The translations under genes were made by a program, and so were the position numbers. A stretch of DNA of 64,000 bases from Lindgomyces ingoldianus (lineage: Eukaryota; Ascomycota; Dothideomycetes; Pleosporales; Lindgomycetaceae): the NCBI RefSeq assembly GCF_010093535.1, contig NW_022985223.1, forward strand, positions 1 to 64,000. Direction: 5' to 3'. Position 1 is the stretch's first letter, and each line of letters opens with the position of its first letter. A model generated the notes under the pieces. That model was not told the DNA's origin. It was given only the letters and a program-made list of their open reading frames with translations, and did no database searches. Positions 1 to 64,000 of the stretch are shown here, in pieces.

Positions 1-735
1 ATAGGCTTTATTATAGGCTAAATATCTATTAACTATACTTATACTTAAAACTTTACTTTAAGCTTTAAATAACACTTTATAAACATACTAGGCTAGTTTA
101 TGCTAACATAGCCTAGATTACACTTAGCGTGTAAAGAATTAGCTATATTAGCTATAAATGCTATCTAAGAGGAAAATCCTTGCATATATAGCTTAAGTAT
201 AGTTTTAATAATTACCTACTTTTTTTTATTACCTAGCTTTTATAAGTTAGCTGTAGAATTAGCTTATAAAAGTTATTTAGTGCTGTAGTTATTTATTATC
301 TTTTAAGAGACTTTATATATAGCTATAGCATGTTTCTTTAAAAGTTTTATGTCTTATTTAAAAGCTTAAAGCGTAAGCTATATCTAATGTTCTTTTAGCA
401 CGTCTAAGTAGTGTTGTTAGGAATGCATTAGTATAGGAAAGGTAGTTTAGTGGGGTCTTAGCAAAAGTAAGCGACTTAGGTGTGTAAGCAACTCGCCTGT
501 GAAGTACGTTATCCCCCTTTTCCTCTGTACAGAGGAAAGACAAGAGCAATACAGAACTAGAAACATGTTGCCCTCACCCTACCTACCCTGTACGCTGTGC
601 ACACTGTACACTACTCTTATTCTTGCTACTTAAGTGCTCATACTATAAGCAGCTAGCTGAAAGGGCCCATTCAACAACTCCTGTTCCTCTTCCCTTTCCG
701 ACCCTCAACATCCTCGTCCTCGACAAAACTTCGAC
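1..735. other. AT-rich flank upstream of HMG-CoA reductase
   Basis: Bases 1 to about 540 are strongly AT-rich, with many TA steps and repeated short words such as tagcta and ctaggct. No convincing reading frame is present. The composition resembles a RIP-mutated repeat of an ascomycete genome, but the parent repeat cannot be named. From about 560 to 735 the sequence becomes pyrimidine-rich (runs of ct and tcc), which is usual for a fungal promoter and leader just before a highly expressed gene. Confidence 0.5.
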
Positions 736-3700
736 ATGATCGCCGCGTCGTCCTTCCTTCCCTCCCGCTTCCGGGGTCAGCAGCCCGCGACGAAAGCTTC
801 GGCCCCGTCGTGGTTCAGCAACAAGATCACTGCCTTGTTGCAGACGCTGGCTAGCCTGACCTCCCTACACCCGATTCATACCATCGTCATCGTTGCCGTC
901 CTTGCCAGCTCCACCTACCTGGGCCTCCTCGAGGAGAGCCTCTTCGACCTCTCCGAAACTGTCCGCCGTGCCGACTGGTCTAGCCTGACTGATGGCAGCA
1001 GGAGCTTGCGTATTGGTCCCGAGACCTCGTGGAAATGGCAATCCTACGACTCCGAAGCATCGGCTCCCTCCGGCGCCGATCATCTCGCCCTTGTCACCTT
1101 CGTTTTCCCCGAGTTGCTCTCCCACAGCTCGCCGAACTCGGCCCCTCTGATCCACGTCGTGCCGACTCCTGAGAATCTGTCCATCACCTCGCTTCCCTCA
1201 ACCGCCAATCCGCTCGGTGCCTACTCCCAAGATACTGCGCTTGCTTTTGCACTCGACTGCCACCAGGCACTGCAGTTTGCGGCTGCCGCCCAGGAGATCC
1301 CCAATGACATCCCGGGACAGGAGACGATGGATACGGAGCGCGGCCGGGAAAAGAAGATGTGGATCATGAAGGCGGCTAGAGTTCACACCAGAAGTAGTGT
1401 TGTGCGTCGGTTCAACAATAGCTGGGTTGAGTTTGTGGACTTGCTGAAGAATGCCGAAACTCTTGACATCATTATCATGGTCCTCGGCTACCTCTCCATG
1501 CACCTAACCTTTGTCTCGCTCTTCCTCTCCATGCGCCGGATAGGCTCGAACTTCTGGCTGGGCACCAGCACTCTGTTGTCCTCTATCTTCGCCTTCCTCT
1601 TCGGCCTTCTCGTAACCACCAAGCTAGGTGCACCGATAACCGTCGTACTACTCTCAGAGGGGCTGCCATTCTTGGTTGTCATCATCGGCTTTGAGAAGAA
1701 CATCGTTTTGACACAAGCTGTCCTGTCACACGCATTGGAGCATCGCCGTTCTCTGGAAAACGGAACCTCTAATGGCAACGCTAAGGGGCTTCGCAAGGTC
1801 GGTGAGAGCACAACGAGTGTAATTCAGTACGCCATCCAAGCCGCCATCAAGGAGAAGGGCTACGAGATTATCAAGGATTATGTTATTGAAATTATCATTC
1901 TCGTGGCGGGTGCAGCTTCTGGAGTCCGGGGCGGCCTGCAGCAATTCTGCTTCTTGGCAGCGTGGATCCTCTTCTTCGACGGAATCCTGCTGTTCTCCTT
2001 CTACACAGCTATCCTCTGCATTAAGTTGGAGATCAACCGGATCAAGCGTTATGTGGAGATACGCAGGGCTCTGGAGGACGATGGTGTCAGCCACCGTGTT
2101 GCCAAGGAGGTTGCCAAGAACAACGACTGGGCCCAAGTGGATGGCAAGGGCCAGCCAGCCACCTCTATCTTTGGTCGCCAAATGAAGAGCACCAGCGTCC
2201 CCAAGTTCAAGGCGCTCATGGTATCCGGTTTTCTCATCATCAACGTCCTCAACATCTGCACTATCCCTTTCCGTGGCACCGACTCCCTCACCTACATCTC
2301 CTCATGGGTCGGAGGTCTCGGCGGAGTAGCTGGCTCGCCCCCCGTCGACCCGTTCAAGGTCGCGGCTAGCGGACTGGACTCGATTCTTGAAAGCGCAATG
2401 CACAAGAATCAGGAGACCGTAGTGACTGTTCTGACCCCGATCAAATATGAGCTCGAGTTCCCATCAATTCATTACGGACTGCGCCCCGGTAAGGTCGAGG
2501 ACGAGTCGGATGATCTGGCGAACTATGGGATGGGTGGACGCATGGTGGGCAGCATCCTCAAGAGCCTCGAGGACCCTATCTTGTCCAAGTGGATCGTTGT
2601 CGCCCTGGCTATGAGCGTTGCTCTCAATGGTTACTTGTTCAACGCTGCTCGATGGGGTATCAAAGACCCCAACGCCCCAGGTCGGCCAATCAATACTCGC
2701 GATCTTGCCGATGCCCAGAATTTCAACGATGTCGACACACCGAATCTTCCACTTGGCGAATATATGCGACCTACCCCAACTCCATCGGAACCAATCACAC
2801 CTGCATCAACAGACGATGATGGAGAATCGCCCGCCACAAGAGCGGCCACCGAACAGGCCCGCCCCAACGTCTCACTCTCACCTGAAGAGATGGAGAAACT
2901 TTTACAGGAGAAACGGGCAGACGAGCTTACTGACGAGGAGGTCGTTTCCATGTCATTACGAGGCAAGATTCCCGGATATGCCTTGGAAACGACACTCAAG
3001 GACTTCACTCGCGCCGTCAAGGTCCGCCGGACGATTATCTCGAGAACCAAGGCTACCGAAGAGCTTACCAGGGTACTCGATCGGTCAAAGCTACCATATG
3101 ACAACTACAACTGGGCTCAGGTCTTTGGTGCTTGCTGCGAGAATGTTATCGGTTATATGCCCCTACCCGTGGGTGTTGCCGGACCACTAGTGATCGACGG
3201 TCGCAGCTACATGATTCCCATGGCCACAACCGAGGGTGTTCTTGTGGCCAGTACTAGTCGTGGATGCAAAGCCATCAATTTTGGTGGAGGCGCGGTTACG
3301 GTTCTGACCGCGGATGGAATGACGCGTGGCCCGTGCGTGACATTTGAGACACTCGAGCGATCAGGTGCTGCCAAGCTTTGGCTGGACTCTGACGAGGGTC
3401 AGCGGGTGATGAAGAAGGCGTTCAATTCTACCAGCCGATTCGCACGGTTACAGCAGATGAAGACGGCCATGGCGGGGACTAATCTCTACATCCGCTTCAA
3501 GACTACAACTGGAGACGCCATGGGCATGAACATGATCTCCAAGGGTGTCGAGCATGCGTTGAATGTAATGGCTACCGAGGCAGGGTTTGATGATATGCAG
3601 ATTATCTCTTTGAGTGGCAATTACTGTATCGACAAGAAGCCGGCGGCCATCAACTGGATTGAGGGGAGGGGCAAGAGTGTTGTCGCCGAGGCAATCATTC

Positions 3701-4397
3701 CGAGCGACGTGGTGAAGGATGTGCTCAAGAGTGATGTTGATTCGTTGGTGGAGCTGAACATTAACAAGAACCTCATCGGCTCGGCTATGGCGGCGTCTGT
3801 GGGTGGTTTCAACGCTCATGCGGCGAATATTGTCGCTGCCATCTTCCTCGCTACCGGCCAAGACCCTGCCCAGGTCGTGGAGAGCGCCAATTGTATCACC
3901 ATCATGAAGAAGTAAGTTCCCGTCCCGCCTCCCAAAGACGCCTTATTCCCCTACTTCGAATTCCGCACTAACACCTATCCCCTAGCCTCCGCGGCTCCCT
4001 CCAAATCTCCGTCTCCATGCCCTCCATCGAAGTCGGCACCCTCGGCGGCGGCACCATGCTGGACCCGCAGGGTGCGATGCTCGACCTGCTAGGCGTGCGC
4101 GGGCCCCACCTCCCCAGCCCCGGCGAGAACGCCCGCTCGCTCGCACGCATCGTCGCCGCCGCCGTCCTCGCGGGCGAGCTCTCCCTCTGCTCCGCCCTCG
4201 CCGCCGGCCATCTCGTCAAGGCCCACATGCAGCATAACCGCTCCGCCCCGCCCACACGCTCCAGCACCCCGGCCCCGTCAAGCGGCGCCACGACTCCCGT
4301 CGGTCTCGCCATGACTAGCACTGTGGAGAAGGCGGTCAGGCATCCTGAGCAGCTAGGTGCGCCGAGTCCTGCAGCGGTGGAGAGGGCCAAGCGCTGA
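736..4397 (+). CDS. HMG1: HMG-CoA reductase (sterol pathway)
   Basis: This enzyme reduces HMG-CoA to mevalonate with NADPH, the committed step of sterol and isoprenoid synthesis, in the endoplasmic reticulum membrane. Two exons, 736-3911 and 3986-4397, with a GTAAGT...CCTAG intron, give 1195 residues, a usual length for fungi. The first membrane segment lies near residues 43-65, and a cluster of membrane segments like a sterol-sensing domain at about 238-460. A further one near 616-635 is followed by an acidic, Pro/Thr-rich linker (about 680-715). The catalytic domain runs from about 790 with [24 protein letters not shown] (near 926), GNYCIDKKP with the catalytic Lys, and GTLGGGT in exon 2. 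The catalytic His lies in [11 protein letters not shown]. The last exon follows the conserved frame exactly, so the gene appears intact despite the decayed DNA on both sides. Confidence 0.98.
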
Positions 4398-4446
4398 GTC
4401 AGGATGGGCTTGGTGGTGGTCACAGAGTACGGCGGACTGAGGAGGT

Positions 4447-4959
4447 GTAGCATGCCCACTAAACATTAATCACGTGCTTGAGTCTTCACAGCTCTGTCGC
4501 CGGCCAGCAACACCACCACGCCAGAAGCGACCTTTCTTTAAGCTTGAGCAGACCGTGGTAACACCTAAAGGACCTCGAGATCTGTACAAGGCGCAGCAAT
4601 ACGTTGAGCGTTCTGAAAAGCTCTCGCGTACAACACAGGTGCTGTTCCAAAAAACAAGCAAGGCGCTATCACAGGCAAATATAAGGATAGTAGAGCTTGA
4701 GGCAACACAAAAACAGCTGCAATATCAAGTACAGAGCCTTAAGCCTACAGGGCCTCAAAGGCGTGTTCAGGTTAACCCAAATAAACGTTTTGCAACTGCA
4801 GATATGATAGTTGAAGCTATTCAGAGGGCGGAGGCTTGGAAGGCCAAGGAAGACGCGAAGGCTACCAAAAAAACTGCCAAAAAAGCTAGTGAGGCTGCGG
4901 CAGCTCAGACTCTTACAGATATGTGTACTGAATGGCAGCTGCTAGATGGGCTGCCTTGA
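4447..4959 (+). pseudogene. Transposase C-terminal remnant (pogo/Tigger-like DDE family)
   Basis: An open frame starting 50 bases after the HMG-CoA reductase stop encodes about 170 residues with no ATG. It has the character of the tail of fungal pogo-type transposases: a Pro-rich start (RRPATPPRQ), VTPKGPRDLYKAQQ, a long coiled-coil-like helix (LSQANIRIVELEATQKQLQ), an Asn-Pro-Asn-Lys-Arg segment and a Lys/Ala-rich end closing with CTEWQL. The DDE catalytic core and the DNA-binding domain are absent, so this is a 5'-truncated fragment rather than an active element. The family assignment rests on recalled resemblance and not on a catalytic motif. Confidence 0.6.
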
Positions 4960-5266
4960 AAAATCGATATTTTGTACAGCCTCTTGATTTTGGTGGGGTG
5001 CGCAGCTTCCCCGTGTGCGCGGCTTCTAGGGGTCCGAGCTTACTGGAAAAATGAGGTTATGTTGAAGTATATCGTTCCATTGACTTCTGGACGGCCTTGT
5101 GCCTCATTATATAGACCTCCTGCTCCGAGTTATCTGCGAGCAGTCAAGGGATATCTATTGTCTACACCTCTCTCGCTCCACATGAGGCTCCACAGATGCT
5201 CCTTAACCCCTATATCATTGTCTAGAGCTGAGGTTTATATGGATACCCTGTCAACAGTATCGCCGG

Positions 5267-6539
5267 TCACTTCGCCGTTTGAGCTGGCTTCGCTTCGGAT
5301 GGCTTTGCTTCAGATGGCTTCGCTGCGGTACCCCTAGGCGCTGGTTTTGCCTCTCCTGGCTTAGAAGGTCCGATTCCTCCTCCGGCACCGAATATTGCAG
5401 AAACGCCAAGCCCAAACAACACGGAAGTCGCAACAGTCGCCCACTGAAGCGTTTGTAAAGCAGTTCCGCTTTTGATTTAAACAAGCGACTGATGCTCAGG
5501 AGTTGTGATCTGTTGCATAGCTGCGGCGCTTTGGCCAATCCCGACAGCTGCTGCAACAGCTAGTCCCACTGAAGACCAAACGCATACCATGAGGCATTTC
5601 TTCCACAGATCCTTCTTCTTTAGAGCAGTCTTGTTTCCTAGCTTTTTCTGATTTCGCTTCAACAGTAACAGAGGTATAAGTGCTAGGATGAAAAAGACTC
5701 CAGCGGCAGCCGAGATGCATAGAAGGATCTTGGACTGTAGCACAGTGGCGAGTCTCAATAGTAGATCGATATCCTCGCCAAATGCAAGCTTCGAGTTCAT
5801 AAGCTTAGTCTCGTTAAGACGTCTTAGGATGGTTTCGACTGAAGCTCCTGTTGTCGGTACGCAGACGAAGTCATCTAGAACTCCGACGCAAAGACCTTTG
5901 TAATTAGAATAATCTCTCTCGCAAACGAAGAACGATGACTTACCGAAATACCCTACACGTATTTGAGCCTGGTCTAGTTCAGTTTCCTGCAGAAGACGCT
6001 GTTCTCTAGTAGTTTCGTTTCTCAAGTGGCGCCCTAACTGTACCACGAAAATATTCCGTATCCCAGGAATTGGACACGCATCCCGGTAAGGAAATGCCTG
6101 CGCATCAACCACGGTCAGCTTCCTAACACGGTAGTAGTACGAATCAATGATTACCGTAAAATAAGATGGTTGGTATAGCGAGAAATAGACCGCAAATCTC
6201 CAATCAACATTGTCTAAATAGTCAGTAAGAGCTCTGAGTCTAGACGTGGCAGGAGGTTTACGGACCTATCTTCCGGGACAGGCCTGTTATAGTGGATAAG
6301 GACTCGCGCGTCAATTGATGACCTGTGAATGTTGCCAAAAGATGATAAGGGTGTAAGATTCTGTAGCGACCTTCGTAGATTAATCTCGAGGGGGCAACGT
6401 AAGGTGAACTATTCTAAAGGAGCTGAGTCTGTAGCTGGAGATTCCACAGAGAACGTAGGCCTTAGCAGGGTACTAGAGGGAGGACACAACGGACATAGGT
6501 GATCAGGAGTATTCAAGGCTGAAGAAGAGGCAATATTGT
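5267..6539 (-). pseudogene. Decayed membrane-protein gene of unknown family
   Basis: Translation of the minus strand gives a near-continuous protein broken three times. From about 6539 a frame runs through HLCPLCPP and FSVESPATDSAPLE, meets TAG near 6404, and continues with FTLRCPLEINLRRSLQNL to SVNLLPRLDSEL. A one-base frameshift near 6225-6235 moves it to TDYLDNVDWRFAVYFSLYQP and KLTVVDAQAFPYRD. Two hydrophobic segments (ILLCISAAAGVFFILALIPLL and VWSSVGLAVAAAVGIG) follow. A TAA at 5477-5479 interrupts the frame, which then continues in phase with ALQTLQWATVATSVLFGLG and a Lys/Pro/Glu repeat tail to TGA at 5267. Both internal stops are one C-to-T change in a CpA step from a Gln codon. I do not recognise the family. 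Alternative splicing could in principle skip the stops, but no GT-AG pair fits well. Confidence 0.6.
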
Positions 6540-9514
6540 CTTCTTTAATTCATCGCCTTTCCCTGGATTAGATATACAAACGCCATCCTACGATCTGGGT
6601 TCTGTAAATATGCACCACGCCGCTTAGAACTTTTGCGCAGTAAAGGCTCTGCGTTTCAAAGTGAACTTATCTCAGACTCTGTAGACGGGAGTACTCGCGC
6701 GCTTCTAGTGTCAGTGTTGGGGGAGGTGGTCTGGACATGTCTTCGCCATGCGCACTGCCGGGTGGATACCATAGCACCAGCCGCGCAGGCTCTAGCGTCA
6801 GTGGTCCAGCGCATGCTGAGAACGGCACAGTACTTGGCATTTGACTGTGACACAGATAGCACGTGGTTCTTGCGGTGGTCCCCGGTTTGAGTATTCCGTT
6901 CTAAGCGCGCGGTATCTTTCCAAAGTATTAGTCCTCATGAATCTTAGGTCAGCTATTCTGCCTGCGCCACATGACGAAGACACAGCACTTCTTAACGCCT
7001 GGATGTTTGTAACTACGCTGCTATCCGCCACAGCATTATGACCACGATGTAGCGTTTGCTGAGGCATCCACAGACAACACCACTACAATACATGATTCAA
7101 CCCTTACTGCTTACAGGATGGTTGACTGGGTGGATGGGAGAGGTGTGAAGCCTTGCTGTGCCACGGACGACTTACTCAGCGGGTGGCCAGTTAGCAGGCC
7201 CCAAACCATAATCCGATCAGCGGCCACGAAGTCCTACTGCATGCGTCCTCATCGCCGTGACTGGAAATATTCATCAGGTAGATTTCTCATATGGATAGCT
7301 AAGTGCAGACGCGATGGATGATAGTCTGCAGGTCGCCGCTGCGGGCTGTTGGGGCGCGAATTCAACGCAATGAAAAGTTTTCATCGACGCGCCGATCGCA
7401 CCACAACCACATCACCACAGCCTCCATTTGAGTATTGCGATATTCCATCTATGGAGGCTCATCAATGGAAACTGGGATACGAAAATTACCCGACGTACGA
7501 CTATTTGGCTTGTAGCCAGGCCCGAAACTGGCCTTATCTAGCCAGCTGATGTGGACGCGTCCTAGGCGTACGACAGTGTACCCTTGGGCTTGCACTAGCT
7601 CTGAGACCGAGACAAGGAGCGGCGAGGGTGTAGGGAACGTCTTTCTATGAGAACTTGTTAAGGTTAACACGTTGCAGATCTCTCGGACGAAACTTGTTAA
7701 GGCCCCGAAGTCTCCAACCGCGTAGAACTTGTTAAGGCCCGGCCTAGAGAACTCGTTAAGGCCCCTCCGAGTGGACCTATCCGGAACGCCCAGGAGACTC
7801 GGAAGAGGGACTTAATAGGCGTGGTGCTCGCGACCTGGGGACACTGACCGGACGGCTCTACGAGGCAGATCACCTCTGGTGGTGACACGGGCAAAGCTCT
7901 AAGTGGCGGTTTCACAGGCCAGCTTCGACGGCCCAAACGAACTTGTTAAGGGTACGTCTAGGCGACTCATAGGAGAGTCTTAATAGGCGTGGTGTACGCA
8001 ATCTATGATGATGACGCAGTCCAGCGGTGGGGGGACGCTCTGGAGCAATCACATGTCAGTCGGACGAGGACTCGACGGTTAGAGACATAGGTTAGCTTAT
8101 GAGAAGAGGTGACACAAGCTTAGTTAGTGGAGAGGGTGGAGCGGGTTGCCCGGCGTGGAATCTGGTCTGTGGCCCACTCTGCAAGACACGGTCGCCCTGT
8201 CATGAGGAGACTCTTACAGGTAACGCGAAACGGGAACTAGAAGTATGTGGAGAGTTGCACCCCTACATCACTACTGGCCTCCTGCGGGGCGTAGTGCCTA
8301 GTAGCCACTGCTGGCTCCAAGGACCTCACCCCTTCACTGGGCTCTGACCCTTGGTGGACCTGGATTCCAGCAAGATCACGTCCTGGCTGGGGAGACTATT
8401 GCATGGCTCGAGAGAACGGATGCGCGTGTCGGTGCATCAACATACGGGACCGTTCGTTTGGACGGCGTGCCGGTGAGATGTGCTTAAGGAGCAAACAGGA
8501 GTTACCTAGGCGGGAGAGGTATGGCTGTGCCTCAACTGTGGAAGGTGTGTGAGGTGTCCAACAGATGTGACGAAGCTACTGGAAAACTGGGGTAGAGGTC
8601 TTGTTAAGCAGGCATGTCGAACTCTACTGTATCACTAGCATTACTCGTTAATATATAACTACCTGACTAGACCTCGCCTTTTATTTGCAAGAGCCGTCGC
8701 CCTCTCCGCCTGCTCATCAGCATTGCGCTGTTTAAGAACAATACGACTTGGTAAATCGCTACCGAGTGAAGCAGCTAGTGCAGTTGTTGGCAATAGAATA
8801 TATAGAGATGGGAATGAGTCTGCACGACTCCTAAGGCAATAGCAAATCAGTTTTAAACTGTAGTTTCCAGAATATCATCTATGCAGATAAGAAGTTGAGT
8901 GTTTACAAAGAATAGAGGCAGTTTCTGGGAACTTTCCGTAAGGTGTAGTTGATTTGGACACACTTGCTCAAAGGATTCGCGATTAGGCAAGAACAGCCGG
9001 CTTCAAGGAGGTCCAAAACAGCCCCTTGTCCACGCTAGACAGGGTTACTCATGCTACACAGCCTCCGCTTAGTCTGCTAAGCCTTTGCTTAGGGTTCGCT
9101 CACGCTTAACTTAGCTTAAAGCAGCAGCTAAGGCATAGGTAATAAACTACACTGCCTTCTTACCTCTCTGCAAGGCTTTGAATACGTAGATGGCAGTTAG
9201 AGAAGGTGAGGTTTGGGCGACGAGAGACGGATGGTTGATGGAGGTGGCTTAGCTGAAGGCAGCAGCCTTGGCCGAAACATAGCTGCACGTGACTAGGAAA
9301 GTATAGCCGAGTAACGAGTTCCCTAAACAGGCCTATTCGTTTATGCTCAGGGGCTGTGCAGTTGCTCAGCCACTACATAGGGGGGGTCTGATTCCAGTTG
9401 CACGAGTATGGAAATATTAATACGTTTGTATTGAAAAGCTATATACATTCTGCCGCCATTTTCGGCGGCAAATGCCATCGTAGGGTATTGTCGTCGGTGG
9501 TGAGTCTGTATAGT
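6540..9514. other. Gene-free decayed region with degenerate repeats
   Basis: No frame here reads like a conserved protein on either strand. Base composition shifts from mixed to GC-rich and back to AT-rich within a few hundred bases, as in layered old insertions. Degenerate short repeats lie at 7652-7994 (separate entry). The stretch could be remnants of one or more retroelements, but no reverse transcriptase or integrase motif was found. Confidence 0.5.
7652..7994. repeat. Degenerate direct repeats with core AACTTGTTAAGG
   Basis: The core (G)AACTTGTTAAGG occurs at 7652, 7691, 7725 and 7939 and as AACTCGTTAAGG near 7750. Three of these continue with CCCC or CCC. A partial copy (TCTTGTTAAG) lies near 8600. 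A second word, CTTAATAGGCGTGGTG, occurs at 7811-7826 and 7979-7994, each after a copy of the core, so the underlying unit appears to be a larger repeat copied at least twice. Spacing is irregular. The origin is unknown; decayed LTR ends are one option. Confidence 0.6.
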
Positions 9515-9751
9515 GCAGCACGTATCCACCCAGAAGTACTGCAGGCCATCACGAGCCGCTTGTTCTCCACAGAACTTGGTCTTCTCATATCCTTCTTTGT
9601 GCCGTCCAGATCCATTCTTGATATCTTGAAAAGTGACCTCTTCCTCGTCCTTTCCCCATGTGTGCGACAGAATGGCATAAGCTGGAACACTATCGTGTAG
9701 ATAGTCCGCAAATGTCAAATCCCCATGACTGCTGCGGTACAGAAGACGCAT
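9515..9751 (-). pseudogene. Truncated HET-domain gene (N-terminal fragment)
   Basis: The start codon at 9751 opens MRLLYRSSHGDLTFADYLHD, then VPAYAILSHTWGK, EVTFQDIKNGSG, KFCGEQAARDGLQYFWVDTCC. These are the first conserved blocks of the fungal heterokaryon-incompatibility (HET) domain, whose proteins trigger cell death when unlike individuals fuse. Similarity stops abruptly after VDTCC at 9515. The next residues do not match the expected continuation, and the frame closes about 55 codons later. No splice donor sits at the break, so truncation by a rearrangement or insertion fits better than an intron. About 79 of the several hundred residues typical of the family remain, so no function is expected. 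Confidence 0.75.
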
Positions 9752-10838
9752 TGCGCATGGGCGCGGTCGATAACTCGCCTAGCGGGTGGCGGTAGTCAAG
9801 ATGTGCGGAGTCTGGTGTCGCGGCTCTGGTCGGCGAGGGCACAGGCAGGACTGCAGCAGGCAGACGTCTCTGTGTGTATGTGTGTGTGTGGAGGACCGGA
9901 CACGCGCGCGATACAGGTCAGTCTCACCTCCTATCTAGAAGTCGTTCGTTGCAAGTGCCATCGTGCTGTGTTGTGCTGTGCTGCCGGAACAAGGAGATCC
10001 GGCAAGGCTAAGGCTAAGACTAAGGCTGCAGTTGCGCAGCTAAGGACGTAGTGCGGGGAGATCGAGCAGACGCACGGCCACCGCTGCGCAACGGTGCTTG
10101 ACGTAGCGCCTGTTTCGTGCTGAGCAAACGAGATTCGGGTTCTTGGAAATCGAAGCTGCGAAAAACGGGGGTTTACCCGGCTCTGTAATCAACGCCGCAT
10201 AGGGTTTCTTGTTGATCATAAGCGTATGTATGGTTCGATGTGTCAGAGCAGGACTCAGATCGATACGGTGCGTACCACAAGAGCCGTCGTGGCTGTGCTG
10301 CTTACCAAACCCCATCGGCGCCACAAGGAGGTACCTTCTTGCGTGGGCGCACTGCAGTCGAATGACTCTCACCCACTCACGCGTAGCCAGATAGATGAGA
10401 AGCCAGCTGAGAGAGCTAGCATGAATATTAGAAGCGTCACAGAGGCTTTGCAAAACTATAAACGCGTTGTGTTACTCTGTGCGAGCTCTGCCGGCCTTTT
10501 CGCTCTAAAGGATGGAGTGCACGCAATTACGTTATAAACGGTACAATCCCAGGAAAGAGCGTAACAAAGCGGATGAAGATATGGAGTAATAGCAAGAGAT
10601 GAGCTGTATACATATGCGCTATCGACTCAAGCCTGCGTTGCGTCGTTGTGGTGGTTTCCCGCACAGTACCCGCGGTTTGTCCGGTTACGGAGGGTGTCCG
10701 GTGACGCAGGGAGGGATGTTACATTTAAATCAGACTTCCTCTTGGGAATAAAAATAAGATTATCCCCAAAAGAGGAAATTTGACTCACTAGTAAGCCAAA
10801 ATCAATCTGTATGCAGCTCGACAAGACCAAAAAGGACC
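9752..10838. other. Gene-free stretch
   Basis: No supported gene. It contains a short TG-rich run at about 9869-9892 and a ctaagg/ctaagac word repeated four times at about 10003-10028. Small open frames of 60-137 codons on both strands overlap one another and show no recognisable motif. Confidence 0.5.
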
Positions 10839-10843
10839 AAAAA
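10839..10843 (-). terminator. Likely RNA polymerase III terminator of tRNA-Leu
   Basis: On the minus strand a run of five T lies 37 bases beyond the tRNA 3' end. A second run of five T follows at 10829-10833. Runs of four or more T end RNA polymerase III transcripts, and these are the first two after the gene. Confidence 0.6.
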
Positions 10844-10891
10844 GGTAATCCTGAAACCCAAGCTAGGCTTGGACGAATGTTGATGAGAGTG

Positions 10892-10902
10892 GGACTCGAA
10901 CC
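10892..10902 (-). promoter_or_regulatory. Internal promoter box B of tRNA-Leu
   Basis: GGTTCGAGTCC matches the GGTTCGANTCC consensus bound by TFIIIC. Confidence 0.85.
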
Positions 10903-10949
10903 CACGCCACTTTCGTGACCAGGAATTAATGCCAAGGAGTAACCTTAAC

Positions 10950-10998
10950 CTAGAAGAAATTAGAATTTTTGATTAGATCACTGGATCGGACGAATTAC
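10950..10998 (-). other. 49-base GT-AG insert inside the tRNA gene
   Basis: Read on the minus strand the insert begins GTAATT and ends TTCTTCTAG. It has a pyrimidine-rich 3' part and a CTAAT element (about 10972) that matches the fungal branch-point pattern CTRAY. It sits between CCAG and GTTAAGG, so AGGT is present at both junctions. Removing exactly this piece restores a perfect CCAGG/CCTGG anticodon stem. Its ends look like those of a spliceosomal intron or introner, which are not expected in RNA polymerase III genes. A short element with a four-base target duplication is the main alternative. Confidence 0.75.
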
Positions 10999-11010
10999 CT
11001 GGCGCCATAA

Positions 11011-11022
11011 CCAACTCGGCCA
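11011..11022 (-). promoter_or_regulatory. Internal promoter box A of tRNA-Leu
   Basis: TGGCCGAGTTGG matches the TRGCNNAGTNGG consensus exactly. Confidence 0.85.
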
Positions 11023-11029
11023 TCTCACC

Positions 11030-12117
11030 GTTGGATTGTTGAATAAATTGCCAAATAATTAGTATATATAAGCAAGAATATAATAAAATTTCAACATTGT
11101 CTAAGCCAAATACAATCTGGCGACATCAACGCAAGTGTGGCGGCCAGTGCTAGTGGGGGCTAGTTAAAATGTTAACACTAATCACTAATATTAAACGCCG
11201 GTGGGCGTGGGTACTGGGACAATGAGTTGTTGAGACCCGACCGTCTTGGCATCACCGGATGAACTTTCAAAGGCATCTCGCTTCCTCCATTCCCTCGTCT
11301 ACATTATTATGAGACATTACCTTTTACGATCTTAATGACTTAGCTGAATGGCACTTTGTCGTTCCCCCAATGTTTGGCTGTCCACTGATGCACCAATAAT
11401 CCTCCGGGCGATCGGGAATGCGCGCGAAAAGCCTGAGAAGACCAGCACAATGCTACCGAGGTTTGCAGACATTCCTACGTGAGACATCAATGATTGGCAT
11501 TTAAATATATCCTTTAGAAGTTTGTGTAGTACAAGTTCTACCCCTAACAAAACCTTGATGTTGTAGCTGAGAAAGGTTCCTTCCAGTTATGACCCCAGGC
11601 TCTATATGTATTGCCAACGAAACACCATTGCGCCAACAACTTGTGTAGCACACATACAACTCTCCTTTTCCGAATTACTACGGCCTCTATTGTTTCATAG
11701 GCTTTTTTAACCATGGTAACCGCTCAACCATCCATACTGAGACCTGTGTATATCTACCTGCAGTCATGCTTCTTTTCACTGATAAAGTTAACCAAAAAGT
11801 GAATGCCGGATCGAAAACCTCGGCGGCCATGGGAAGGAGGTCGAGCGGCGATTATGCACCCACTGCATCCCTGGTCGACGAGGTAGACGACCGGCGGCTT
11901 TAGACACCCTCACAGGATAATTGGCAGGAGATGGTGTGATTAAAGGAGAAGAAGAAGCACCTGCTCAAAGACACAAAGATCAGAGTTTGTCTATCTGGTG
12001 GGATTTTAAAGAGGGAACATCTGCCCTGACACCCTCCACCCCTTGAGATGGGGAAAAGGCTTGTGCTCTTGGCCAGTCCTCTCGAATCCAAAAATGAAGT
12101 CTCGAAGCTAGGTTATA
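11030..12117. other. Gene-free stretch
   Basis: AT-rich 5' flank of the tRNA gene, then mixed sequence down to the 3' end of the serine hydrolase gene. No supported gene or structured RNA was seen. A purine-rich block (ggagaagaagaag) lies near 11944-11956. Confidence 0.45.
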
Positions 12118-13550
12118 CTAACCTCTAGTATGTCTATACAAACACTTCTCCATTTCAAGCAACAACTCCGTGACCATCGGGTCCCCCGGCGGTAAGACCT
12201 GTGTTGTCAACATTCCACCCACACCGGTCTCCTTGTCCAACCACTACGCGCAAATTAGCAATCCGTAGCGGCAGGGTTCCATCACCAAATTATTCCGTAG
12301 TGGTATGAACTTACACAATGAGTCCCAGGCATCCCACTCCAGTTACAACTTCCCTTCTTCCTACGATCAACAAAGTCTTGCTTACTGATAGACGACCCGA
12401 AGCCGAAAGTCCCATCTGCGCCCTTATCCCAAGTTTGCCCAAGATGGCCTTGCCCAACGCCACGGATCACTTCAAGGAAGTGTTCGTCGGACGGGAGCTG
12501 AGGCTTTGTGAGCATGTCAAAGCTCTCAGCGGTCATGAGGTCTGTGTTCTTAGAGATCAGGGCTTGCAGGACTTTCGTGCAGTCTTCGATTGTCGAGTAC
12601 AGGCCAACACCTCCACAGCAATCTGGTGCAAAGGATCCTTGCGCTTCTTGGGGAACAACACCTTTTGTGATCTCCATTGTCTCCCTGTTCCGGTTCACCA
12701 TCTGCATCCTTCTCTTCTGAATATCTGGCCGCAAATCTGGTCGGAACGTTGTGTTAGTCATATCCAACTTATCCCAGATGTGCTGCTTGAGATATTGCTC
12801 AAGTGTTAAACCGGAGGTGACTTCGATCAACCGGCCAGCCCAGTCCATACCTGGAGAGTAGGCCCAACCCTGCCCGGGGGAGTAGACAAGCGGCTTCTGG
12901 TATCCTTTAAGGGTGCCGGAAAAGGTGTTATCTTGGATACCATGATATGCAGACCATTCTTTGAGGCCGTCGTGGCCGTAATCATAGATCATACCCGAAG
13001 TGTGGGTTAGAAGTTGACTGCAATACAACCGTCAGCCTCATCTCAGATCCTGGAATAGAACAGTTCGGAAGTTGTAAGGAAAGAGCTAGGCATACCGAAG
13101 CGTGATTTGGTCGTTGCATGACTTAGTGATTGGCTTGCGAGGGAAGTCGCCCTCTTCGAAACCGGTGAGGATGTTGATTTCCTTCAGCTCAGGAACGACT
13201 TCCCGCACATTGGTGTCGAGTGTGAAAAGGCCCTTCTCAATACCAATCATGCATGCCATGCAAGTCTGAAGCTTGGTGATGGAACCAATCCACATAGTGG
13301 AGTCAAGTTGCAGTGGTATTTGTTCAGTGATGGATCTGCTGCCTTTGGCATTCATGTAGACGATTTCACCTACAGCACGCAGTCAATAGCGGAGAAGAAA
13401 ACGTGCGTGATAATAGAAGGGTGCATTCGTACCATCCCGATTTACGGCAGAGAAAGCAGCACCCCGGAGGTGGTTGGGGATGACCGAGGTGTACTTGTCA
13501 AGGATACTGTCAAGCTCCTCCGCCAAGGTTTGGGCTGGCATAGAACCCAT
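12118..13550 (-). CDS. Beta-lactamase-like serine hydrolase (class C/LovD type)
   Basis: Proteins of this fold are esterases, transesterases or amidases acting through an acyl-serine. Four exons (13433-13550, 13096-13369, 12315-13017, 12118-12243) give 406 residues. The active-site SxxK motif is SITK in MWIGSITKLQTC, followed by LLTHTSGMIYDY, the Tyr-containing block GWAYSPGMDWAGRLIE, and the closing VGGMLTTQVLPPGDP. All introns are GT-AG and keep frame. An ATG nine bases downstream is an alternative start. No signal peptide or membrane segment is visible, so it is probably cytosolic. The gene is divergent from the FAD monooxygenase with about 700 bases between start codons, and belongs to the putative pigment cluster by position. 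An acyl transfer or ester cleavage on the polyketide product is inferred only; the substrate is unknown. Confidence 0.93.
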
Positions 13551-14248
13551 TCTGGGCCGCTTTTTTGGTAGGTCGAAATGGGATAGTTCCGACTGATTGT
13601 AAGAAAGGGCAAGTGAAGTGACGCGCCCAGAAAATTGAGGAGCGCAATTAAAGTATTGCTGGTTTGGTAGCCAATACTACGATACTGGTGTTGGTAGTTC
13701 TCTGGACTTGATTGAGGAATGTAGCAGCGTACTGTCTTGCTGGAGAGATGCACAATCGGACGGGCGATGGGGAGAAAATGGATCGAGAATCGTGCGACAA
13801 AGAGGTGATAACGGGAATCTCAAAACTTCGTAGAACGACATGAAATCTAAATAAGATATACGTCGAACCGAAAGCGTAGTTCCCATAGTGTATCGGGAAC
13901 TTTGGTGAGTGTACCCTCACCAAATGGATATTCGGTTACCGAGCGCACTCTGATCTCCAATGAGACGACTACCAACCCACTCTTAGCCTAACGACACATT
14001 CGGAAATCGTATTTGCGGCGTGCGCTGAAACTACTTCGATGGTTTAACATTAGGTTTTCGACAGTCGGACAGCGCTTTCGTTCCGGTCGAACCACCTTCT
14101 CGTTCATGTGAACTACTAAAGCTATGCTTCCCCTACGTAGGATGCTACAGAGCACAGCACTGAAGATCTCTCTAAGACTAAAACCTCAAGGTCGCCCGAA
14201 AGCCTCTACTTCCAGAAACTTCTCTCCAACTCCACATCTCCTGCCACA
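13551..14248. promoter_or_regulatory. Divergent promoter between hydrolase and monooxygenase
   Basis: The 698 bases separate the start codons of two divergently read cluster genes and must carry both promoters. No clear TATA box or palindromic Zn2Cys6 site stood out. The part next to the monooxygenase start is pyrimidine-rich (ctctccaactccacatctcc). Confidence 0.5.
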
Positions 14249-15534
14249 ATGTCGCCCTCAATTTCTCAACTCCCACCACGTGTTCTCATAATTGGCGGCG
14301 GTTTGGGGGGTCTTTCCCTTGCTCAGGGTCTCAAGAAGGCCGCTGTTCCCTTCCATATTTTTGAGAGGGATCCGTCCCCTACTTTCCGTCCTCAAGGATA
14401 TAGAATTAAGGTAATCATGTTGATGAAATCTCATGGATGTGTTAGCTAATCAAAGCTAAGATCAACTATGAAGGCGCCATGGCTCTGAAGGCAGTGATGA
14501 GCGAGGAGATGTGGGAAGAATTCGAGAAGACTTGTGCTGAGTCTAAATTCGGCGAAACCAATATCAATGCTCCTGATGGGGGCGTCATTGCTAGCCGCGA
14601 AGGACCAGGGATTTTCGGAGGAAACTTCGTTCCCTACCTAGCGGACCGCACAGTCCTACGAAGATTACTATTCCGCGGTCTGGAGGAAGACGCGTCTTTT
14701 GGAAAGACCTTGACTCACTACGAGGAACTGGAAGAGGGTGTTATTGCACACTTCGCGGATGGAACTTCAGAGCAAGGTATTCTCCTCGTTGGCGCGGACG
14801 GCTTCCGATCCCCCGTCCGCAAGCAACTACATCCCGAGCATAAGCCAGTTGACACCAACGGACGATGCATCTATGGCAAGACACCCCTCACTGATGAGTT
14901 CCTTGCCAAGTACCACGCCCGCGCTCACAAGTGGATGACCCTAGTCCTGGACAAGACTCCCATGACCCAAACTCTTGACATCGATGAGACTCCCTTGACC
15001 TGTCTTCTCGAGCCAGTTCGCTTCGTTGACAACGAGTACAAGTCCAAGGCTCCACAAGACTACATCTACTGGGTCCTCATCGGTCGCTCAGATGTCTTTG
15101 GATTGTCGACCGATAAGTTGCTTGCCTTGAGTGGGCAGGAGTCGGCCAATCTTTCGCTCAAGCTCACCTCAGAATGGGATCCTTCAATCCGTGCCCTTTT
15201 CGAACACCAGGATGTTAAACAATCTTCAGCTCTACGCATATCGACGGCGAAGCCAGCGATTCCGGAGTGGGTGGCTAATCCACGTGTCACTCTTCTCGGT
15301 GATGCGGTCCACGTTATGTCGCCATGCGGGGGTGTTGGTGCGGTAACGGCTATTATGGATGCTGCGGAGCTGACCAAGAATCTTCAAGCCAGTGGTATCA
15401 ACAAGAAGAGCATTGCCCAATACGAGGCTGCTATGAGGGTATATGCTCGGAAGTCCATCGAGAGGAGCTATTTTGGAGGAAAAAAGATGTTCGGTCACCA
15501 GCCATTCGACAACTGCGAGATCCTGGAATTGTAA
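14249..15534 (+). CDS. Group A FAD-dependent monooxygenase
   Basis: Enzymes of this group use FAD and NAD(P)H to hydroxylate aromatic substrates. Two exons, 14249-14410 and 14461-15534, give 411 residues, typical of the salicylate-hydroxylase-like family. The Rossmann dinucleotide-binding motif is [15 protein letters not shown] near residue 12, followed by the Arg-containing RPQGYRIK. The DG motif is [15 protein letters not shown], and the GD motif that binds the FAD ribitol is [20 protein letters not shown]. The single 50-base intron falls just after the N-terminal motif. The gene reads toward the EthD gene and the polyketide synthase, consistent with a tailoring oxidation or hydroxylation of the aromatic polyketide, which is an inference from context. 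No C-terminal membrane anchor is visible. Confidence 0.95.
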
Positions 15535-16562
15535 ATTTAGTAGCTGTTGAGGAAGTTTCTTTGTTGGTGTTGGAACGTGATATTGCGATAGATTTCATAT
15601 TTTCCTAGCTGTAAATTGACTCCGAAATCATTAACTCGCTCCATCTTTTAAGATAAATGAGGTAATGCTTGAACAATAAAAACGCTGAGAGATCTACGAT
15701 CAGAGGATGACACCGAACTACGATTTGCGTGTCAAACCCCCCTGAGCTGCATCACGAAGGAGCGGCTTCTGCCGCAAAGAAAGTTTGAGAAACTAGTAGA
15801 GGCAGGAAATTCCCAGATTGTAACGGTAACACCTGTGAAAACATGGCTTATGCATATTTTCGATGCGGATAATTATTACTAGCCATGATGCAAAAATAGG
15901 GTATGGGGCATGATGGCGTACGCATCTGATCAGGGTAATGCTTGGTACAAATCTCAAAGAGCTGAGGAGAACATGTACTTTTTTGGAGACCATTTCAAAA
16001 GAGAATCGAGTGTGATTAAATTAGGGAGAAGAATTATTGAGCTTACGAGGGGTTATGGCCCAGGGAAATGCCAAGACGCATGTGATGAGACCCATATTTC
16101 ATCTCCTTCCCGAGGTAGTGGTCTTGTATTTACAACGACAACGCCTTCCTCCATAATTAATCTAATGGTCGCATCAACTCTTAAGCATGCCGATAGGACT
16201 GTGTTCTTGATGAAGCATTCGTATGAATCATTTCCGTCGTCTGCGACAATGAACACCAATATTACTTGCTCCACATTCGTTCGCTATCCGAACGTATATC
16301 AACTCTTCTTTCTCGGATGTTATCACGGAGAAGTAAGCTTTGGAAAGCGAAAGACGCGGAAACTAGAATGCTTAGGTGTAGGCGATCAAGGCTCTGAGAT
16401 CTCCCCCTAGATCTAGACCCTGTTGCGTGCTAACGCTTGAGCATATAACCTCGAAGTTGCCGCTTAGCTATCAAAACTTCTTCATCATTTTCAATCTCGC
16501 TTCTCATTCCCCGTTTCAGTATATTCCTCTTGTCTTCACAATCGAACTTCTTTACTTTCAAA
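15535..16562. other. Gene-free spacer within the cluster
   Basis: About 1 kb between the monooxygenase and the EthD gene. A plus-strand frame of about 166 codons at 15910-16410 has no recognisable motif and no fungal-like splice context, so it is not called. The last 130 bases are pyrimidine-rich and probably hold the EthD promoter. Confidence 0.45.
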
Positions 16563-17062
16563 ATGGCCCCCGTTCTTGCATGGACCGTGTGTGCATACCG
16601 AAAGCCAGGGATGAGCGAAGAGGATTACCATACTTACATGAGCGAGATCCATGGCCCCCTTGTGAAGGGCCTGATGGCCAAGTATGGCATGCTTAGCTTC
16701 GCTATGGTATCTGATCCTCGATAACTTCTTTGTCTGAGAACTTCTAATCTCCTCAGTCTCACAATACGACCGCTACCCGCGCCGAAATGGACAAGCTCTT
16801 TGACCCTCAGTTTGCCAATGTTGCCGATTATGACTGCATTGTTCAGGCCACATTCCCAGATACTGAATGCTTCGTCAAGATGAAGGCCGATCCGGAGTAT
16901 ATCGCCAAGTGCATTCCCGACCACGAGAACTTTGCGGATACAAAGAGATCAAAGTAAGCACCCTAACCTTGTAAAGGGGGAACAAGGTTGTTGATTCTCA
17001 CACTTAGGATGACAATTGGCTGGGTTGAGTGGCACGTTCGCGAAGGTCAGATTGTCTGCTAA
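16563..17062 (+). CDS. EthD-domain protein, TpcK/AurZ-like dehydratase
   Basis: Small EthD-domain proteins of the TpcK family act on cyclised aromatic polyketides. The Fusarium homologue AurZ dehydrates YWA1 to nor-rubrofusarin, and the Claviceps/Ustilaginoidea homologues do the same in naphthopyrone pathways (known of the family). Three exons (16563-16706, 16757-16953, 17008-17062) give 131 residues, the usual size. Visible family features are the start WTVCAYRKPGMSEEDYHTYM, the conserved His in EIHGPLVKGLMAKYG, the dimer-forming middle FDPQFANVADYDCIVQ, and the C-terminal GWVEWHVREGQIV. Both introns are GT-AG with conserved phase. An in-frame ATG 33 bases upstream would add 11 residues, but the chosen start begins the family's usual N-terminus. 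Position next to a non-reducing polyketide synthase supports the role. Confidence 0.92.
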
Positions 17063-18452
17063 GCAGCGGACAAAGAGTACCTCATCAGACATATTTCGTA
17101 AAGGGGTTTGCTATGCGATGTGATAGATATAGACTGTAGGCTAGGGTGTCTCCTTTGAATTGACTTTTGCTCGACATCATTCTCAGCACCTCATCAACTA
17201 GTGGAGATATAGGCTCCTTTACTTGACGCAATTTAGCGTGAACAGCTGGATTAAATTGAACTGGTGTTTTAATTACGTACTTTTTGTTTTTGGTAGTAAA
17301 ATGTGCCAGCAATTCACCGCTCGACTGGTCAATTGATTTCACTTGCAGCAAACATACCTTGGTGGGGTGGAATGCTTACTCAGCGAATATCGCATGGTGC
17401 AGCTCACAGTCTTTCGAGATCCCTATCCACCCTTCTCCTTCTAGAATCCATCAAAGCGCCATCGTTTCCGTCATCCTTCATGAAAATACATGATAGATTC
17501 CCTTTCAAGCGTGGTTCCTCTCTCCGAGCTACCCTGGTAGCATTGCAATGTTCCGCGACCCAGATCTACTACGTGTACTCTATACTTGTCTTTTGCACAT
17601 GCCGATAAAGGACCATGTGTCGGAAGCCTAGAGAGTGAACCCATGTGTTGGATCAACTCATACGAGATTTTGCAAATCAAGTTCTTGAGCACCATGGAGT
17701 TCTTCACATCCCAGAAACGCTTTTAGAAGAGTTCTTGTATCGATCCCACGCCCTCTGGCGCAATTTCATCCAAAGGTCCCACTGCCTATCAGAACACCGT
17801 TAGAATAGATATGAAGGCGGGCTTAGAAAGTATTATTAGGAACCACGTGTCCCAAGCTAGTATACCGCCACAAAATTTCCAATTGTGGCATCGTACTGGC
17901 TAGGTTGTGAGGCTGAGGAAGGATCGGAAACCGAAGCAGCGTGTTGACTTGCGATCGTAGAGCGACGCCTGGGCAGTACCGCAGCTGACCGACAAATCAC
18001 AGATCAAACTACTTGCTCGCCAGCAGACCTAGACGGCATGCTCTCACCCTCATGAGACGAAACGCTTTGCGGCGTCCACATCGTCGGGTTACCACTCAAA
18101 TGCAGAGACATCTTGGCGAAGACACTAGCTCACTTATCCCAATTAGTAACCCCCCTACGCTCAAACCATAGCTCATTCGGTCTACGACATTATAGAAGAC
18201 TCGGTGAGAGCAGGTATCCGACAATACGGACACTGCGTGATCGGGATTGACGTCTGTTAGGATGGCATGTACCGGGATTCAGGTATCTCTAACGGCCATA
18301 GATTCTAGTATATATGATCTTCTTAGGAATACCTCAATCTCCTGTATCACACCATAAGGCCTATCACCTCCACGAGCCATCCTACGAATCGTTGTCTGTA
18401 AACTTACCAACCACTTCCCAATTTCAGCCAACGACTCAATCCTTTCGCTACA
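17063..18452. other. Spacer and promoter upstream of the polyketide synthase
   Basis: No supported gene. A minus-strand frame of 88 codons at 17085-17351 lacks any recognisable motif. The 3' end acts as the polyketide synthase promoter and includes a TATATAT block at 18309-18315. Confidence 0.5.
18309..18315 (+). promoter_or_regulatory. Candidate TATA box of the polyketide synthase
   Basis: TATATAT lies 138 bases before the start codon and is the only strong TATA-like block in the last 200 bases. The distance is plausible for a fungal gene with a leader of about 100 bases. Confidence 0.45.
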
Positions 18453-21400
18453 ATGGACAAATCCACTCAAGTCCTGCTCTTTGGAGATCAGACTAGCCCA
18501 TTCGCAGCTTCCCTTAAGCGTCTCCTCTCGATCAAGCACAACGGCCTCCTGATTACTTTCTTTGAGAGAGTCTATTACGCCCTGAGAGTCGAAATCAACC
18601 GCCTTCCCATCGCCTTTCAGGACGAGTTTCCTCGGTTTACTTCTCTGCTCGATCTCTTGGCTCGTTGCAGCGAGTCAAAAACCAGGAACCCGGCCCTCGA
18701 GAGCGCCTTCCACACCCTCAATCAACTCGCTTGCTTCATCAGGTAAGTTGCCACATCTCCCCTCCGCTCACTCCAACATACTAACGACCAATTATAGCCA
18801 CTATGGCCAGAGCACGCTCAAGTATCCTTCCCCCGCCGAGAGCCACATTGTTGGTGTTTGCACTGGTCTTCTTTCTTCTGCCGCCATCAGCACTTCTCAG
18901 ACATGGGCTGAACTCTTCCCAGCGGCCATTGAAGCTGTGCTGATCGCCTTCCGCACTGGACTGAGGACTACCCAGGTTCGAAACGATATCGAGAAACCCA
19001 CTGCGGGCTCCCAATCTTGGTCTATGATCGTTCCCCTGCCTGCCCAGCGCGTTTCGATGGCTCTGGATGCATTCGAGGAGGATCAAGGTATCCCCCATGC
19101 ATCCCGACCGTATATCAGCTACATCACTCCGAACAACGTCACAATTAGCGGCCCTCCGTCCGTCCTCGAGACTCTCGTCAAGACATCACCTTTTTCTGAG
19201 TCCAAAGGTGCCAAGGTCTCTGTGTTCGCTCCGTATCACACTTCCCACCTCTACTCAGAGGCTGATATCGACGCGATAATGGCTACCACCTCTCAGGAGA
19301 TCGTAAATTCCTACACACCTAAAATCCCCGTCTTCTCCGATGTTACTGGCCAGTTGATCACCGCTTCCACGTATGGAGAGCTTCTGCGGATTTGTCTTCG
19401 TGAGATTTTGATGGAGCCTATCCGTTGGGATAAACTGCTTGAGGGTACCCCCGCTTCCTTGAAGGAGGCCGGCGTCTCTCAAGCCACTATCATCCCATTT
19501 ATCGCCAACGGTTCGCAGCATTTAGCAGCTGCCCTTTCCCAGGCAGGCTTTGCTAGTGTCAAAATCGACGATCAGAATACCAACATCAACGCTTCTCCAC
19601 ATGCCCGCCCACAGCAATCCAAGATTGCTATTGTTGGATACTCTGGTCGCTTCCCGGACTCTGCTAACACCGAGAAGTTCTGGGAAATTCTTCACCAAGG
19701 ACGTGATGTACACCGCGAGATTCCCAAGGACCGATTCGACGTAGATGCTCACTTTGACCCCACAGGCAAGAAGAAGAACACATCTCGTATCCGGCACGGT
19801 TGCTTCATTGAAGAGCCTGGCCTTTTCGATGCCCGCTTCTTCAATATGTCACCCCGAGAAGCCGCAAACGCCGATCCCGGCCAGCGTCTTGCCATTACCA
19901 CTGCTTATGAGGCGTTCGAACTCGCAGGTTTCGTTCCAAACCGAACCGGTAGGTCAAAACTTCTGATATCAGTCCTGAAAGCTAACATTCTACAGCGTCT
20001 TCTCAGCGCGACCGCGTTGGCATCTTTTACGGCATGACCAGTGACGATTGGCGTGAGGTGAACAGCGGGCAAAATGTCGACACCTATTTCATCCCTGGTG
20101 GCAACCGGGCCTTTACGCCTGGACGTATCAACTACCACTTTAAGTTCAGCGGTCCTTCATTCAGTGTTGATACTGCCTGCTCCTCTAGCTTTGCTGCTAT
20201 TCACACTGCCTGCAACTCGCTCTGGAAGGGAGACTGCGACACTGCCATCGCCGGCGGCACAAACGTCATGACTAATCCAGATAACTTTGCCGGCTTGGAT
20301 CGTGGACACTTCCTCTCTACCACTGGCAACTGCAACACATTTGATGATGGAGCGAACGGGTATTGCCGAGCTGATGCTGTTGGCACTATCATCATGAAGA
20401 GATTGGAAGACGCCGAGGCTGACTGCGATCCTATCTACGGCGTCATCCTTGGGGCATACACGAATCACAGCGCTGAGGCTGAGAGTATGACTAGACCTCA
20501 CGTAGGCGCGCAGGCGGCGATCTTCGGGCACATGTTGAACGCGGCTAACGTCAACCCCCTTGATGTCAGCTACATCGAAATGCACGGCACTGGAACTCAG
20601 GCTGGTGACGCTGTGGAGATGGGGTCAGTCCTTCAGGTGTTCGCACCGACCGAGGGAGGTCGTCCTACCCAGTCACTCCACCTTGGCTCAGCTAAGGCAA
20701 ATATTGGACATGCTGAATCGGCCTCTGGTGTTGCCTCGCTCATAAAAGTCCTCATGATGATGAAGAAGAACGAAATACCACCCCATTGCGGAATCAAGAC
20801 TAAGATCAACCACAGCTTCCCTGATCTGGGAGCTCGCAATGTTCACATTGCACGCAAGCCGACGGAGTGGAAGCGACCTGACGGAGGAAAGCGTACGGTC
20901 TTCATGAACAATTTCAGTGCAGCTGGAGGCAACACTGCACTTCTCATGGAGGACGCTCCTATCGCCTACAGGACTGAAAGCAAAGACCCTCGATCCACGC
21001 ACATGGTTGCCGTCTCCGGACGATCCATCCTCTCCTTGAAGAGGAACCTCGAGTCCTTCGCAAAATTCCTCGAACAGAATCAGGACATAGCCCTCCCTGC
21101 TCTCTCTTACACTACCACTGCGCGTCGTATGCACCACAACCACCGCATCGTGGCCACTGGTGCAAACATTGAGACTGTCATCAAGAAGTTGAAGGATGCC
21201 AGCCAGAGGCAAGACCTCAAGCCTGTCCCAGCCAGAACCCCTGGGGTGGCCTTCGCCTTTACTGGCCAAGGAGTCCTTCAATCGGGAATGGGCAAGCAGC
21301 TCTTCGAGAACTTCACCCAATACCGCAATGATATCCAGCGATTCGACCGCATTGGCCAAAGCCACGGCTTCCCTAGCATCCAGCCTCTGATTGACGGGTC

Positions 21401-24400
21401 CATCAACGATGTTGACAACCTCAGCCCGGTAGTTGCTATGCTCGGAACTACATGCATGCAGATGGCCCTCACTCGCCTTTGGGCTTCCTTTGGCGTTATT
21501 CCTAGTGCGGTCATCGGCCACAGCCTTGGAGAATATGCGGCCCTCAATGCTGCAGGTGTCTTGTCTGCGAGCGACACAATCTACCTGACCGGTAAGCGAG
21601 CTCAGCTTCTCATCGCGCGTTGCTCCATTGGCACCCACGCTATGCTGGCAGTTCAAACTTCCCTGGCTCAGGTTGGCACTCATCTTGTTGGCAAGCCCTG
21701 TGAAGTTGCTTGCATCAACGGCCCCAACGCTCTGGTACTCAGCGGTGCAAATGAATCCATCGACGCACTTGCCGAGGAGCTTACCGCGGCCAAATTCAAG
21801 TCAACGAAGCTCAAGGTTCCATATGCTTTCCACTCTGCACAAGTTGAGACAATCTTGTCCGACTTCGAGGCGGTTGCTGAGAAGATCCGATTCGCTACTC
21901 CTGCCGTCCCCTTCATATCCCCACTGCTGGGAGAGGTCATCGAAGGTGAGGGCATCCTCAACCACCTCTATCTCAGCCGTGCCTGCCGCGAGACCGTCGA
22001 CTTCGTGTCTGGCCTGAACGCAGCCCTCGATAGCAAGACCATCACCGAGAAGACTCTTTGGGTCGAGCTTGGATCTCACCCTATCTGTTCGGGCATGATC
22101 AAAGCTGTTGTTGGCAGTGACACTGTTGCTCTTCCGTCCCTCCAAAAGAACAAAGACTCCTTCGAGGTACTTGCCGGCAGTCTGTCTTCTTTGCACCTTG
22201 CTGGCATCGATGTCAACTGGAACGAGTACCACCGCGACTTCAAAAGCTCTCACCGTGTTCTCGAGCTTCCATCCTACAACTGGGACGCTAAGACCTACTG
22301 GATCCAGTACAACAACAACTTCTGCCTTACCAAGGGCGATGCGCCCGCTCCAGTTACTGCTGCTCTTCCTGCCCCACCTGTCCAGTCCAAACTGTCTACA
22401 TCCTCGGTTCAAAAGATGATTGAGGAGAAGCTTGAAGCGACCAGGCCTTCCATTCTTATGGAGTCGGATGTTCAGGAGCCGACTCTGGTCGCCGCTATTC
22501 AGGGCCATGCGGTCAACGGCACTCCTCTCTGCCCGTCCTCGCTTTACGCAGATATTGCTCTCACGCTTGGTGACTACCTCATCAACAACAGCAAGACTAA
22601 GCCGTCTGCTACTGGAATGGACGTCGCCGAGATGGTAGTCAAGAATCCGCTCATCGCTACAGGGCAGAAGCAACTCTTCCGTTCTTCGGCTATCGCCGAC
22701 TGGTCTGCCAAGGAGATTACTGTACATATTTACAGCGTCAACGAGCAAGGCAAGATGACCACTGACCATGCTAACTGCAAGGTTAAGCTGGGTGATGTCG
22801 ATGCTTGGATGGCTGATTGGAGACGCAACTCCTACCTGATCAGGTCTCGCATTGATGCCTTGCACAGTGGTGTCGACGATGGCGCTACCAATCTGATCAA
22901 GCGCGGCATGGCCTACAAGCTCTTCGGCGCCATCGTGAACTACGAGCAGCAGTACAAGGGCATGGAGGAGGTTGTCATGAACAGCGATGATCTAGAGACG
23001 TCTACTCGCGTCAAGTTCCAGAAGGACCCAACTAGTGGCAAGTACTACCTCGCTCCCTACTGGATTGACAGTCTCGGCCAGGTCACCGGCTTCACCATGA
23101 ACGCAAATGACAACACCGATTCCAAGACTCAAGTCTTTGTCAACCATGGCTGGGATTCGATGCGGGTCGCAACCAAGCTTTCTTCCGAGAAGACTTACCA
23201 AACATATGTTAAGATGCAGAACATCGGAGGGACGATGCATGCTGGTGATGTCTACATCTTCGACGGTGAGACGATTGTTGCCGTCTATGGAGGTGTCAAA
23301 GTAAGACCATATCCTCCGTTTTATTGTTGCCTGTTCTCTAACAGCTTGCAGTTTCAAGGTGTGCCGCGACGAATTCTCGATCACCTCCTTCCAGGTGCTG
23401 GCAAGGCTGCACCAAAGGCTACAGCACCTATTGCCAAGTCAGTTCCGGTCCCTGCTGCTGCTGTCTCTGCCAAACTCCAGGCAAAGCCTGCCAAGACTCT
23501 GGCTCCTCCTCCTCTTCCTGTTGCATCGAAACCATCTGGACCTAGTATTGCTGATAAGGCCCTCGATATCATCTGTGAAGAAGTTGGTGTCTCGCGATCT
23601 GACCTGATTCCAGCCGCCGCATTTGCTGACTTTGGCGTTGATTCTCTCCTTTCGCTGAATATCTCTGGCCGTCTTCGCGAGGAGCTTGAGCTTGACGTCG
23701 AAAGCGGGCTATTCAACGACTGCCCCACCGTCAAGGACTTCCTCGCTTTCCTCCCTAAGGGAAGCGACGCCCAAGATGTTGTGGTTGTCTCCGAAGTCAG
23801 CTCCTCATACGCCTCCACCCCCGCGAGTGAGTCCGAGGTCGGCGATAGCCAAAGCACGAACGGTAGCTCCATCCAAGGCGACGATAACGGAGTCATTGAC
23901 GCTATTCGCCGCATTCTCGCCGAGGAAATCGGTGTCAAAGAGGCCGAGATTACTGGCACCCTGGACCTTAGTGAGCTCGGGATGGACTCTCTGTTGTCTC
24001 TCAATGTTCTTGGCAGACTTCGAGAGGAGCTTACTCTGGACCTGCCTTCAGATCTGTTCGCTGCCAACAGCTGCCTCGACGCGGTCGAGGCCGCTCTAGG
24101 CATCAAGTCTACACCGGCCCCTGCAGCACCAGTCGACATTTCACCGCCTGAGACAGCTTCGGTCATCGTCAAGGAGCTCTCCATCCCTCTGAAGCCGGCC
24201 TCGACGCTTCCAAGAGCCTCTTCAATCCTCCTCCAGGGTTCTCCTAAATCTGCTACCAAGCAGCTCTTCCTTTTCCCTGACGGCTCCGGCTCTTCCACCT
24301 CGTACGCTCCCCTCCCCCGCATTGCCGCCGACGTCGCAGTCTACGGCTTGAACTGCCCATACATGAAGACCCCCCAGGACATGAAGTGCGGACTTGCTGA

Positions 24401-24989
24401 CCTGACGGCTCCCTACCTCGATGAGATCCGCCGCCGTCAGCCTCATGGACCGTACTTTTTGGGTGGCTGGAGCGCAGGCGGCATCTGCGCCTACGATGCC
24501 GCCCAGACCCTCGTCTGCGCTGGCGAGAAGGTCGAACGTTTGATTCTGCTCGATACTCCGAACCCGATCGGCCTTGAGAAGCTCCCGACCCGCCTCTACG
24601 ACTTCTTCAACAGCATCAACCTGTTCGGCCAAGGCGGCGCACCGCCACCATCCTGGCTTCTTCCTCATTTCCTTGCCTTCATCGACGCTCTTGACACATA
24701 CAAGGCGAGACCCTTCCAGGGCCAGGCGCCGCAGGTGCACATCATCTGGGCTGAAGATGGGGTGTGCAAGGACGGAAGCATCCCACCACCAGAGGAGAGG
24801 GCTGATGACCCTCGGGAGATGAAATGGCTGTTGAACAACAGGGTGGATCTTGGACCTAACGGATGGGACACACTTGTTGGCCGCCAGCAGGTGAAGATCA
24901 CGAGCATGAAGGATGCAAACCACTTCACGATGATGGAGGGTGTGAAGGCCAAGGAGCTGAGCCAGTTCATAGCAGGCGCCATGGCATGA
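18453..24989 (+). CDS. Non-reducing polyketide synthase (SAT-KS-AT-PT-ACP-ACP-TE)
   Basis: This iterative enzyme builds an aromatic polyketide from acetyl and malonyl units. Four exons (18453-18742, 18798-19948, 19996-23300, 23352-24989) give 2127 residues, the length of wA/PKS1-type pigment synthases. Starter-unit transacylase: GVCTG with Cys118. Ketosynthase from about 372: DTACSSS with Cys542. Acyltransferase: GHSLGEYAAL with Ser990. Product template: His1318 in QGHAVNG and Asp1505 in YWIDSLGQV. Two carrier domains: GVDSLLSL Ser1680 and GMDSLLSL Ser1795. Thioesterase/Claisen cyclase: GGWSAGG with Ser1956 and a His near 2106. The third intron is 51 bases with no stop, so it can be mistaken for coding sequence, but homologues lack the segment. 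The catalytic sites listed look intact. The architecture fits heptaketide YWA1-like or tetrahydroxynaphthalene-like products, and the EthD neighbour favours a naphthopyrone. Confidence 0.98.
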
Positions 24990-26356
24990 TTACCTTTTCC
25001 TTTTCCATTTCCACTTTCTTTCCGAGGGATAGATGGATGGGTTTCTCTCTTGCATTCTCTTCATGTATATGGTCACGATTTTCCTTGTCTTCTCTTCTCC
25101 TCTGTTCTGCTTGCGCTCGGCACCATTTGGGAAGATGGTGTCGTCCGGGCGAAGTAGTTCTTTCCTTACTTTTTTCCCTCTTTACACGACATCCTCTCTT
25201 GTCCTATCTCACCCATCCATCATGATCTCTCATATTTCCTTTCTTTCTCAAATGTCGGCGTTGGACTTGGAATGATGCAGCTCCTAGTGTTTAGTTTCGC
25301 AGTGGGTTGTCTTGCTTTCAAGTTTGTGGATTTACTTGGGAGCTAGACTTAGACTGGTAGATTGGGAGGCATTTTCCTGGAATGATGTATGTAGAATCGG
25401 AGTAGACAAATTGGAAGCTTACTTCAGAAAATGCTTGGCCCCGTCGATGCCAACTGTGAATTGAATCTCGGGAAATCTTGGGAAGGTCTGAACAGGCGCG
25501 CCGTCTCCATCTAATTCCGCTAGCAAAGGCACCCAAATTGAGCAGATTTGCTGAGACCAGACAAGTAGCTATTTAGTGCTTGGTGCAACGCTAGCCTTGT
25601 TAGAGATATGGAGCACACGAGTCGAGTACGTAGGCACGCACGTGGCTGGATGACGGCCACGAACCACAGAGAGTAACAGAAAACGGGTGACATAGAAGAA
25701 CTTTCAGAAATGCGAACGAGGGAACTGCCGAAGCAACGGCTGGAGCACAGTCGGCAGGCGGTCTGACAAGTGGATTGTGGATGCGTGGGTAGGCCCCGCA
25801 GGGCCTGCTTCTCGGTCGCATGCCAAGCTGCTGGCTAGCAAATCTTTTCCGATATTGCCGTGTCAGTCTCAATACAATGGGGGATCCTGGATCCTATTGT
25901 TTGCAGAACTGAATGGCCGATGACTATGGATGGGAGAGGACTCAGGTGGAGCCAAAGCGGCGAATACGTCAGAGGCCTGGATAATCCGTACAGGGTCTGG
26001 ACTTGCAAATGGTGGCGGTTCGACCGGGGGGCTTCTGGCGTGCTTCGCTTGAGGTTCCACAAGGGCAAGCACCCACGAGACCAGACAATCACTTTCTTGT
26101 TCCTGCATCACTCCCACGATCTCGGACTCAACTGTGAACACACCCCGCTTGTACAACACCACCATTATTGCCATATATATACGCCCATTTCTACAACCAA
26201 TTGGTACGTACCTTCCCCTCAAGCTTCCGGCCAGACAGCCGCGTGTTCCTGGGCAGGTTTCACATGCTTGCTGCGCCGATGACATCTGGCACCCCTCAAC
26301 TTTTCTATTCACAAAACTGCGAAAGCTCACGCTCGCAAGCCTACCGCGCAGAAATC
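24990..26356. other. Gene-free stretch, right border of the cluster
   Basis: The first 300 bases are T- and C-rich and probably hold the polyketide synthase 3' untranslated region. Open frames at 25600-26330 overlap on both strands and show no motif. The last part includes a tatatata block at about 26173 that may serve the ethanolamine kinase. Confidence 0.45.
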
Positions 26357-27760
26357 ATGGGGAACGAATCGCATCCGTTCGATTCGATACGGTACATTCC
26401 TCTCATGTACACCAATACCGATTCCCACAACTCGGCTCTGAATCTCGTGCTCACTCTGCGGCCAGAGTGGAGAGACTCGCAGGGCACTATCAAGTTTGTC
26501 AGATTCACGGATGGCATCACGAACACGGTAAGTTGTTGCATTGCCTTTGAAACAGCCGTAAACCGGGGCAATTGGGATGTCGTGCTGATCTAGCGGTGAA
26601 CAGCTTCTAAAAGCAATCAATAAGCTCCCGGGTCTCTCGGAGACTGAGATAGACAACGAAGCTGTTCTACTTCGTGCCTACGGAAAGGGAACCGATGTCC
26701 TAATTGACCGCGAGAGTGAGTCCTGATCTCTCCCCTTCTGCACTCCCTCTTCTGACGAAGCTCGCAACCAGAGGAATCCCTCTCCCACTCCCTCCTCGCC
26801 CGTCACGGCCTCGCGCCATCTCTCCTGGCACGGTTCGACAACGGTCTCCTCTACAAATTTATTCAAGGCAGCGTGTGTTCGCCAGCCGACCTGCGTCGGC
26901 CAGAAGTGTGGCGCGGTGTGGCACAGAGACTCGGAGAATGGCATGCAACGTTACCTATATCGAGTATCAGCAGCATATGTCCTGCTCCAGCGCAAATAAC
27001 GCCCAATAATAAACGTGCTTCATTGCAGGCTATGGCACAATTGACGCCGGGCAAGCCGATCCCGAATGTGTGGACCGTTATGCAAAAGTGGGTGCTTGCT
27101 CTGCCTACCAGCACGACGGCGGAGAAGAGCCGTCGCGACCAACTGCAGCGGGAGCTGGAATGGCTTGTGAAGCTGCTCGGTGATATGCCAGGTGTCGGCT
27201 CCTCGAACCCGCTCGTCTTTGCCCATTGCGACCTCCTCAGCGGCAACGTCATCATCCAGCCGATCCCCTCTTCTGCCTCTGTATCGCGGCGCTCGAGCCA
27301 GTCGGGCAATTCTGACGACCTTGAGGCCCCTGCAACAGTGTCCTTCATTGACTACGAGTATGCCACACCCGCGCCCGCCTCCTTCGACATCGCAAACCAC
27401 TTCGCAGAGTGGGGCGGTTTCGATTGCGACTTCACCGTCCTGCCCACGCGCTCCGTGCGCCGTGCCTTCTTGAAAGAGTATCTTCGAAGCTTCAACCTGA
27501 ACCAGAACCGCACGTTCGAGGACGCAGAGCTCAACGAGCTATACGAGCAAGTCAACAAGTTCCGCGGCGTGCCGGGATTCTATTGGGGCATCTGGGCCCT
27601 GATCCAGGCTCAGATCTCACTGATTGACTTCGACTATGCAAGCTACGCTGAAATTCGTCTTGGCGAGTACTGGGCTTGGAAGCGGGAGTTTAGCGGGGAG
27701 AGGGAGAAGGCGGGAGAGAATAGACCGGTAAGGGAGGAGAGGTGGGCGCAAGAAGAGTAG
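26357..27760 (+). CDS. EKI1: Ethanolamine (choline) kinase
   Basis: It phosphorylates ethanolamine with ATP in the first step of the CDP-ethanolamine (Kennedy) route to phosphatidylethanolamine, in the cytosol. Three exons (26357-26527, 26604-26715, 26772-27760) give 423 residues. Features are FVRFTDGITNTLLKA near the start (the glycine-rich nucleotide loop of this family), NEAVLLRAYGKGTDVLIDRE, the Brenner motif VFAHCDLLSGNVI with HxDxxxxN, the metal-binding FIDYEYA, DIANHFAEW, and the C-terminal GFYWGIWALIQAQISLIDFDY with EYW. These match ethanolamine kinases slightly better than choline kinases. A serine-rich insert (about 288-305) between the two catalytic motifs is common in fungi. The gene is housekeeping and marks the end of the pigment cluster. 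Confidence 0.93.
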
Positions 27761-28353
27761 CAGAGCCAAAGGGAGGAATGGAGCGGAACTACCTGGTTAG
27801 GCATATTCCCACTACTTTACTCCAAGGCCTTCTTTTACTCCGAAAACTCGTCCTTTTCCAAAACTTTTATTCCTCGTATCATTTCCCATCCATCTCTTTG
27901 CCTGTAATCTACATTTTCAAAAAGGATCCCCCCTCTCTCGAATTTCCGCGGGTAATCAATCCCCGACCGTTATCGGGCGCTTGTGTTTGTGGCGTTCCCC
28001 CGGATTTCAACAACCGTGGAATCGCCATTTTCTTTCCTTTCCTCTCTAATTTAGTCCCTGAATCCTGCATGTATCTTAGTTGGGCTAAACGAAACGATGT
28101 CGGGCTGGCCTCCTGCACGATTGCTTAGTCGAACTAGAGTTGCTGGCCAGGGAATTTTGCGTTTTGGGATGCACGCGATACGCGAAGGCTGGAGCCGATG
28201 GGGATAGTTGAAGCGAAATAGTGCTGGTAATGTTGGTTACATGGGTGAAGGTGGGAGGGTGGCCTTTGTCTTCAACAGATACCCTGATCTGGTCTAGTTT
28301 TCTTCCGCATTTCGAAATTTAATTCGTTGGCTGGGGAAGATGGTAGGAATAAT
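27761..28353. other. 3' flank of ethanolamine kinase
   Basis: T- and C-rich non-coding sequence, probably including the kinase 3' untranslated region. No gene is supported. Confidence 0.45.
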
Positions 28354-28524
28354 GGAAGGAAGGAAGGAAAGGAGGAAGGAGAGAGGAAGGGTAGGAAGGG
28401 TAGGAAGGAAGGAAGGAAGGAAGGAAAGAAAGAAGGAAGGGAGGAAGGGAGGAAGGAAAGAAAGAAAGAAAGAAAGGAAGGAAGGAAGGAAGGAAGGAAG
28501 GAAGGAAGGAAGGAAGGAAGGAAA
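28354..28524. repeat. GGAA/GAAA microsatellite, purine tract
   Basis: About 170 bases made almost only of G and A on the plus strand (two T). It has GGAA repeats, variants GGGA and GAAA, and an uninterrupted GGAA run at about 28477-28523. Long open frames rich in Lys/Glu/Arg/Gly on one strand and Phe/Leu/Pro/Ser on the other are by-products of the repeat. Confidence 0.95.
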
Positions 28525-29088
28525 CGAGGAGAGTGTGCCTCGAAGCTTGAAAGGAGGAAGGACAGACCAACAAAGCAGCAAAAGGGGCGCCATGCATGCA
28601 CTTATTATCAAATAATAGTTGGAAGAAAAGGAGCCTGGAGAACGGGAGAAGTGATTGTGGGATATTTGAGCTTAATTAATTCGTGTCTTCGTTCCTATGT
28701 TCTTCGATCAAGAGAAATCGATCATACTCAGATCGTCTATTACCCACTCCGCTGTCATATCGTCTTTTGGCCTTGGAAATACAAGCGGAAACAGAAGCAA
28801 ACCAATACTACCCCCATTCAGCTTATCATATTAAGGAATAATGAAGATGAAGAAATCGCTCTTGTGATAGATCAAAAGCGCAAATAAAACGTGGATATCT
28901 TCGCATGCATGTATCGCACCGCAAAATAGGACGGGAAGAAAAAGGTTCCAAAGCAACAAGAAGAAACTTTTCCGCCCAAAAGAAACGAAACGAAGAGAAG
29001 CCACTTCTCTGGTTCACCATTCTTCCAACACTACCATCTCCCCCACTCTTCTCCCTACCTGCTCCTCCTTTGCTGTCTACCCCCTCAC
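28525..29088. other. Gene-free stretch after the microsatellite
   Basis: Mixed, locally AT-rich sequence running into the 3' end of the CTF1-like gene. No gene, RNA or further repeat is supported. Confidence 0.4.
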
Positions 29089-32000
29089 CTACTCCCCCAA
29101 ATTTAGATGCCCCACTCCAACCCCACCGCCCCCACCACCAAACCAATCCGCGTCCCCACCACCCATCCCCATCCCCATCTCCCCAGAAATCTGCAACCCG
29201 TTCTCCAAGGCACCCTCATCCCACGCAAACGCCTCTCCCACCGCATCCAAGTTCAGCAAACTGTCGAAATCGCCGTCGTCGAAATCGTGGTTCATCGGCA
29301 GGCTAGAGAAGAGCGTTTCGGAGTCGTGGTGATGGTTGAATGGGTTTGGCGGGAGATCGGATGCGAAGCCGGTGTAGTTGAGTTCGGAGGTAGATTTAAG
29401 GGCGTGATTTAGGTGGGCATGGGCGAGGGTATGGGTATGAGGGTGAGAGTTTGTGGTGGGGATGTGGTGGGAGTGGGTATGGGAATGCCCGTCCGAGTCT
29501 TGTGAGATGGTGATGGCGTCGAGATTGTCGTGGTCGTGGTCGGATTCTGGTGGTGTGGAGGCCAGGAAGGATTCTAATCGTCGAGCAACCTCTTCGTCGG
29601 TGACGTTGGCCCCTGGTGCGCCTGGTGGTCCGGATATCTTCTCTAGTAGTGTCATGTTCGTTGTTCCGTTGTCCGGGGGTGGTGTTAATGTCGTCCGAGT
29701 TGCATCTGCAAGATGCTGAGAAGTAGGGGTATCGTGAGCCAAATCGAGTCGCCTGCCCGCGTCGACGAGATCTTCGACCGTAGTTACTGGCGATGGTTTG
29801 GCCAGCGGTTGTTGCTGCATAGGGGCGATGTGGATCCCGGCTTTCCGGATTGCGGCTTCGAGGAATGCGGTGCTGTAGTCGGCGGCGGCGTACAAGTCGC
29901 GGAGTTTGCCCATCACAGCCATGCACTGGCAGAAGCCGCGGAGACTAGAGCGTCGGGTTTCTTCCTCGGGAGCCTTGATGTCCAGCAAGTGGATGATGAT
30001 GGCTGGAAGTAGCACCGTGACACCGGTTGTGGGCAGGAATTTGACAAGGTTAGCCGAATCTAAACGCTGAGCTATTGAGGTAATGGCAGACGCAGCCCGA
30101 CGTACGTTCCGGCGAGAGACGTCGAGAAAGTCGTGGCCAAGGCCTTGTTTCGCGTCGGTAGGAGTTGGTGCGGTGTGGGATGACGGAAGGACTTGCGGCC
30201 GGTGGAGCGCGGAGAGCGTCGTGAAGAAAACCATATGAAGCAATGCTCTGTGCAAATCTAGCGCATTCTCACCCGTCAACTTGTCCGTGTATTTGGCTTC
30301 CTCCGGTAGTTCATTGACCCATTTCTGCAACTCCTCGTCACAGGCCTTGACCTCTCCCGTCTCCGGGTCCAATTTCTTAGGGAGTAGCATCATCGTTGTG
30401 CGGTCGTTCATCAGGCCTTGGTTGTTATTCAACACGCAGTATTGTTTAGAGAGCACGTGGGAGATGCAAAGACATAATTTGGCTTTCTCAATGCACATTA
30501 TAGCGAGCTCACGCTGCATCTTGACGTTGAATGCTACGCGGCAATCTGGCGGGAGACAAGTCACTGTATCCGGGATTGGAGCAAGCTCGAAATCATCCAA
30601 AGTCAACATGGGGACATCGAAGTCTTCAGTCTTGATCCTGGTCGGTCGACGCATTCCTAGAGCAATGAGACGATCTCGCATGTAAGTTGACCACCAGATG
30701 CGTTTCCAGAGACGGGTGCGCTTCGTGTCCATATTCGTCTTGTCTGGATTACGATGGAGCCCAATGGTGTGTGCGACGGATGTCGCCACGCCCATCCAAT
30801 GCCATGTGTCTTTCTGGTCATCTGGAGTCTCGTAGTAGTACGTCAGGAGAAGCAGGGATTGGACTAGAGAGACACGATCGGACTCATAGTCGAAGTCGTA
30901 CAGAAGCTAGATAGAAATGGTTAGCAGGGTTACTTGGGCTGTTATGGGCAGCCAGATATTTCCCGCAAATTCACATGCAATCTCAAGGTGGATTTCAAAC
31001 CACAGACAATCTGGGTGTGATCTTGCCAAGCTGCGTACGAGGTGGTTTGTACCGAGTTCGGCCAAGAAGTGCCAAGCACAAAGATAAAATTGAACTCACC
31101 CTTGTCTTCTGAAAAAAGTCTTTGCGAGCTTCCTTGCGTGTGGCATAGCCTGCATTCCGCAAATGCCGCATATCGACAAAGGCCGAGCCGGCGAACATGA
31201 CGGCTTGGAACAAAATCAAGCTGGCTTTACCGAGGCTCCCGTCCGGCCGATCAACGATTGGTAGGAAGTCATGCAGGTCCAAAAGTGGCATGTACGGATG
31301 CACGAACTCAACGTACGCCCGTAGCATCTCATTGCGGAGGGTGGACTTGGGCACTGTCAATGCGCCCTTCTTTTCCAAATAGGCAACTTCATCGGGGCCA
31401 ATGCGCGCTGGCAGGGGTTTGATGTAGAGCGGCAAGTCAGCTACAGTGGAAGTCTTGGGACCAACATTGCCATAAAATGGCGTCCGGGCATCGCCGGTAA
31501 AGGACGCAAATGGCATGATTGGCAATCCATTGGTAGTTGCTTGTGAATTGACGGAAAGACGCCGGTGCAGCTCTGAGAAGCTGTTGATGGAGTTCAAGCG
31601 AGAGCCATGGGTTTGATCTGGTCAGATTGTCAGCGCATGTGATTCAAGAAGACGAAACGCAGTCCGTGTTCTGTTGCCGGGTGGTCGGACGCACAGATGG
31701 AATGTGGCACATGTTCGTCAAGCCGCGGTTCTGCCTCATGTGACCTTCGCGATGAGGCTGAGGTGAGGTTCTGGATGCTGTCAAGGGCCTCGCGCGAAGC
31801 GAGCTTGCGATTCACACTCGAGACCGACGAAGTATTTTCGCCTGCGTGGTTGTCGTCGTCCTTGGTCCATTTCCTGCCATAACGTCAGTCATCTGTAAAA
31901 TGGTGCCCAAAAAGTGTGATGATAATATAGCCGGCAATTTCACGGCCAAGGAAATAATCCAGACCGCCGTGACAGGACCAACGCACTGTAAGTGGCTGGC

Positions 32001-32346
32001 TGGTGGGAAAGGGCCGACACTCGCATGACGACATGTTTTTCTCTCTCGATGCGAGCATTCGGCGGAAAGATGGAGCTTCGGTAAAGGGCCCGTCGGATAC
32101 TGACTTTTTTCTCCTGCTTTCTGACACAATGCATTCCACCTCGTCCAGTCTGCAATTCGTGCACGGCGCTCCATGTTCGGTGACGTTGCATCTGACTTTG
32201 CGTGCTCGACAGCATTGACATGCCTTTGAAGCCCTTCTCTTTACTGAACGTCCGGTGGTGTTTCCATCGAGTCCTGCTTGTGCGGCCTTGCGCTTCGGTG
32301 GTTGAGTCTCTTGCTGGTCAGAGAGCGATGCTGAGCATTCGGACAT
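29089..32346 (-). CDS. CTF1-like Zn2Cys6 transcription factor
   Basis: Relatives (CTF1-alpha/beta, FarA, FarB) activate cutinase, lipase and fatty-acid degradation genes. Four exons (32105-32346, 31695-31873, 31100-31617, 29089-30906) give 918 residues. The binuclear zinc cluster is ACQCCRARKVRCN through GAPCTNC to VECIVSESRRKKKW, with the last residues joined across a 231-base intron. The middle has the fungal transcription-factor domain: FVHPYMPLLDLHDFLPIVD, FQAVMFAGSAFVD, LLYDFDYESDRVSLVQSLLLLTYY, GVATSVAHTIGLHRNP, RLWKRIWWSTYMRDRLIALG. A histidine-rich tract lies at about 766-815, followed by acidic and Gly-rich segments at the C-terminus. The second intron donor is uncertain: a site 36 bases further on would keep frame. 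Distance from the polyketide cluster, with a kinase between, argues against a pathway-specific role. Confidence 0.92.
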
Positions 32347-34665
32347 AGTTACACACTGCTGTCGTCTTGTGGGGAAGGGTTCTTTGGGCGGGATCCTATT
32401 AATGGGGAGGAGTGGAGTTGAGAGGTATCAAGACCGGGCACGCGAGGGGCACAGGGGGGCAAGGGGAAGATTATGTACGGGTCCCAATTTCGCCATGGTA
32501 GAATTCAGGTGAGGCCTAATCGAGGCTTGGGCCATTCACGCGGCTCGCGATGCACTCGACTACGATTATCCCTCATGACAGGCCTCGTCTCCAGTGGGGA
32601 TGACTAGTGCGTTCCCCAGGCCCCAGATTCGGATCATCGGCGCTTTCGCCTCTTGGCGTTGGAGGCGACGGTCATTCTCGGATGTGCTCGGGACTAAGCT
32701 ACCGGAAGAGTGCAGTACACCGCGTTGCCCGACGTCAGCAGCTCGCCCGTGCGGAATTCAGCGCGCTCATCTCAGCTGCACCCAACGCTGTGCCGCGGTA
32801 GAAGGGCGTTGCCTACTGATTATGCAGGACAGCTTTCTACGTCAAACAGTCCTGAATGGGTGGTTGCGAGCCAAGGGCTGTTCACTGCTGGGACTACCCT
32901 TTCATAATCCTCCGTAGACAGTCAACCATTTTTTGCCTGCCAGACGCTGCACACGCTCCGCCAGTAGTCTAGCGGCAGCGGCGACCTGCTCTTAAAACTT
33001 CTGCCGGATATGGATATCCCATCTGCAACACGATTGGTCTCGAATCGTGTACTTTGACAACAACGACGCCAGCACCAATGGCCCACAGCCGAGATGCTAG
33101 CCGGCAGACAGTCAACGCGTCGACAGAATTGCGGCCTTTTCCCTCCAAGCTTCCAAGAGCGGTGGACGCCCCGGGTCCAATAGGACTACGTACTCAGCTC
33201 TAGCGGGGCGCAGTAAATTCCGCTGCTATCCTCTTCCTCCCTCTTCAAACGGCACCTGACAATAAGAGCTGACCACTCCGCAAGCTTCTCCATCCAATGC
33301 CTCAAAGAACGCTGAAATGACATGCGCTGACCGTAAAAAAACTGTTGAACCCTTATCTCTCGGCATTCATACCGGGCATTGGGCATGCCAGGTACGGAGA
33401 GAAGTACGGCGTCGATTCAAAAACACCAACAATTTCGAAGCAAGCGAGCGGGAACGTGTGGGGCTGACCACGCCGATCTCCAGAACACCCTGGTGTTGAG
33501 ATTTTGCGGGGAGGGGCGTTGACGTTCTCACGGTGAAGACTCGGACTTTAGCTTCAGCCTTCTCCCGTGTAACGCTTCAGACGCTCTATTAAATCGGCGT
33601 TCTGCATCGCCGTGGAGGAGAGGGCCTTAATTATTCCCTGCAAATGGCTGCATCGACAACGATCCGCGGCCGAACTGCCTGCTGCATTGTGGAGTCGATT
33701 GTCGAGACTCATCTCAGCCTGCAGATTTGAGATAACATGCACAGAGTCTTACAGGGGGCACGAGACTACATCCATCCTGACACATCGGGGTTCCGATCAC
33801 GGAGGTGAGGTCCAGCATCTCACTATTTCCGACAGTATCATATCAACAACAAATTCGGGCTTACCATGGAACACTTGCAATGAAGTTTCATCTCTGAAGC
33901 TTGTAGCTGGATTAAAAGAGACTGTGAAGCCAATTCGAGGCTCTGTTCAAAATCACATCCTGCCACGTTTCTTCGTATGTGTGCAGCGCAAGTCGAGTCA
34001 AGCTATCGCCGATGCGCATCAAGTCGAATTGCGTCTTACGTGGTTAGGTGTTTCACCGACCCACCTTAACAAAATAGGACCTCGCGTCCAGACTCCGAAC
34101 CTACAAGTATCTTAGAGTGCAATTTCTTTGAAAGGTTACAGGATCAAATTGAATGGATTGGCGATGTAGCAAATCATGAATCCAGACTGCGATAGAGTTT
34201 GATGACTCATTAGCGGACTTTCTTTCCAACCTCTAGTCGCATTTTATTAATCGACAAAACCTGAAGTAATTCTTTTCCTTCTGAAGCAGCATCCTTGTGA
34301 AGGAGGGTAGCTAGTCTCATTTGGGGTAGGGTGCTATTTTGATGCATCGTGGGGAATAGTCGGAGGAGGAAACATTTCAGACAAGGATGTGGTCGGGAAA
34401 ACGCGGCTTTGTTGTCATGTCCTCATCCTTAATCTTCAACTCCAACACCTTGATGTCCTCAAGGGGCATAATCGGGCTTGCGGGTGGCGTATGTGAGGCC
34501 CTCTCCTTGAGGTAAGTCTATCCAGGGAGGATTCTTCGTTTCATCTCCCTACCTTGGAGGTTTCATTGGACAAAAGAAAAGTACTTTTTAGACGAGCGCG
34601 ACCTCTCACACCACCTCACGTCTACCCCGGATCCTGCACTCCAGCTCCAATCCGGGTACCTGATT
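32347..34665. other. Gene-free stretch of 2.3 kb
   Basis: Upstream region of the CTF1-like gene (at the left) and 3' flank of the GH5 gene (at the right). Open frames up to 167 codons exist on both strands at 32594-32917 and 33612-34115, but none has a family motif or splice pattern. No repeats or structured RNA were recognised. Confidence 0.45.
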
Positions 34666-36471
34666 TCATTGCTTCCCCGGACATGGCGCTGGAGGTAATG
34701 CCGCACCGACGACCTGGCCCTGCATTTGGAACAGATGCTGTCGAATCTTAGAAATTTGTTCTGTGTAATTGGCTGGATTTTTCGGGTTGCCATATTGCAA
34801 CGTGAACCCATCCTGTTAGTTTCGAAGCCGATATTAGCTACCGGTACCCGGAAGTTGGCCTGACCAGGTGTGGCTTGAGACACTTACATTGTGTTCGACA
34901 AAGGCTGAGCAGTCTGGAACGTTATGCATGAAAAGACTCCAGAAGTGGTCTACGTGATATTAGCCACTTAGTTTTGGTGTGCGGAATACGAGCGCTCGGA
35001 GTGTTCGGAATACGGTGAGACGAAGAAAATCTTCCATGCATTCTTCACAATCTCCGCGAACAAACAACTCACCTCCTGCGATGATCGGCCTGCTCTTGTT
35101 CTGCTGGTTCTCGATCCATGTAAAGAAATCGTCCATAGATGAGATCTTCTGAGATTGAGGGGTCCATCCATACTCGGCCGCGAAGTAAACTTTGTCTACG
35201 GTTCCGACAGCTTCTACTCCTTTCGAGAGCTTACTAACGTCCATCGGATAGAAATGGTCGGAGAAGATGTCGACGCTGGATATGCTCAAATGGGCCGAGT
35301 TAATCCCGTACGTTCCGTCTACGGCTAGCTTCGTAGGTGCAAGTTCTTTGACGTATTGTGTAATCTCTTTCGTCCATTCCACTGGGACATTTTTGTCTCC
35401 GAATGTCGGACCGCCGAGTTCATTTCCAGTCTCATATGCAAATATCGTGGGGTCTTCAGCATAAGTCAACTGAATGTGTCAGCATTGTCAATTATTGGGT
35501 GTCATTCGTACGTTTGTGTACTGGTTTCTATGTGTCAAGATGACCTTGATGTAGTTTTTGAAGTCATCGATAATTGTTCTGTTGGTGTAGAACGCTTGCA
35601 CTTTTGGATCTCTGCGTCAAGTCAGTACAAAGCCTTTTGACAAATCCCCCTTTCCAGATTTACTCAGGTATTCTTCTATGATGATCTACGAGACATGCAG
35701 CATTTTATCGTGGCCCATGAGGAATGGCCAGATGGAGCTAAACTCCTTGCTGGGATTTTAGAGATCGGTAGGAGGATACTTGTTTCTATCCATATCCTGG
35801 CTATGTCCCGTCGTGTGTCCCAATACCCAACATCTCTCAACTCTTGCCCAAGTATAGGATATCGATTGAACGAAAGTAGATACTCACATATTTCCACTGC
35901 TGCCAATGTCAATCCCCCTCCACCTTAGAAACACAAACTTTCCACCATGGTAATAATCATAGTTGTCAGTCTACCGCTAATCAGCGACTTTCTTCTCTTC
36001 AGGTCTGTCTATTCTCCTCTACCTCCAAGCCAAACTTACGAGAGGTGCAAAAATCCTTAAATCATACTTCCTAGCTTGAAAAACTGCCCAATCCATACTT
36101 TCAAACGCTCTCTCATTGACCTCTCCCAGCTTCGGCATCACACTCAAAGGATTCCCCACACTCACTCCCATCGTCTGACTCCTGATCGTCCTTGCACCCA
36201 TTACATTAACCGTAGTCATCACTTCGGTGATGCGGCCTTTCGTTGGATATGACGCGTTGTAAGGTGCGTAGAAGGGTTCGCCGGAAGGAGGGATCACGTT
36301 TTCATCCAGGCCGAGCCAGTATACATTTGCGCCGGAGGCGGTCCATTTTTTTTGATCGAGGTAGAGAGTCGAGCCCCGGCGGGTTATAGGGAGGTCAGCT
36401 AGAGAATGGGAGGGGTGATTGTTGTATGCTAGAGCGGAGGGGAGGAAGAGGAGGGTTAGTATGGACAGCAT
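34666..36471 (-). CDS. Secreted GH5 glycoside hydrolase, mannanase-like
   Basis: The likely reaction is cleavage of beta-1,4-mannan in plant cell walls, outside the cell. Six exons (36040-36471, 35888-35970, 35512-35611, 35073-35469, 34888-34949, 34666-34812) give 406 residues. A signal peptide MLSILTLLFLPSALA opens the protein. Family features are VYWLGLDENV, GARTIRSQTMGVSVG, DYYHGGKFVFLRWRGID, FYTNRTIIDDFKNYI, the acid/base Glu in YETGNELGG, SSVDIFSDHFYPM, and the nucleophile Glu in VYFAAEYGWT. It ends DGFTLQYGNPKNPANYTEQ plus a short tail. The second intron is 276 bases, much longer than its neighbours (42-123), and could hide a short exon, although frame is kept without one. Specificity for mannan is inferred from overall resemblance to GH5_7. 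Confidence 0.88.
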
Positions 36472-37476
36472 TTGTAAAGTGGGTGATCTTCAGTATAGTA
36501 GAACCCGTCGAGCCAACAAGCGTCTGAAGAATAATGTCTTCACACCCACCTTTATATCATCAAACCTACCGCCCATCCAGCCCACAAGCACCAACACCCA
36601 AACCGCAACGGAGCACCATCATCAAAACGACATTCCGCCCACTCTCCCCCATCCTATCCCGTCGAATGACACAAACAAATATTCATTAAACTCTACAATT
36701 CCCTCCACCTAGGCAATAACTCCATGCAATGATTTACCACGATTTGCCATAGCCTCGGACGATTTATCCAACGTTTCTAGAAAACGTTCGATCACCTTAC
36801 CGGAATCATGATGGTTTGTTAAGGTCTCCAGGTTCGGGCGCGGGAAATATATAAGCGGAAAGCTTGTCTCGTGAGTTTAGAGTAAGTGTTGCTAGTTTGG
36901 GAACGGAGGGTGAGGGCCGTTGGGCCGTTTAGGCAAAGACGGGTTATGGGTTGCACATGCGGATCGAAGCATGGGTTGAAAGGTAGAGTAGGGTTTGCGG
37001 TGAAGTTTGCCTGTCTTTTGAATGGAGTTTAGATACGGAGAATGGGGGTGGATGAGTTGCCCATTCTCCCAAATAGCAGTACTGGAGTAGTCGGGGAAGG
37101 AAGCAAGTTGAAAGAAGGGCTGTCGCTCTCGACTATCTGCTAGAGTTATCTTAATTTCAGATTGCATATGCATGCATGGTTGATCGCGCAAGGCTCGGGT
37201 CTTCTAGAAGATTATTTTATACCTTAATAAAGATCCCTATTGCATAAAAATAATTGATTGGACAGAGCTTGACGAATTTCGATTGCGGGTTCGCATAGAG
37301 CTTTGAATGCAGTTTATACAACTATTAGCATGGCTGTCTTTAGCAAAACGGAGGATAAATTCACCCTTGCGAAGATAAAACGTTGAAAGCGTATTGCAAA
37401 AATGTTGACTTTTTATAGACCTTACACTGCACCCACACATCATTCCTCTTCCTCTCCCTTCTAGCATATCTAACTC
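36472..37476. other. GH5 promoter and gene-free spacer
   Basis: The minus-strand TATAAA at 36551-36556 is 80 bases before the GH5 start codon and is a good TATA candidate. The rest is AT-rich in parts, with no supported gene. Confidence 0.5.
36551..36556 (-). promoter_or_regulatory. TATA box of the GH5 gene
   Basis: TATAAA on the minus strand, 80 bases upstream of the start codon. Confidence 0.6.
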
Positions 37477-38272
37477 TCAAGCCTCCAAAATCCCCCCACT
37501 CCAAATACAAATTCCGCCACAATCCGCTCCGCCCTTGGCCGGATCACATCCATCCGTAGGATCATCAATACAGGTATAATTCGTGGGACAACTCAATCCT
37601 TTTAAGCCTCCACACGCAATCCTGGGTCCAACACAGACGCCAATACAGTCAGCGCCGCCGTGCTTGGGATCGCAGTCGTCGCGCGGGTCATCTACGCATT
37701 TCAAGCCATCGGGACAGGGCAAGCCGGCGAAGCCACCGCAACGGGGTCCAATTGGCAAGACGGTGGGGACTGGGGTAGCGGTGGTTGTGGGTTTGGCAAT
37801 GGGGTCTCGGGCAATGATTCCGCAAACCTAATTTCAATTAGTATGGATTTGACTAAACCTTGAACAAAGAGGACTTGAAAGGTGGGATTGTATGAATGAT
37901 TTGGTCTGTGGCAAAGGAGCTCATATGACTCATATTTTCAAGAGGGAAATGTTGGGGAGTATGAACATGTGGGCGTGAGTAAATTCAGACATCAGCGGAC
38001 CTGAGGAGTTGGCTTGGGGCACTTGATCCCCTTCGCAAGGTAGGATTGATAGCATGCCTCCGCGGCAGAGTTCTTGCATTCGCACTCCTGGATGAACGTC
38101 AGCTGAAGAATATATCTGCATACTTTTAGCAATAGCTTACAGCGATCAAGCTCATCGGACATATTGGTGGTTTGCAGAAGCAATTTCCAACGACTTCACC
38201 AACCGGGTTTGCCACTGGATTGGCGACTGCCAAAGAGACAAGCGCAGCAGCGATGACAACGAAGGACTTCAT
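37477..38272 (-). CDS. Secreted cysteine-rich protein with two internal repeats
   Basis: Function unknown; its features are those of apoplastic or effector-like fungal proteins. Three exons (38141-38272, 38001-38102, 37477-37827) give 194 residues. The signal peptide MKSFVVIAAALVSLAVA opens it. The first domain has CFCKPPICP, ECECKNSAAEACYQSYL and KCPKPTPQ. A Pro/Thr linker leads to two repeats of about 38 residues, each with the pattern CGGxxGLxCPxxxxCxDDPxDxCDPxxGGADCxGxC. The repeats hold six cysteines each, so three disulfides per repeat are likely. The first intron is only 38 bases and the second is 173. Both are GT-AG and keep frame, but transcript support would be useful for the short one. 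A TATA box lies 87 bases upstream of the start. Confidence 0.8.
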
Positions 38273-38358
38273 GATAAACAGGCTGAAACTATGCAGAAAA
38301 TAGAGACAAGAATATCTGATACGCAGTATAGACGTTTCTGCTAGGAAATGCAGATTCA

Positions 38359-38364
38359 TTTATA
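38359..38364 (-). promoter_or_regulatory. TATA box of the cysteine-rich protein gene
   Basis: TATAAA on the minus strand, 87 bases before the start codon. Confidence 0.55.
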
Positions 38365-38659
38365 CTTGACCCAGTACTTTACGAAATACGAACTAACCGA
38401 AAACATTACATATGAGTGGCAGATCGGCTTAAAACGACCAATTACGAACCTATTCTTAGTATAAAAGAACGAAACCATCGCGCTGGGCCTGCAATTTATG
38501 CACATACGAGCGTTAAAGTTCCACAGAGAAAAGGGTAAATGAATTTAAGCCTCTTGGCACTACAAAATATGCCAGAAACTCTCAAAATTTCACGCGGTGG
38601 CCGATGTGATTTTCCGTATAGTACAGGAAAAAATCCGATTCGCTTTTTGATAGGAGGAT

Positions 38660-40157
38660 TTACAGTTTTGAAGAACCTTTTGGACGCTCCATGGCTTTTG
38701 TTTTGTTCTTGAAGTTCTTGACGAGCTGACGGACGCCAAGATCCAGCAAAACATCCTCTGACCCTCCCGGAATGCGCACGCCGGGCGCCTCTCGGTATAT
38801 TCCTGAAAACGAACGTCAGTCAGACATACATCGGACGGAGCGCTATTTGGCCGGATGAGAATACGAAAACGAAAAGGGCTGCTGTAGAGAGAGGAGTGGC
38901 TTGCGGAGAAACTTACGCTCGACCAATTCACCCTGCCCTGATCTCGTGTAACCGTTTCCACCAAACAGTAGTACTGCGCATTGTGCGCACTCATTCAGAA
39001 CAATGCCTGATTGGGCTTTGACCATCGCAGTGAGACCACCAAGCTCGATGTCAGCGGTCTCCTTGGGTAATTGGGTCATCTGGTACACGAATTGCTCGAC
39101 CCAAGCCCATTGGCTCTCCAGCAAAGCGCCACATTTGGCCAGGCGGTGTCTCACAACAGGCTGCTCGACAAGAGTCTTTCCGAACGCCTCACGCTTGAGA
39201 ACATACTCCATGGCAGCTGCCAGTGCGACGCGAGCTGATCGTGTTGCACCAATAGCGATAGTGAGGCGCTCGTGGTTGAAGTTGGTCATGATGTACTTCA
39301 TGCCCATGCCCTCCTGACCGATTAGATTCTCCACTGGCACCTTGACATCGTCAAGTTCAATGAAGGTAGTGCCAGCTGAGACTTGACCACCGACTTTCAA
39401 TCTTCGCATGGTGACGCCCGGATATCCCTTCAATGGCACAACAACCATGGAGAGGCCAGAAGGCCCTGGCCCCCCAGTTCGTACTGCCATAGAGGAGTAC
39501 TCAGCCCAGATACCGTTGGTAATCCACTTTTTCGTGCCATTGATTATGTAGTGTTTCCCGTCTGGTGTCTTCGTTGCGGTAGTGGAAATATTTGCCACGT
39601 CAGAACCAGCACTGGGCTCGGTAATGGCGATACATGTCCGCTTCTTGCCCGTCAAAAGCTCGGGCAGAAGGCGCTCTTGTAGCTGCTTATTGCCGTATTT
39701 GAGGATTGGAGGTACACCAAACGAGATCCCGGTTGTGAGAGAGCCCGAGGGACCTGCCAGTCCGGAGCGCGCCATCTACATGCACCACTGTCAGCTTTCC
39801 GGAAGCACAGGTATTTCAGCAACCTACCTCATCGCAGTAGATCATGGTATGGATGTAGTCAAAGTCTTCGACCTTCAACACTCCCAATATCTCATGGATC
39901 CCCAGTCTCTTGAGCCATTCTACAGGCAATGGAGCGGGTAGGGATGGAATCAGCATCCCCGCTTTCGCAAAGGTGTCGAAGACATGTTCAGGCAACGTTT
40001 CGGCGGTATCCCATTCCAAAGCATTCTCCAGCAGATTATTTTGTATGAACTTTCGACAGGCTTTTTGCCATTTCAAATGCGTTGGCTTGTAATATGGAGA
40101 TGGGAGGCCAGCGAGATAGGGAGGCTCTGAGAAGGGTACAATGGGGGTAGACGACAT
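38660..40157 (-). CDS. Peroxisomal acyl-CoA dehydrogenase
   Basis: It oxidises an acyl-CoA to the enoyl-CoA using FAD. Three exons (39828-40157, 38917-39775, 38660-38802) give 443 residues. Family features are the FAD/substrate block CIAITEPSAGSDVANIST, KKWITNGIWAEYSSMAVR, LDDVKVPVENLIGQEGMGMKYIM, NHERLTIAIGATRSARVAL, the C-terminal helix domain with CAQCAVLLFGGNGYTRSGQGELVER, IYREAPGVRIPGGSEDVLLDLG and RQLVKNFKNK. The protein ends in SSKL, a perfect type 1 peroxisomal targeting signal, so peroxisomal rather than mitochondrial use is predicted. No mitochondrial presequence is visible. The third exon boundary (CGAG joined to GAATATACCG) is confirmed by the conserved ELVERIYRE. The precise acyl substrate is not determined by the sequence. 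Confidence 0.96.
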
Positions 40158-41868
40158 GGTCAGGGTGGAACGATGTCAACAGCGGAGTATTAAGACGAGA
40201 TAAATATCAAGAGCAAAAGGTCCGTCCTTCGACATGTTTCCATGACGCTGCACCCGAGCATATAAGCAACGCCGCAGTTTGTTGTTGCAGTTGGAGGATC
40301 TGGGCCGGGGTGCCACAAGAGCCGAGGTCCACCGAAGATGCCACAACTCTGCTGATCTCACTTAACAACGTTTGTTAAACACGTAAACCTCAATAAAGAA
40401 TTCAAGTTTCGGATAAATGGGGCAAGTCCTTGACGGTGTCTTGTCACTAGGCGCTATGCCCGCGAATGTCCAGGTCTATTGTGAAGGACCCTTCATGGCC
40501 AGGCCTCTCAATCGTCGCTCTACTTATATCATGATCGTCCTACGCATCAACAATAGCAAATATAAACTCTAAGATCACCAGTGGAATAACGAAGCCTTTT
40601 TTTTAACTTTTATATTTGAGCCCAGATGTTTTGTCGGATCGAATCTGCCTTTCCACGGCTTTACAAAATATCTCGACTCGGGTGTTCGAGTCAGCTGGCA
40701 CCTGAACTCAACCGCCGTCGGCCCTGGAAGAGATCTGAAAATTTTAGCTAACTGGGGTTGCTCATGTATTGTATGATGGCACACACGATGGAGCATGATA
40801 GGGTTTGGTTAAGTCCTGGAACCTGTATCCACTTAGCCCTTCCCCCGAGCTCTAGCTAAACGCTCCAAAGGTCACTATCTAGCCAATGTCCGTAGGCGAC
40901 AACATGCTATACTCATCCTATTCCCAGCTTGTAAGAGGCCTAGAGCTCTAACGCACATGCCAAGGGAAGAGAGGAATGCGACCTGAAAGCATGGGATGAT
41001 TATTTTTGTGTAACTTGAGCTTCAGGGATCGCTTCGCCCAGATTAGCGAAGAAATGAGAATGTAGTATTCTTTATTCGGTATGTTTTCCACTGGTAATGT
41101 GGCTAAGCGGCCAACATGGTGGCTGAAGAGAAGATCTGAGCCATTCCCTACTGCATGGTCGACTTTTGGGCGATTGCATTGGCGTTCAAGTTGCAGTTGC
41201 TCAAATGGAGGAACATTCTAAGGCTCGATTTGGGAGCGCCTATTAGGAAGCTCTACCTTAATGCTATAAATGCAAGAGGTTACACAGTTCACTAGTGCAG
41301 ATTGATCGTCTGCCAAAAGACTTTCCAACAAATTTGGTTGCATACCTTTGTGGTCTCTTCTAATTCTCATTGAATACCCATTGTTTTTGGCTCCTCATTG
41401 TCACTATAAGAAATTCATGCATAGTGTTACAGCATCTTTCGGGATGCAAGGCATATGTTGGCTTCGAAGACTACCAGGTGAGCAGTGAGTACTTCTTGAT
41501 CGTAGAATTGGCAAGTAATATCTTTGGTTCGTCAATTTCCGACTCACATATACATCCTTTCTTCTAGCAATGATTGACCCGCAGCACACTATTGACCTCC
41601 GAATCAGATTCAGGCCTTGAGTGAAAAATCTCTGCACTTCCCGCCGTTTCCTACTCAACCACCTTTAAGCTCTCTATACTTCTCATAAGACAACCTAGCA
41701 ACTAGAAGAACATCTCGAGGCCTTCTAGAACGGGTTGATCTTGATCTCCTACCAAACGCAGAGGGAAACCCAGGGCTAGCGGATTGCGCAACGCCGGTGG
41801 AAATTTGTACGGTTAGACTCGCCGCTTAAAATGCAAATGCCTATTTCTCAAGATTCGACACACTCTTC
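40158..41868. other. Gene-free stretch of 1.7 kb
   Basis: No supported gene; AT-rich in places. Short open frames at 40176-40361, 40575-40796 and 41370-41658 have no motif. The last 300 bases may include decayed exons of the remnant that begins at 41869. Confidence 0.4.
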
Positions 41869-42333
41869 ATGAATAGGAAACGATCAAAGCTCAAGAGTCT
41901 TCCCAAATACCCCCAGGCGACAGAGCTGGATGCCGAGATGAAGCGGCTATGGGCGGGCCTTGAGGTTCACGTAAGGATTGTGTGTGTTCCAGAGAGTCTT
42001 TCTGCGACATAGGTTTGCTTGTTAGCTGCTTTACGAACTTTCAAACGGACATATTGCTCCTCGGTCCCCTGACGGCTACAAACTACACTTTTCTTCTAGT
42101 CCAGACTTTCGAAACCTCAGATTTAACGCAGCTAACAAGTGCATCATGAAACCTGGGTAAGAGACTTTCTCTCACTACTCTGGATCAAAATTCGGGTTCA
42201 TCTGGTGTAGACACCATAGTCGCCCGGGTCCGCCCGATTCCTACGAATGATATGAGGAATTGGCAGATATTCGTGGGGTTGAAGAGTAGTCTGTTGAAGA
42301 GGAAAAGGAGGGTGGAGTGAAGTTGATTTGAAT
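41869..42333 (+). pseudogene. Gene remnant of unknown family
   Basis: Three short blocks joined by GT-AG introns stay in frame: 41869-41970 (MNRKRSKLKSLPKYPQATEL, AEMKRLWAGLEVH), 42026-42156 (LLYELSNGHIAPRSPDGYKL, HFSSSPDFRNLRFNAANKC) and 42211 onward (HHSRPGPPDSYE). A TGA follows at 42248. The same frame then continues coding-like through YEELADIRGVEE, a TAG, and SVEEEKEGGVKLI to a final TGA near 42331. Two stops inside a charged, gene-like tail suggest a decaying gene, or a real short protein of 90 residues ending at the first stop. The frame also seems to extend upstream of 41869. I do not recognise the family. Confidence 0.35.
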
Positions 42334-42459
42334 GGTGAGAATTTTATCGGCTGTTATGTTGAAGTACTTGTGTTCGGTTATTTAGACTTCGTGGTATTTC
42401 TGTCTGCCTCCTTTCGTATCCACCAGCTCACAGCGCAGTTGCTTCCTACTGACCGATAT

Positions 42460-44131
42460 TCATGCTTTGCGAAAACTGAAGGGACATCCACCCCGCCCGC
42501 TAGCCATGAGTCTTTCCCTCGTTGCCTTACACTCATCCTGCCCCTTACTCTCTAGCTTCTCAGGTCCAAGCTCAAAAATGTGATAACCTTGCGGTTTGAA
42601 GTTCTTCCCGTCCGGAAATGGGCGTCCAAGGGCCCAGCGAGTCCACGCTGCAAGGTTGAAGCGATAGGATAATGTTGCGGGGACATACCTGGTCATGTTA
42701 GTAAAAAAGGTCAGTTAGACGTGAGAACAATTCAGAATTCTTACCAAGGCTCGGCTTCGTAAATTATTTGATGGTAACGACCGGTATTTGGATCAGGGTC
42801 GTCCGTAATTGTCTTAAAGCGCATGGAATATGGTCGTGGAGGGAGGAGGTAGTGGATGAAGAGCTTGCGGGTTGTTAAAGTGAGGGATACGAGAGATGGG
42901 TAGAAACTTGGTGGATCGTCGTAGCTTAAATTTAAATTAGCAAAGATATGCTCATCGGGGAGGGTCGTGGCACACATCATAGCCCTCCTCAATCTCTCAT
43001 CCATAAGCGTGACAACGGCTTGTTTACCGGCTGGCTTCATGGATCGCGGGGCGTTGCAGAGTAAGATGGCGATTGTCTCTTCTGCGAGCTGATGATTCCA
43101 CTTGTTTGGTACCATATTCCGCTTCTCGTAGGCATCTGACCACAAGCGCAGGTCCTCGACAAACTGGAGACCGTCCTTGAAACCAGATTGTCCGTTAGCA
43201 AGGGCTTCCCAAGTTATTCCCATTGCATCGCCGATCGATTTCCAAAGAGTCCCGCTGAAACGTGGTAAGCTTAATCTAAACAGAGGAGACATGGAGGACT
43301 AACAAAGCACACAACTCCATTGGAGTAAACGCTCGCCACTCATACATTCTTACCCAACGTTCCACTTCTAGTATAAAGAGAGATAGTGTGTACAACAAGT
43401 CGTCGTTGCTGATCTTGCCGGACTTCTGATACATACCATGCAAGAAGTTCATTCGAGCTATGGCGGAGTTGGCTCGGTCGGATTCCGGTGCATGTGACAG
43501 GAACTCTGTGATGAGGATTGATGTATCGGCATAGCGCTGGGGTAAAGTCAGTGCCCACTCAAAGATGTAGGACGCGGTGGGGAGGAAATACTCTTGGCGC
43601 ATATTGAACCTCGGACAGCTGGCGCGTTTCACAGAGGAGCTTGCTTATGGTGGGAATGCCGTATGTTCTGTGGTGTTAAGGTCAGATTTCTAAAATGTTC
43701 TAAGATGGAGGCACTATAGTAGAGCGAAGGGATGCCAAGTGTGAATTCGCTCTCGCCCCAGGCTGGACAAATCTAGAGACAAGCGTAAGAAATGACGTAA
43801 GAGATAGAAGGCCATTAGCTTGCTTTTTAAAGAAGAATGTCAAGAAACGTAAAGTGATATTCCAGGAAAACACATAAGACTAAACAAAGACTGCGTACCT
43901 GAACAGCGCGAATTGCAGAGCTTTCTCAATAGTGAAGGGGAATTCAAGCGAAATGCAGTATTTGCAGATCTCAAAGGCATGCTGAGTCGTCATCCTAGAG
44001 AAATCCTCTCTTGTCTTGTAGGGATAATCTCGATGTCTCTTGTCTCGTCGAAGATAGCGAAGGCTTCGACAGAAGAGGAGGTAGCTTGCGAATGAAACGA
44101 GGCCTGCCGTAGGCCAGAAGCTTAGAGCCAT
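42460..44131 (-). CDS. MpaB-like ER-bound oxygenase (DUF2236 family)
   Basis: The family includes MpaB of mycophenolic acid synthesis, an ER-anchored enzyme for oxidative cleavage of a prenyl chain, and is related to rubber oxygenases; most fungal members have no assigned role. Six exons (43899-44131, 43610-43667, 43304-43536, 42976-43254, 42745-42924, 42460-42688) give 403 residues. An N-terminal membrane anchor (WPTAGLVSFASYLLF) is followed by the family's TYGIPTISKLLCETRQLS, RYADTSILITEFLSHAPESD, AIARMNFLHGMYQKSGKI, DDLLYTLSLFILEVERWV, GTLWKSIGDAMGI and DGLQFVEDLRLW. The tail is GRYHQIIYEAEPWYVPA, WTRWALGRPFPDGK and GRGGCPF. Conserved His residues in EFLSHAP and MNFLHG may bind heme. All introns keep frame. 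No biosynthetic gene lies next to it, so its substrate is open. Confidence 0.9.
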
Positions 44132-44883
44132 AGCGATATGTAGTGATATCTTGCAAAGATAAGTGTTGATGGAACTACGATGAATGGAAGACTTGGAAGG
44201 TGTTTAGGACAAGAACAAAACAATGCGACGTCGTCCCTTAGCCCAAGACGCAGGTTGACTGGGCCGTTCGTCGTGCCCCTCACGCCACAGGAAGTTTGTT
44301 TCCGGCCACTTCCCAATCAGTACCCATTCGACGACATAAGCGCATGCAAAGAGACTCGACTCCTTGCTTCCGAGGTGGATAACAGAGGGACAATATTGCT
44401 TAGGTGTCGCTCGAATCCTTATATAGTCCTCATGGACTCTGACTGAGGTTGGTTCGAGCAGAAGACAAAAGATTAGACTCAACTTATGGGGATTTATTGG
44501 AACCGTGTGGAATGCTGATGTAAGAATAGCGAGGATGCTTTCCATCTGAATTCAGACAATGGGGTGGGAGTGGAACCTTTCTGCATTTGGACTAGCGCCA
44601 ATGGAAGGTCGAATGGCTTGACAACAAAGCATCCATGAATTGCGACATGCTCTCCGGAGGCTGTGACCAATCCGGTGAAATAAGTAAGATCTCGAAGCTT
44701 TCTCCAGGTTCGTCAGGAAGCTGGGGGTGGTGAGGCGCGTACTCACCGCCTGCACACAAAACAAAAAGCCTGCACGTGCACAAGACATCGGGACATCTTC
44801 ACCGCTACCGAAACCGCCTCGACCCCAACCGGCAGTATCGCAATTCACGGCTACCACCCCTCATTGCTTGGAATGTTGGAACT
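44132..44883. other. Divergent spacer between MpaB-like gene and regulator
   Basis: The 752 bases carry the promoters of two divergent genes. No gene is supported inside. No clear TATA box was seen. Confidence 0.45.
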
Positions 44884-47283
44884 ATGGGCCGCAAACCCAA
44901 TCAATTGATCCTCGAGTTCTTTGAACGCGGCCCCAAGCTCGAAGACGCCAGCAATCGCTACCAGCACACGTGCAAGTCTTGCGGTGAAAAGGTTTCTACT
45001 GCCCCACATGACCAGTTTGCTGCATCTGTTTCCTGTTGACTGACGGCGGCGCAGTTCCCTAAGGGTCGTATAGATAGCTTGACAAACCACCTCGTCAAGA
45101 AATGCCCTGCGCTCCCAGTCCGAGACCGCCAGCGGGCGATTCTGCAGTTCCATGAGCTTCCCGATCTCCCTGACGGCGTCCCACAAATGGCCACCACCTC
45201 GGGACAGTCGCAAAACACAATGAATCTCCCCTTTGCACCGAAGCCGCAAATGTCGGCCCTGGAGACGCTCGCCGAGGTCTCGCGCCAGCATCTGGATCTG
45301 TCGGGGAAGCGCATAGCTGGGAAGCAGAGACGGAAGACACCACCACCGTCAAACAATGGACCAAACTTTGGCTCATTGGATGAGTTTATAATACACGACG
45401 ACAGGCCAGATACGCTCGAATCGGGCGGCGCTGGGTCTCAGAGTTTTGATTCAGGAAATACCCCCGCGCTTCCCTCAATTTACCAATTCAACGGGCCTCT
45501 TCAGCACTCCCCTACTGGCTCTCCCCACCTTGGTAGTCTCCCTCTGTCCAACTCGGGCTCAATGCCACAGATGGTCCCCTCAAACCTCGTAATGGCAGCC
45601 TCTGCTGCGAATGAGCTCCAAAATATGATGCCATTGACCAACAATTTGATGGAGCCAGAATTGAACCTGTCAAATACAGGCATATCGGACAAGTTCTTCC
45701 ATAACCACGGACGCCAGCAATGGCCAAACATGTCCACCAATCCAATTGACCCAATGCTACACGACCACATGAGGGAGCAGACACTACCCAAGGATGACGG
45801 CATGAACAAGCCAGTATCTCATCCACGACCAATTGCAATGAATCCTAACGGCACCCAAACACACTTTACGACAGACTTCAGCATGAACCAGAAGCCAGCG
45901 AAGCCGAAGGTGCGGGGACGCTTCTCTGATTCCAGGCGAAAAGAGGTACAGGAGGTGCGGAAAAGAGGCGCATGCATTCGGTGTCGCATGTTGAAGAAAC
46001 CATGTTCAGGAGAGAGTCCATGCAGTACTTGCGTTAATGTCGAGAGTGCCCGCTTGTGGAAACAGCCCTGTATACGGACTCGAATAGCCGAGGAATTTAA
46101 TCTCTACTCTGCGGGCTTGCACGGAGTTCTGGCGTTCCATGCTGTAAGCCAGGCAAGAGGGCAAGTCCATCTCGATCAAATCCCAGGACGGATAGAGGCG
46201 ACCCACCACCTTCAATCTGGGACATTTGCGACCTTTACGCCCTTAAAGTGCCAAACCCAAGTGGCCCGCGCTGCTGATATTGATCCTGCCATCCTTGCCA
46301 CTCTTTCTCCTACAACTCTCGAAATCATCGACTCTGATAGCGACGACATCGGTGGAAAGCTAGACCTTTACATCAAAAAACTAACACCCGCATTCTACGA
46401 ATCCGAAGACTCGGCATTCATGAAAACAACACTAGGAGTAGCCTTTAGCATCATCTCCCCCAACCAAGACGATCTCCTCAGCCGAGCATTAGAGCTCTGG
46501 ATATCTACCCGTATTCTCACATCCCGCAACCTCGAATGCCACCTTTTCTCCAATCCCTCCCTCGCGCCTGCCATGGCCCCGGCAATGATGTCACCATCGG
46601 ATCTCGAAAATGGTCACCGCAACCCGATAACCCCCACCAACAACTCCTCGTCATACGACCTCATCAAAATGCAACTTATGGGCGCTATTGAAAAGCGAGC
46701 AGCGAGTCTGAGTCGAGTCGTTATGAACGATCTCGAGCGACGACTATTACAAAGACAGCAAGCTAATCCTTTCGAAACGTTCCTGGTTGCTGTAATCTTA
46801 CTCGCTTGCGTCGAGCGAATGTGCTGGCTCTTCCGGACTTGGGAGGAAACTCAGAACCAGAGTCAGAATCAGAATCAGAATCAGCTCCACAGTATTTCGG
46901 TCGTGCCTCAGCATCAAGCAGACGTAGACCTCGCATCAGCGCTACAGCCGCCACTGGATTCCGTCCCCCAATCCCAACATCTACGACATCCGAAGTGGCC
47001 ATTCGACAAACCGCCTGCGTATTACTCACAACAAGGCGAACGCTTCTCTGATATCTTATACATGCTCCTCAAAATGCGGGGTGTGCCTCCTAAACCAGTC
47101 CCCAGGAGCGAGGACGGCATGTTAGTCGTTTGGGGCGAGGATACGGATGAGAAGGTCAGAGAATGGTATGAAGGGATCAAGGTCAGCCAGGATTTACTGG
47201 CTACGAGGGCGAGCGCAAGGTTTGAGGGGAATGATCCCCGGGAGTGGGAGTTAAAGTGGGCGGGGAAGATAATAGGAGGATGA
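44884..47283 (+). CDS. BED-like and Zn2Cys6 transcription regulator
   Basis: Predicted nuclear DNA-binding regulator; targets unknown. Two exons, 44884-44991 and 45055-47283, give 778 residues. The N-terminus has a BED/C2HC-type zinc finger split by the intron: YQHTCKSCGEKF, then LTNHLVKKCPALP. A long Ser/Asn/Pro-rich middle follows. The binuclear zinc cluster lies near residue 300: KRGACIRCRMLKKPCSG, SPCSTCVNV, with the last Cys in WKQPCIRTR. The C-terminal third resembles a helical fungal regulatory domain (ERRLLQRQQANPFETFLVAV) and contains a Gln/Asn repeat (QNQSQNQNQNQ) and GVPPKPVPRSEDGMLVVWGE near the end. The arrangement of an N-terminal finger and an internal Zn2Cys6 cluster is shared by an uncharacterised group of conserved Pezizomycotina regulators. 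Confidence 0.92.
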
Positions 47284-47382
47284 GTGGGATTCAAGTGACC
47301 GGAGGTTTTTGGTTCTGACAACAAGGCAATTTGTTTTCACGATTGCATGGGAATAGAGGTGATATGGAAGCAGGATTGATCC

Positions 47383-47408
47383 TGTTGTTGTTGTTGTTGT
47401 TGTTGTTG
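47383..47408. repeat. TTG trinucleotide microsatellite
   Basis: About nine TTG/TGT units lie 100 bases after the regulator stop codon, in its likely 3' untranslated region. Confidence 0.9.
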
Positions 47409-47692
47409 CAAAATTGGGTGCCAATTCATGATTTCATGACTATTGCTATGAACAAACAATACCAAAAGATATCGAGCTTGGGGGCTGGGCATGTAAAGGC
47501 TTATGAACCTCGAATTTCTGATCGATAAGCTTTGAAATAAATTCCAAAACTTAATCAAGATGTGGCCCAGGATGAACTAGATTAGGATGAACACCAGGAC
47601 CAGAGCAGGCCCGACACCAATATGCTACACTCGAGCAGCACGTAGTCTAGATGAACATGGGTCGAAAAAAAGCGCCCTCTCCAAGCTTGCAT

Positions 47693-48434
47693 TCAACTCT
47701 TCAGCGCCTCCAGACGACCCCTCATCTGTGCTAGCATCTCCTGCTGGTCCTCTTCCTCCTCCTCTTCCTCGACAGGCTGGCTCGGTAGCTCGTCCTCTTT
47801 TGCTGCTGGGAGCTTATCCTTCAGTATCTCACCCAAGACCTTATCAACTTCGGCTTCGGCCTCATCATCTTCACCCTCTAACAGCGCATCGTTGTCCAAG
47901 GTATCCCCCACCATCTCCTCAATGATCCCCGCCTTCACCAATTCAGCGCTCAACTCCCTCATTGTGCCCGTCAGCTCTGGCAGGCGCACGAGACTATTCA
48001 CATCCTTCATTATACCCGTACTCGCTCTTATACTGCCCTCGATCCTGCGCACGGAAAACGCCTCATTGACCTGCATCTGGACCGACTGAAGCTGCGCCTT
48101 GGACGTGTTGAGGCGGGCATTCTGCCTACGGACGCGGATGAGTTCGCGGGCATAGACGCGGGTGTCTTGGGCGGCTTGCTTGGCCATAGCCGGGTTACGT
48201 TTTGCGCGCTTCGAGGCTTCGAGGATGTAGTTCTTGGCCTTGACTTCGGCGGATTTGAGGGAGGCGATGTCGCGGTCGAGTTTGCGCACGTTTTGCCGTA
48301 CTAGGGCATTGCATTTTCGCTTCTGGGGATTTGTTAGAGGGGGAGGAGGTGTGGGAGAGAAGGGGGGAGGGGAGGGGGAGACGGACTTGCTCTTCAGGTG
48401 TAGGCTTCCAGAGGAGACCGCGAATGGTCTCCAT
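47693..48434 (-). CDS. VPS24: ESCRT-III subunit Vps24 (CHMP3)
   Basis: A core component of ESCRT-III filaments, which bud and cut membranes at endosomes during multivesicular-body sorting. Two exons, 48387-48434 and 47693-48322, give 225 residues, the usual size. The start METIRGLLWKPTPEEQ joins to KRKCNALVRQNVRKLDRDI. A basic helical core (NYILEASKRAKRNPAMAKQA, YARELIRVRRQNARLN) leads to ASTGIMKDVNSLVRLPEL and an acidic C-terminal half. The tail EMLAQMRGRLEALKS matches the MIT-interacting motif that recruits Vps4. An ATG further upstream in the same frame (48555) would add a low-complexity stretch that the family lacks, so it was not used. Confidence 0.93.
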
Positions 48435-49109
48435 GGGGGATGTGGCAGGCGGGGTGGTGCGCCGTGGGGGGGTGGTGGAGGCGGGGCGTCGTGGTGCGTC
48501 GCGTGTGGTGTGTGTGAGTATACCATGCAATATTTTGGGAGCAACATTAAAAGGCACAGAGGCTCTCTCGAACTCGAATGCACGGGATGAATTCGCGCCG
48601 TCAGCGAGGGTGCCTTGGAAGCTGCCGGCGCTTCAACGAGGGACAGCCAGGTCGTGCCCGGACCACTTGCCCCCAGTGACGTTTCGGCGGGGCAGCAGCA
48701 GCCCACCAGCCACCCTCACCACCAGCTTCACCGCAACAAAATCCCATCCACATTTACCGTCCTCAGTTCTAGGCTAAAGCGCAGATTAGTTTGCCCGAGC
48801 CGACTGAGAGTCTGCCTTGATCACTATCGCAAGGTTTGCTGGAATCAGATCGAGCAAGCGGGGCACCTGGGCCTGATTCTTCTGTGCAGTTTCCATTGCT
48901 TTCCACCAGCCTCGCCACGCTAGTCCCCCGAGAGACTGTGTGCTCTGCACGTTTCGACATTTCTTCCTCTGTTGCGCTCGATCATCTTCAACACCACGGC
49001 GCTTCTTTCACCTCCCTCAACTTGAAGCTCTATTTGTCCCTCCGTTGACTAGACTTCTTCCCATTGGCCACTCTACCCTAAATCTCCCTCCCCTCTCCGT
49101 CCCCAAATA
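48435..49109. other. Divergent promoter between VPS24 and p23 genes
   Basis: A 675-base interval between the start codons of two divergent housekeeping genes. The half next to p23 is C/T-rich. No gene is supported inside. Confidence 0.45.
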
Positions 49110-49952
49110 ATGGCCAGCGTCACGCCTGAAGGTATAAGCTTCAGCCTGCCCCCCCCCCCCCCCCCCTCCCCCCTCTCTCCAACCCCCATCCGACTAACCC
49201 TCTCCAGTCCTGTGGGCGCAACGCTCCTCTAGCAGCGATGCAGCCAAAAATCACGTGTTTCTGACGCTCATGGTGTCGGACGTCCCGGCTGAGGGCATGA
49301 AGCTCGATCTGCAGCCCACAAAGCTGTCGTTCAAGGGCACCTCAACGTCAAAGAAAGTCACGTATGCCGTCGAGCTCGAGTTCTTCGCCGAGATCGACCC
49401 CAAGGAGAGCAAAATCCATCACACCGGCCGTGACATCGAGATGGTGCTGAGGAAGAAAGACCTGAAGGAGGAGTACTGGCCGAGGCTGCTTAAGGACAGC
49501 AAGAAGATGCATTTCTTGAAGACGGATTTTGATAAGGTATGTTGTCCATCTACCCCAAGCACCAAATCCATTCAGCCGACAACCTTCCGTGGCAAAGGAA
49601 AGATTCTAATATAGATGGCGCTAATTGTGAACAGTGGGTTGACGAGGACGAGCAAGACGCCCAACCCGACGATGAAGACTATATGTCCAAGATGAACCCC
49701 ATGGGTGGTGGCGGCGACGGCGGCTTCGGCGGCATCGACTTCAGCAAACTGGGCGCAGCACAGGGTGCCGGCGGTCTCCCCGATCTCGGCGACATGGCAG
49801 ACCACGGCGAGGAGAGCAGTGAGGATGAAGACGACGACATGCCTGAGCTGGAGAATGACGATGGTAAACCCGCACCTGCTGCTGCTGCTACTGCTGCTGC
49901 CCCTGCCGCTGAGGCCAGCACTGATAAGCCCAAGATCGAGGAGGTTGCGTAG
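49110..49952 (+). CDS. SBA1: Hsp90 co-chaperone p23 (Sba1/Wos2)
   Basis: It binds the closed ATP state of Hsp90 and slows ATP hydrolysis, helping client maturation in cytosol and nucleus. Three exons (49110-49131, 49208-49536, 49635-49952) give 222 residues. The CS domain runs through MASVTPEVLWAQRSS, VFLTLMVSDVPAE, LSFKGTSTSKKVTYAVELEF, the signature REIVMVL-like RDIEMVLRKKDLKEEYWPRL and FLKTDFDKWVDEDEQ. A Gly/Met-rich middle and an acidic, Ala/Pro-rich tail follow, as in fungal homologues. The first exon is only 22 bases, and the first intron contains an 18-base C homopolymer at 49149-49166. Confidence 0.96.
49149..49166. repeat. C18 homopolymer in intron 1 of p23
   Basis: Eighteen C in a row, followed by further C/T-rich sequence. 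It is prone to length variation and to sequencing error. Confidence 0.9.
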
Positions 49953-50765
49953 ACGCCCGCCATGCCAACGTGGATCGAATATCCCAGGGTACGCGACTTT
50001 ACCTAGACATGTGCTTCCTTGAGGCGAATTGGTTGGATGGCAGAGTGCACTGCACATTTTCTGGGGTTACTGCATCTGTGTATCTCTCTCAGGGTTTCTT
50101 GGACCTGGCTCAGTGGACAACGGGTACTGCGTGCAATTGCAGGCAGGTGATGGCCATGGTATATGACAAAAGAATAAATCTCATATGACTACACTCTTTG
50201 TCTTTGATGTGAAGACTTGCTTCAAGCTCTAGTCAGTTGGGTATTGTTTATTCTAGAGAGTGCCGTTGCTCTATTCTAGTGTCTTTTCTACTGTATTCTG
50301 TCACTTACAACGCTAATGCTACGGAACATAACATGGCCCGGATTTCGAGCAGACACTAGCATCGGCTTAATGTCCACTTGAATTCTAGTACAAGGGTCGA
50401 TAGATCAAATCTATCCCGGTTATGTCCCTGCCATGCGAGAATATGCTCCACATCTCTCTATTGTTCGAAACAAGCCACATGAATGCATCTCAAGGGTTTT
50501 TGCGCCTTTGCATACTTCCATGGCCGACCACCGCCTTCTTCTGATCTTTGATCTTGTGAAGACATCTTACTCTCCATATATACCCAGCCAGGCGAAATCA
50601 TAATGGCTCGATTAGGGTATCTTGACAGCCGATGTGAGCATGATACCCCTCTCATGGGCGGCGCTGTTGGAAGAAACTGTCCTCTTGCATTAAGCTTGTA
50701 GCTTTAAGTTGTAGCCTTACGCTTCGGGGTCTCATTGACCATTCTCCACTATCCAGCCTCCAACT
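49953..50765. other. Convergent 3' flanks
   Basis: Non-coding sequence between the 3' ends of the p23 gene and the TPR gene. A possible poly(A)-type signal (AATAAA) lies at about 50173. No gene is supported. Confidence 0.45.
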
Positions 50766-51614
50766 TCAACAACCACCATTCTGGTTAAACCCCATACTAT
50801 ACCCCCCACTCTTCTCATCTTTCGTAAACTGGAAATTCTCCGTACTTAATCCAAAAGGCTTCAAAATCCCATTCCCCAACTCCTTCAGTTTCCCTATCAT
50901 TTCTGCCATTTCCTTCCCCTTCGCATCCTCCAACCTAGGTGGTAGTTCTCTTAGCGCCGCCTGCACGATCTTCAAATCAAGGCTTGATAAGAGAGATAGT
51001 AAGGGCGGGGTATAGAGTATTTGGTAGTCTTCTAGCGAGCCTTGCAAGGAAGACCAGCCCCCGACTTCGCGCCGGGCTTTTGCGCGTCGGAGAAGGGCTT
51101 TGGTGCGCAGCTTGTGGACGGTGTGCAGAGTATGACCGGTACGGGTTAGTGCCAATATTCGGGCTTCGGTTGCGTCGTCCACCTCTACCGCTGCCTCTTT
51201 CTCTACTGCCTCTCCTTGCTGTCCTAGTCGTCTGTGTTCCTTCCTCCGCCCACTACCACTATCATCACCATCTTTCCCTGGAGTTTGAGTATTGGTCGCA
51301 GATGCAGAAGGTGGCTCAACGCGCTCTAGTGCCTCCAACGCTAGCGTCGCGGCTTCTACCGCGGATTTCCATTCTTGGAGTTTTAGGTGGCAGGCAGAGA
51401 TGTTAGACTGGAGGACTGCAATGTCGTATTCGAGATAGGCGGGACACAGACTAAGGGCCTTTTCGTAGCCTTGGATTGCGGACGAGTAGTCCCCGGAGGT
51501 GAAGGTTTTGTTTGCGGAGGCCTTTTCGGAGTGGGATTGAGTGAGAAGGGCAGATTCTTCGGTGGGGGAAAAGATTGGGGAGTTAGAGTCGGGTTCTGAG
51601 GACGGGGAGGGCAT
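50766..51614 (-). CDS. Tetratricopeptide repeat protein (TTC1-like)
   Basis: A single exon of 282 residues. TTC1-type proteins are small cytosolic TPR adaptors that bind Hsp70/Hsp90 and other partners. The N-terminus is Ser/Pro/Glu-rich. Three TPR units follow at about 30-65 (ANKTFTSGDYSSAIQGYEKA), 68-95 (AVLQSNISACHLKLQEWKSA) and about 165-205 (LRTKALLRRAKARREVGGW), with a Gly/Glu-rich insert between the second and third that is wider in fungi. The C-terminal LKELGNGILKPFGLSTENFQ is highly conserved in this family. The start chosen is the first ATG in the frame. It lies back to back with the HAD gene, 295 bases apart. Confidence 0.85.
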   Translation of the reverse strand: MPSPSSEPDSNSPIFSPTEESALLTQSHSEKASANKTFTSGDYSSAIQGYEKALSLCPAYLEYDIAVLQSNISACHLKLQEWKSAVEAATLALEALERVEPPSASATNTQTPGKDGDDSGSGRRKEHRRLGQQGEAVEKEAAVEVDDATEARILALTRTGHTLHTVHKLRTKALLRRAKARREVGGWSSLQGSLEDYQILYTPPLLSLLSSLDLKIVQAALRELPPRLEDAKGKEMAEMIGKLKELGNGILKPFGLSTENFQFTKDEKSGGYSMGFNQNGGC

Positions 51615-51909
51615 AGTTTGGGGAGGTTTCAGGGGCTTGAGGATGGGTTGTGGAGGAAGGGAGACTTGTTGATTTATTTTCGTGACGCTGGATTTCCAGT
51701 GTGTACCTGGTACCGCTGGCTTGCAATGTGACGTCTACTTTCTCTATAGAACTAGTCTAAACTAGGTAGGCGGTAAGTCAGTAGCCTTGGCACGTGGGGT
51801 TCTAAGGACTTCATTCATTCAAAGCTTGATTTGCTTTCAAACTTCAATTGTTTGAAAATATCCAGTAAACCTCTAAGCCTTTGTCTACCATCCTCGCCTC
51901 TCTATAGCC

Positions 51910-52849
51910 ATGGCCGTACAAACGTACATTTTCAGCCACCCCCGCTTTCCCGTAGAACTTCCACTGACTCATCCCTCCAATTGACAGTCCCCCACGCGTA
52001 CGCGCCTGTCTATTCGACATGGACGGCCTCCTAATCGACTCGGAAGACCTCTACACCACATGCACCAACATCGTACTCCACGAAAACAACCGCCCCTCCC
52101 TACCCTGGTCTATAAAAGCGCAACTCCAAGGCCGCCCAGGACCGCAAGCCTCCGAAATCTTCTACGCATGGGCACAACTCCCTATCACCCCGGACGAATT
52201 CTACGCCCGCCTTGCACAACTCCAAAAAGAGCATTTCCCAAAGACGCAGCCGCTACCGGGGGTGTTAGAGTTGCTGAAAGGGTTAAGGGAGCGGCGGGTT
52301 AGGACGGCGTTGGCGACGAGTAGTCATAGGCGGAATTTCGAGCTCAAGACTACGCATTTGCCGTATTTGTTTGAGCATTTTGAGGAGGATCATACGGTTT
52401 TGGGAGATGATGAGAGGATTCCTACTGGCAGAGGGAAGCCGGCACCGGATATTTATTTGTTGGCGTTGAGGACGATAAATGAGGCATTGAGCGCGAGCGG
52501 GGAAGAGGAGATCAAACCAGAAGAGTGTTTGGTGTTTGAGGACAGTGTGCCTGGTGTGGAGTCGGGGAGGAGGGCGGGTATGCAGGTTGTGTGGTGTCCT
52601 CACCCGGAGTTACTGGAAGAGTATAAGGGCAGGGAGAAGGAGGTGCTAGCAGGGCTGACGGGTGCGCATAAGGAGGAAGAGGAAGAGGAGTTAGGTAAAT
52701 CCGAAGTGGAGGTTCTGCCGGGGAAGAGGAGGGTGGGACAGCCAGGGGTAATTGATGATGGGTGGGCGAAGTTGTTGCAGACATTGGAGGGCTTCCCGTA
52801 CCATATATATGGCATGGAGGAGGTGAATGGAAAGGATGTGCCAAAGTGA
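51910..52849 (+). CDS. HAD-family phosphatase (pseudouridine-phosphatase-like)
   Basis: Enzymes of this group remove phosphate from small sugar phosphates, including pseudouridine 5'-phosphate and 2-deoxyglucose phosphate. Two exons, 51910-51923 and 51988-52849, give 291 residues. The 14-base first exon supplies only MAVQ and part of Thr, but it is needed: the second exon has no ATG before the catalytic block. Motif I is CLFDMDGLLIDSEDLYT with the nucleophile Asp and acid/base Asp. Motif II is ALATSSHRRNF, motif III the Lys in RGKPAPDIYLLAL, and motif IV CLVFEDSVPGVESGRRAGMQ. A Glu/Gly-rich insert near 220-245 is unusual but keeps frame. Starting at the internal ATG (52019) would remove part of motif I. 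Confidence 0.93.
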
Positions 52850-53000
52850 GAGACTTATGTCACAGGAATGTGGGTCACGAGATATGAGCTATGAGAGCAT
52901 GAGAGCCAAAGCATTAGGTCAAGGAGGCATTAGAACCCCCAACAATAGCACTACATTAGAGACTAAAGACATCAGGCCTAAGGTTCCCAGCTCCCTCTTG

Positions 53001-54691
53001 TCATGTACTTGACCCTTTCCCGAAAACGTCTCTCAGTGCACTGTCCCACCCCCCCTTTTGATCTGCCACAAGTGCTCCGTCAGGTCTAGGGCTACTTCCA
53101 TCTCGCCTCAATCTCTCAAACTCTTTGAATCCTTCAAAATACTTCCTCCGGAAATCGTTCAACTCATTTGCACCAGCCCCCCTCCCAACTTCATTCTCCC
53201 TCCCCTTTTCGTCCATGACACCCTCATCCCTTGCTCCCTGCTCCTCTAGCACCTCCTCCTCCGCCAACCTTCGATACGTCAATAATCTTCGACTCCACTT
53301 ATTAAACCTCTGCACACAAACACTCATAATCCTCAACCTTGGATTTACAGGGATAACCAACTCAACGTCCTCATCATTCGCCGTCGGCACCCACATACTC
53401 AACCGCCCACCCTCAACCAGCGTCTCAGCTGCAAACGCCAGGATATCATCCAGCAGGGCCGTAAAGCTATACGGTCGTTTCGGGGGAATATATCCCGACT
53501 CCATATACCGATCACGATGCGTGGAGCGCTCAAGATCAGAGAGTTCGGCGCGAGATCCCAGGACTTTAAGACCTTCGCGGACACCGTAAGGCGGGTCGCA
53601 GATGATTCCGTCGAGCCAGCCTCGTCCGATACTCCTTCCCTGCACTGCTGAGCCGTCTTCTTGCAGACTCTGAATACGCAAAGGTGTGTTCGTTAGGTCC
53701 GATACAAAGCCGCCAAGATATCTACCTTCGAGACCATATTGCTTGAAATTGCCCTGAACGTCCCTTTTCCCTATCTGACCCTTTCTCGCACTACCCCCCG
53801 TGCCTCGGATACTTCGTCCATCGATATCGCTACCCCAGGCATACGCCCCAAATTCCGCACTTGCAATCGGGAAGCCACCAGTCCCCATAAACGGATCGTA
53901 GAAGAGTTTCCCTGGGGCCGCGAGCGCCATATTGGCGGTCAGAAGCGCGAGTTCAGCGTCCATACTTGTGGTCGATATATAGTGCCTTTTCTTAAGATCA
54001 TAGGTCGTCTTCAAATGCCTCGATGATGACCCAACCAAGCGGCCAAAGTAAAGATACCTAAGCTCAGCCGCATGTTCCTTGTAGTCTTCAAAAACAGTAA
54101 ACACCTCAGCAGCTGCATCTCTCATTTTGATTGGCCCGCGGAAATTCATGTACGAAAAGGATTCGATGATTTCTCGTTGTTGCATCGCAGTCTTGGTGCC
54201 ACGGAAACTGTCCACGGTGAATCGGAACGGTGTTGACTGAAATGCGGGCCATTGATGCGAGGAGAGTTGCGAGGTAGAGGCATGCAGGAGGTCATAGGAC
54301 GTACCGTGGCCCCAGAGCGAGTAGATTCCGAGGGAGAGGATCGAGCGGGATATTAGGGCTTTGGCGGCGGCGGGGGAGGGGAGGGTTAGGATGCAGAAAG
54401 GGGACTGTGGGTGTTAGGGGAGTGAAAGCAGAAGAAATTAATGAGCGAAATCGTATAGCATCAAAAGCAAGAGAGAGGTTAAAAAATACAGGAGATATGA
54501 ATACAGATAATAAGGATAGAAATAGTATTAAATACATGAAGAATGTTTGGGCTAAGAGAAATTTCCAGCCTTACATCTTCTTCATACTTAACAATATCCA
54601 TCTCCACCCCCGCTAACTCAGCTAAAGCCTGTAATTCCGCTTTCCGGAAACTCTCGTGCATTTGCACGAGCCTAACGAGGTATTCTGGCAT
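53001..54691 (-). CDS. TRM11: tRNA guanosine-N2 methyltransferase Trm11
   Basis: With Trm112 it makes N2-methylguanosine at position 10 of tRNAs, in the cytosol. Two exons, 54575-54691 and 53001-54404, give 506 residues. The start MPEYLVRLVQMHESFRKAEL is typical of the family. A THUMP-like region follows (TPFRFTVDSFRG, IIESFSYMNFRGPIKMRDA). The S-adenosylmethionine fold has FYDPFMGTGGFPIASAEFGA, the acidic GSDIDGRSIRG, and the catalytic DPPY in GIICDPPYGVREG. The end includes RRLLTYRRLAEEEV and a charged tail. The 170-base intron is longer than the local average but has a clear GTAAGG...CACAG. Confidence 0.95.
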
Positions 54692-55212
54692 TATGGCGTC
54701 ACTGCTACCGCGTTATTGTGGGTCGAATTAAAGGTAATTCGAAAGCGAAAAGTGCGTGTTGAGAGGACCACGTAGCAATTTTCAGTCCGGGATCGGCATC
54801 ATGTAGTTTCGCTCGTTTCTTGAAGAAATGCGGTTCGTAAAGAACTGTCTGGTGGTTGCCCAGGAGGTGAAAGAGTCACGGTTGTGTGCAAGCCTAATGG
54901 ATTTTTGTGGGCTTTAGTGTAGCGGGGTGTGATTGGTCAGAATTCCTCCTTCACCTTACTATATGAAAGTAGTGTATATATACAGTGGAAATGAAGTGCC
55001 TCCAGAGCGCAAGGTACAAAGACACATTTTTAATCATCTCTTTCAATCTGGAAGAAGTGAAAAGAATCTTTGTGCCACTGTTAAAGTTTCACGGATCCCC
55101 TCGCCTGCCGTCATTTTACGCAAAGATCGCAACCGCATGTAAGGGAAACTCTATATCATGGGCTATCAGGTTATTTCTCGGTTCGGTCTGTTTTTATTCC
55201 GCAAATATTAAT
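54692..55212. other. Spacer between TRM11 and GH51
   Basis: The left part is the TRM11 promoter and the right part is the 3' flank of the arabinofuranosidase. A TATATATA block at 54976-54983 is present. No gene is supported. Confidence 0.45.
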
Positions 55213-57139
55213 TCAATCCTCCACCCGTCCTTTAACCTCCAGCACAGAGATACTCAAATTCGGCAACTCAAACTCAAACTCTCCTTGACTTCCTGCTGTC
55301 AAGCTTGTACTACTCGTTGTCACAACGCTATCTCCCACCCCATTATAAGTAAGTCCATTTGGCGCAGTCAACACTGTCAGAGTCCCCTCTGCTCCTTCAC
55401 TTACACCGTCGAACGTTACAGACATTGGAACTGTTTCCGTTGCGTTATAAACCGCCGCCTTTAAAATATACGAATTCGATGAATTCGAATAGCCAGCGAC
55501 ATAATACACAGGGCCAAAGTCCGGGGTGGATACTGGCAGTATTTGAGAGATGCGGTGGGAGGAGAGGAGCTGGATCATATGATAACTCGTTGACATAACG
55601 TCGGCGGACGGATCAGCGGAATAGGAGATAAGGTCGGGAGTCCACTCATAAGAATTCACGTTCTGGAAAAGCGGCGCGTATGCAGCGCCGAAAATCTTGT
55701 CTGCATTTCTTTCGGCTCCGATTAAGAAGACGGCTTCGCTGACAGTGCCGATCCACATGGGGAAGGGCCAGCGTGGAGCATTCCAGTTCACACCGCCGCC
55801 TCCAGGTATGTTGGGTTGAACGGCCGCATATTCTCCTTGTGGACTGTCAGCAATCGAGGTCATGTCGAAAGAACGGATCCTAGTAAGGTACCTATCATTG
55901 TCTTAAACCCCATGGGAAAATTATCGAAGAAGCAAAATTGGCCAACAAAGTAATCTGGCCGAGTATATTGGTGGTAATCCTCGCCCGCATTTTCCGTCTC
56001 GGCAAACTGGTAATCCGCAGTACTTGCCAGCACGAAAATGTCGGGGTATTTAGCATTGATAGCATCCTTGAAAGCTTGGAAGCGATACGATTCGTAAGAA
56101 CTTCCCCCACCACCGAGGTTATCTTCATTGCCAACCTCAACGTATTTGATTATCCATGGGTCGGGGTAACCTAGCGAGGCTCGAAGAGTACCGTAGGTGG
56201 TATCAGTTGAGCCCATGAGGAATTCAAGTTCGTTTAGAACGTCGTCGATATATGGTTGCAGCTCAGACTCTGGAATAACTGGTCCGTTAAGATAGAAGCC
56301 AGCCCACACAGCGAGCACTAAGTCAAGGCTTTAGCATTTCAAGACTTTTGTGTGATCACTAATTTAATCTTACCTGGCTCCATATTCAAATCCTCGCACC
56401 AGTGTAAATATTCAATAAGTCTTCCCACCTGTCAGCCCTATCCACAGACTGGTATGGAGGATGGGTGGAGTCCGTACCCAAGGCCATTTGTGTTTTCGTA
56501 GCCCCATGTTCCTGGGTATCCAGGACGGTCTTTAAGAGGACCAATGGTCTCGTTCCACTTGAGGTAGTATGGTGGATCTTCACCTTCGAGATTGTTGCCT
56601 CCCGGAAACCGGAGGAAAGAGGGATGAAGTCCTGCAAGAGCTTCCATGAGATCTGGTCTCATTCCATTTAGACGGTTATTGTACGTTGGCGGAAAGAGAC
56701 TAATGAGATTGAAGTTGAGAGAGCCATTAGTTGCTGATGCGTCATATGTGATTGAAAATGTATTGTTCACATTCTCGGCCGTCTTCTCCGGGGTTAGAGT
56801 AAAAGTATATTCTGTCCAATCATTGGCTGTTACATTGGAAGTAACGGCTACACTTCCTAGCGTCTCGTTCGAAAGGTAGTTCGACAATGAGGCTGTGAAA
56901 GGTCCCCCATAGGTTCCCTTGACCCAGAACGATCCAGTGTATTTCTGGGCCTTGACTTCGATTCCCCAATAACCGGTGTTCGATATTCCCACCTGACCGC
57001 TAGAGGCAGCAACGTTTAAAGAGGTGGGAAGCGCTGAAGAGAGTGGCTGAGAGAGGGATTGCAGGCTTAGTTGAGCACTACCGACTGCTTTCCAAGGCTC
57101 AATGACCGACGGGTGCACAGTGCTGCCTTGGAATGCACG

Positions 57140-57147
57140 ATTGCGAA
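57140..57147. repeat. Left target-site duplication ATTGCGAA
   Basis: Identical to the eight bases at 57805-57812 on the other side of the element. One copy belongs to the original exon. Confidence 0.92.
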
Positions 57148-57804
57148 CAGTGTGTCCAACCGTTAGTTACGGAGCCTTTTGGAGGCTGTATAGTACAGTT
57201 ACGGAAGAGGAGGCTGTTACTAACTAACTGTACGGAGGAGATGACGTCAGTGTACGGTTAGGATACAGTAACTGAAGTATATTGAAGTATTATGAAGTAA
57301 TTGCGCTGAAGCTAAAGACTATACCCAATTAGGAAGTTGTGATACCCCTTGTGAGATCTACTGTTGTTAATCTCACTGTTTTAATGTACTCTGTAAGCTC
57401 AGTCAGCTCACTAGTAACAGCGTTGTTACGTAACTAATTCTTCTGCAGTTAAAGAGCCTCTATTGTCGACCGCGTCGTTGATTGGGATAGGAATTGGGAC
57501 ATCATAATGGGCAAAAGAATAACGTAGATGGCATAGTTGCTAAATTTGTTAGAAGATTGCTAACAAAACAGGCAATAACGGCATTCTCCGCATTAATCTC
57601 CGAACACGAGCCCCCTGGCCCTCAGCAACCTGCCTTCAACCGCCCAAAACCACCAAAAATCCTATATAACTACCGTAAACGGTTAGTACAGCAGCCTCAT
57701 GTATAGTACAGTATACTGAGTAGATGCCCTGTACGTACGTACGTGACCAAAATCAGTGTACTGCAGTACTGTACTATTAGGTGTACTAACGGTTGGACAC
57801 ACTG
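57148..57804. mobile_element. Non-autonomous hAT-type element (MITE-like)
   Basis: The 657-base insert has perfect 20-base terminal inverted repeats starting CAGTGTGTCCAACCG (57148-57167 and 57785-57804) and an 8-base duplication ATTGCGAA on both sides. The CAGTG-type terminus and 8-base duplication are diagnostic of the hAT superfamily. No transposase is encoded: the longest internal frame is 70 codons with no motif. The ends are rich in copies of GTACAGT/ACTGTAC, like the subterminal repeats that hAT transposases bind. It was presumably moved by a transposase made elsewhere in the genome. Confidence 0.92.
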
Positions 57805-57812
57805 ATTGCGAA
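57805..57812. repeat. Right target-site duplication ATTGCGAA
   Basis: Second copy of the 8-base duplication flanking the hAT-type element. Confidence 0.92.
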
Positions 57813-58097
57813 TTAGTTCTGCGTAGATCCCTCCATCGCCCGAATGGTTAATATCCCAAGCACAAATCAGTTTTCTGGATTCAATTAACATACGAAACAA
57901 CTCACTTCGAACATGATTCCATATTGAAGCCCAGAAGTTTCATTCCCTCCAGTGTTTGCAACCTTGACATCCAAAGCAGACACAGCTGCTAGAGCAGACA
58001 AGCCCACGACAAGTAGGAGCATCTTGAGAGTTGAATATCAATTACAACCTTCAATTAAGGAAATCGCAAGATTCACCACCGGAGCTTAGTAGTCAGT

Positions 58098-58103
58098 TTT
58101 ATA
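58098..58103 (-). promoter_or_regulatory. TATA box of the GH51 gene
   Basis: TATAAA on the minus strand, 76 bases before the start codon. Confidence 0.55.
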
Positions 58104-59890
58104 TGGAACTGTAGCTCCCCATACCGCAACGTCCCTGTGCTCGACAAACTTTCGCTCTCTTTCACCCGACATGACACCGAGGGAAATGCATCTCCCGACG
58201 GACAAGCATACCACCGGCTCAGCCTTCAAAAGAGGAGTGCAGGTATAGTTAAATTATTGATACTGGGAAAAGAGTTAGCACTGTGAGTGTTTTCTCGTGG
58301 CGTCGCGGATCCGGGTGCGGCGCACGCTACTATTCCTCACCTATGTCCGTGTGAAGATCAGATCATCATTGCTCGTGACTGACTGGTCAGGATGAGGGAC
58401 AAGATTTTCCAAGAATACGCCTCCCGAAGGCGTAAATCTTCCGCATATGCAGAGAGCATCGCGGAGTAAATGATGGTGGAGGACTGGACGGGACTGGTGA
58501 TCTCGCAAGGTCATTCTCCCGGCGGTACTTCAAGGTTTCCACCAATCGGGAGAGCTAGTAGAAGATGATGAAATTAACGTATTTGAAAAGTTTTGGAAAG
58601 GCCGAACGGCATCTGGCCCCAATAGGGGAATTTTGCGATGTTGAGGCTGAACCAAAGGTTGTCTAGATGGTTGATGTTCAAGTTGCACTAATGTTAATTC
58701 GGGTAGTGAATTGATTCATTTCTCATCATATATTCCCCTAGCATTCTTGAATATCGCGTCGGCCTTGAAGTGGGGTATTTAACAGCTCAAGGTGGCTATA
58801 ATGGACATAAGGTAGGACTTAGTGGCTACGGAATATAGGGGACTACTGCGGATTCCTCTGGCGTATATCAAAGGCTGGTTTTTACAGCTCATCCGCATCT
58901 GCCGTGAAACATCAATAGGGAGAGGCTAATCAATGAAATCTCTCGCTATGATCAAATAGGACGTCCATAGGATGCAGATACATGTCCTAAATTACCTCTA
59001 CCAAGTTCCCACGTTAGGTAATAAGAGGGAGGGCAGCATGATTGCGATATCTATAGTGCGCAAGGGATGCGGTAGGACTAAGAGTGTAAACATCCATAGA
59101 TATTCCTTTTGGTTCGAAGAGACTAAGAGGTGTGACAAAGAGGAAATTGTCAGCAGGAGATAGCAGCAAGAGGATGGAGTGATTGCAGCATCTATCACAC
59201 AGTTAGTCAACTCTCCTAATTGCTTTGAAACAATGCGCTTGACGCGGAAATTCTGGACCAACGAAGAGCAGCAGTAGGATACAGTCCCATATCTTACCAC
59301 TTCACACGCTACTATGTTCCGTCATTATGTGCCAACATGGAGTAGTGGTTCAGTTGCGCTCTAGCCAAATTAGGTTAGAGTAGATATTCGCAATTTTGGG
59401 TCGCGAAATCCGACCTCTTCAACCTCATTACTCACACCCGTTGTAAGAGTTTTCATGAGGGTTGCATCTGGAACCCAATGCGGCAGCTCTCACGCATTGT
59501 TTAATTATCGATGTATGCCTATTCTCACCTCCGACTCCACTTCTCAAGCTTTCCACGCAGTACCACGAAAAATCGGATCCATAGGCTCCCAGTCCTATAG
59601 TTCCCGGGTTGCCACGAGGCTGCCCTGACTAAAAGGCTTGTATTCAATTGATGCGGCTGTCAAAAAGTGGTTTGGTGTGATGTTCCTGAGTAACTAATCC
59701 CGAAATCCGGGAACTCGCTTTCCGAACACCCAGGTCGAAACCCTGAACCATTGAACCATTACCAATTAGGAAACCCATCTCATTCAATTGTGATTCAAGA
59801 TTTGCACCCGGAAAGCGATACTGAAGGCTTCGCCATGGGTTCTCGGTGATGAAGTGATTAGGCTCCAAGTCGCTGTGCGACAGAGGTAGG

Positions 59891-59898
59891 TATATATT
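59891..59898 (+). promoter_or_regulatory. Candidate TATA box of the laccase gene
   Basis: TATATATT about 105 bases before the start codon. Confidence 0.5.
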
Positions 59899-60001
59899 GG
59901 AAATGGTTCGAGGAAACTGAGAGCATAAGAGCAGGTTCGAGCAGATTTCCTCTCCATTGAGCAGATAACCAATTCATTATCTCATCTTTTCTATGTTCAT
60001 T

Positions 60002-61996
60002 ATGAAGGGACTCGTGACCCTTGTAGCAGGGGCCCTAGCCACTACCTGTGTGGATGCACATAGAGTTAAGGAAGCATACGACCGGTATGAGTGTCATGCT
60101 ACCTACAAATGAGTAAAATGGCTAACGCAATATAGAACATTCCATTGGGGTACTCTCAAGGCCACGAAGCTCCCCAAATTCCTTACTAACAATGTAAGTC
60201 TCCCGCTGGAGGAGATCCAATACTCTAGTACTGACAGTACTCAGCCACTTCCTGGTGGCACACCCTGGGGCAATATTGATCCCAAGAAAGTCGATCCGAG
60301 AATACCTCCTACAACTGGTGTGACAAGATACTACGACTTTACGATTAGCCGTGGTGAACTTGCCCCTGATGGCTATTTGAAGACTTCTGGCATTCTTATC
60401 AACGGCCAATTCCCAGGTCCAACGATTGAGGCAAACTGGTGTGTATTCTTCCAGACGTTCGAAGAAGCTATATATATAACGATTTGAAAGGGGTGATAAT
60501 ATCCAAGTTCGTGTTACCAACAACATCACTGGTCCATTCGAAGGCACGGCTCTCCATTGGCATGGCCTCTTCCAGAACGGAAGTGCGTTCTACGACGGAG
60601 TTCCTAGTGTCTCTCAGTGCCCTATCGCACCTGGCAGTAGCTTCACCTACAAGTTTCAAGCTGGCGTCTTCGGAACGTCCTGGTACCACTCACATTACTC
60701 GGCGCAAGCTGCAGGCGGTCTCTTCGGCCCGTTGATAGTCTACGGCCCATCTCACGTTGACTATGACGAGGACGTCGGCCCGGTTATGCTAACAGATTGG
60801 TTCCACAAGGACTACTACGAGATCGTTAAGAATGTCATGAGTAACAACTCAACGCTGTGGGCAAACCCATCAGACAATACTCTGATTAACGCTCGTATGC
60901 CGTTCAACTGCAGCCAGGTGAAGGATAACACACCCTGCAGTAACGCTTCCTACGCAAAGTTCCAGTTCAAGACCGGTAAAACCTACAAGCTGCGCCTCAT
61001 CAACGCCGGGGCTGCTGGTATGGAGTACTTCAGTATCGACGGCCAAACCCTACAGGTTGTCTCAGTCGACTTGACTGATATTGTTCCTTATAATACTACA
61101 ATTGTCACTCTAGGCGTCGGTCAAAGGAGCGACGTTCTCTTTACCCCAAAGGCAGTAAATGGTACCAAAGCGATATGGATGCGGACACTGCAATCCGGGA
61201 AGTTCTGTCAACGCGCAACCAACCCTACGGCTCGCGCTATCGTATTACTAGACGGTGCGCCGACCAACGTGATTCCCGCGACGACGGCCTATCCTGCTCC
61301 AGTCGATGACGGCACCTGCAAGAACGATCCGCTCGAGTCATCCATACCATACTACGCTGAAAAGGTCCCTGATCCTAGTGTCACTGTGCAGATCACGGTC
61401 AATACCATTGTAAACAGCACCGGCCATCAGCTGTACACAATGAACGACTCTCCCTTTATGGCGAACTATAATAACCCACTCATTGGGTTAGCTTATCAGC
61501 AGAATTATAGCTATCCGAGCCATCCCGAGTGGAACGTTTTCAACTTTGGTTCGAACTCGAGCATTCGAGTGGTAATCTGGAACAACAGCTCCGGACCTCA
61601 TCCGATGCACATCCACGGTCACGACATGTATGTTCTCTATGACGGCAATGACAAGTGGGATGGCACGACGATTGTTAATCCATCAAACCCTCAACGCCGT
61701 GACACCCATAACCTTCGACCTCATGGTTGGATGGTGATGCAATATAATGCTGATAACCCGGGAGTTTGGGTAAGCTAATTCTTCGCCCTGTCGAATGTGA
61801 ACCTCGCTAATACTTCATTTAGCCATTTCACTGCCACATAGCCTGGCACTTGAGCATGGGCATGTATGTCAACTTCATGGAGCACCCCGAGAAAATAAAC
61901 CAAAGTCAAATCCCGGGCATTTTGAAGCAGACGTGTGATCCCTGGAATGCTTACACAGCTGACCATACTGTGGAGCAGATCGACAGTGGTGTGTAA
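60002..61996 (+). CDS. Secreted ascomycete laccase (multicopper oxidase)
   Basis: It oxidises phenols with reduction of oxygen to water, outside the cell. Five exons (60002-60084, 60136-60193, 60245-60438, 60491-61769, 61823-61996) give 595 residues. A signal peptide opens the protein (MKGLVTLVAGALATTCVDA). An ATG nine bases upstream is in frame and equally possible. The four copper motifs are LHWHGLFQ, SWYHSHYSAQ, HPMHIHGHDMYVL and HCHIAWHLSMGM. The Met in the last is not the axial residue; the position ten after the Cys decides redox potential. The protein ends in DSGV, the C-terminal tail typical of ascomycete laccases. Many N-glycosylation sites (NNS, NCS, NSS) are present. Pigment pathways often use laccases for dimerisation, but this one is 35 kb from the polyketide cluster, so a link is only a possibility. 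Confidence 0.96.
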
Positions 61997-64000
61997 ATAA
62001 GTGTATAGTTTGTTTCTCAGGTGAGAAAAGTGTTGTTCATAGTTCTGGAATTATTTCACCTACATAGATGTCTAAACGGAGTTGCATTTCATGGTAATAT
62101 TGGTTCTATGTATATATTTGATTGAATATGGATATATTCCTCAGGCATTCTATTTCTGTTTGTGCATCAAGAGTCGTCATAATGCACCAATATCTTAAGT
62201 TAACGACAATAAAACTGAGATTCCCGGCATGCTTAAAGCTCTTACATGTTGGTACCTTTAACGGAACATCCTAGAAGCTGCTTGGGCCGCAAAATGTCTT
62301 TTTAAGTGACTGCCTCGGATGAATGCTCTCACCGTAAGTATATCTGATTCGGCTCAACACTAAACTGGCTTCTTGAGTTGGTCAGCAGCCGGACGCTCAA
62401 CAAGCAAGCAAATTCTTCATAAATATACCCCTCAATACAGTATGTATCATTAAGTATTGCCATGGATCCCTACGGACCTTCGTATTTTCAAAGTATGTCT
62501 CGCACAGCATCGTCAGAGTACCATTGGCACTTCAACTCACGAAAATTGTCATATCATCACGTAACACTGTGAGAATGCCTTGCAGGTACTACCAAACTTT
62601 TTTGTGGAACTCGAAATGGTCGGTCAAGCTGTTTGGAACATAACTATGCCCGCGAAAACGAATAACTGAACTCGGCGTCAGTGAGAATCCACCGTAACTA
62701 TTTTAGTTGGCTCTCGTTGCCGTGCGATACGTTACACTATTCAGGCGGCCTCAAATCAGTTTGCTCAAGTTTGGGAGACGGAGTGACCGTCACCGGGAGC
62801 CCCTAAGAGAAGAGCATTCACCACTGTACTCTCGCCTCATTGGCTAGTAACCGAATTCCCAAACCGGTTAGTGTTGAGCTGAGAAAAGATCCCACGTGGT
62901 GCGGCTGCTCTCGAACCCCGATCTCCTTCCACGTCTCCCCGATTCATTGTCCCTTGTTGATCAATCTGCACGTCTGACAGGAACCTGATGCATTTTTCAT
63001 ATCTGCATACCCTTACCTAGTAACACAACCTCCCTGTACTCCCTCCATTCTGGTTGCTTAATGCATCTCGTTGATCAGGAGAAGCAACGACGGCACGGGG
63101 AATGAAATATTCTTGCGCTCGTATTCTTTGCGGATCTCCCTTCTTCCTGCTTCCTACTTCCTGCTTCCTGCATCTACCATCTGCATAGCGTCATACACGC
63201 GCAGTATCCAACTCAATACGAGTCTTAGTGCTAGTGCACGTTCCTGGCAGAACTGTCGTATTTTTACTGGATGTATTCGAGGTCCGATTTCGCAAGCCAC
63301 ATCCAAATCTTTGTCGAAGACGATTCGGAAACCGACTCTTCTACCATCACTAACGTTAGTGGCGGTGCTACTACCGACCTCAGCTCCCCAATGACAGCGT
63401 TTCTTTTACATTCGTATCTGAAACTTAGGCAGAAGTTCCCTGGATCCAAAGGTGCATTCATCGAAGTTCCCGTTGTTCGGGTTTTGTGCAATATGTCTTG
63501 ACTAGGAACTGGAAGTAGCCTTACTGAATTAAGTGGCTGGAAGCTAGGGCCACACACGTGGCAAACATGGTATGCTTCGGGCCTGTTGAGCCTCGCAGTC
63601 CTCTATAGATCTTTCTCTTGCTTGCGTAGTTATCTTGTCTAGACGTATTGATGCCTTATCGATTGTCTCCTTCGTAAACTTTCGGTCTCCTAAACTAAAC
63701 CAATATATACCCTTCTTGGCATCCTCATTTACAAATCTAATATTACTACCCCAGACCTCATTGTCTCGTTGGTGAGCTCTCCAAAGTGACAAGATGTCAC
63801 AAGGAGGACCATCAAGTCCTCCCAATCTTCGAGGGGCATTTGGACATCACCAACGCTCCAATTCAGATTCTCCAGCCCAATGCGGTCACGGACCTCCAAC
63901 TCGTCGTCGAGGCCGCACGTTCAGTGGAAGACAACCGTCCGAGCTGTTTCTTCCTTCTGCAGTCCCACCGCGGAATCCAAATCGCGATTCCCCGGTAACA
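61997..64000. other. Right end, no supported gene
   Basis: The first 600 bases are AT-rich 3' flank of the laccase. From about 63270 there are gene-like fragments: a plus-strand frame with IQIFVEDDSETDSSTITNVS and minus-strand frames with WFSLGDRKFTKETIDKASIR and NLNWSVGDVQMPLEDWEDLM. None forms a complete model and none is recognised. They may belong to a gene continuing beyond the window or to a decayed repeat. Confidence 0.4.

Follow-up and report, generated by a model that had tools for sequence, protein, structure and literature searches.

Putative U2-type spliceosomal introns in many tRNA genes of the fungus Lindgomyces ingoldianus

Introduction

In the textbook account, splicing is divided between the spliceosome, which serves mRNA, and an endonuclease with a ligase, which serve tRNA. 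The nearest precedent for the feature described here is provided by the introns of U6 and U3 RNAs. Introns of the mRNA type are present in the U6 snRNA genes of fission yeast and, repeatedly, of other fungi, and GT-AG spliceosomal introns are present in fungal U3 snoRNA genes; according to the cited sections of this 2017 paper, U3 and U6 stand alone among small structured RNAs in being known for frequent interruption by introns (PMC5832005). Non-canonical tRNA introns, which lie outside position 37, are described for archaea, nucleomorphs and the red alga Cyanidioschyzon in the cited part of PMC4090602. For Dothideomycetes, the cited part of PMC4457414 describes introner-like elements, which are spliceosomal introns gained in number. 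In a search of the open-access literature on tRNA introns, no report of spliceosomal introns in tRNA genes was found.

The inserts presented here, found in tRNA genes of L. ingoldianus, a freshwater member of the Pleosporales, resemble the U6 introns in that a spliceosomal intron would lie inside a small structured RNA gene transcribed by RNA polymerase III (Pol III), the U6 side of this comparison being that of the cited sections (PMC5832005). They differ in that the hosts are 14 tRNA genes, interrupted at nine sites and in several cases also harbouring an ordinary tRNA intron, whereas the best U6 copies of L. ingoldianus look intronless. The likeness to U3 lies in GT-AG introns within a non-coding structured RNA, but the gene class is another. 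The canonical eukaryotic tRNA intron, located at 37/38 and removed by the endonuclease, is also represented here (10925-10942 in the gene described below), and the extra inserts differ from it in their positions, in their GT-AG ends and branch-like sites, and in their length of 48-86 nt. Like the archaeal, nucleomorph and Cyanidioschyzon introns they lie outside position 37, some of them at identical positions (PMC4090602, cited part); those introns are endonuclease substrates, whereas no such motif was found at the GT-AG cuts here. The introners of Dothideomycetes represent numerous gains of spliceosomal introns in fungi related to L. ingoldianus (PMC4457414, cited part), but no repeated family was seen among the present inserts.

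Results

Structure of the tRNA-Leu(AAG) gene

The stretch of DNA analysed (the window) is 64,000 bases long and belongs to contig C62 (326,978 bases), in a genome of 68.4 Mb and 99 contigs. A tRNA on the minus strand, at 11029-10881, was the only RNA gene of the window at the Rfam gathering score (41.8 bits, against a gathering score of 29), and no tRNA was reported in the window by a plain ARAGORN scan. A preliminary description of this DNA had proposed a minus-strand tRNA-Leu with boxes A and B, a paired acceptor stem and an 18-base intron after position 37 whose CCTT pairs with the AAGG of the anticodon loop, and all of these were present in the sequence. The 49-base block said there to split the anticodon stem was exact in its borders, with GTAATT at the 5' end, TTCTTCTAG at the 3' end and a CTAAT motif. 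The features read from the sequence were as follows.

11063..11070, minus strand: upstream TATATATA, a possible TATA-like element of a Pol III gene (putative role)
10999..11029, minus strand: exon 1 of tRNA-Leu(AAG), positions 1-30; the same sequence is present in the second Leu(AAG) gene
11011..11022, minus strand: A box TGGCCGAGTTGG, intact
10950..10998, minus strand: 49-nt GT-AG insert at positions 30/31 in the anticodon stem, a predicted U2-type spliceosomal intron (GTAATT...CTAAT...TAG); the stem is restored on its removal
10950..10963, minus strand: from the branch-site-like CTAAT through the 3' splice site, the branch A lying 10 nt from the end
10943..10949, minus strand: exon 2, 7 nt, positions 31-37, containing the anticodon AAG
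10925..10942, minus strand: canonical 18-nt intron 3' of position 37, whose CCTT can pair with the anticodon-loop AAGG
10881..10924, minus strand: exon 3, positions 38-73, with the variable arm, T arm and acceptor strand
10892..10902, minus strand: B box GGTTCGAGTCC, intact (11/11)
10839..10843, minus strand: T5 run, a likely Pol III terminator (putative role)

The gene measured 100 nt after deletion of the 49-nt block and 82 nt after deletion of the 18-nt intron as well, and the joined gene paired at 7/7 positions in the acceptor stem and 5/5 in the T stem. When introns were allowed, ARAGORN called Leu(AAG) for the joined gene and placed an 18-nt intron in it; for the unspliced sequence its call was Leu(TAA), with an intron of 67 nt. 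The 18-nt intron lies one base 3' of the anticodon, as a canonical intron does, and the insert at 30/31 does not. Thus the preliminary claim that deletion of the block restores a tRNA was borne out, and its reading of the block as a spliceosome-type GT-AG element at an AG/GT site of a tRNA gene was supported by the sequence.

Two other leucine tRNA genes with inserts

The 171-nt window region had a single other match in the genome, at C8:354016-354159, which is a second Leu(AAG) gene. Compared with the window gene, its exons differed at 1 of 82 positions, while introns and flanks were diverged. Two inserts were present in the second gene: one of 48 nt in the T loop (GTGAGT...CAG), and one of 50 nt at the same anticodon-stem site as in the window gene, with a CTAAT motif and a CCCAG end, but starting with GG and not with GT. 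This GG may mean that the copy is dead, or that the base is an assembly error. No tRNA was found at this second locus by Rfam at the gathering score or by plain ARAGORN.

A D-arm pattern, searched with up to three mismatches, matched the two Leu(AAG) genes only, and the joined 82-nt tRNA matched, besides these, a gene for Leu(CAG) on C39, in which a 48-nt GT-AG insert was present in the T loop. No insert-free Leu(AAG) gene was found with the D-arm pattern or the joined tRNA, searches that unlike sequences could escape.

Interrupted tRNA genes across the genome

Beyond what had been described previously, the window gene proved not to be a lone oddity, as the same kind of block was found in 13 further tRNA genes. 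In all, 14 tRNA genes, spread over 14 contigs and specific for Leu, Ser, His, Thr, Lys, Glu, Ile, Gly and Asp, contained 16 extra inserts. These were placed in the D arm, anticodon stem, variable arm, T stem and T loop, at nine sites by our numbering, and several of the interrupted genes also had an ordinary tRNA intron. The total of recognised tRNA genes was 47 (34, plus 3, plus 10 more with inserts), of which 14 were interrupted; this is a partial census, in which two of the gene-finding routes favoured or disfavoured inserts.

The Rfam search of the genome gave at least 34 tRNA places above the cut-off (63 of 3779 candidates were scored), and the window gene was absent from this list. Extra GT-AG inserts were present in four of the 34, namely in a Ser(GCT) gene in the variable arm, and in two His(GTG) genes and one Thr(TGT) gene at 53/54. 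A pattern for the T-loop site, GTTCGAGTRAGT, had 12 matches compared with 19 for its reversed control; seven of the matches were not tRNA genes, and the other five were tRNA genes with an insert at 58/59, reading Lys(CTT), Glu(TTC), Ile(TAT), the C8 Leu(AAG) and the C39 Leu(CAG). The B-box pattern GGTTCGANTCC had 73 matches against 197 when reversed, and so was not itself enriched. Nineteen of the 73 coincided with loci already known. The remaining 54 were classified by visual inspection and by the pairing of their T stems and acceptors, a procedure that could miss a gene with an unusual T arm or one whose acceptor strand and B box are more than about 115 nt apart. Four new interrupted genes came from this set. 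The insert was in the D loop of Gly(TCC) and in the T stem of both Glu(TTC) and Asp(GTC), and Glu(CTC) had two inserts in its D arm. Three more new genes, which we read as Tyr(GTA), Glu(CTC) and Pro(CGG), were without extra inserts. Two gapped patterns gave seven matches, and the tRNA genes among these were already known. A covariance model made from seven normal tRNAs and applied to 32 loci placed several of the insert genes badly and was dropped.

The T-loop site 58/59 was shared by L045 (C39), L062 (C1), L067 (C14), L069 (C26) and L002 (C8). Three of these five genes were found with the pattern for that very site. As the inserts are not clearly alike, the shared site suggests either a favoured site or a constraint imposed by the B box.

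Four unsettled loci (L036, L038, L128 and L130) were left out of all counts. L128 (C33:263300-263830) was tRNA-like, with a GTCAGAT...ATCTGAC acceptor, A and B boxes and a T7 run downstream; about 180 nt of its interior perhaps contain several introns. L036 (C28:763662-763733) and L038 (C84:79465-79545) had A and B boxes at tRNA-like spacing and poor tRNA folds, and are possibly tRNA-derived repeats or decayed tRNA genes.

Splice signals and size of the inserts

GT-AG ends were found in 15 of the 16 inserts, including that of the window. Four genes were omitted from a second count, Lys, the C14 Glu(TTC) and Ile, which had been found by the 5'-splice-site pattern, and Leu(CAG), which also matched it; GT-AG ends were then present in 11 of 12 inserts, compared with 0.15 expected given border sliding, the T-loop insert of the C8 Leu(AAG) gene among these 12 also matching the pattern. 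A YTRAY motif with its A 9-12 nt before the end was present in 15/16 inserts, compared with 0.87 in shuffled sequences (a range chosen post hoc); with the A 5-20 nt before the end it was present in all 16, compared with 3.2. Fifteen of the inserts were 48-54 nt long and the remaining one was 86 nt. The 5' sites of the window insert (GTAATT) and the Gly insert (GTTCGT) were far from GTRAGT, and in the Asp insert the AG was 14 nt from the branch A. Eight ordinary anticodon-loop tRNA introns, examined as a control, had GT-AG ends in no case and the YTRAY motif in two.

Two mRNA introns of a polyketide synthase gene in the window were used as a yardstick. Both are located between exons matched by a Clohesyomyces protein, and their borders were set by us at GT-AG.

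18743..18797, plus strand: 55-nt mRNA intron of the polyketide synthase gene, with GTAAGT, and CTAAC 13 nt from the end
19949..19995, plus strand: 47-nt mRNA intron of the same gene, with GTAGGT, and CTAAC 10 nt from the end

The window insert (49 nt, CTAAT) resembled these two introns in size and signals, and the 15 inserts of 48-54 nt were close to them in length. The polyketide synthase encoded at 18453-24989 was 94% identical, over the 500 residues searched, to one of Clohesyomyces aquaticus, and several relatives are named conidial pigment synthases.

Restored tRNAs, promoters and terminators

Judged by structure, with ARAGORN, a tRNA was read in all 14 genes when the exons were joined, and in five of the 14 when unspliced. 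For the genes as cut and searched here, this means that nine unspliced genes were missed, and two of the other five were given a wrong anticodon. The joined Thr gene was read as Lys(TTT), the canonical intron being placed differently from our reading. The acceptor stem paired at 7/7 positions in all of the joined genes, and the T stem at 5/5 in 13 of them, the exception being Asp, where one mismatch remained after joining. In the interrupted Glu(CTC) gene (L129, C38:569640-570100), a 4-nt exon (CTAG) is enclosed by two GT-AG inserts, 49 and 52 nt long. The D stem of this gene (GTCT/GGAT) was restored only when both inserts were removed, and the same stem was found in another Glu gene.

An unbroken B-box core, GTTCGA or GTTCAA, was present in the DNA of each of the 14 genes. 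For the inserts at 58/59, the next conserved T of the B box is provided by the GT of the intron, and for those at 53/54 the final G of the intron precedes the TTCRA of the B box. The A box of the Glu(CTC) gene was partly interrupted. A run of at least five T was found within 50 nt downstream of every one of the 14 genes. The B-box cores and T runs fit genes that would still be transcribed by Pol III.

Other genes transcribed by Pol III were also searched. Among the matches listed, 5S genes were found at 19 places or more, dispersed, full length and with no insert, and U6 genes at eight places above the cut-off, of which the best ones were viewed and were full length with no large insert; interrupted copies of either could escape these searches. 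The feature is therefore not shared by all Pol III genes.

Dependence on insert removal

Histidine has one isoacceptor, GTG. A pattern for the His anticodon loop with its closing pairs, CGTTGTGGCCG, had 25 matches compared with 17 for the reversed control. Two of the 25 were the interrupted His genes, and no tRNA was recognised in the 121-base stretches around the other 23, a search that genes with other closing pairs would escape. Since both of the His genes and both of the Leu(AAG) genes found carry inserts, the cell probably needs the inserts to be removed.

Discussion

The feature is real and surprising: very probably, many tRNA genes of one fungus are interrupted by spliceosomal introns of the U2 type. 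It is highly probable, judging from the sequences, that the 49-base block of the window gene is such an intron in a Pol III tRNA gene, one of 16 intron-like blocks in 14 genes, and it is predicted to be removed by the spliceosome. The spliceosome is then likely to be needed to make working tRNAs in this organism. We infer transcription, spliceosomal removal and the order of events as follows. Pol III would transcribe the genes from the A and B boxes within them, most of which can still be read despite the inserts. Excision of the GT-AG intron by the nuclear spliceosome would come first, with U1 acting at the 5' splice site and U2 at the YTRAY branch motif, and only afterwards could the RNA fold into the tRNA body recognised by RNase P, RNase Z and the tRNA splicing endonuclease. 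Endonuclease and ligase would act last, on the ordinary intron 3' of position 37. Some of the transcripts would thus depend on two splicing machines that are unrelated, one after the other. Pol III transcripts are without a cap, which normally helps splicing, and this counts against removal by the spliceosome. Also on the opposing side are the GG start of one insert, the two 5' sites far from GTRAGT, the T-stem mismatch and branch distance of the Asp gene, the partly interrupted A box of Glu(CTC), the YTRAY motif in two of the eight control introns, and the 5S and U6 genes found full length.

The inserts might instead be introns of the tRNA endonuclease at non-canonical positions, cut at a bulge-helix-bulge. 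Archaeal introns, too, occur at 30/31 and 53/54, and nucleomorphs and a red alga have introns at non-canonical positions (PMC4090602, cited part). However, the four-pair central helix of such a motif was formed by none of the 16 inserts at the GT-AG cuts (two of four pairs in the window gene) and by one of 16 when equivalent shifted cuts were allowed, and no pairing total was remarkable compared with shuffled introns (lowest P 0.11). The endonuclease would require neither GT-AG ends nor branch sites, both of which are nearly universal in the inserts, and none of the eight ordinary anticodon-loop introns checked was GT-AG. Such cutting is very unlikely. Group I or II introns, which have a large catalytic core of hundreds of nt, were rejected, the inserts being 48-86 nt long and the only Rfam match of the window at the gathering score being the tRNA. 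An assembly artefact is extremely improbable, as the same signature recurs in 14 genes on 14 contigs, although base errors could account for the odd 5' site and for an A6 run at a splice junction of the Asp gene.

It had been proposed previously that the block either kills this copy or is removed in an unusual way. Unusual removal, as predicted from the sequence, is the part that was retained. The other part, extended to all of the interrupted genes, would make them dead copies hit by introns or intron-like elements, with normal genes supplying the tRNAs. Genes without extra inserts do exist for Ser(GCT), Lys(CTT), Asp and Glu, and for Gly(TCC) by our reading, and the one GG 5' site and the one T-stem mismatch would also suit decay. 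Against this, the stems of the joined genes are intact and their B-box cores and terminators are kept; in the window gene itself the stems, the terminator and both internal boxes are intact. Between the two Leu(AAG) genes a single exon position differs, despite the divergence of introns and flanks, neither of these genes was found without an insert, and no other His gene was recognised among the 25 His-loop matches. Death of the interrupted copies is thus quite unlikely. The preliminary description had also attributed the block to an introner, and recent introners (mobile introns) spreading through the tRNA genes would accord with the introner-like elements known in Dothideomycetes (PMC4457414, cited part) and with the site 58/59 common to five inserts. 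There is, however, no clear likeness among the inserts (of 120 pairs, 4 reached P<=0.01, compared with about 1.2 expected), and the 171-nt query containing the block had no match beyond its own locus and the second Leu(AAG) gene, so that no further copy of the window insert was found. A recent introner spread is therefore unlikely, while an old, decayed introner family could be the origin of the inserts. Introners concern the origin of the inserts and not their removal, and are no competitor to removal by the spliceosome.

The tRNAscan-SE 2.0 program seeks non-canonical introns in its archaeal search (PMC8450103, cited part), and genes of this kind would for this reason be easily overlooked. 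The tRNA gene counts obtained with standard tools may be wrong, because ARAGORN missed nine of the 14 unspliced genes and mislabelled the anticodon of two of the other five, for genes as cut and searched here.

Taken together, it is reasonably likely that the spliceosome is an essential tRNA-making machine in L. ingoldianus, through which all cytosolic His tRNA and all Leu(AAG) tRNA would pass before RNase P, RNase Z and the endonuclease; two genes would need two cuts, one of them joining a 4-nt exon. In the same reading, mRNA-type introns would have colonised tRNA genes at sites that spare the core of the Pol III promoter, standard finders would overlook such genes, and other fungi may match. 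The interrupted tRNA genes offer a clean test of what the spliceosome needs of a transcript in terms of cap, polymerase and exon length, the 4-nt exon included. If the inserts are spliced, Pol III products besides U6 would enter the spliceosome, one class of transcripts would depend on both of the eukaryotic splicing systems, and protein synthesis would rely, through its tRNAs, on splicing of the mRNA type.
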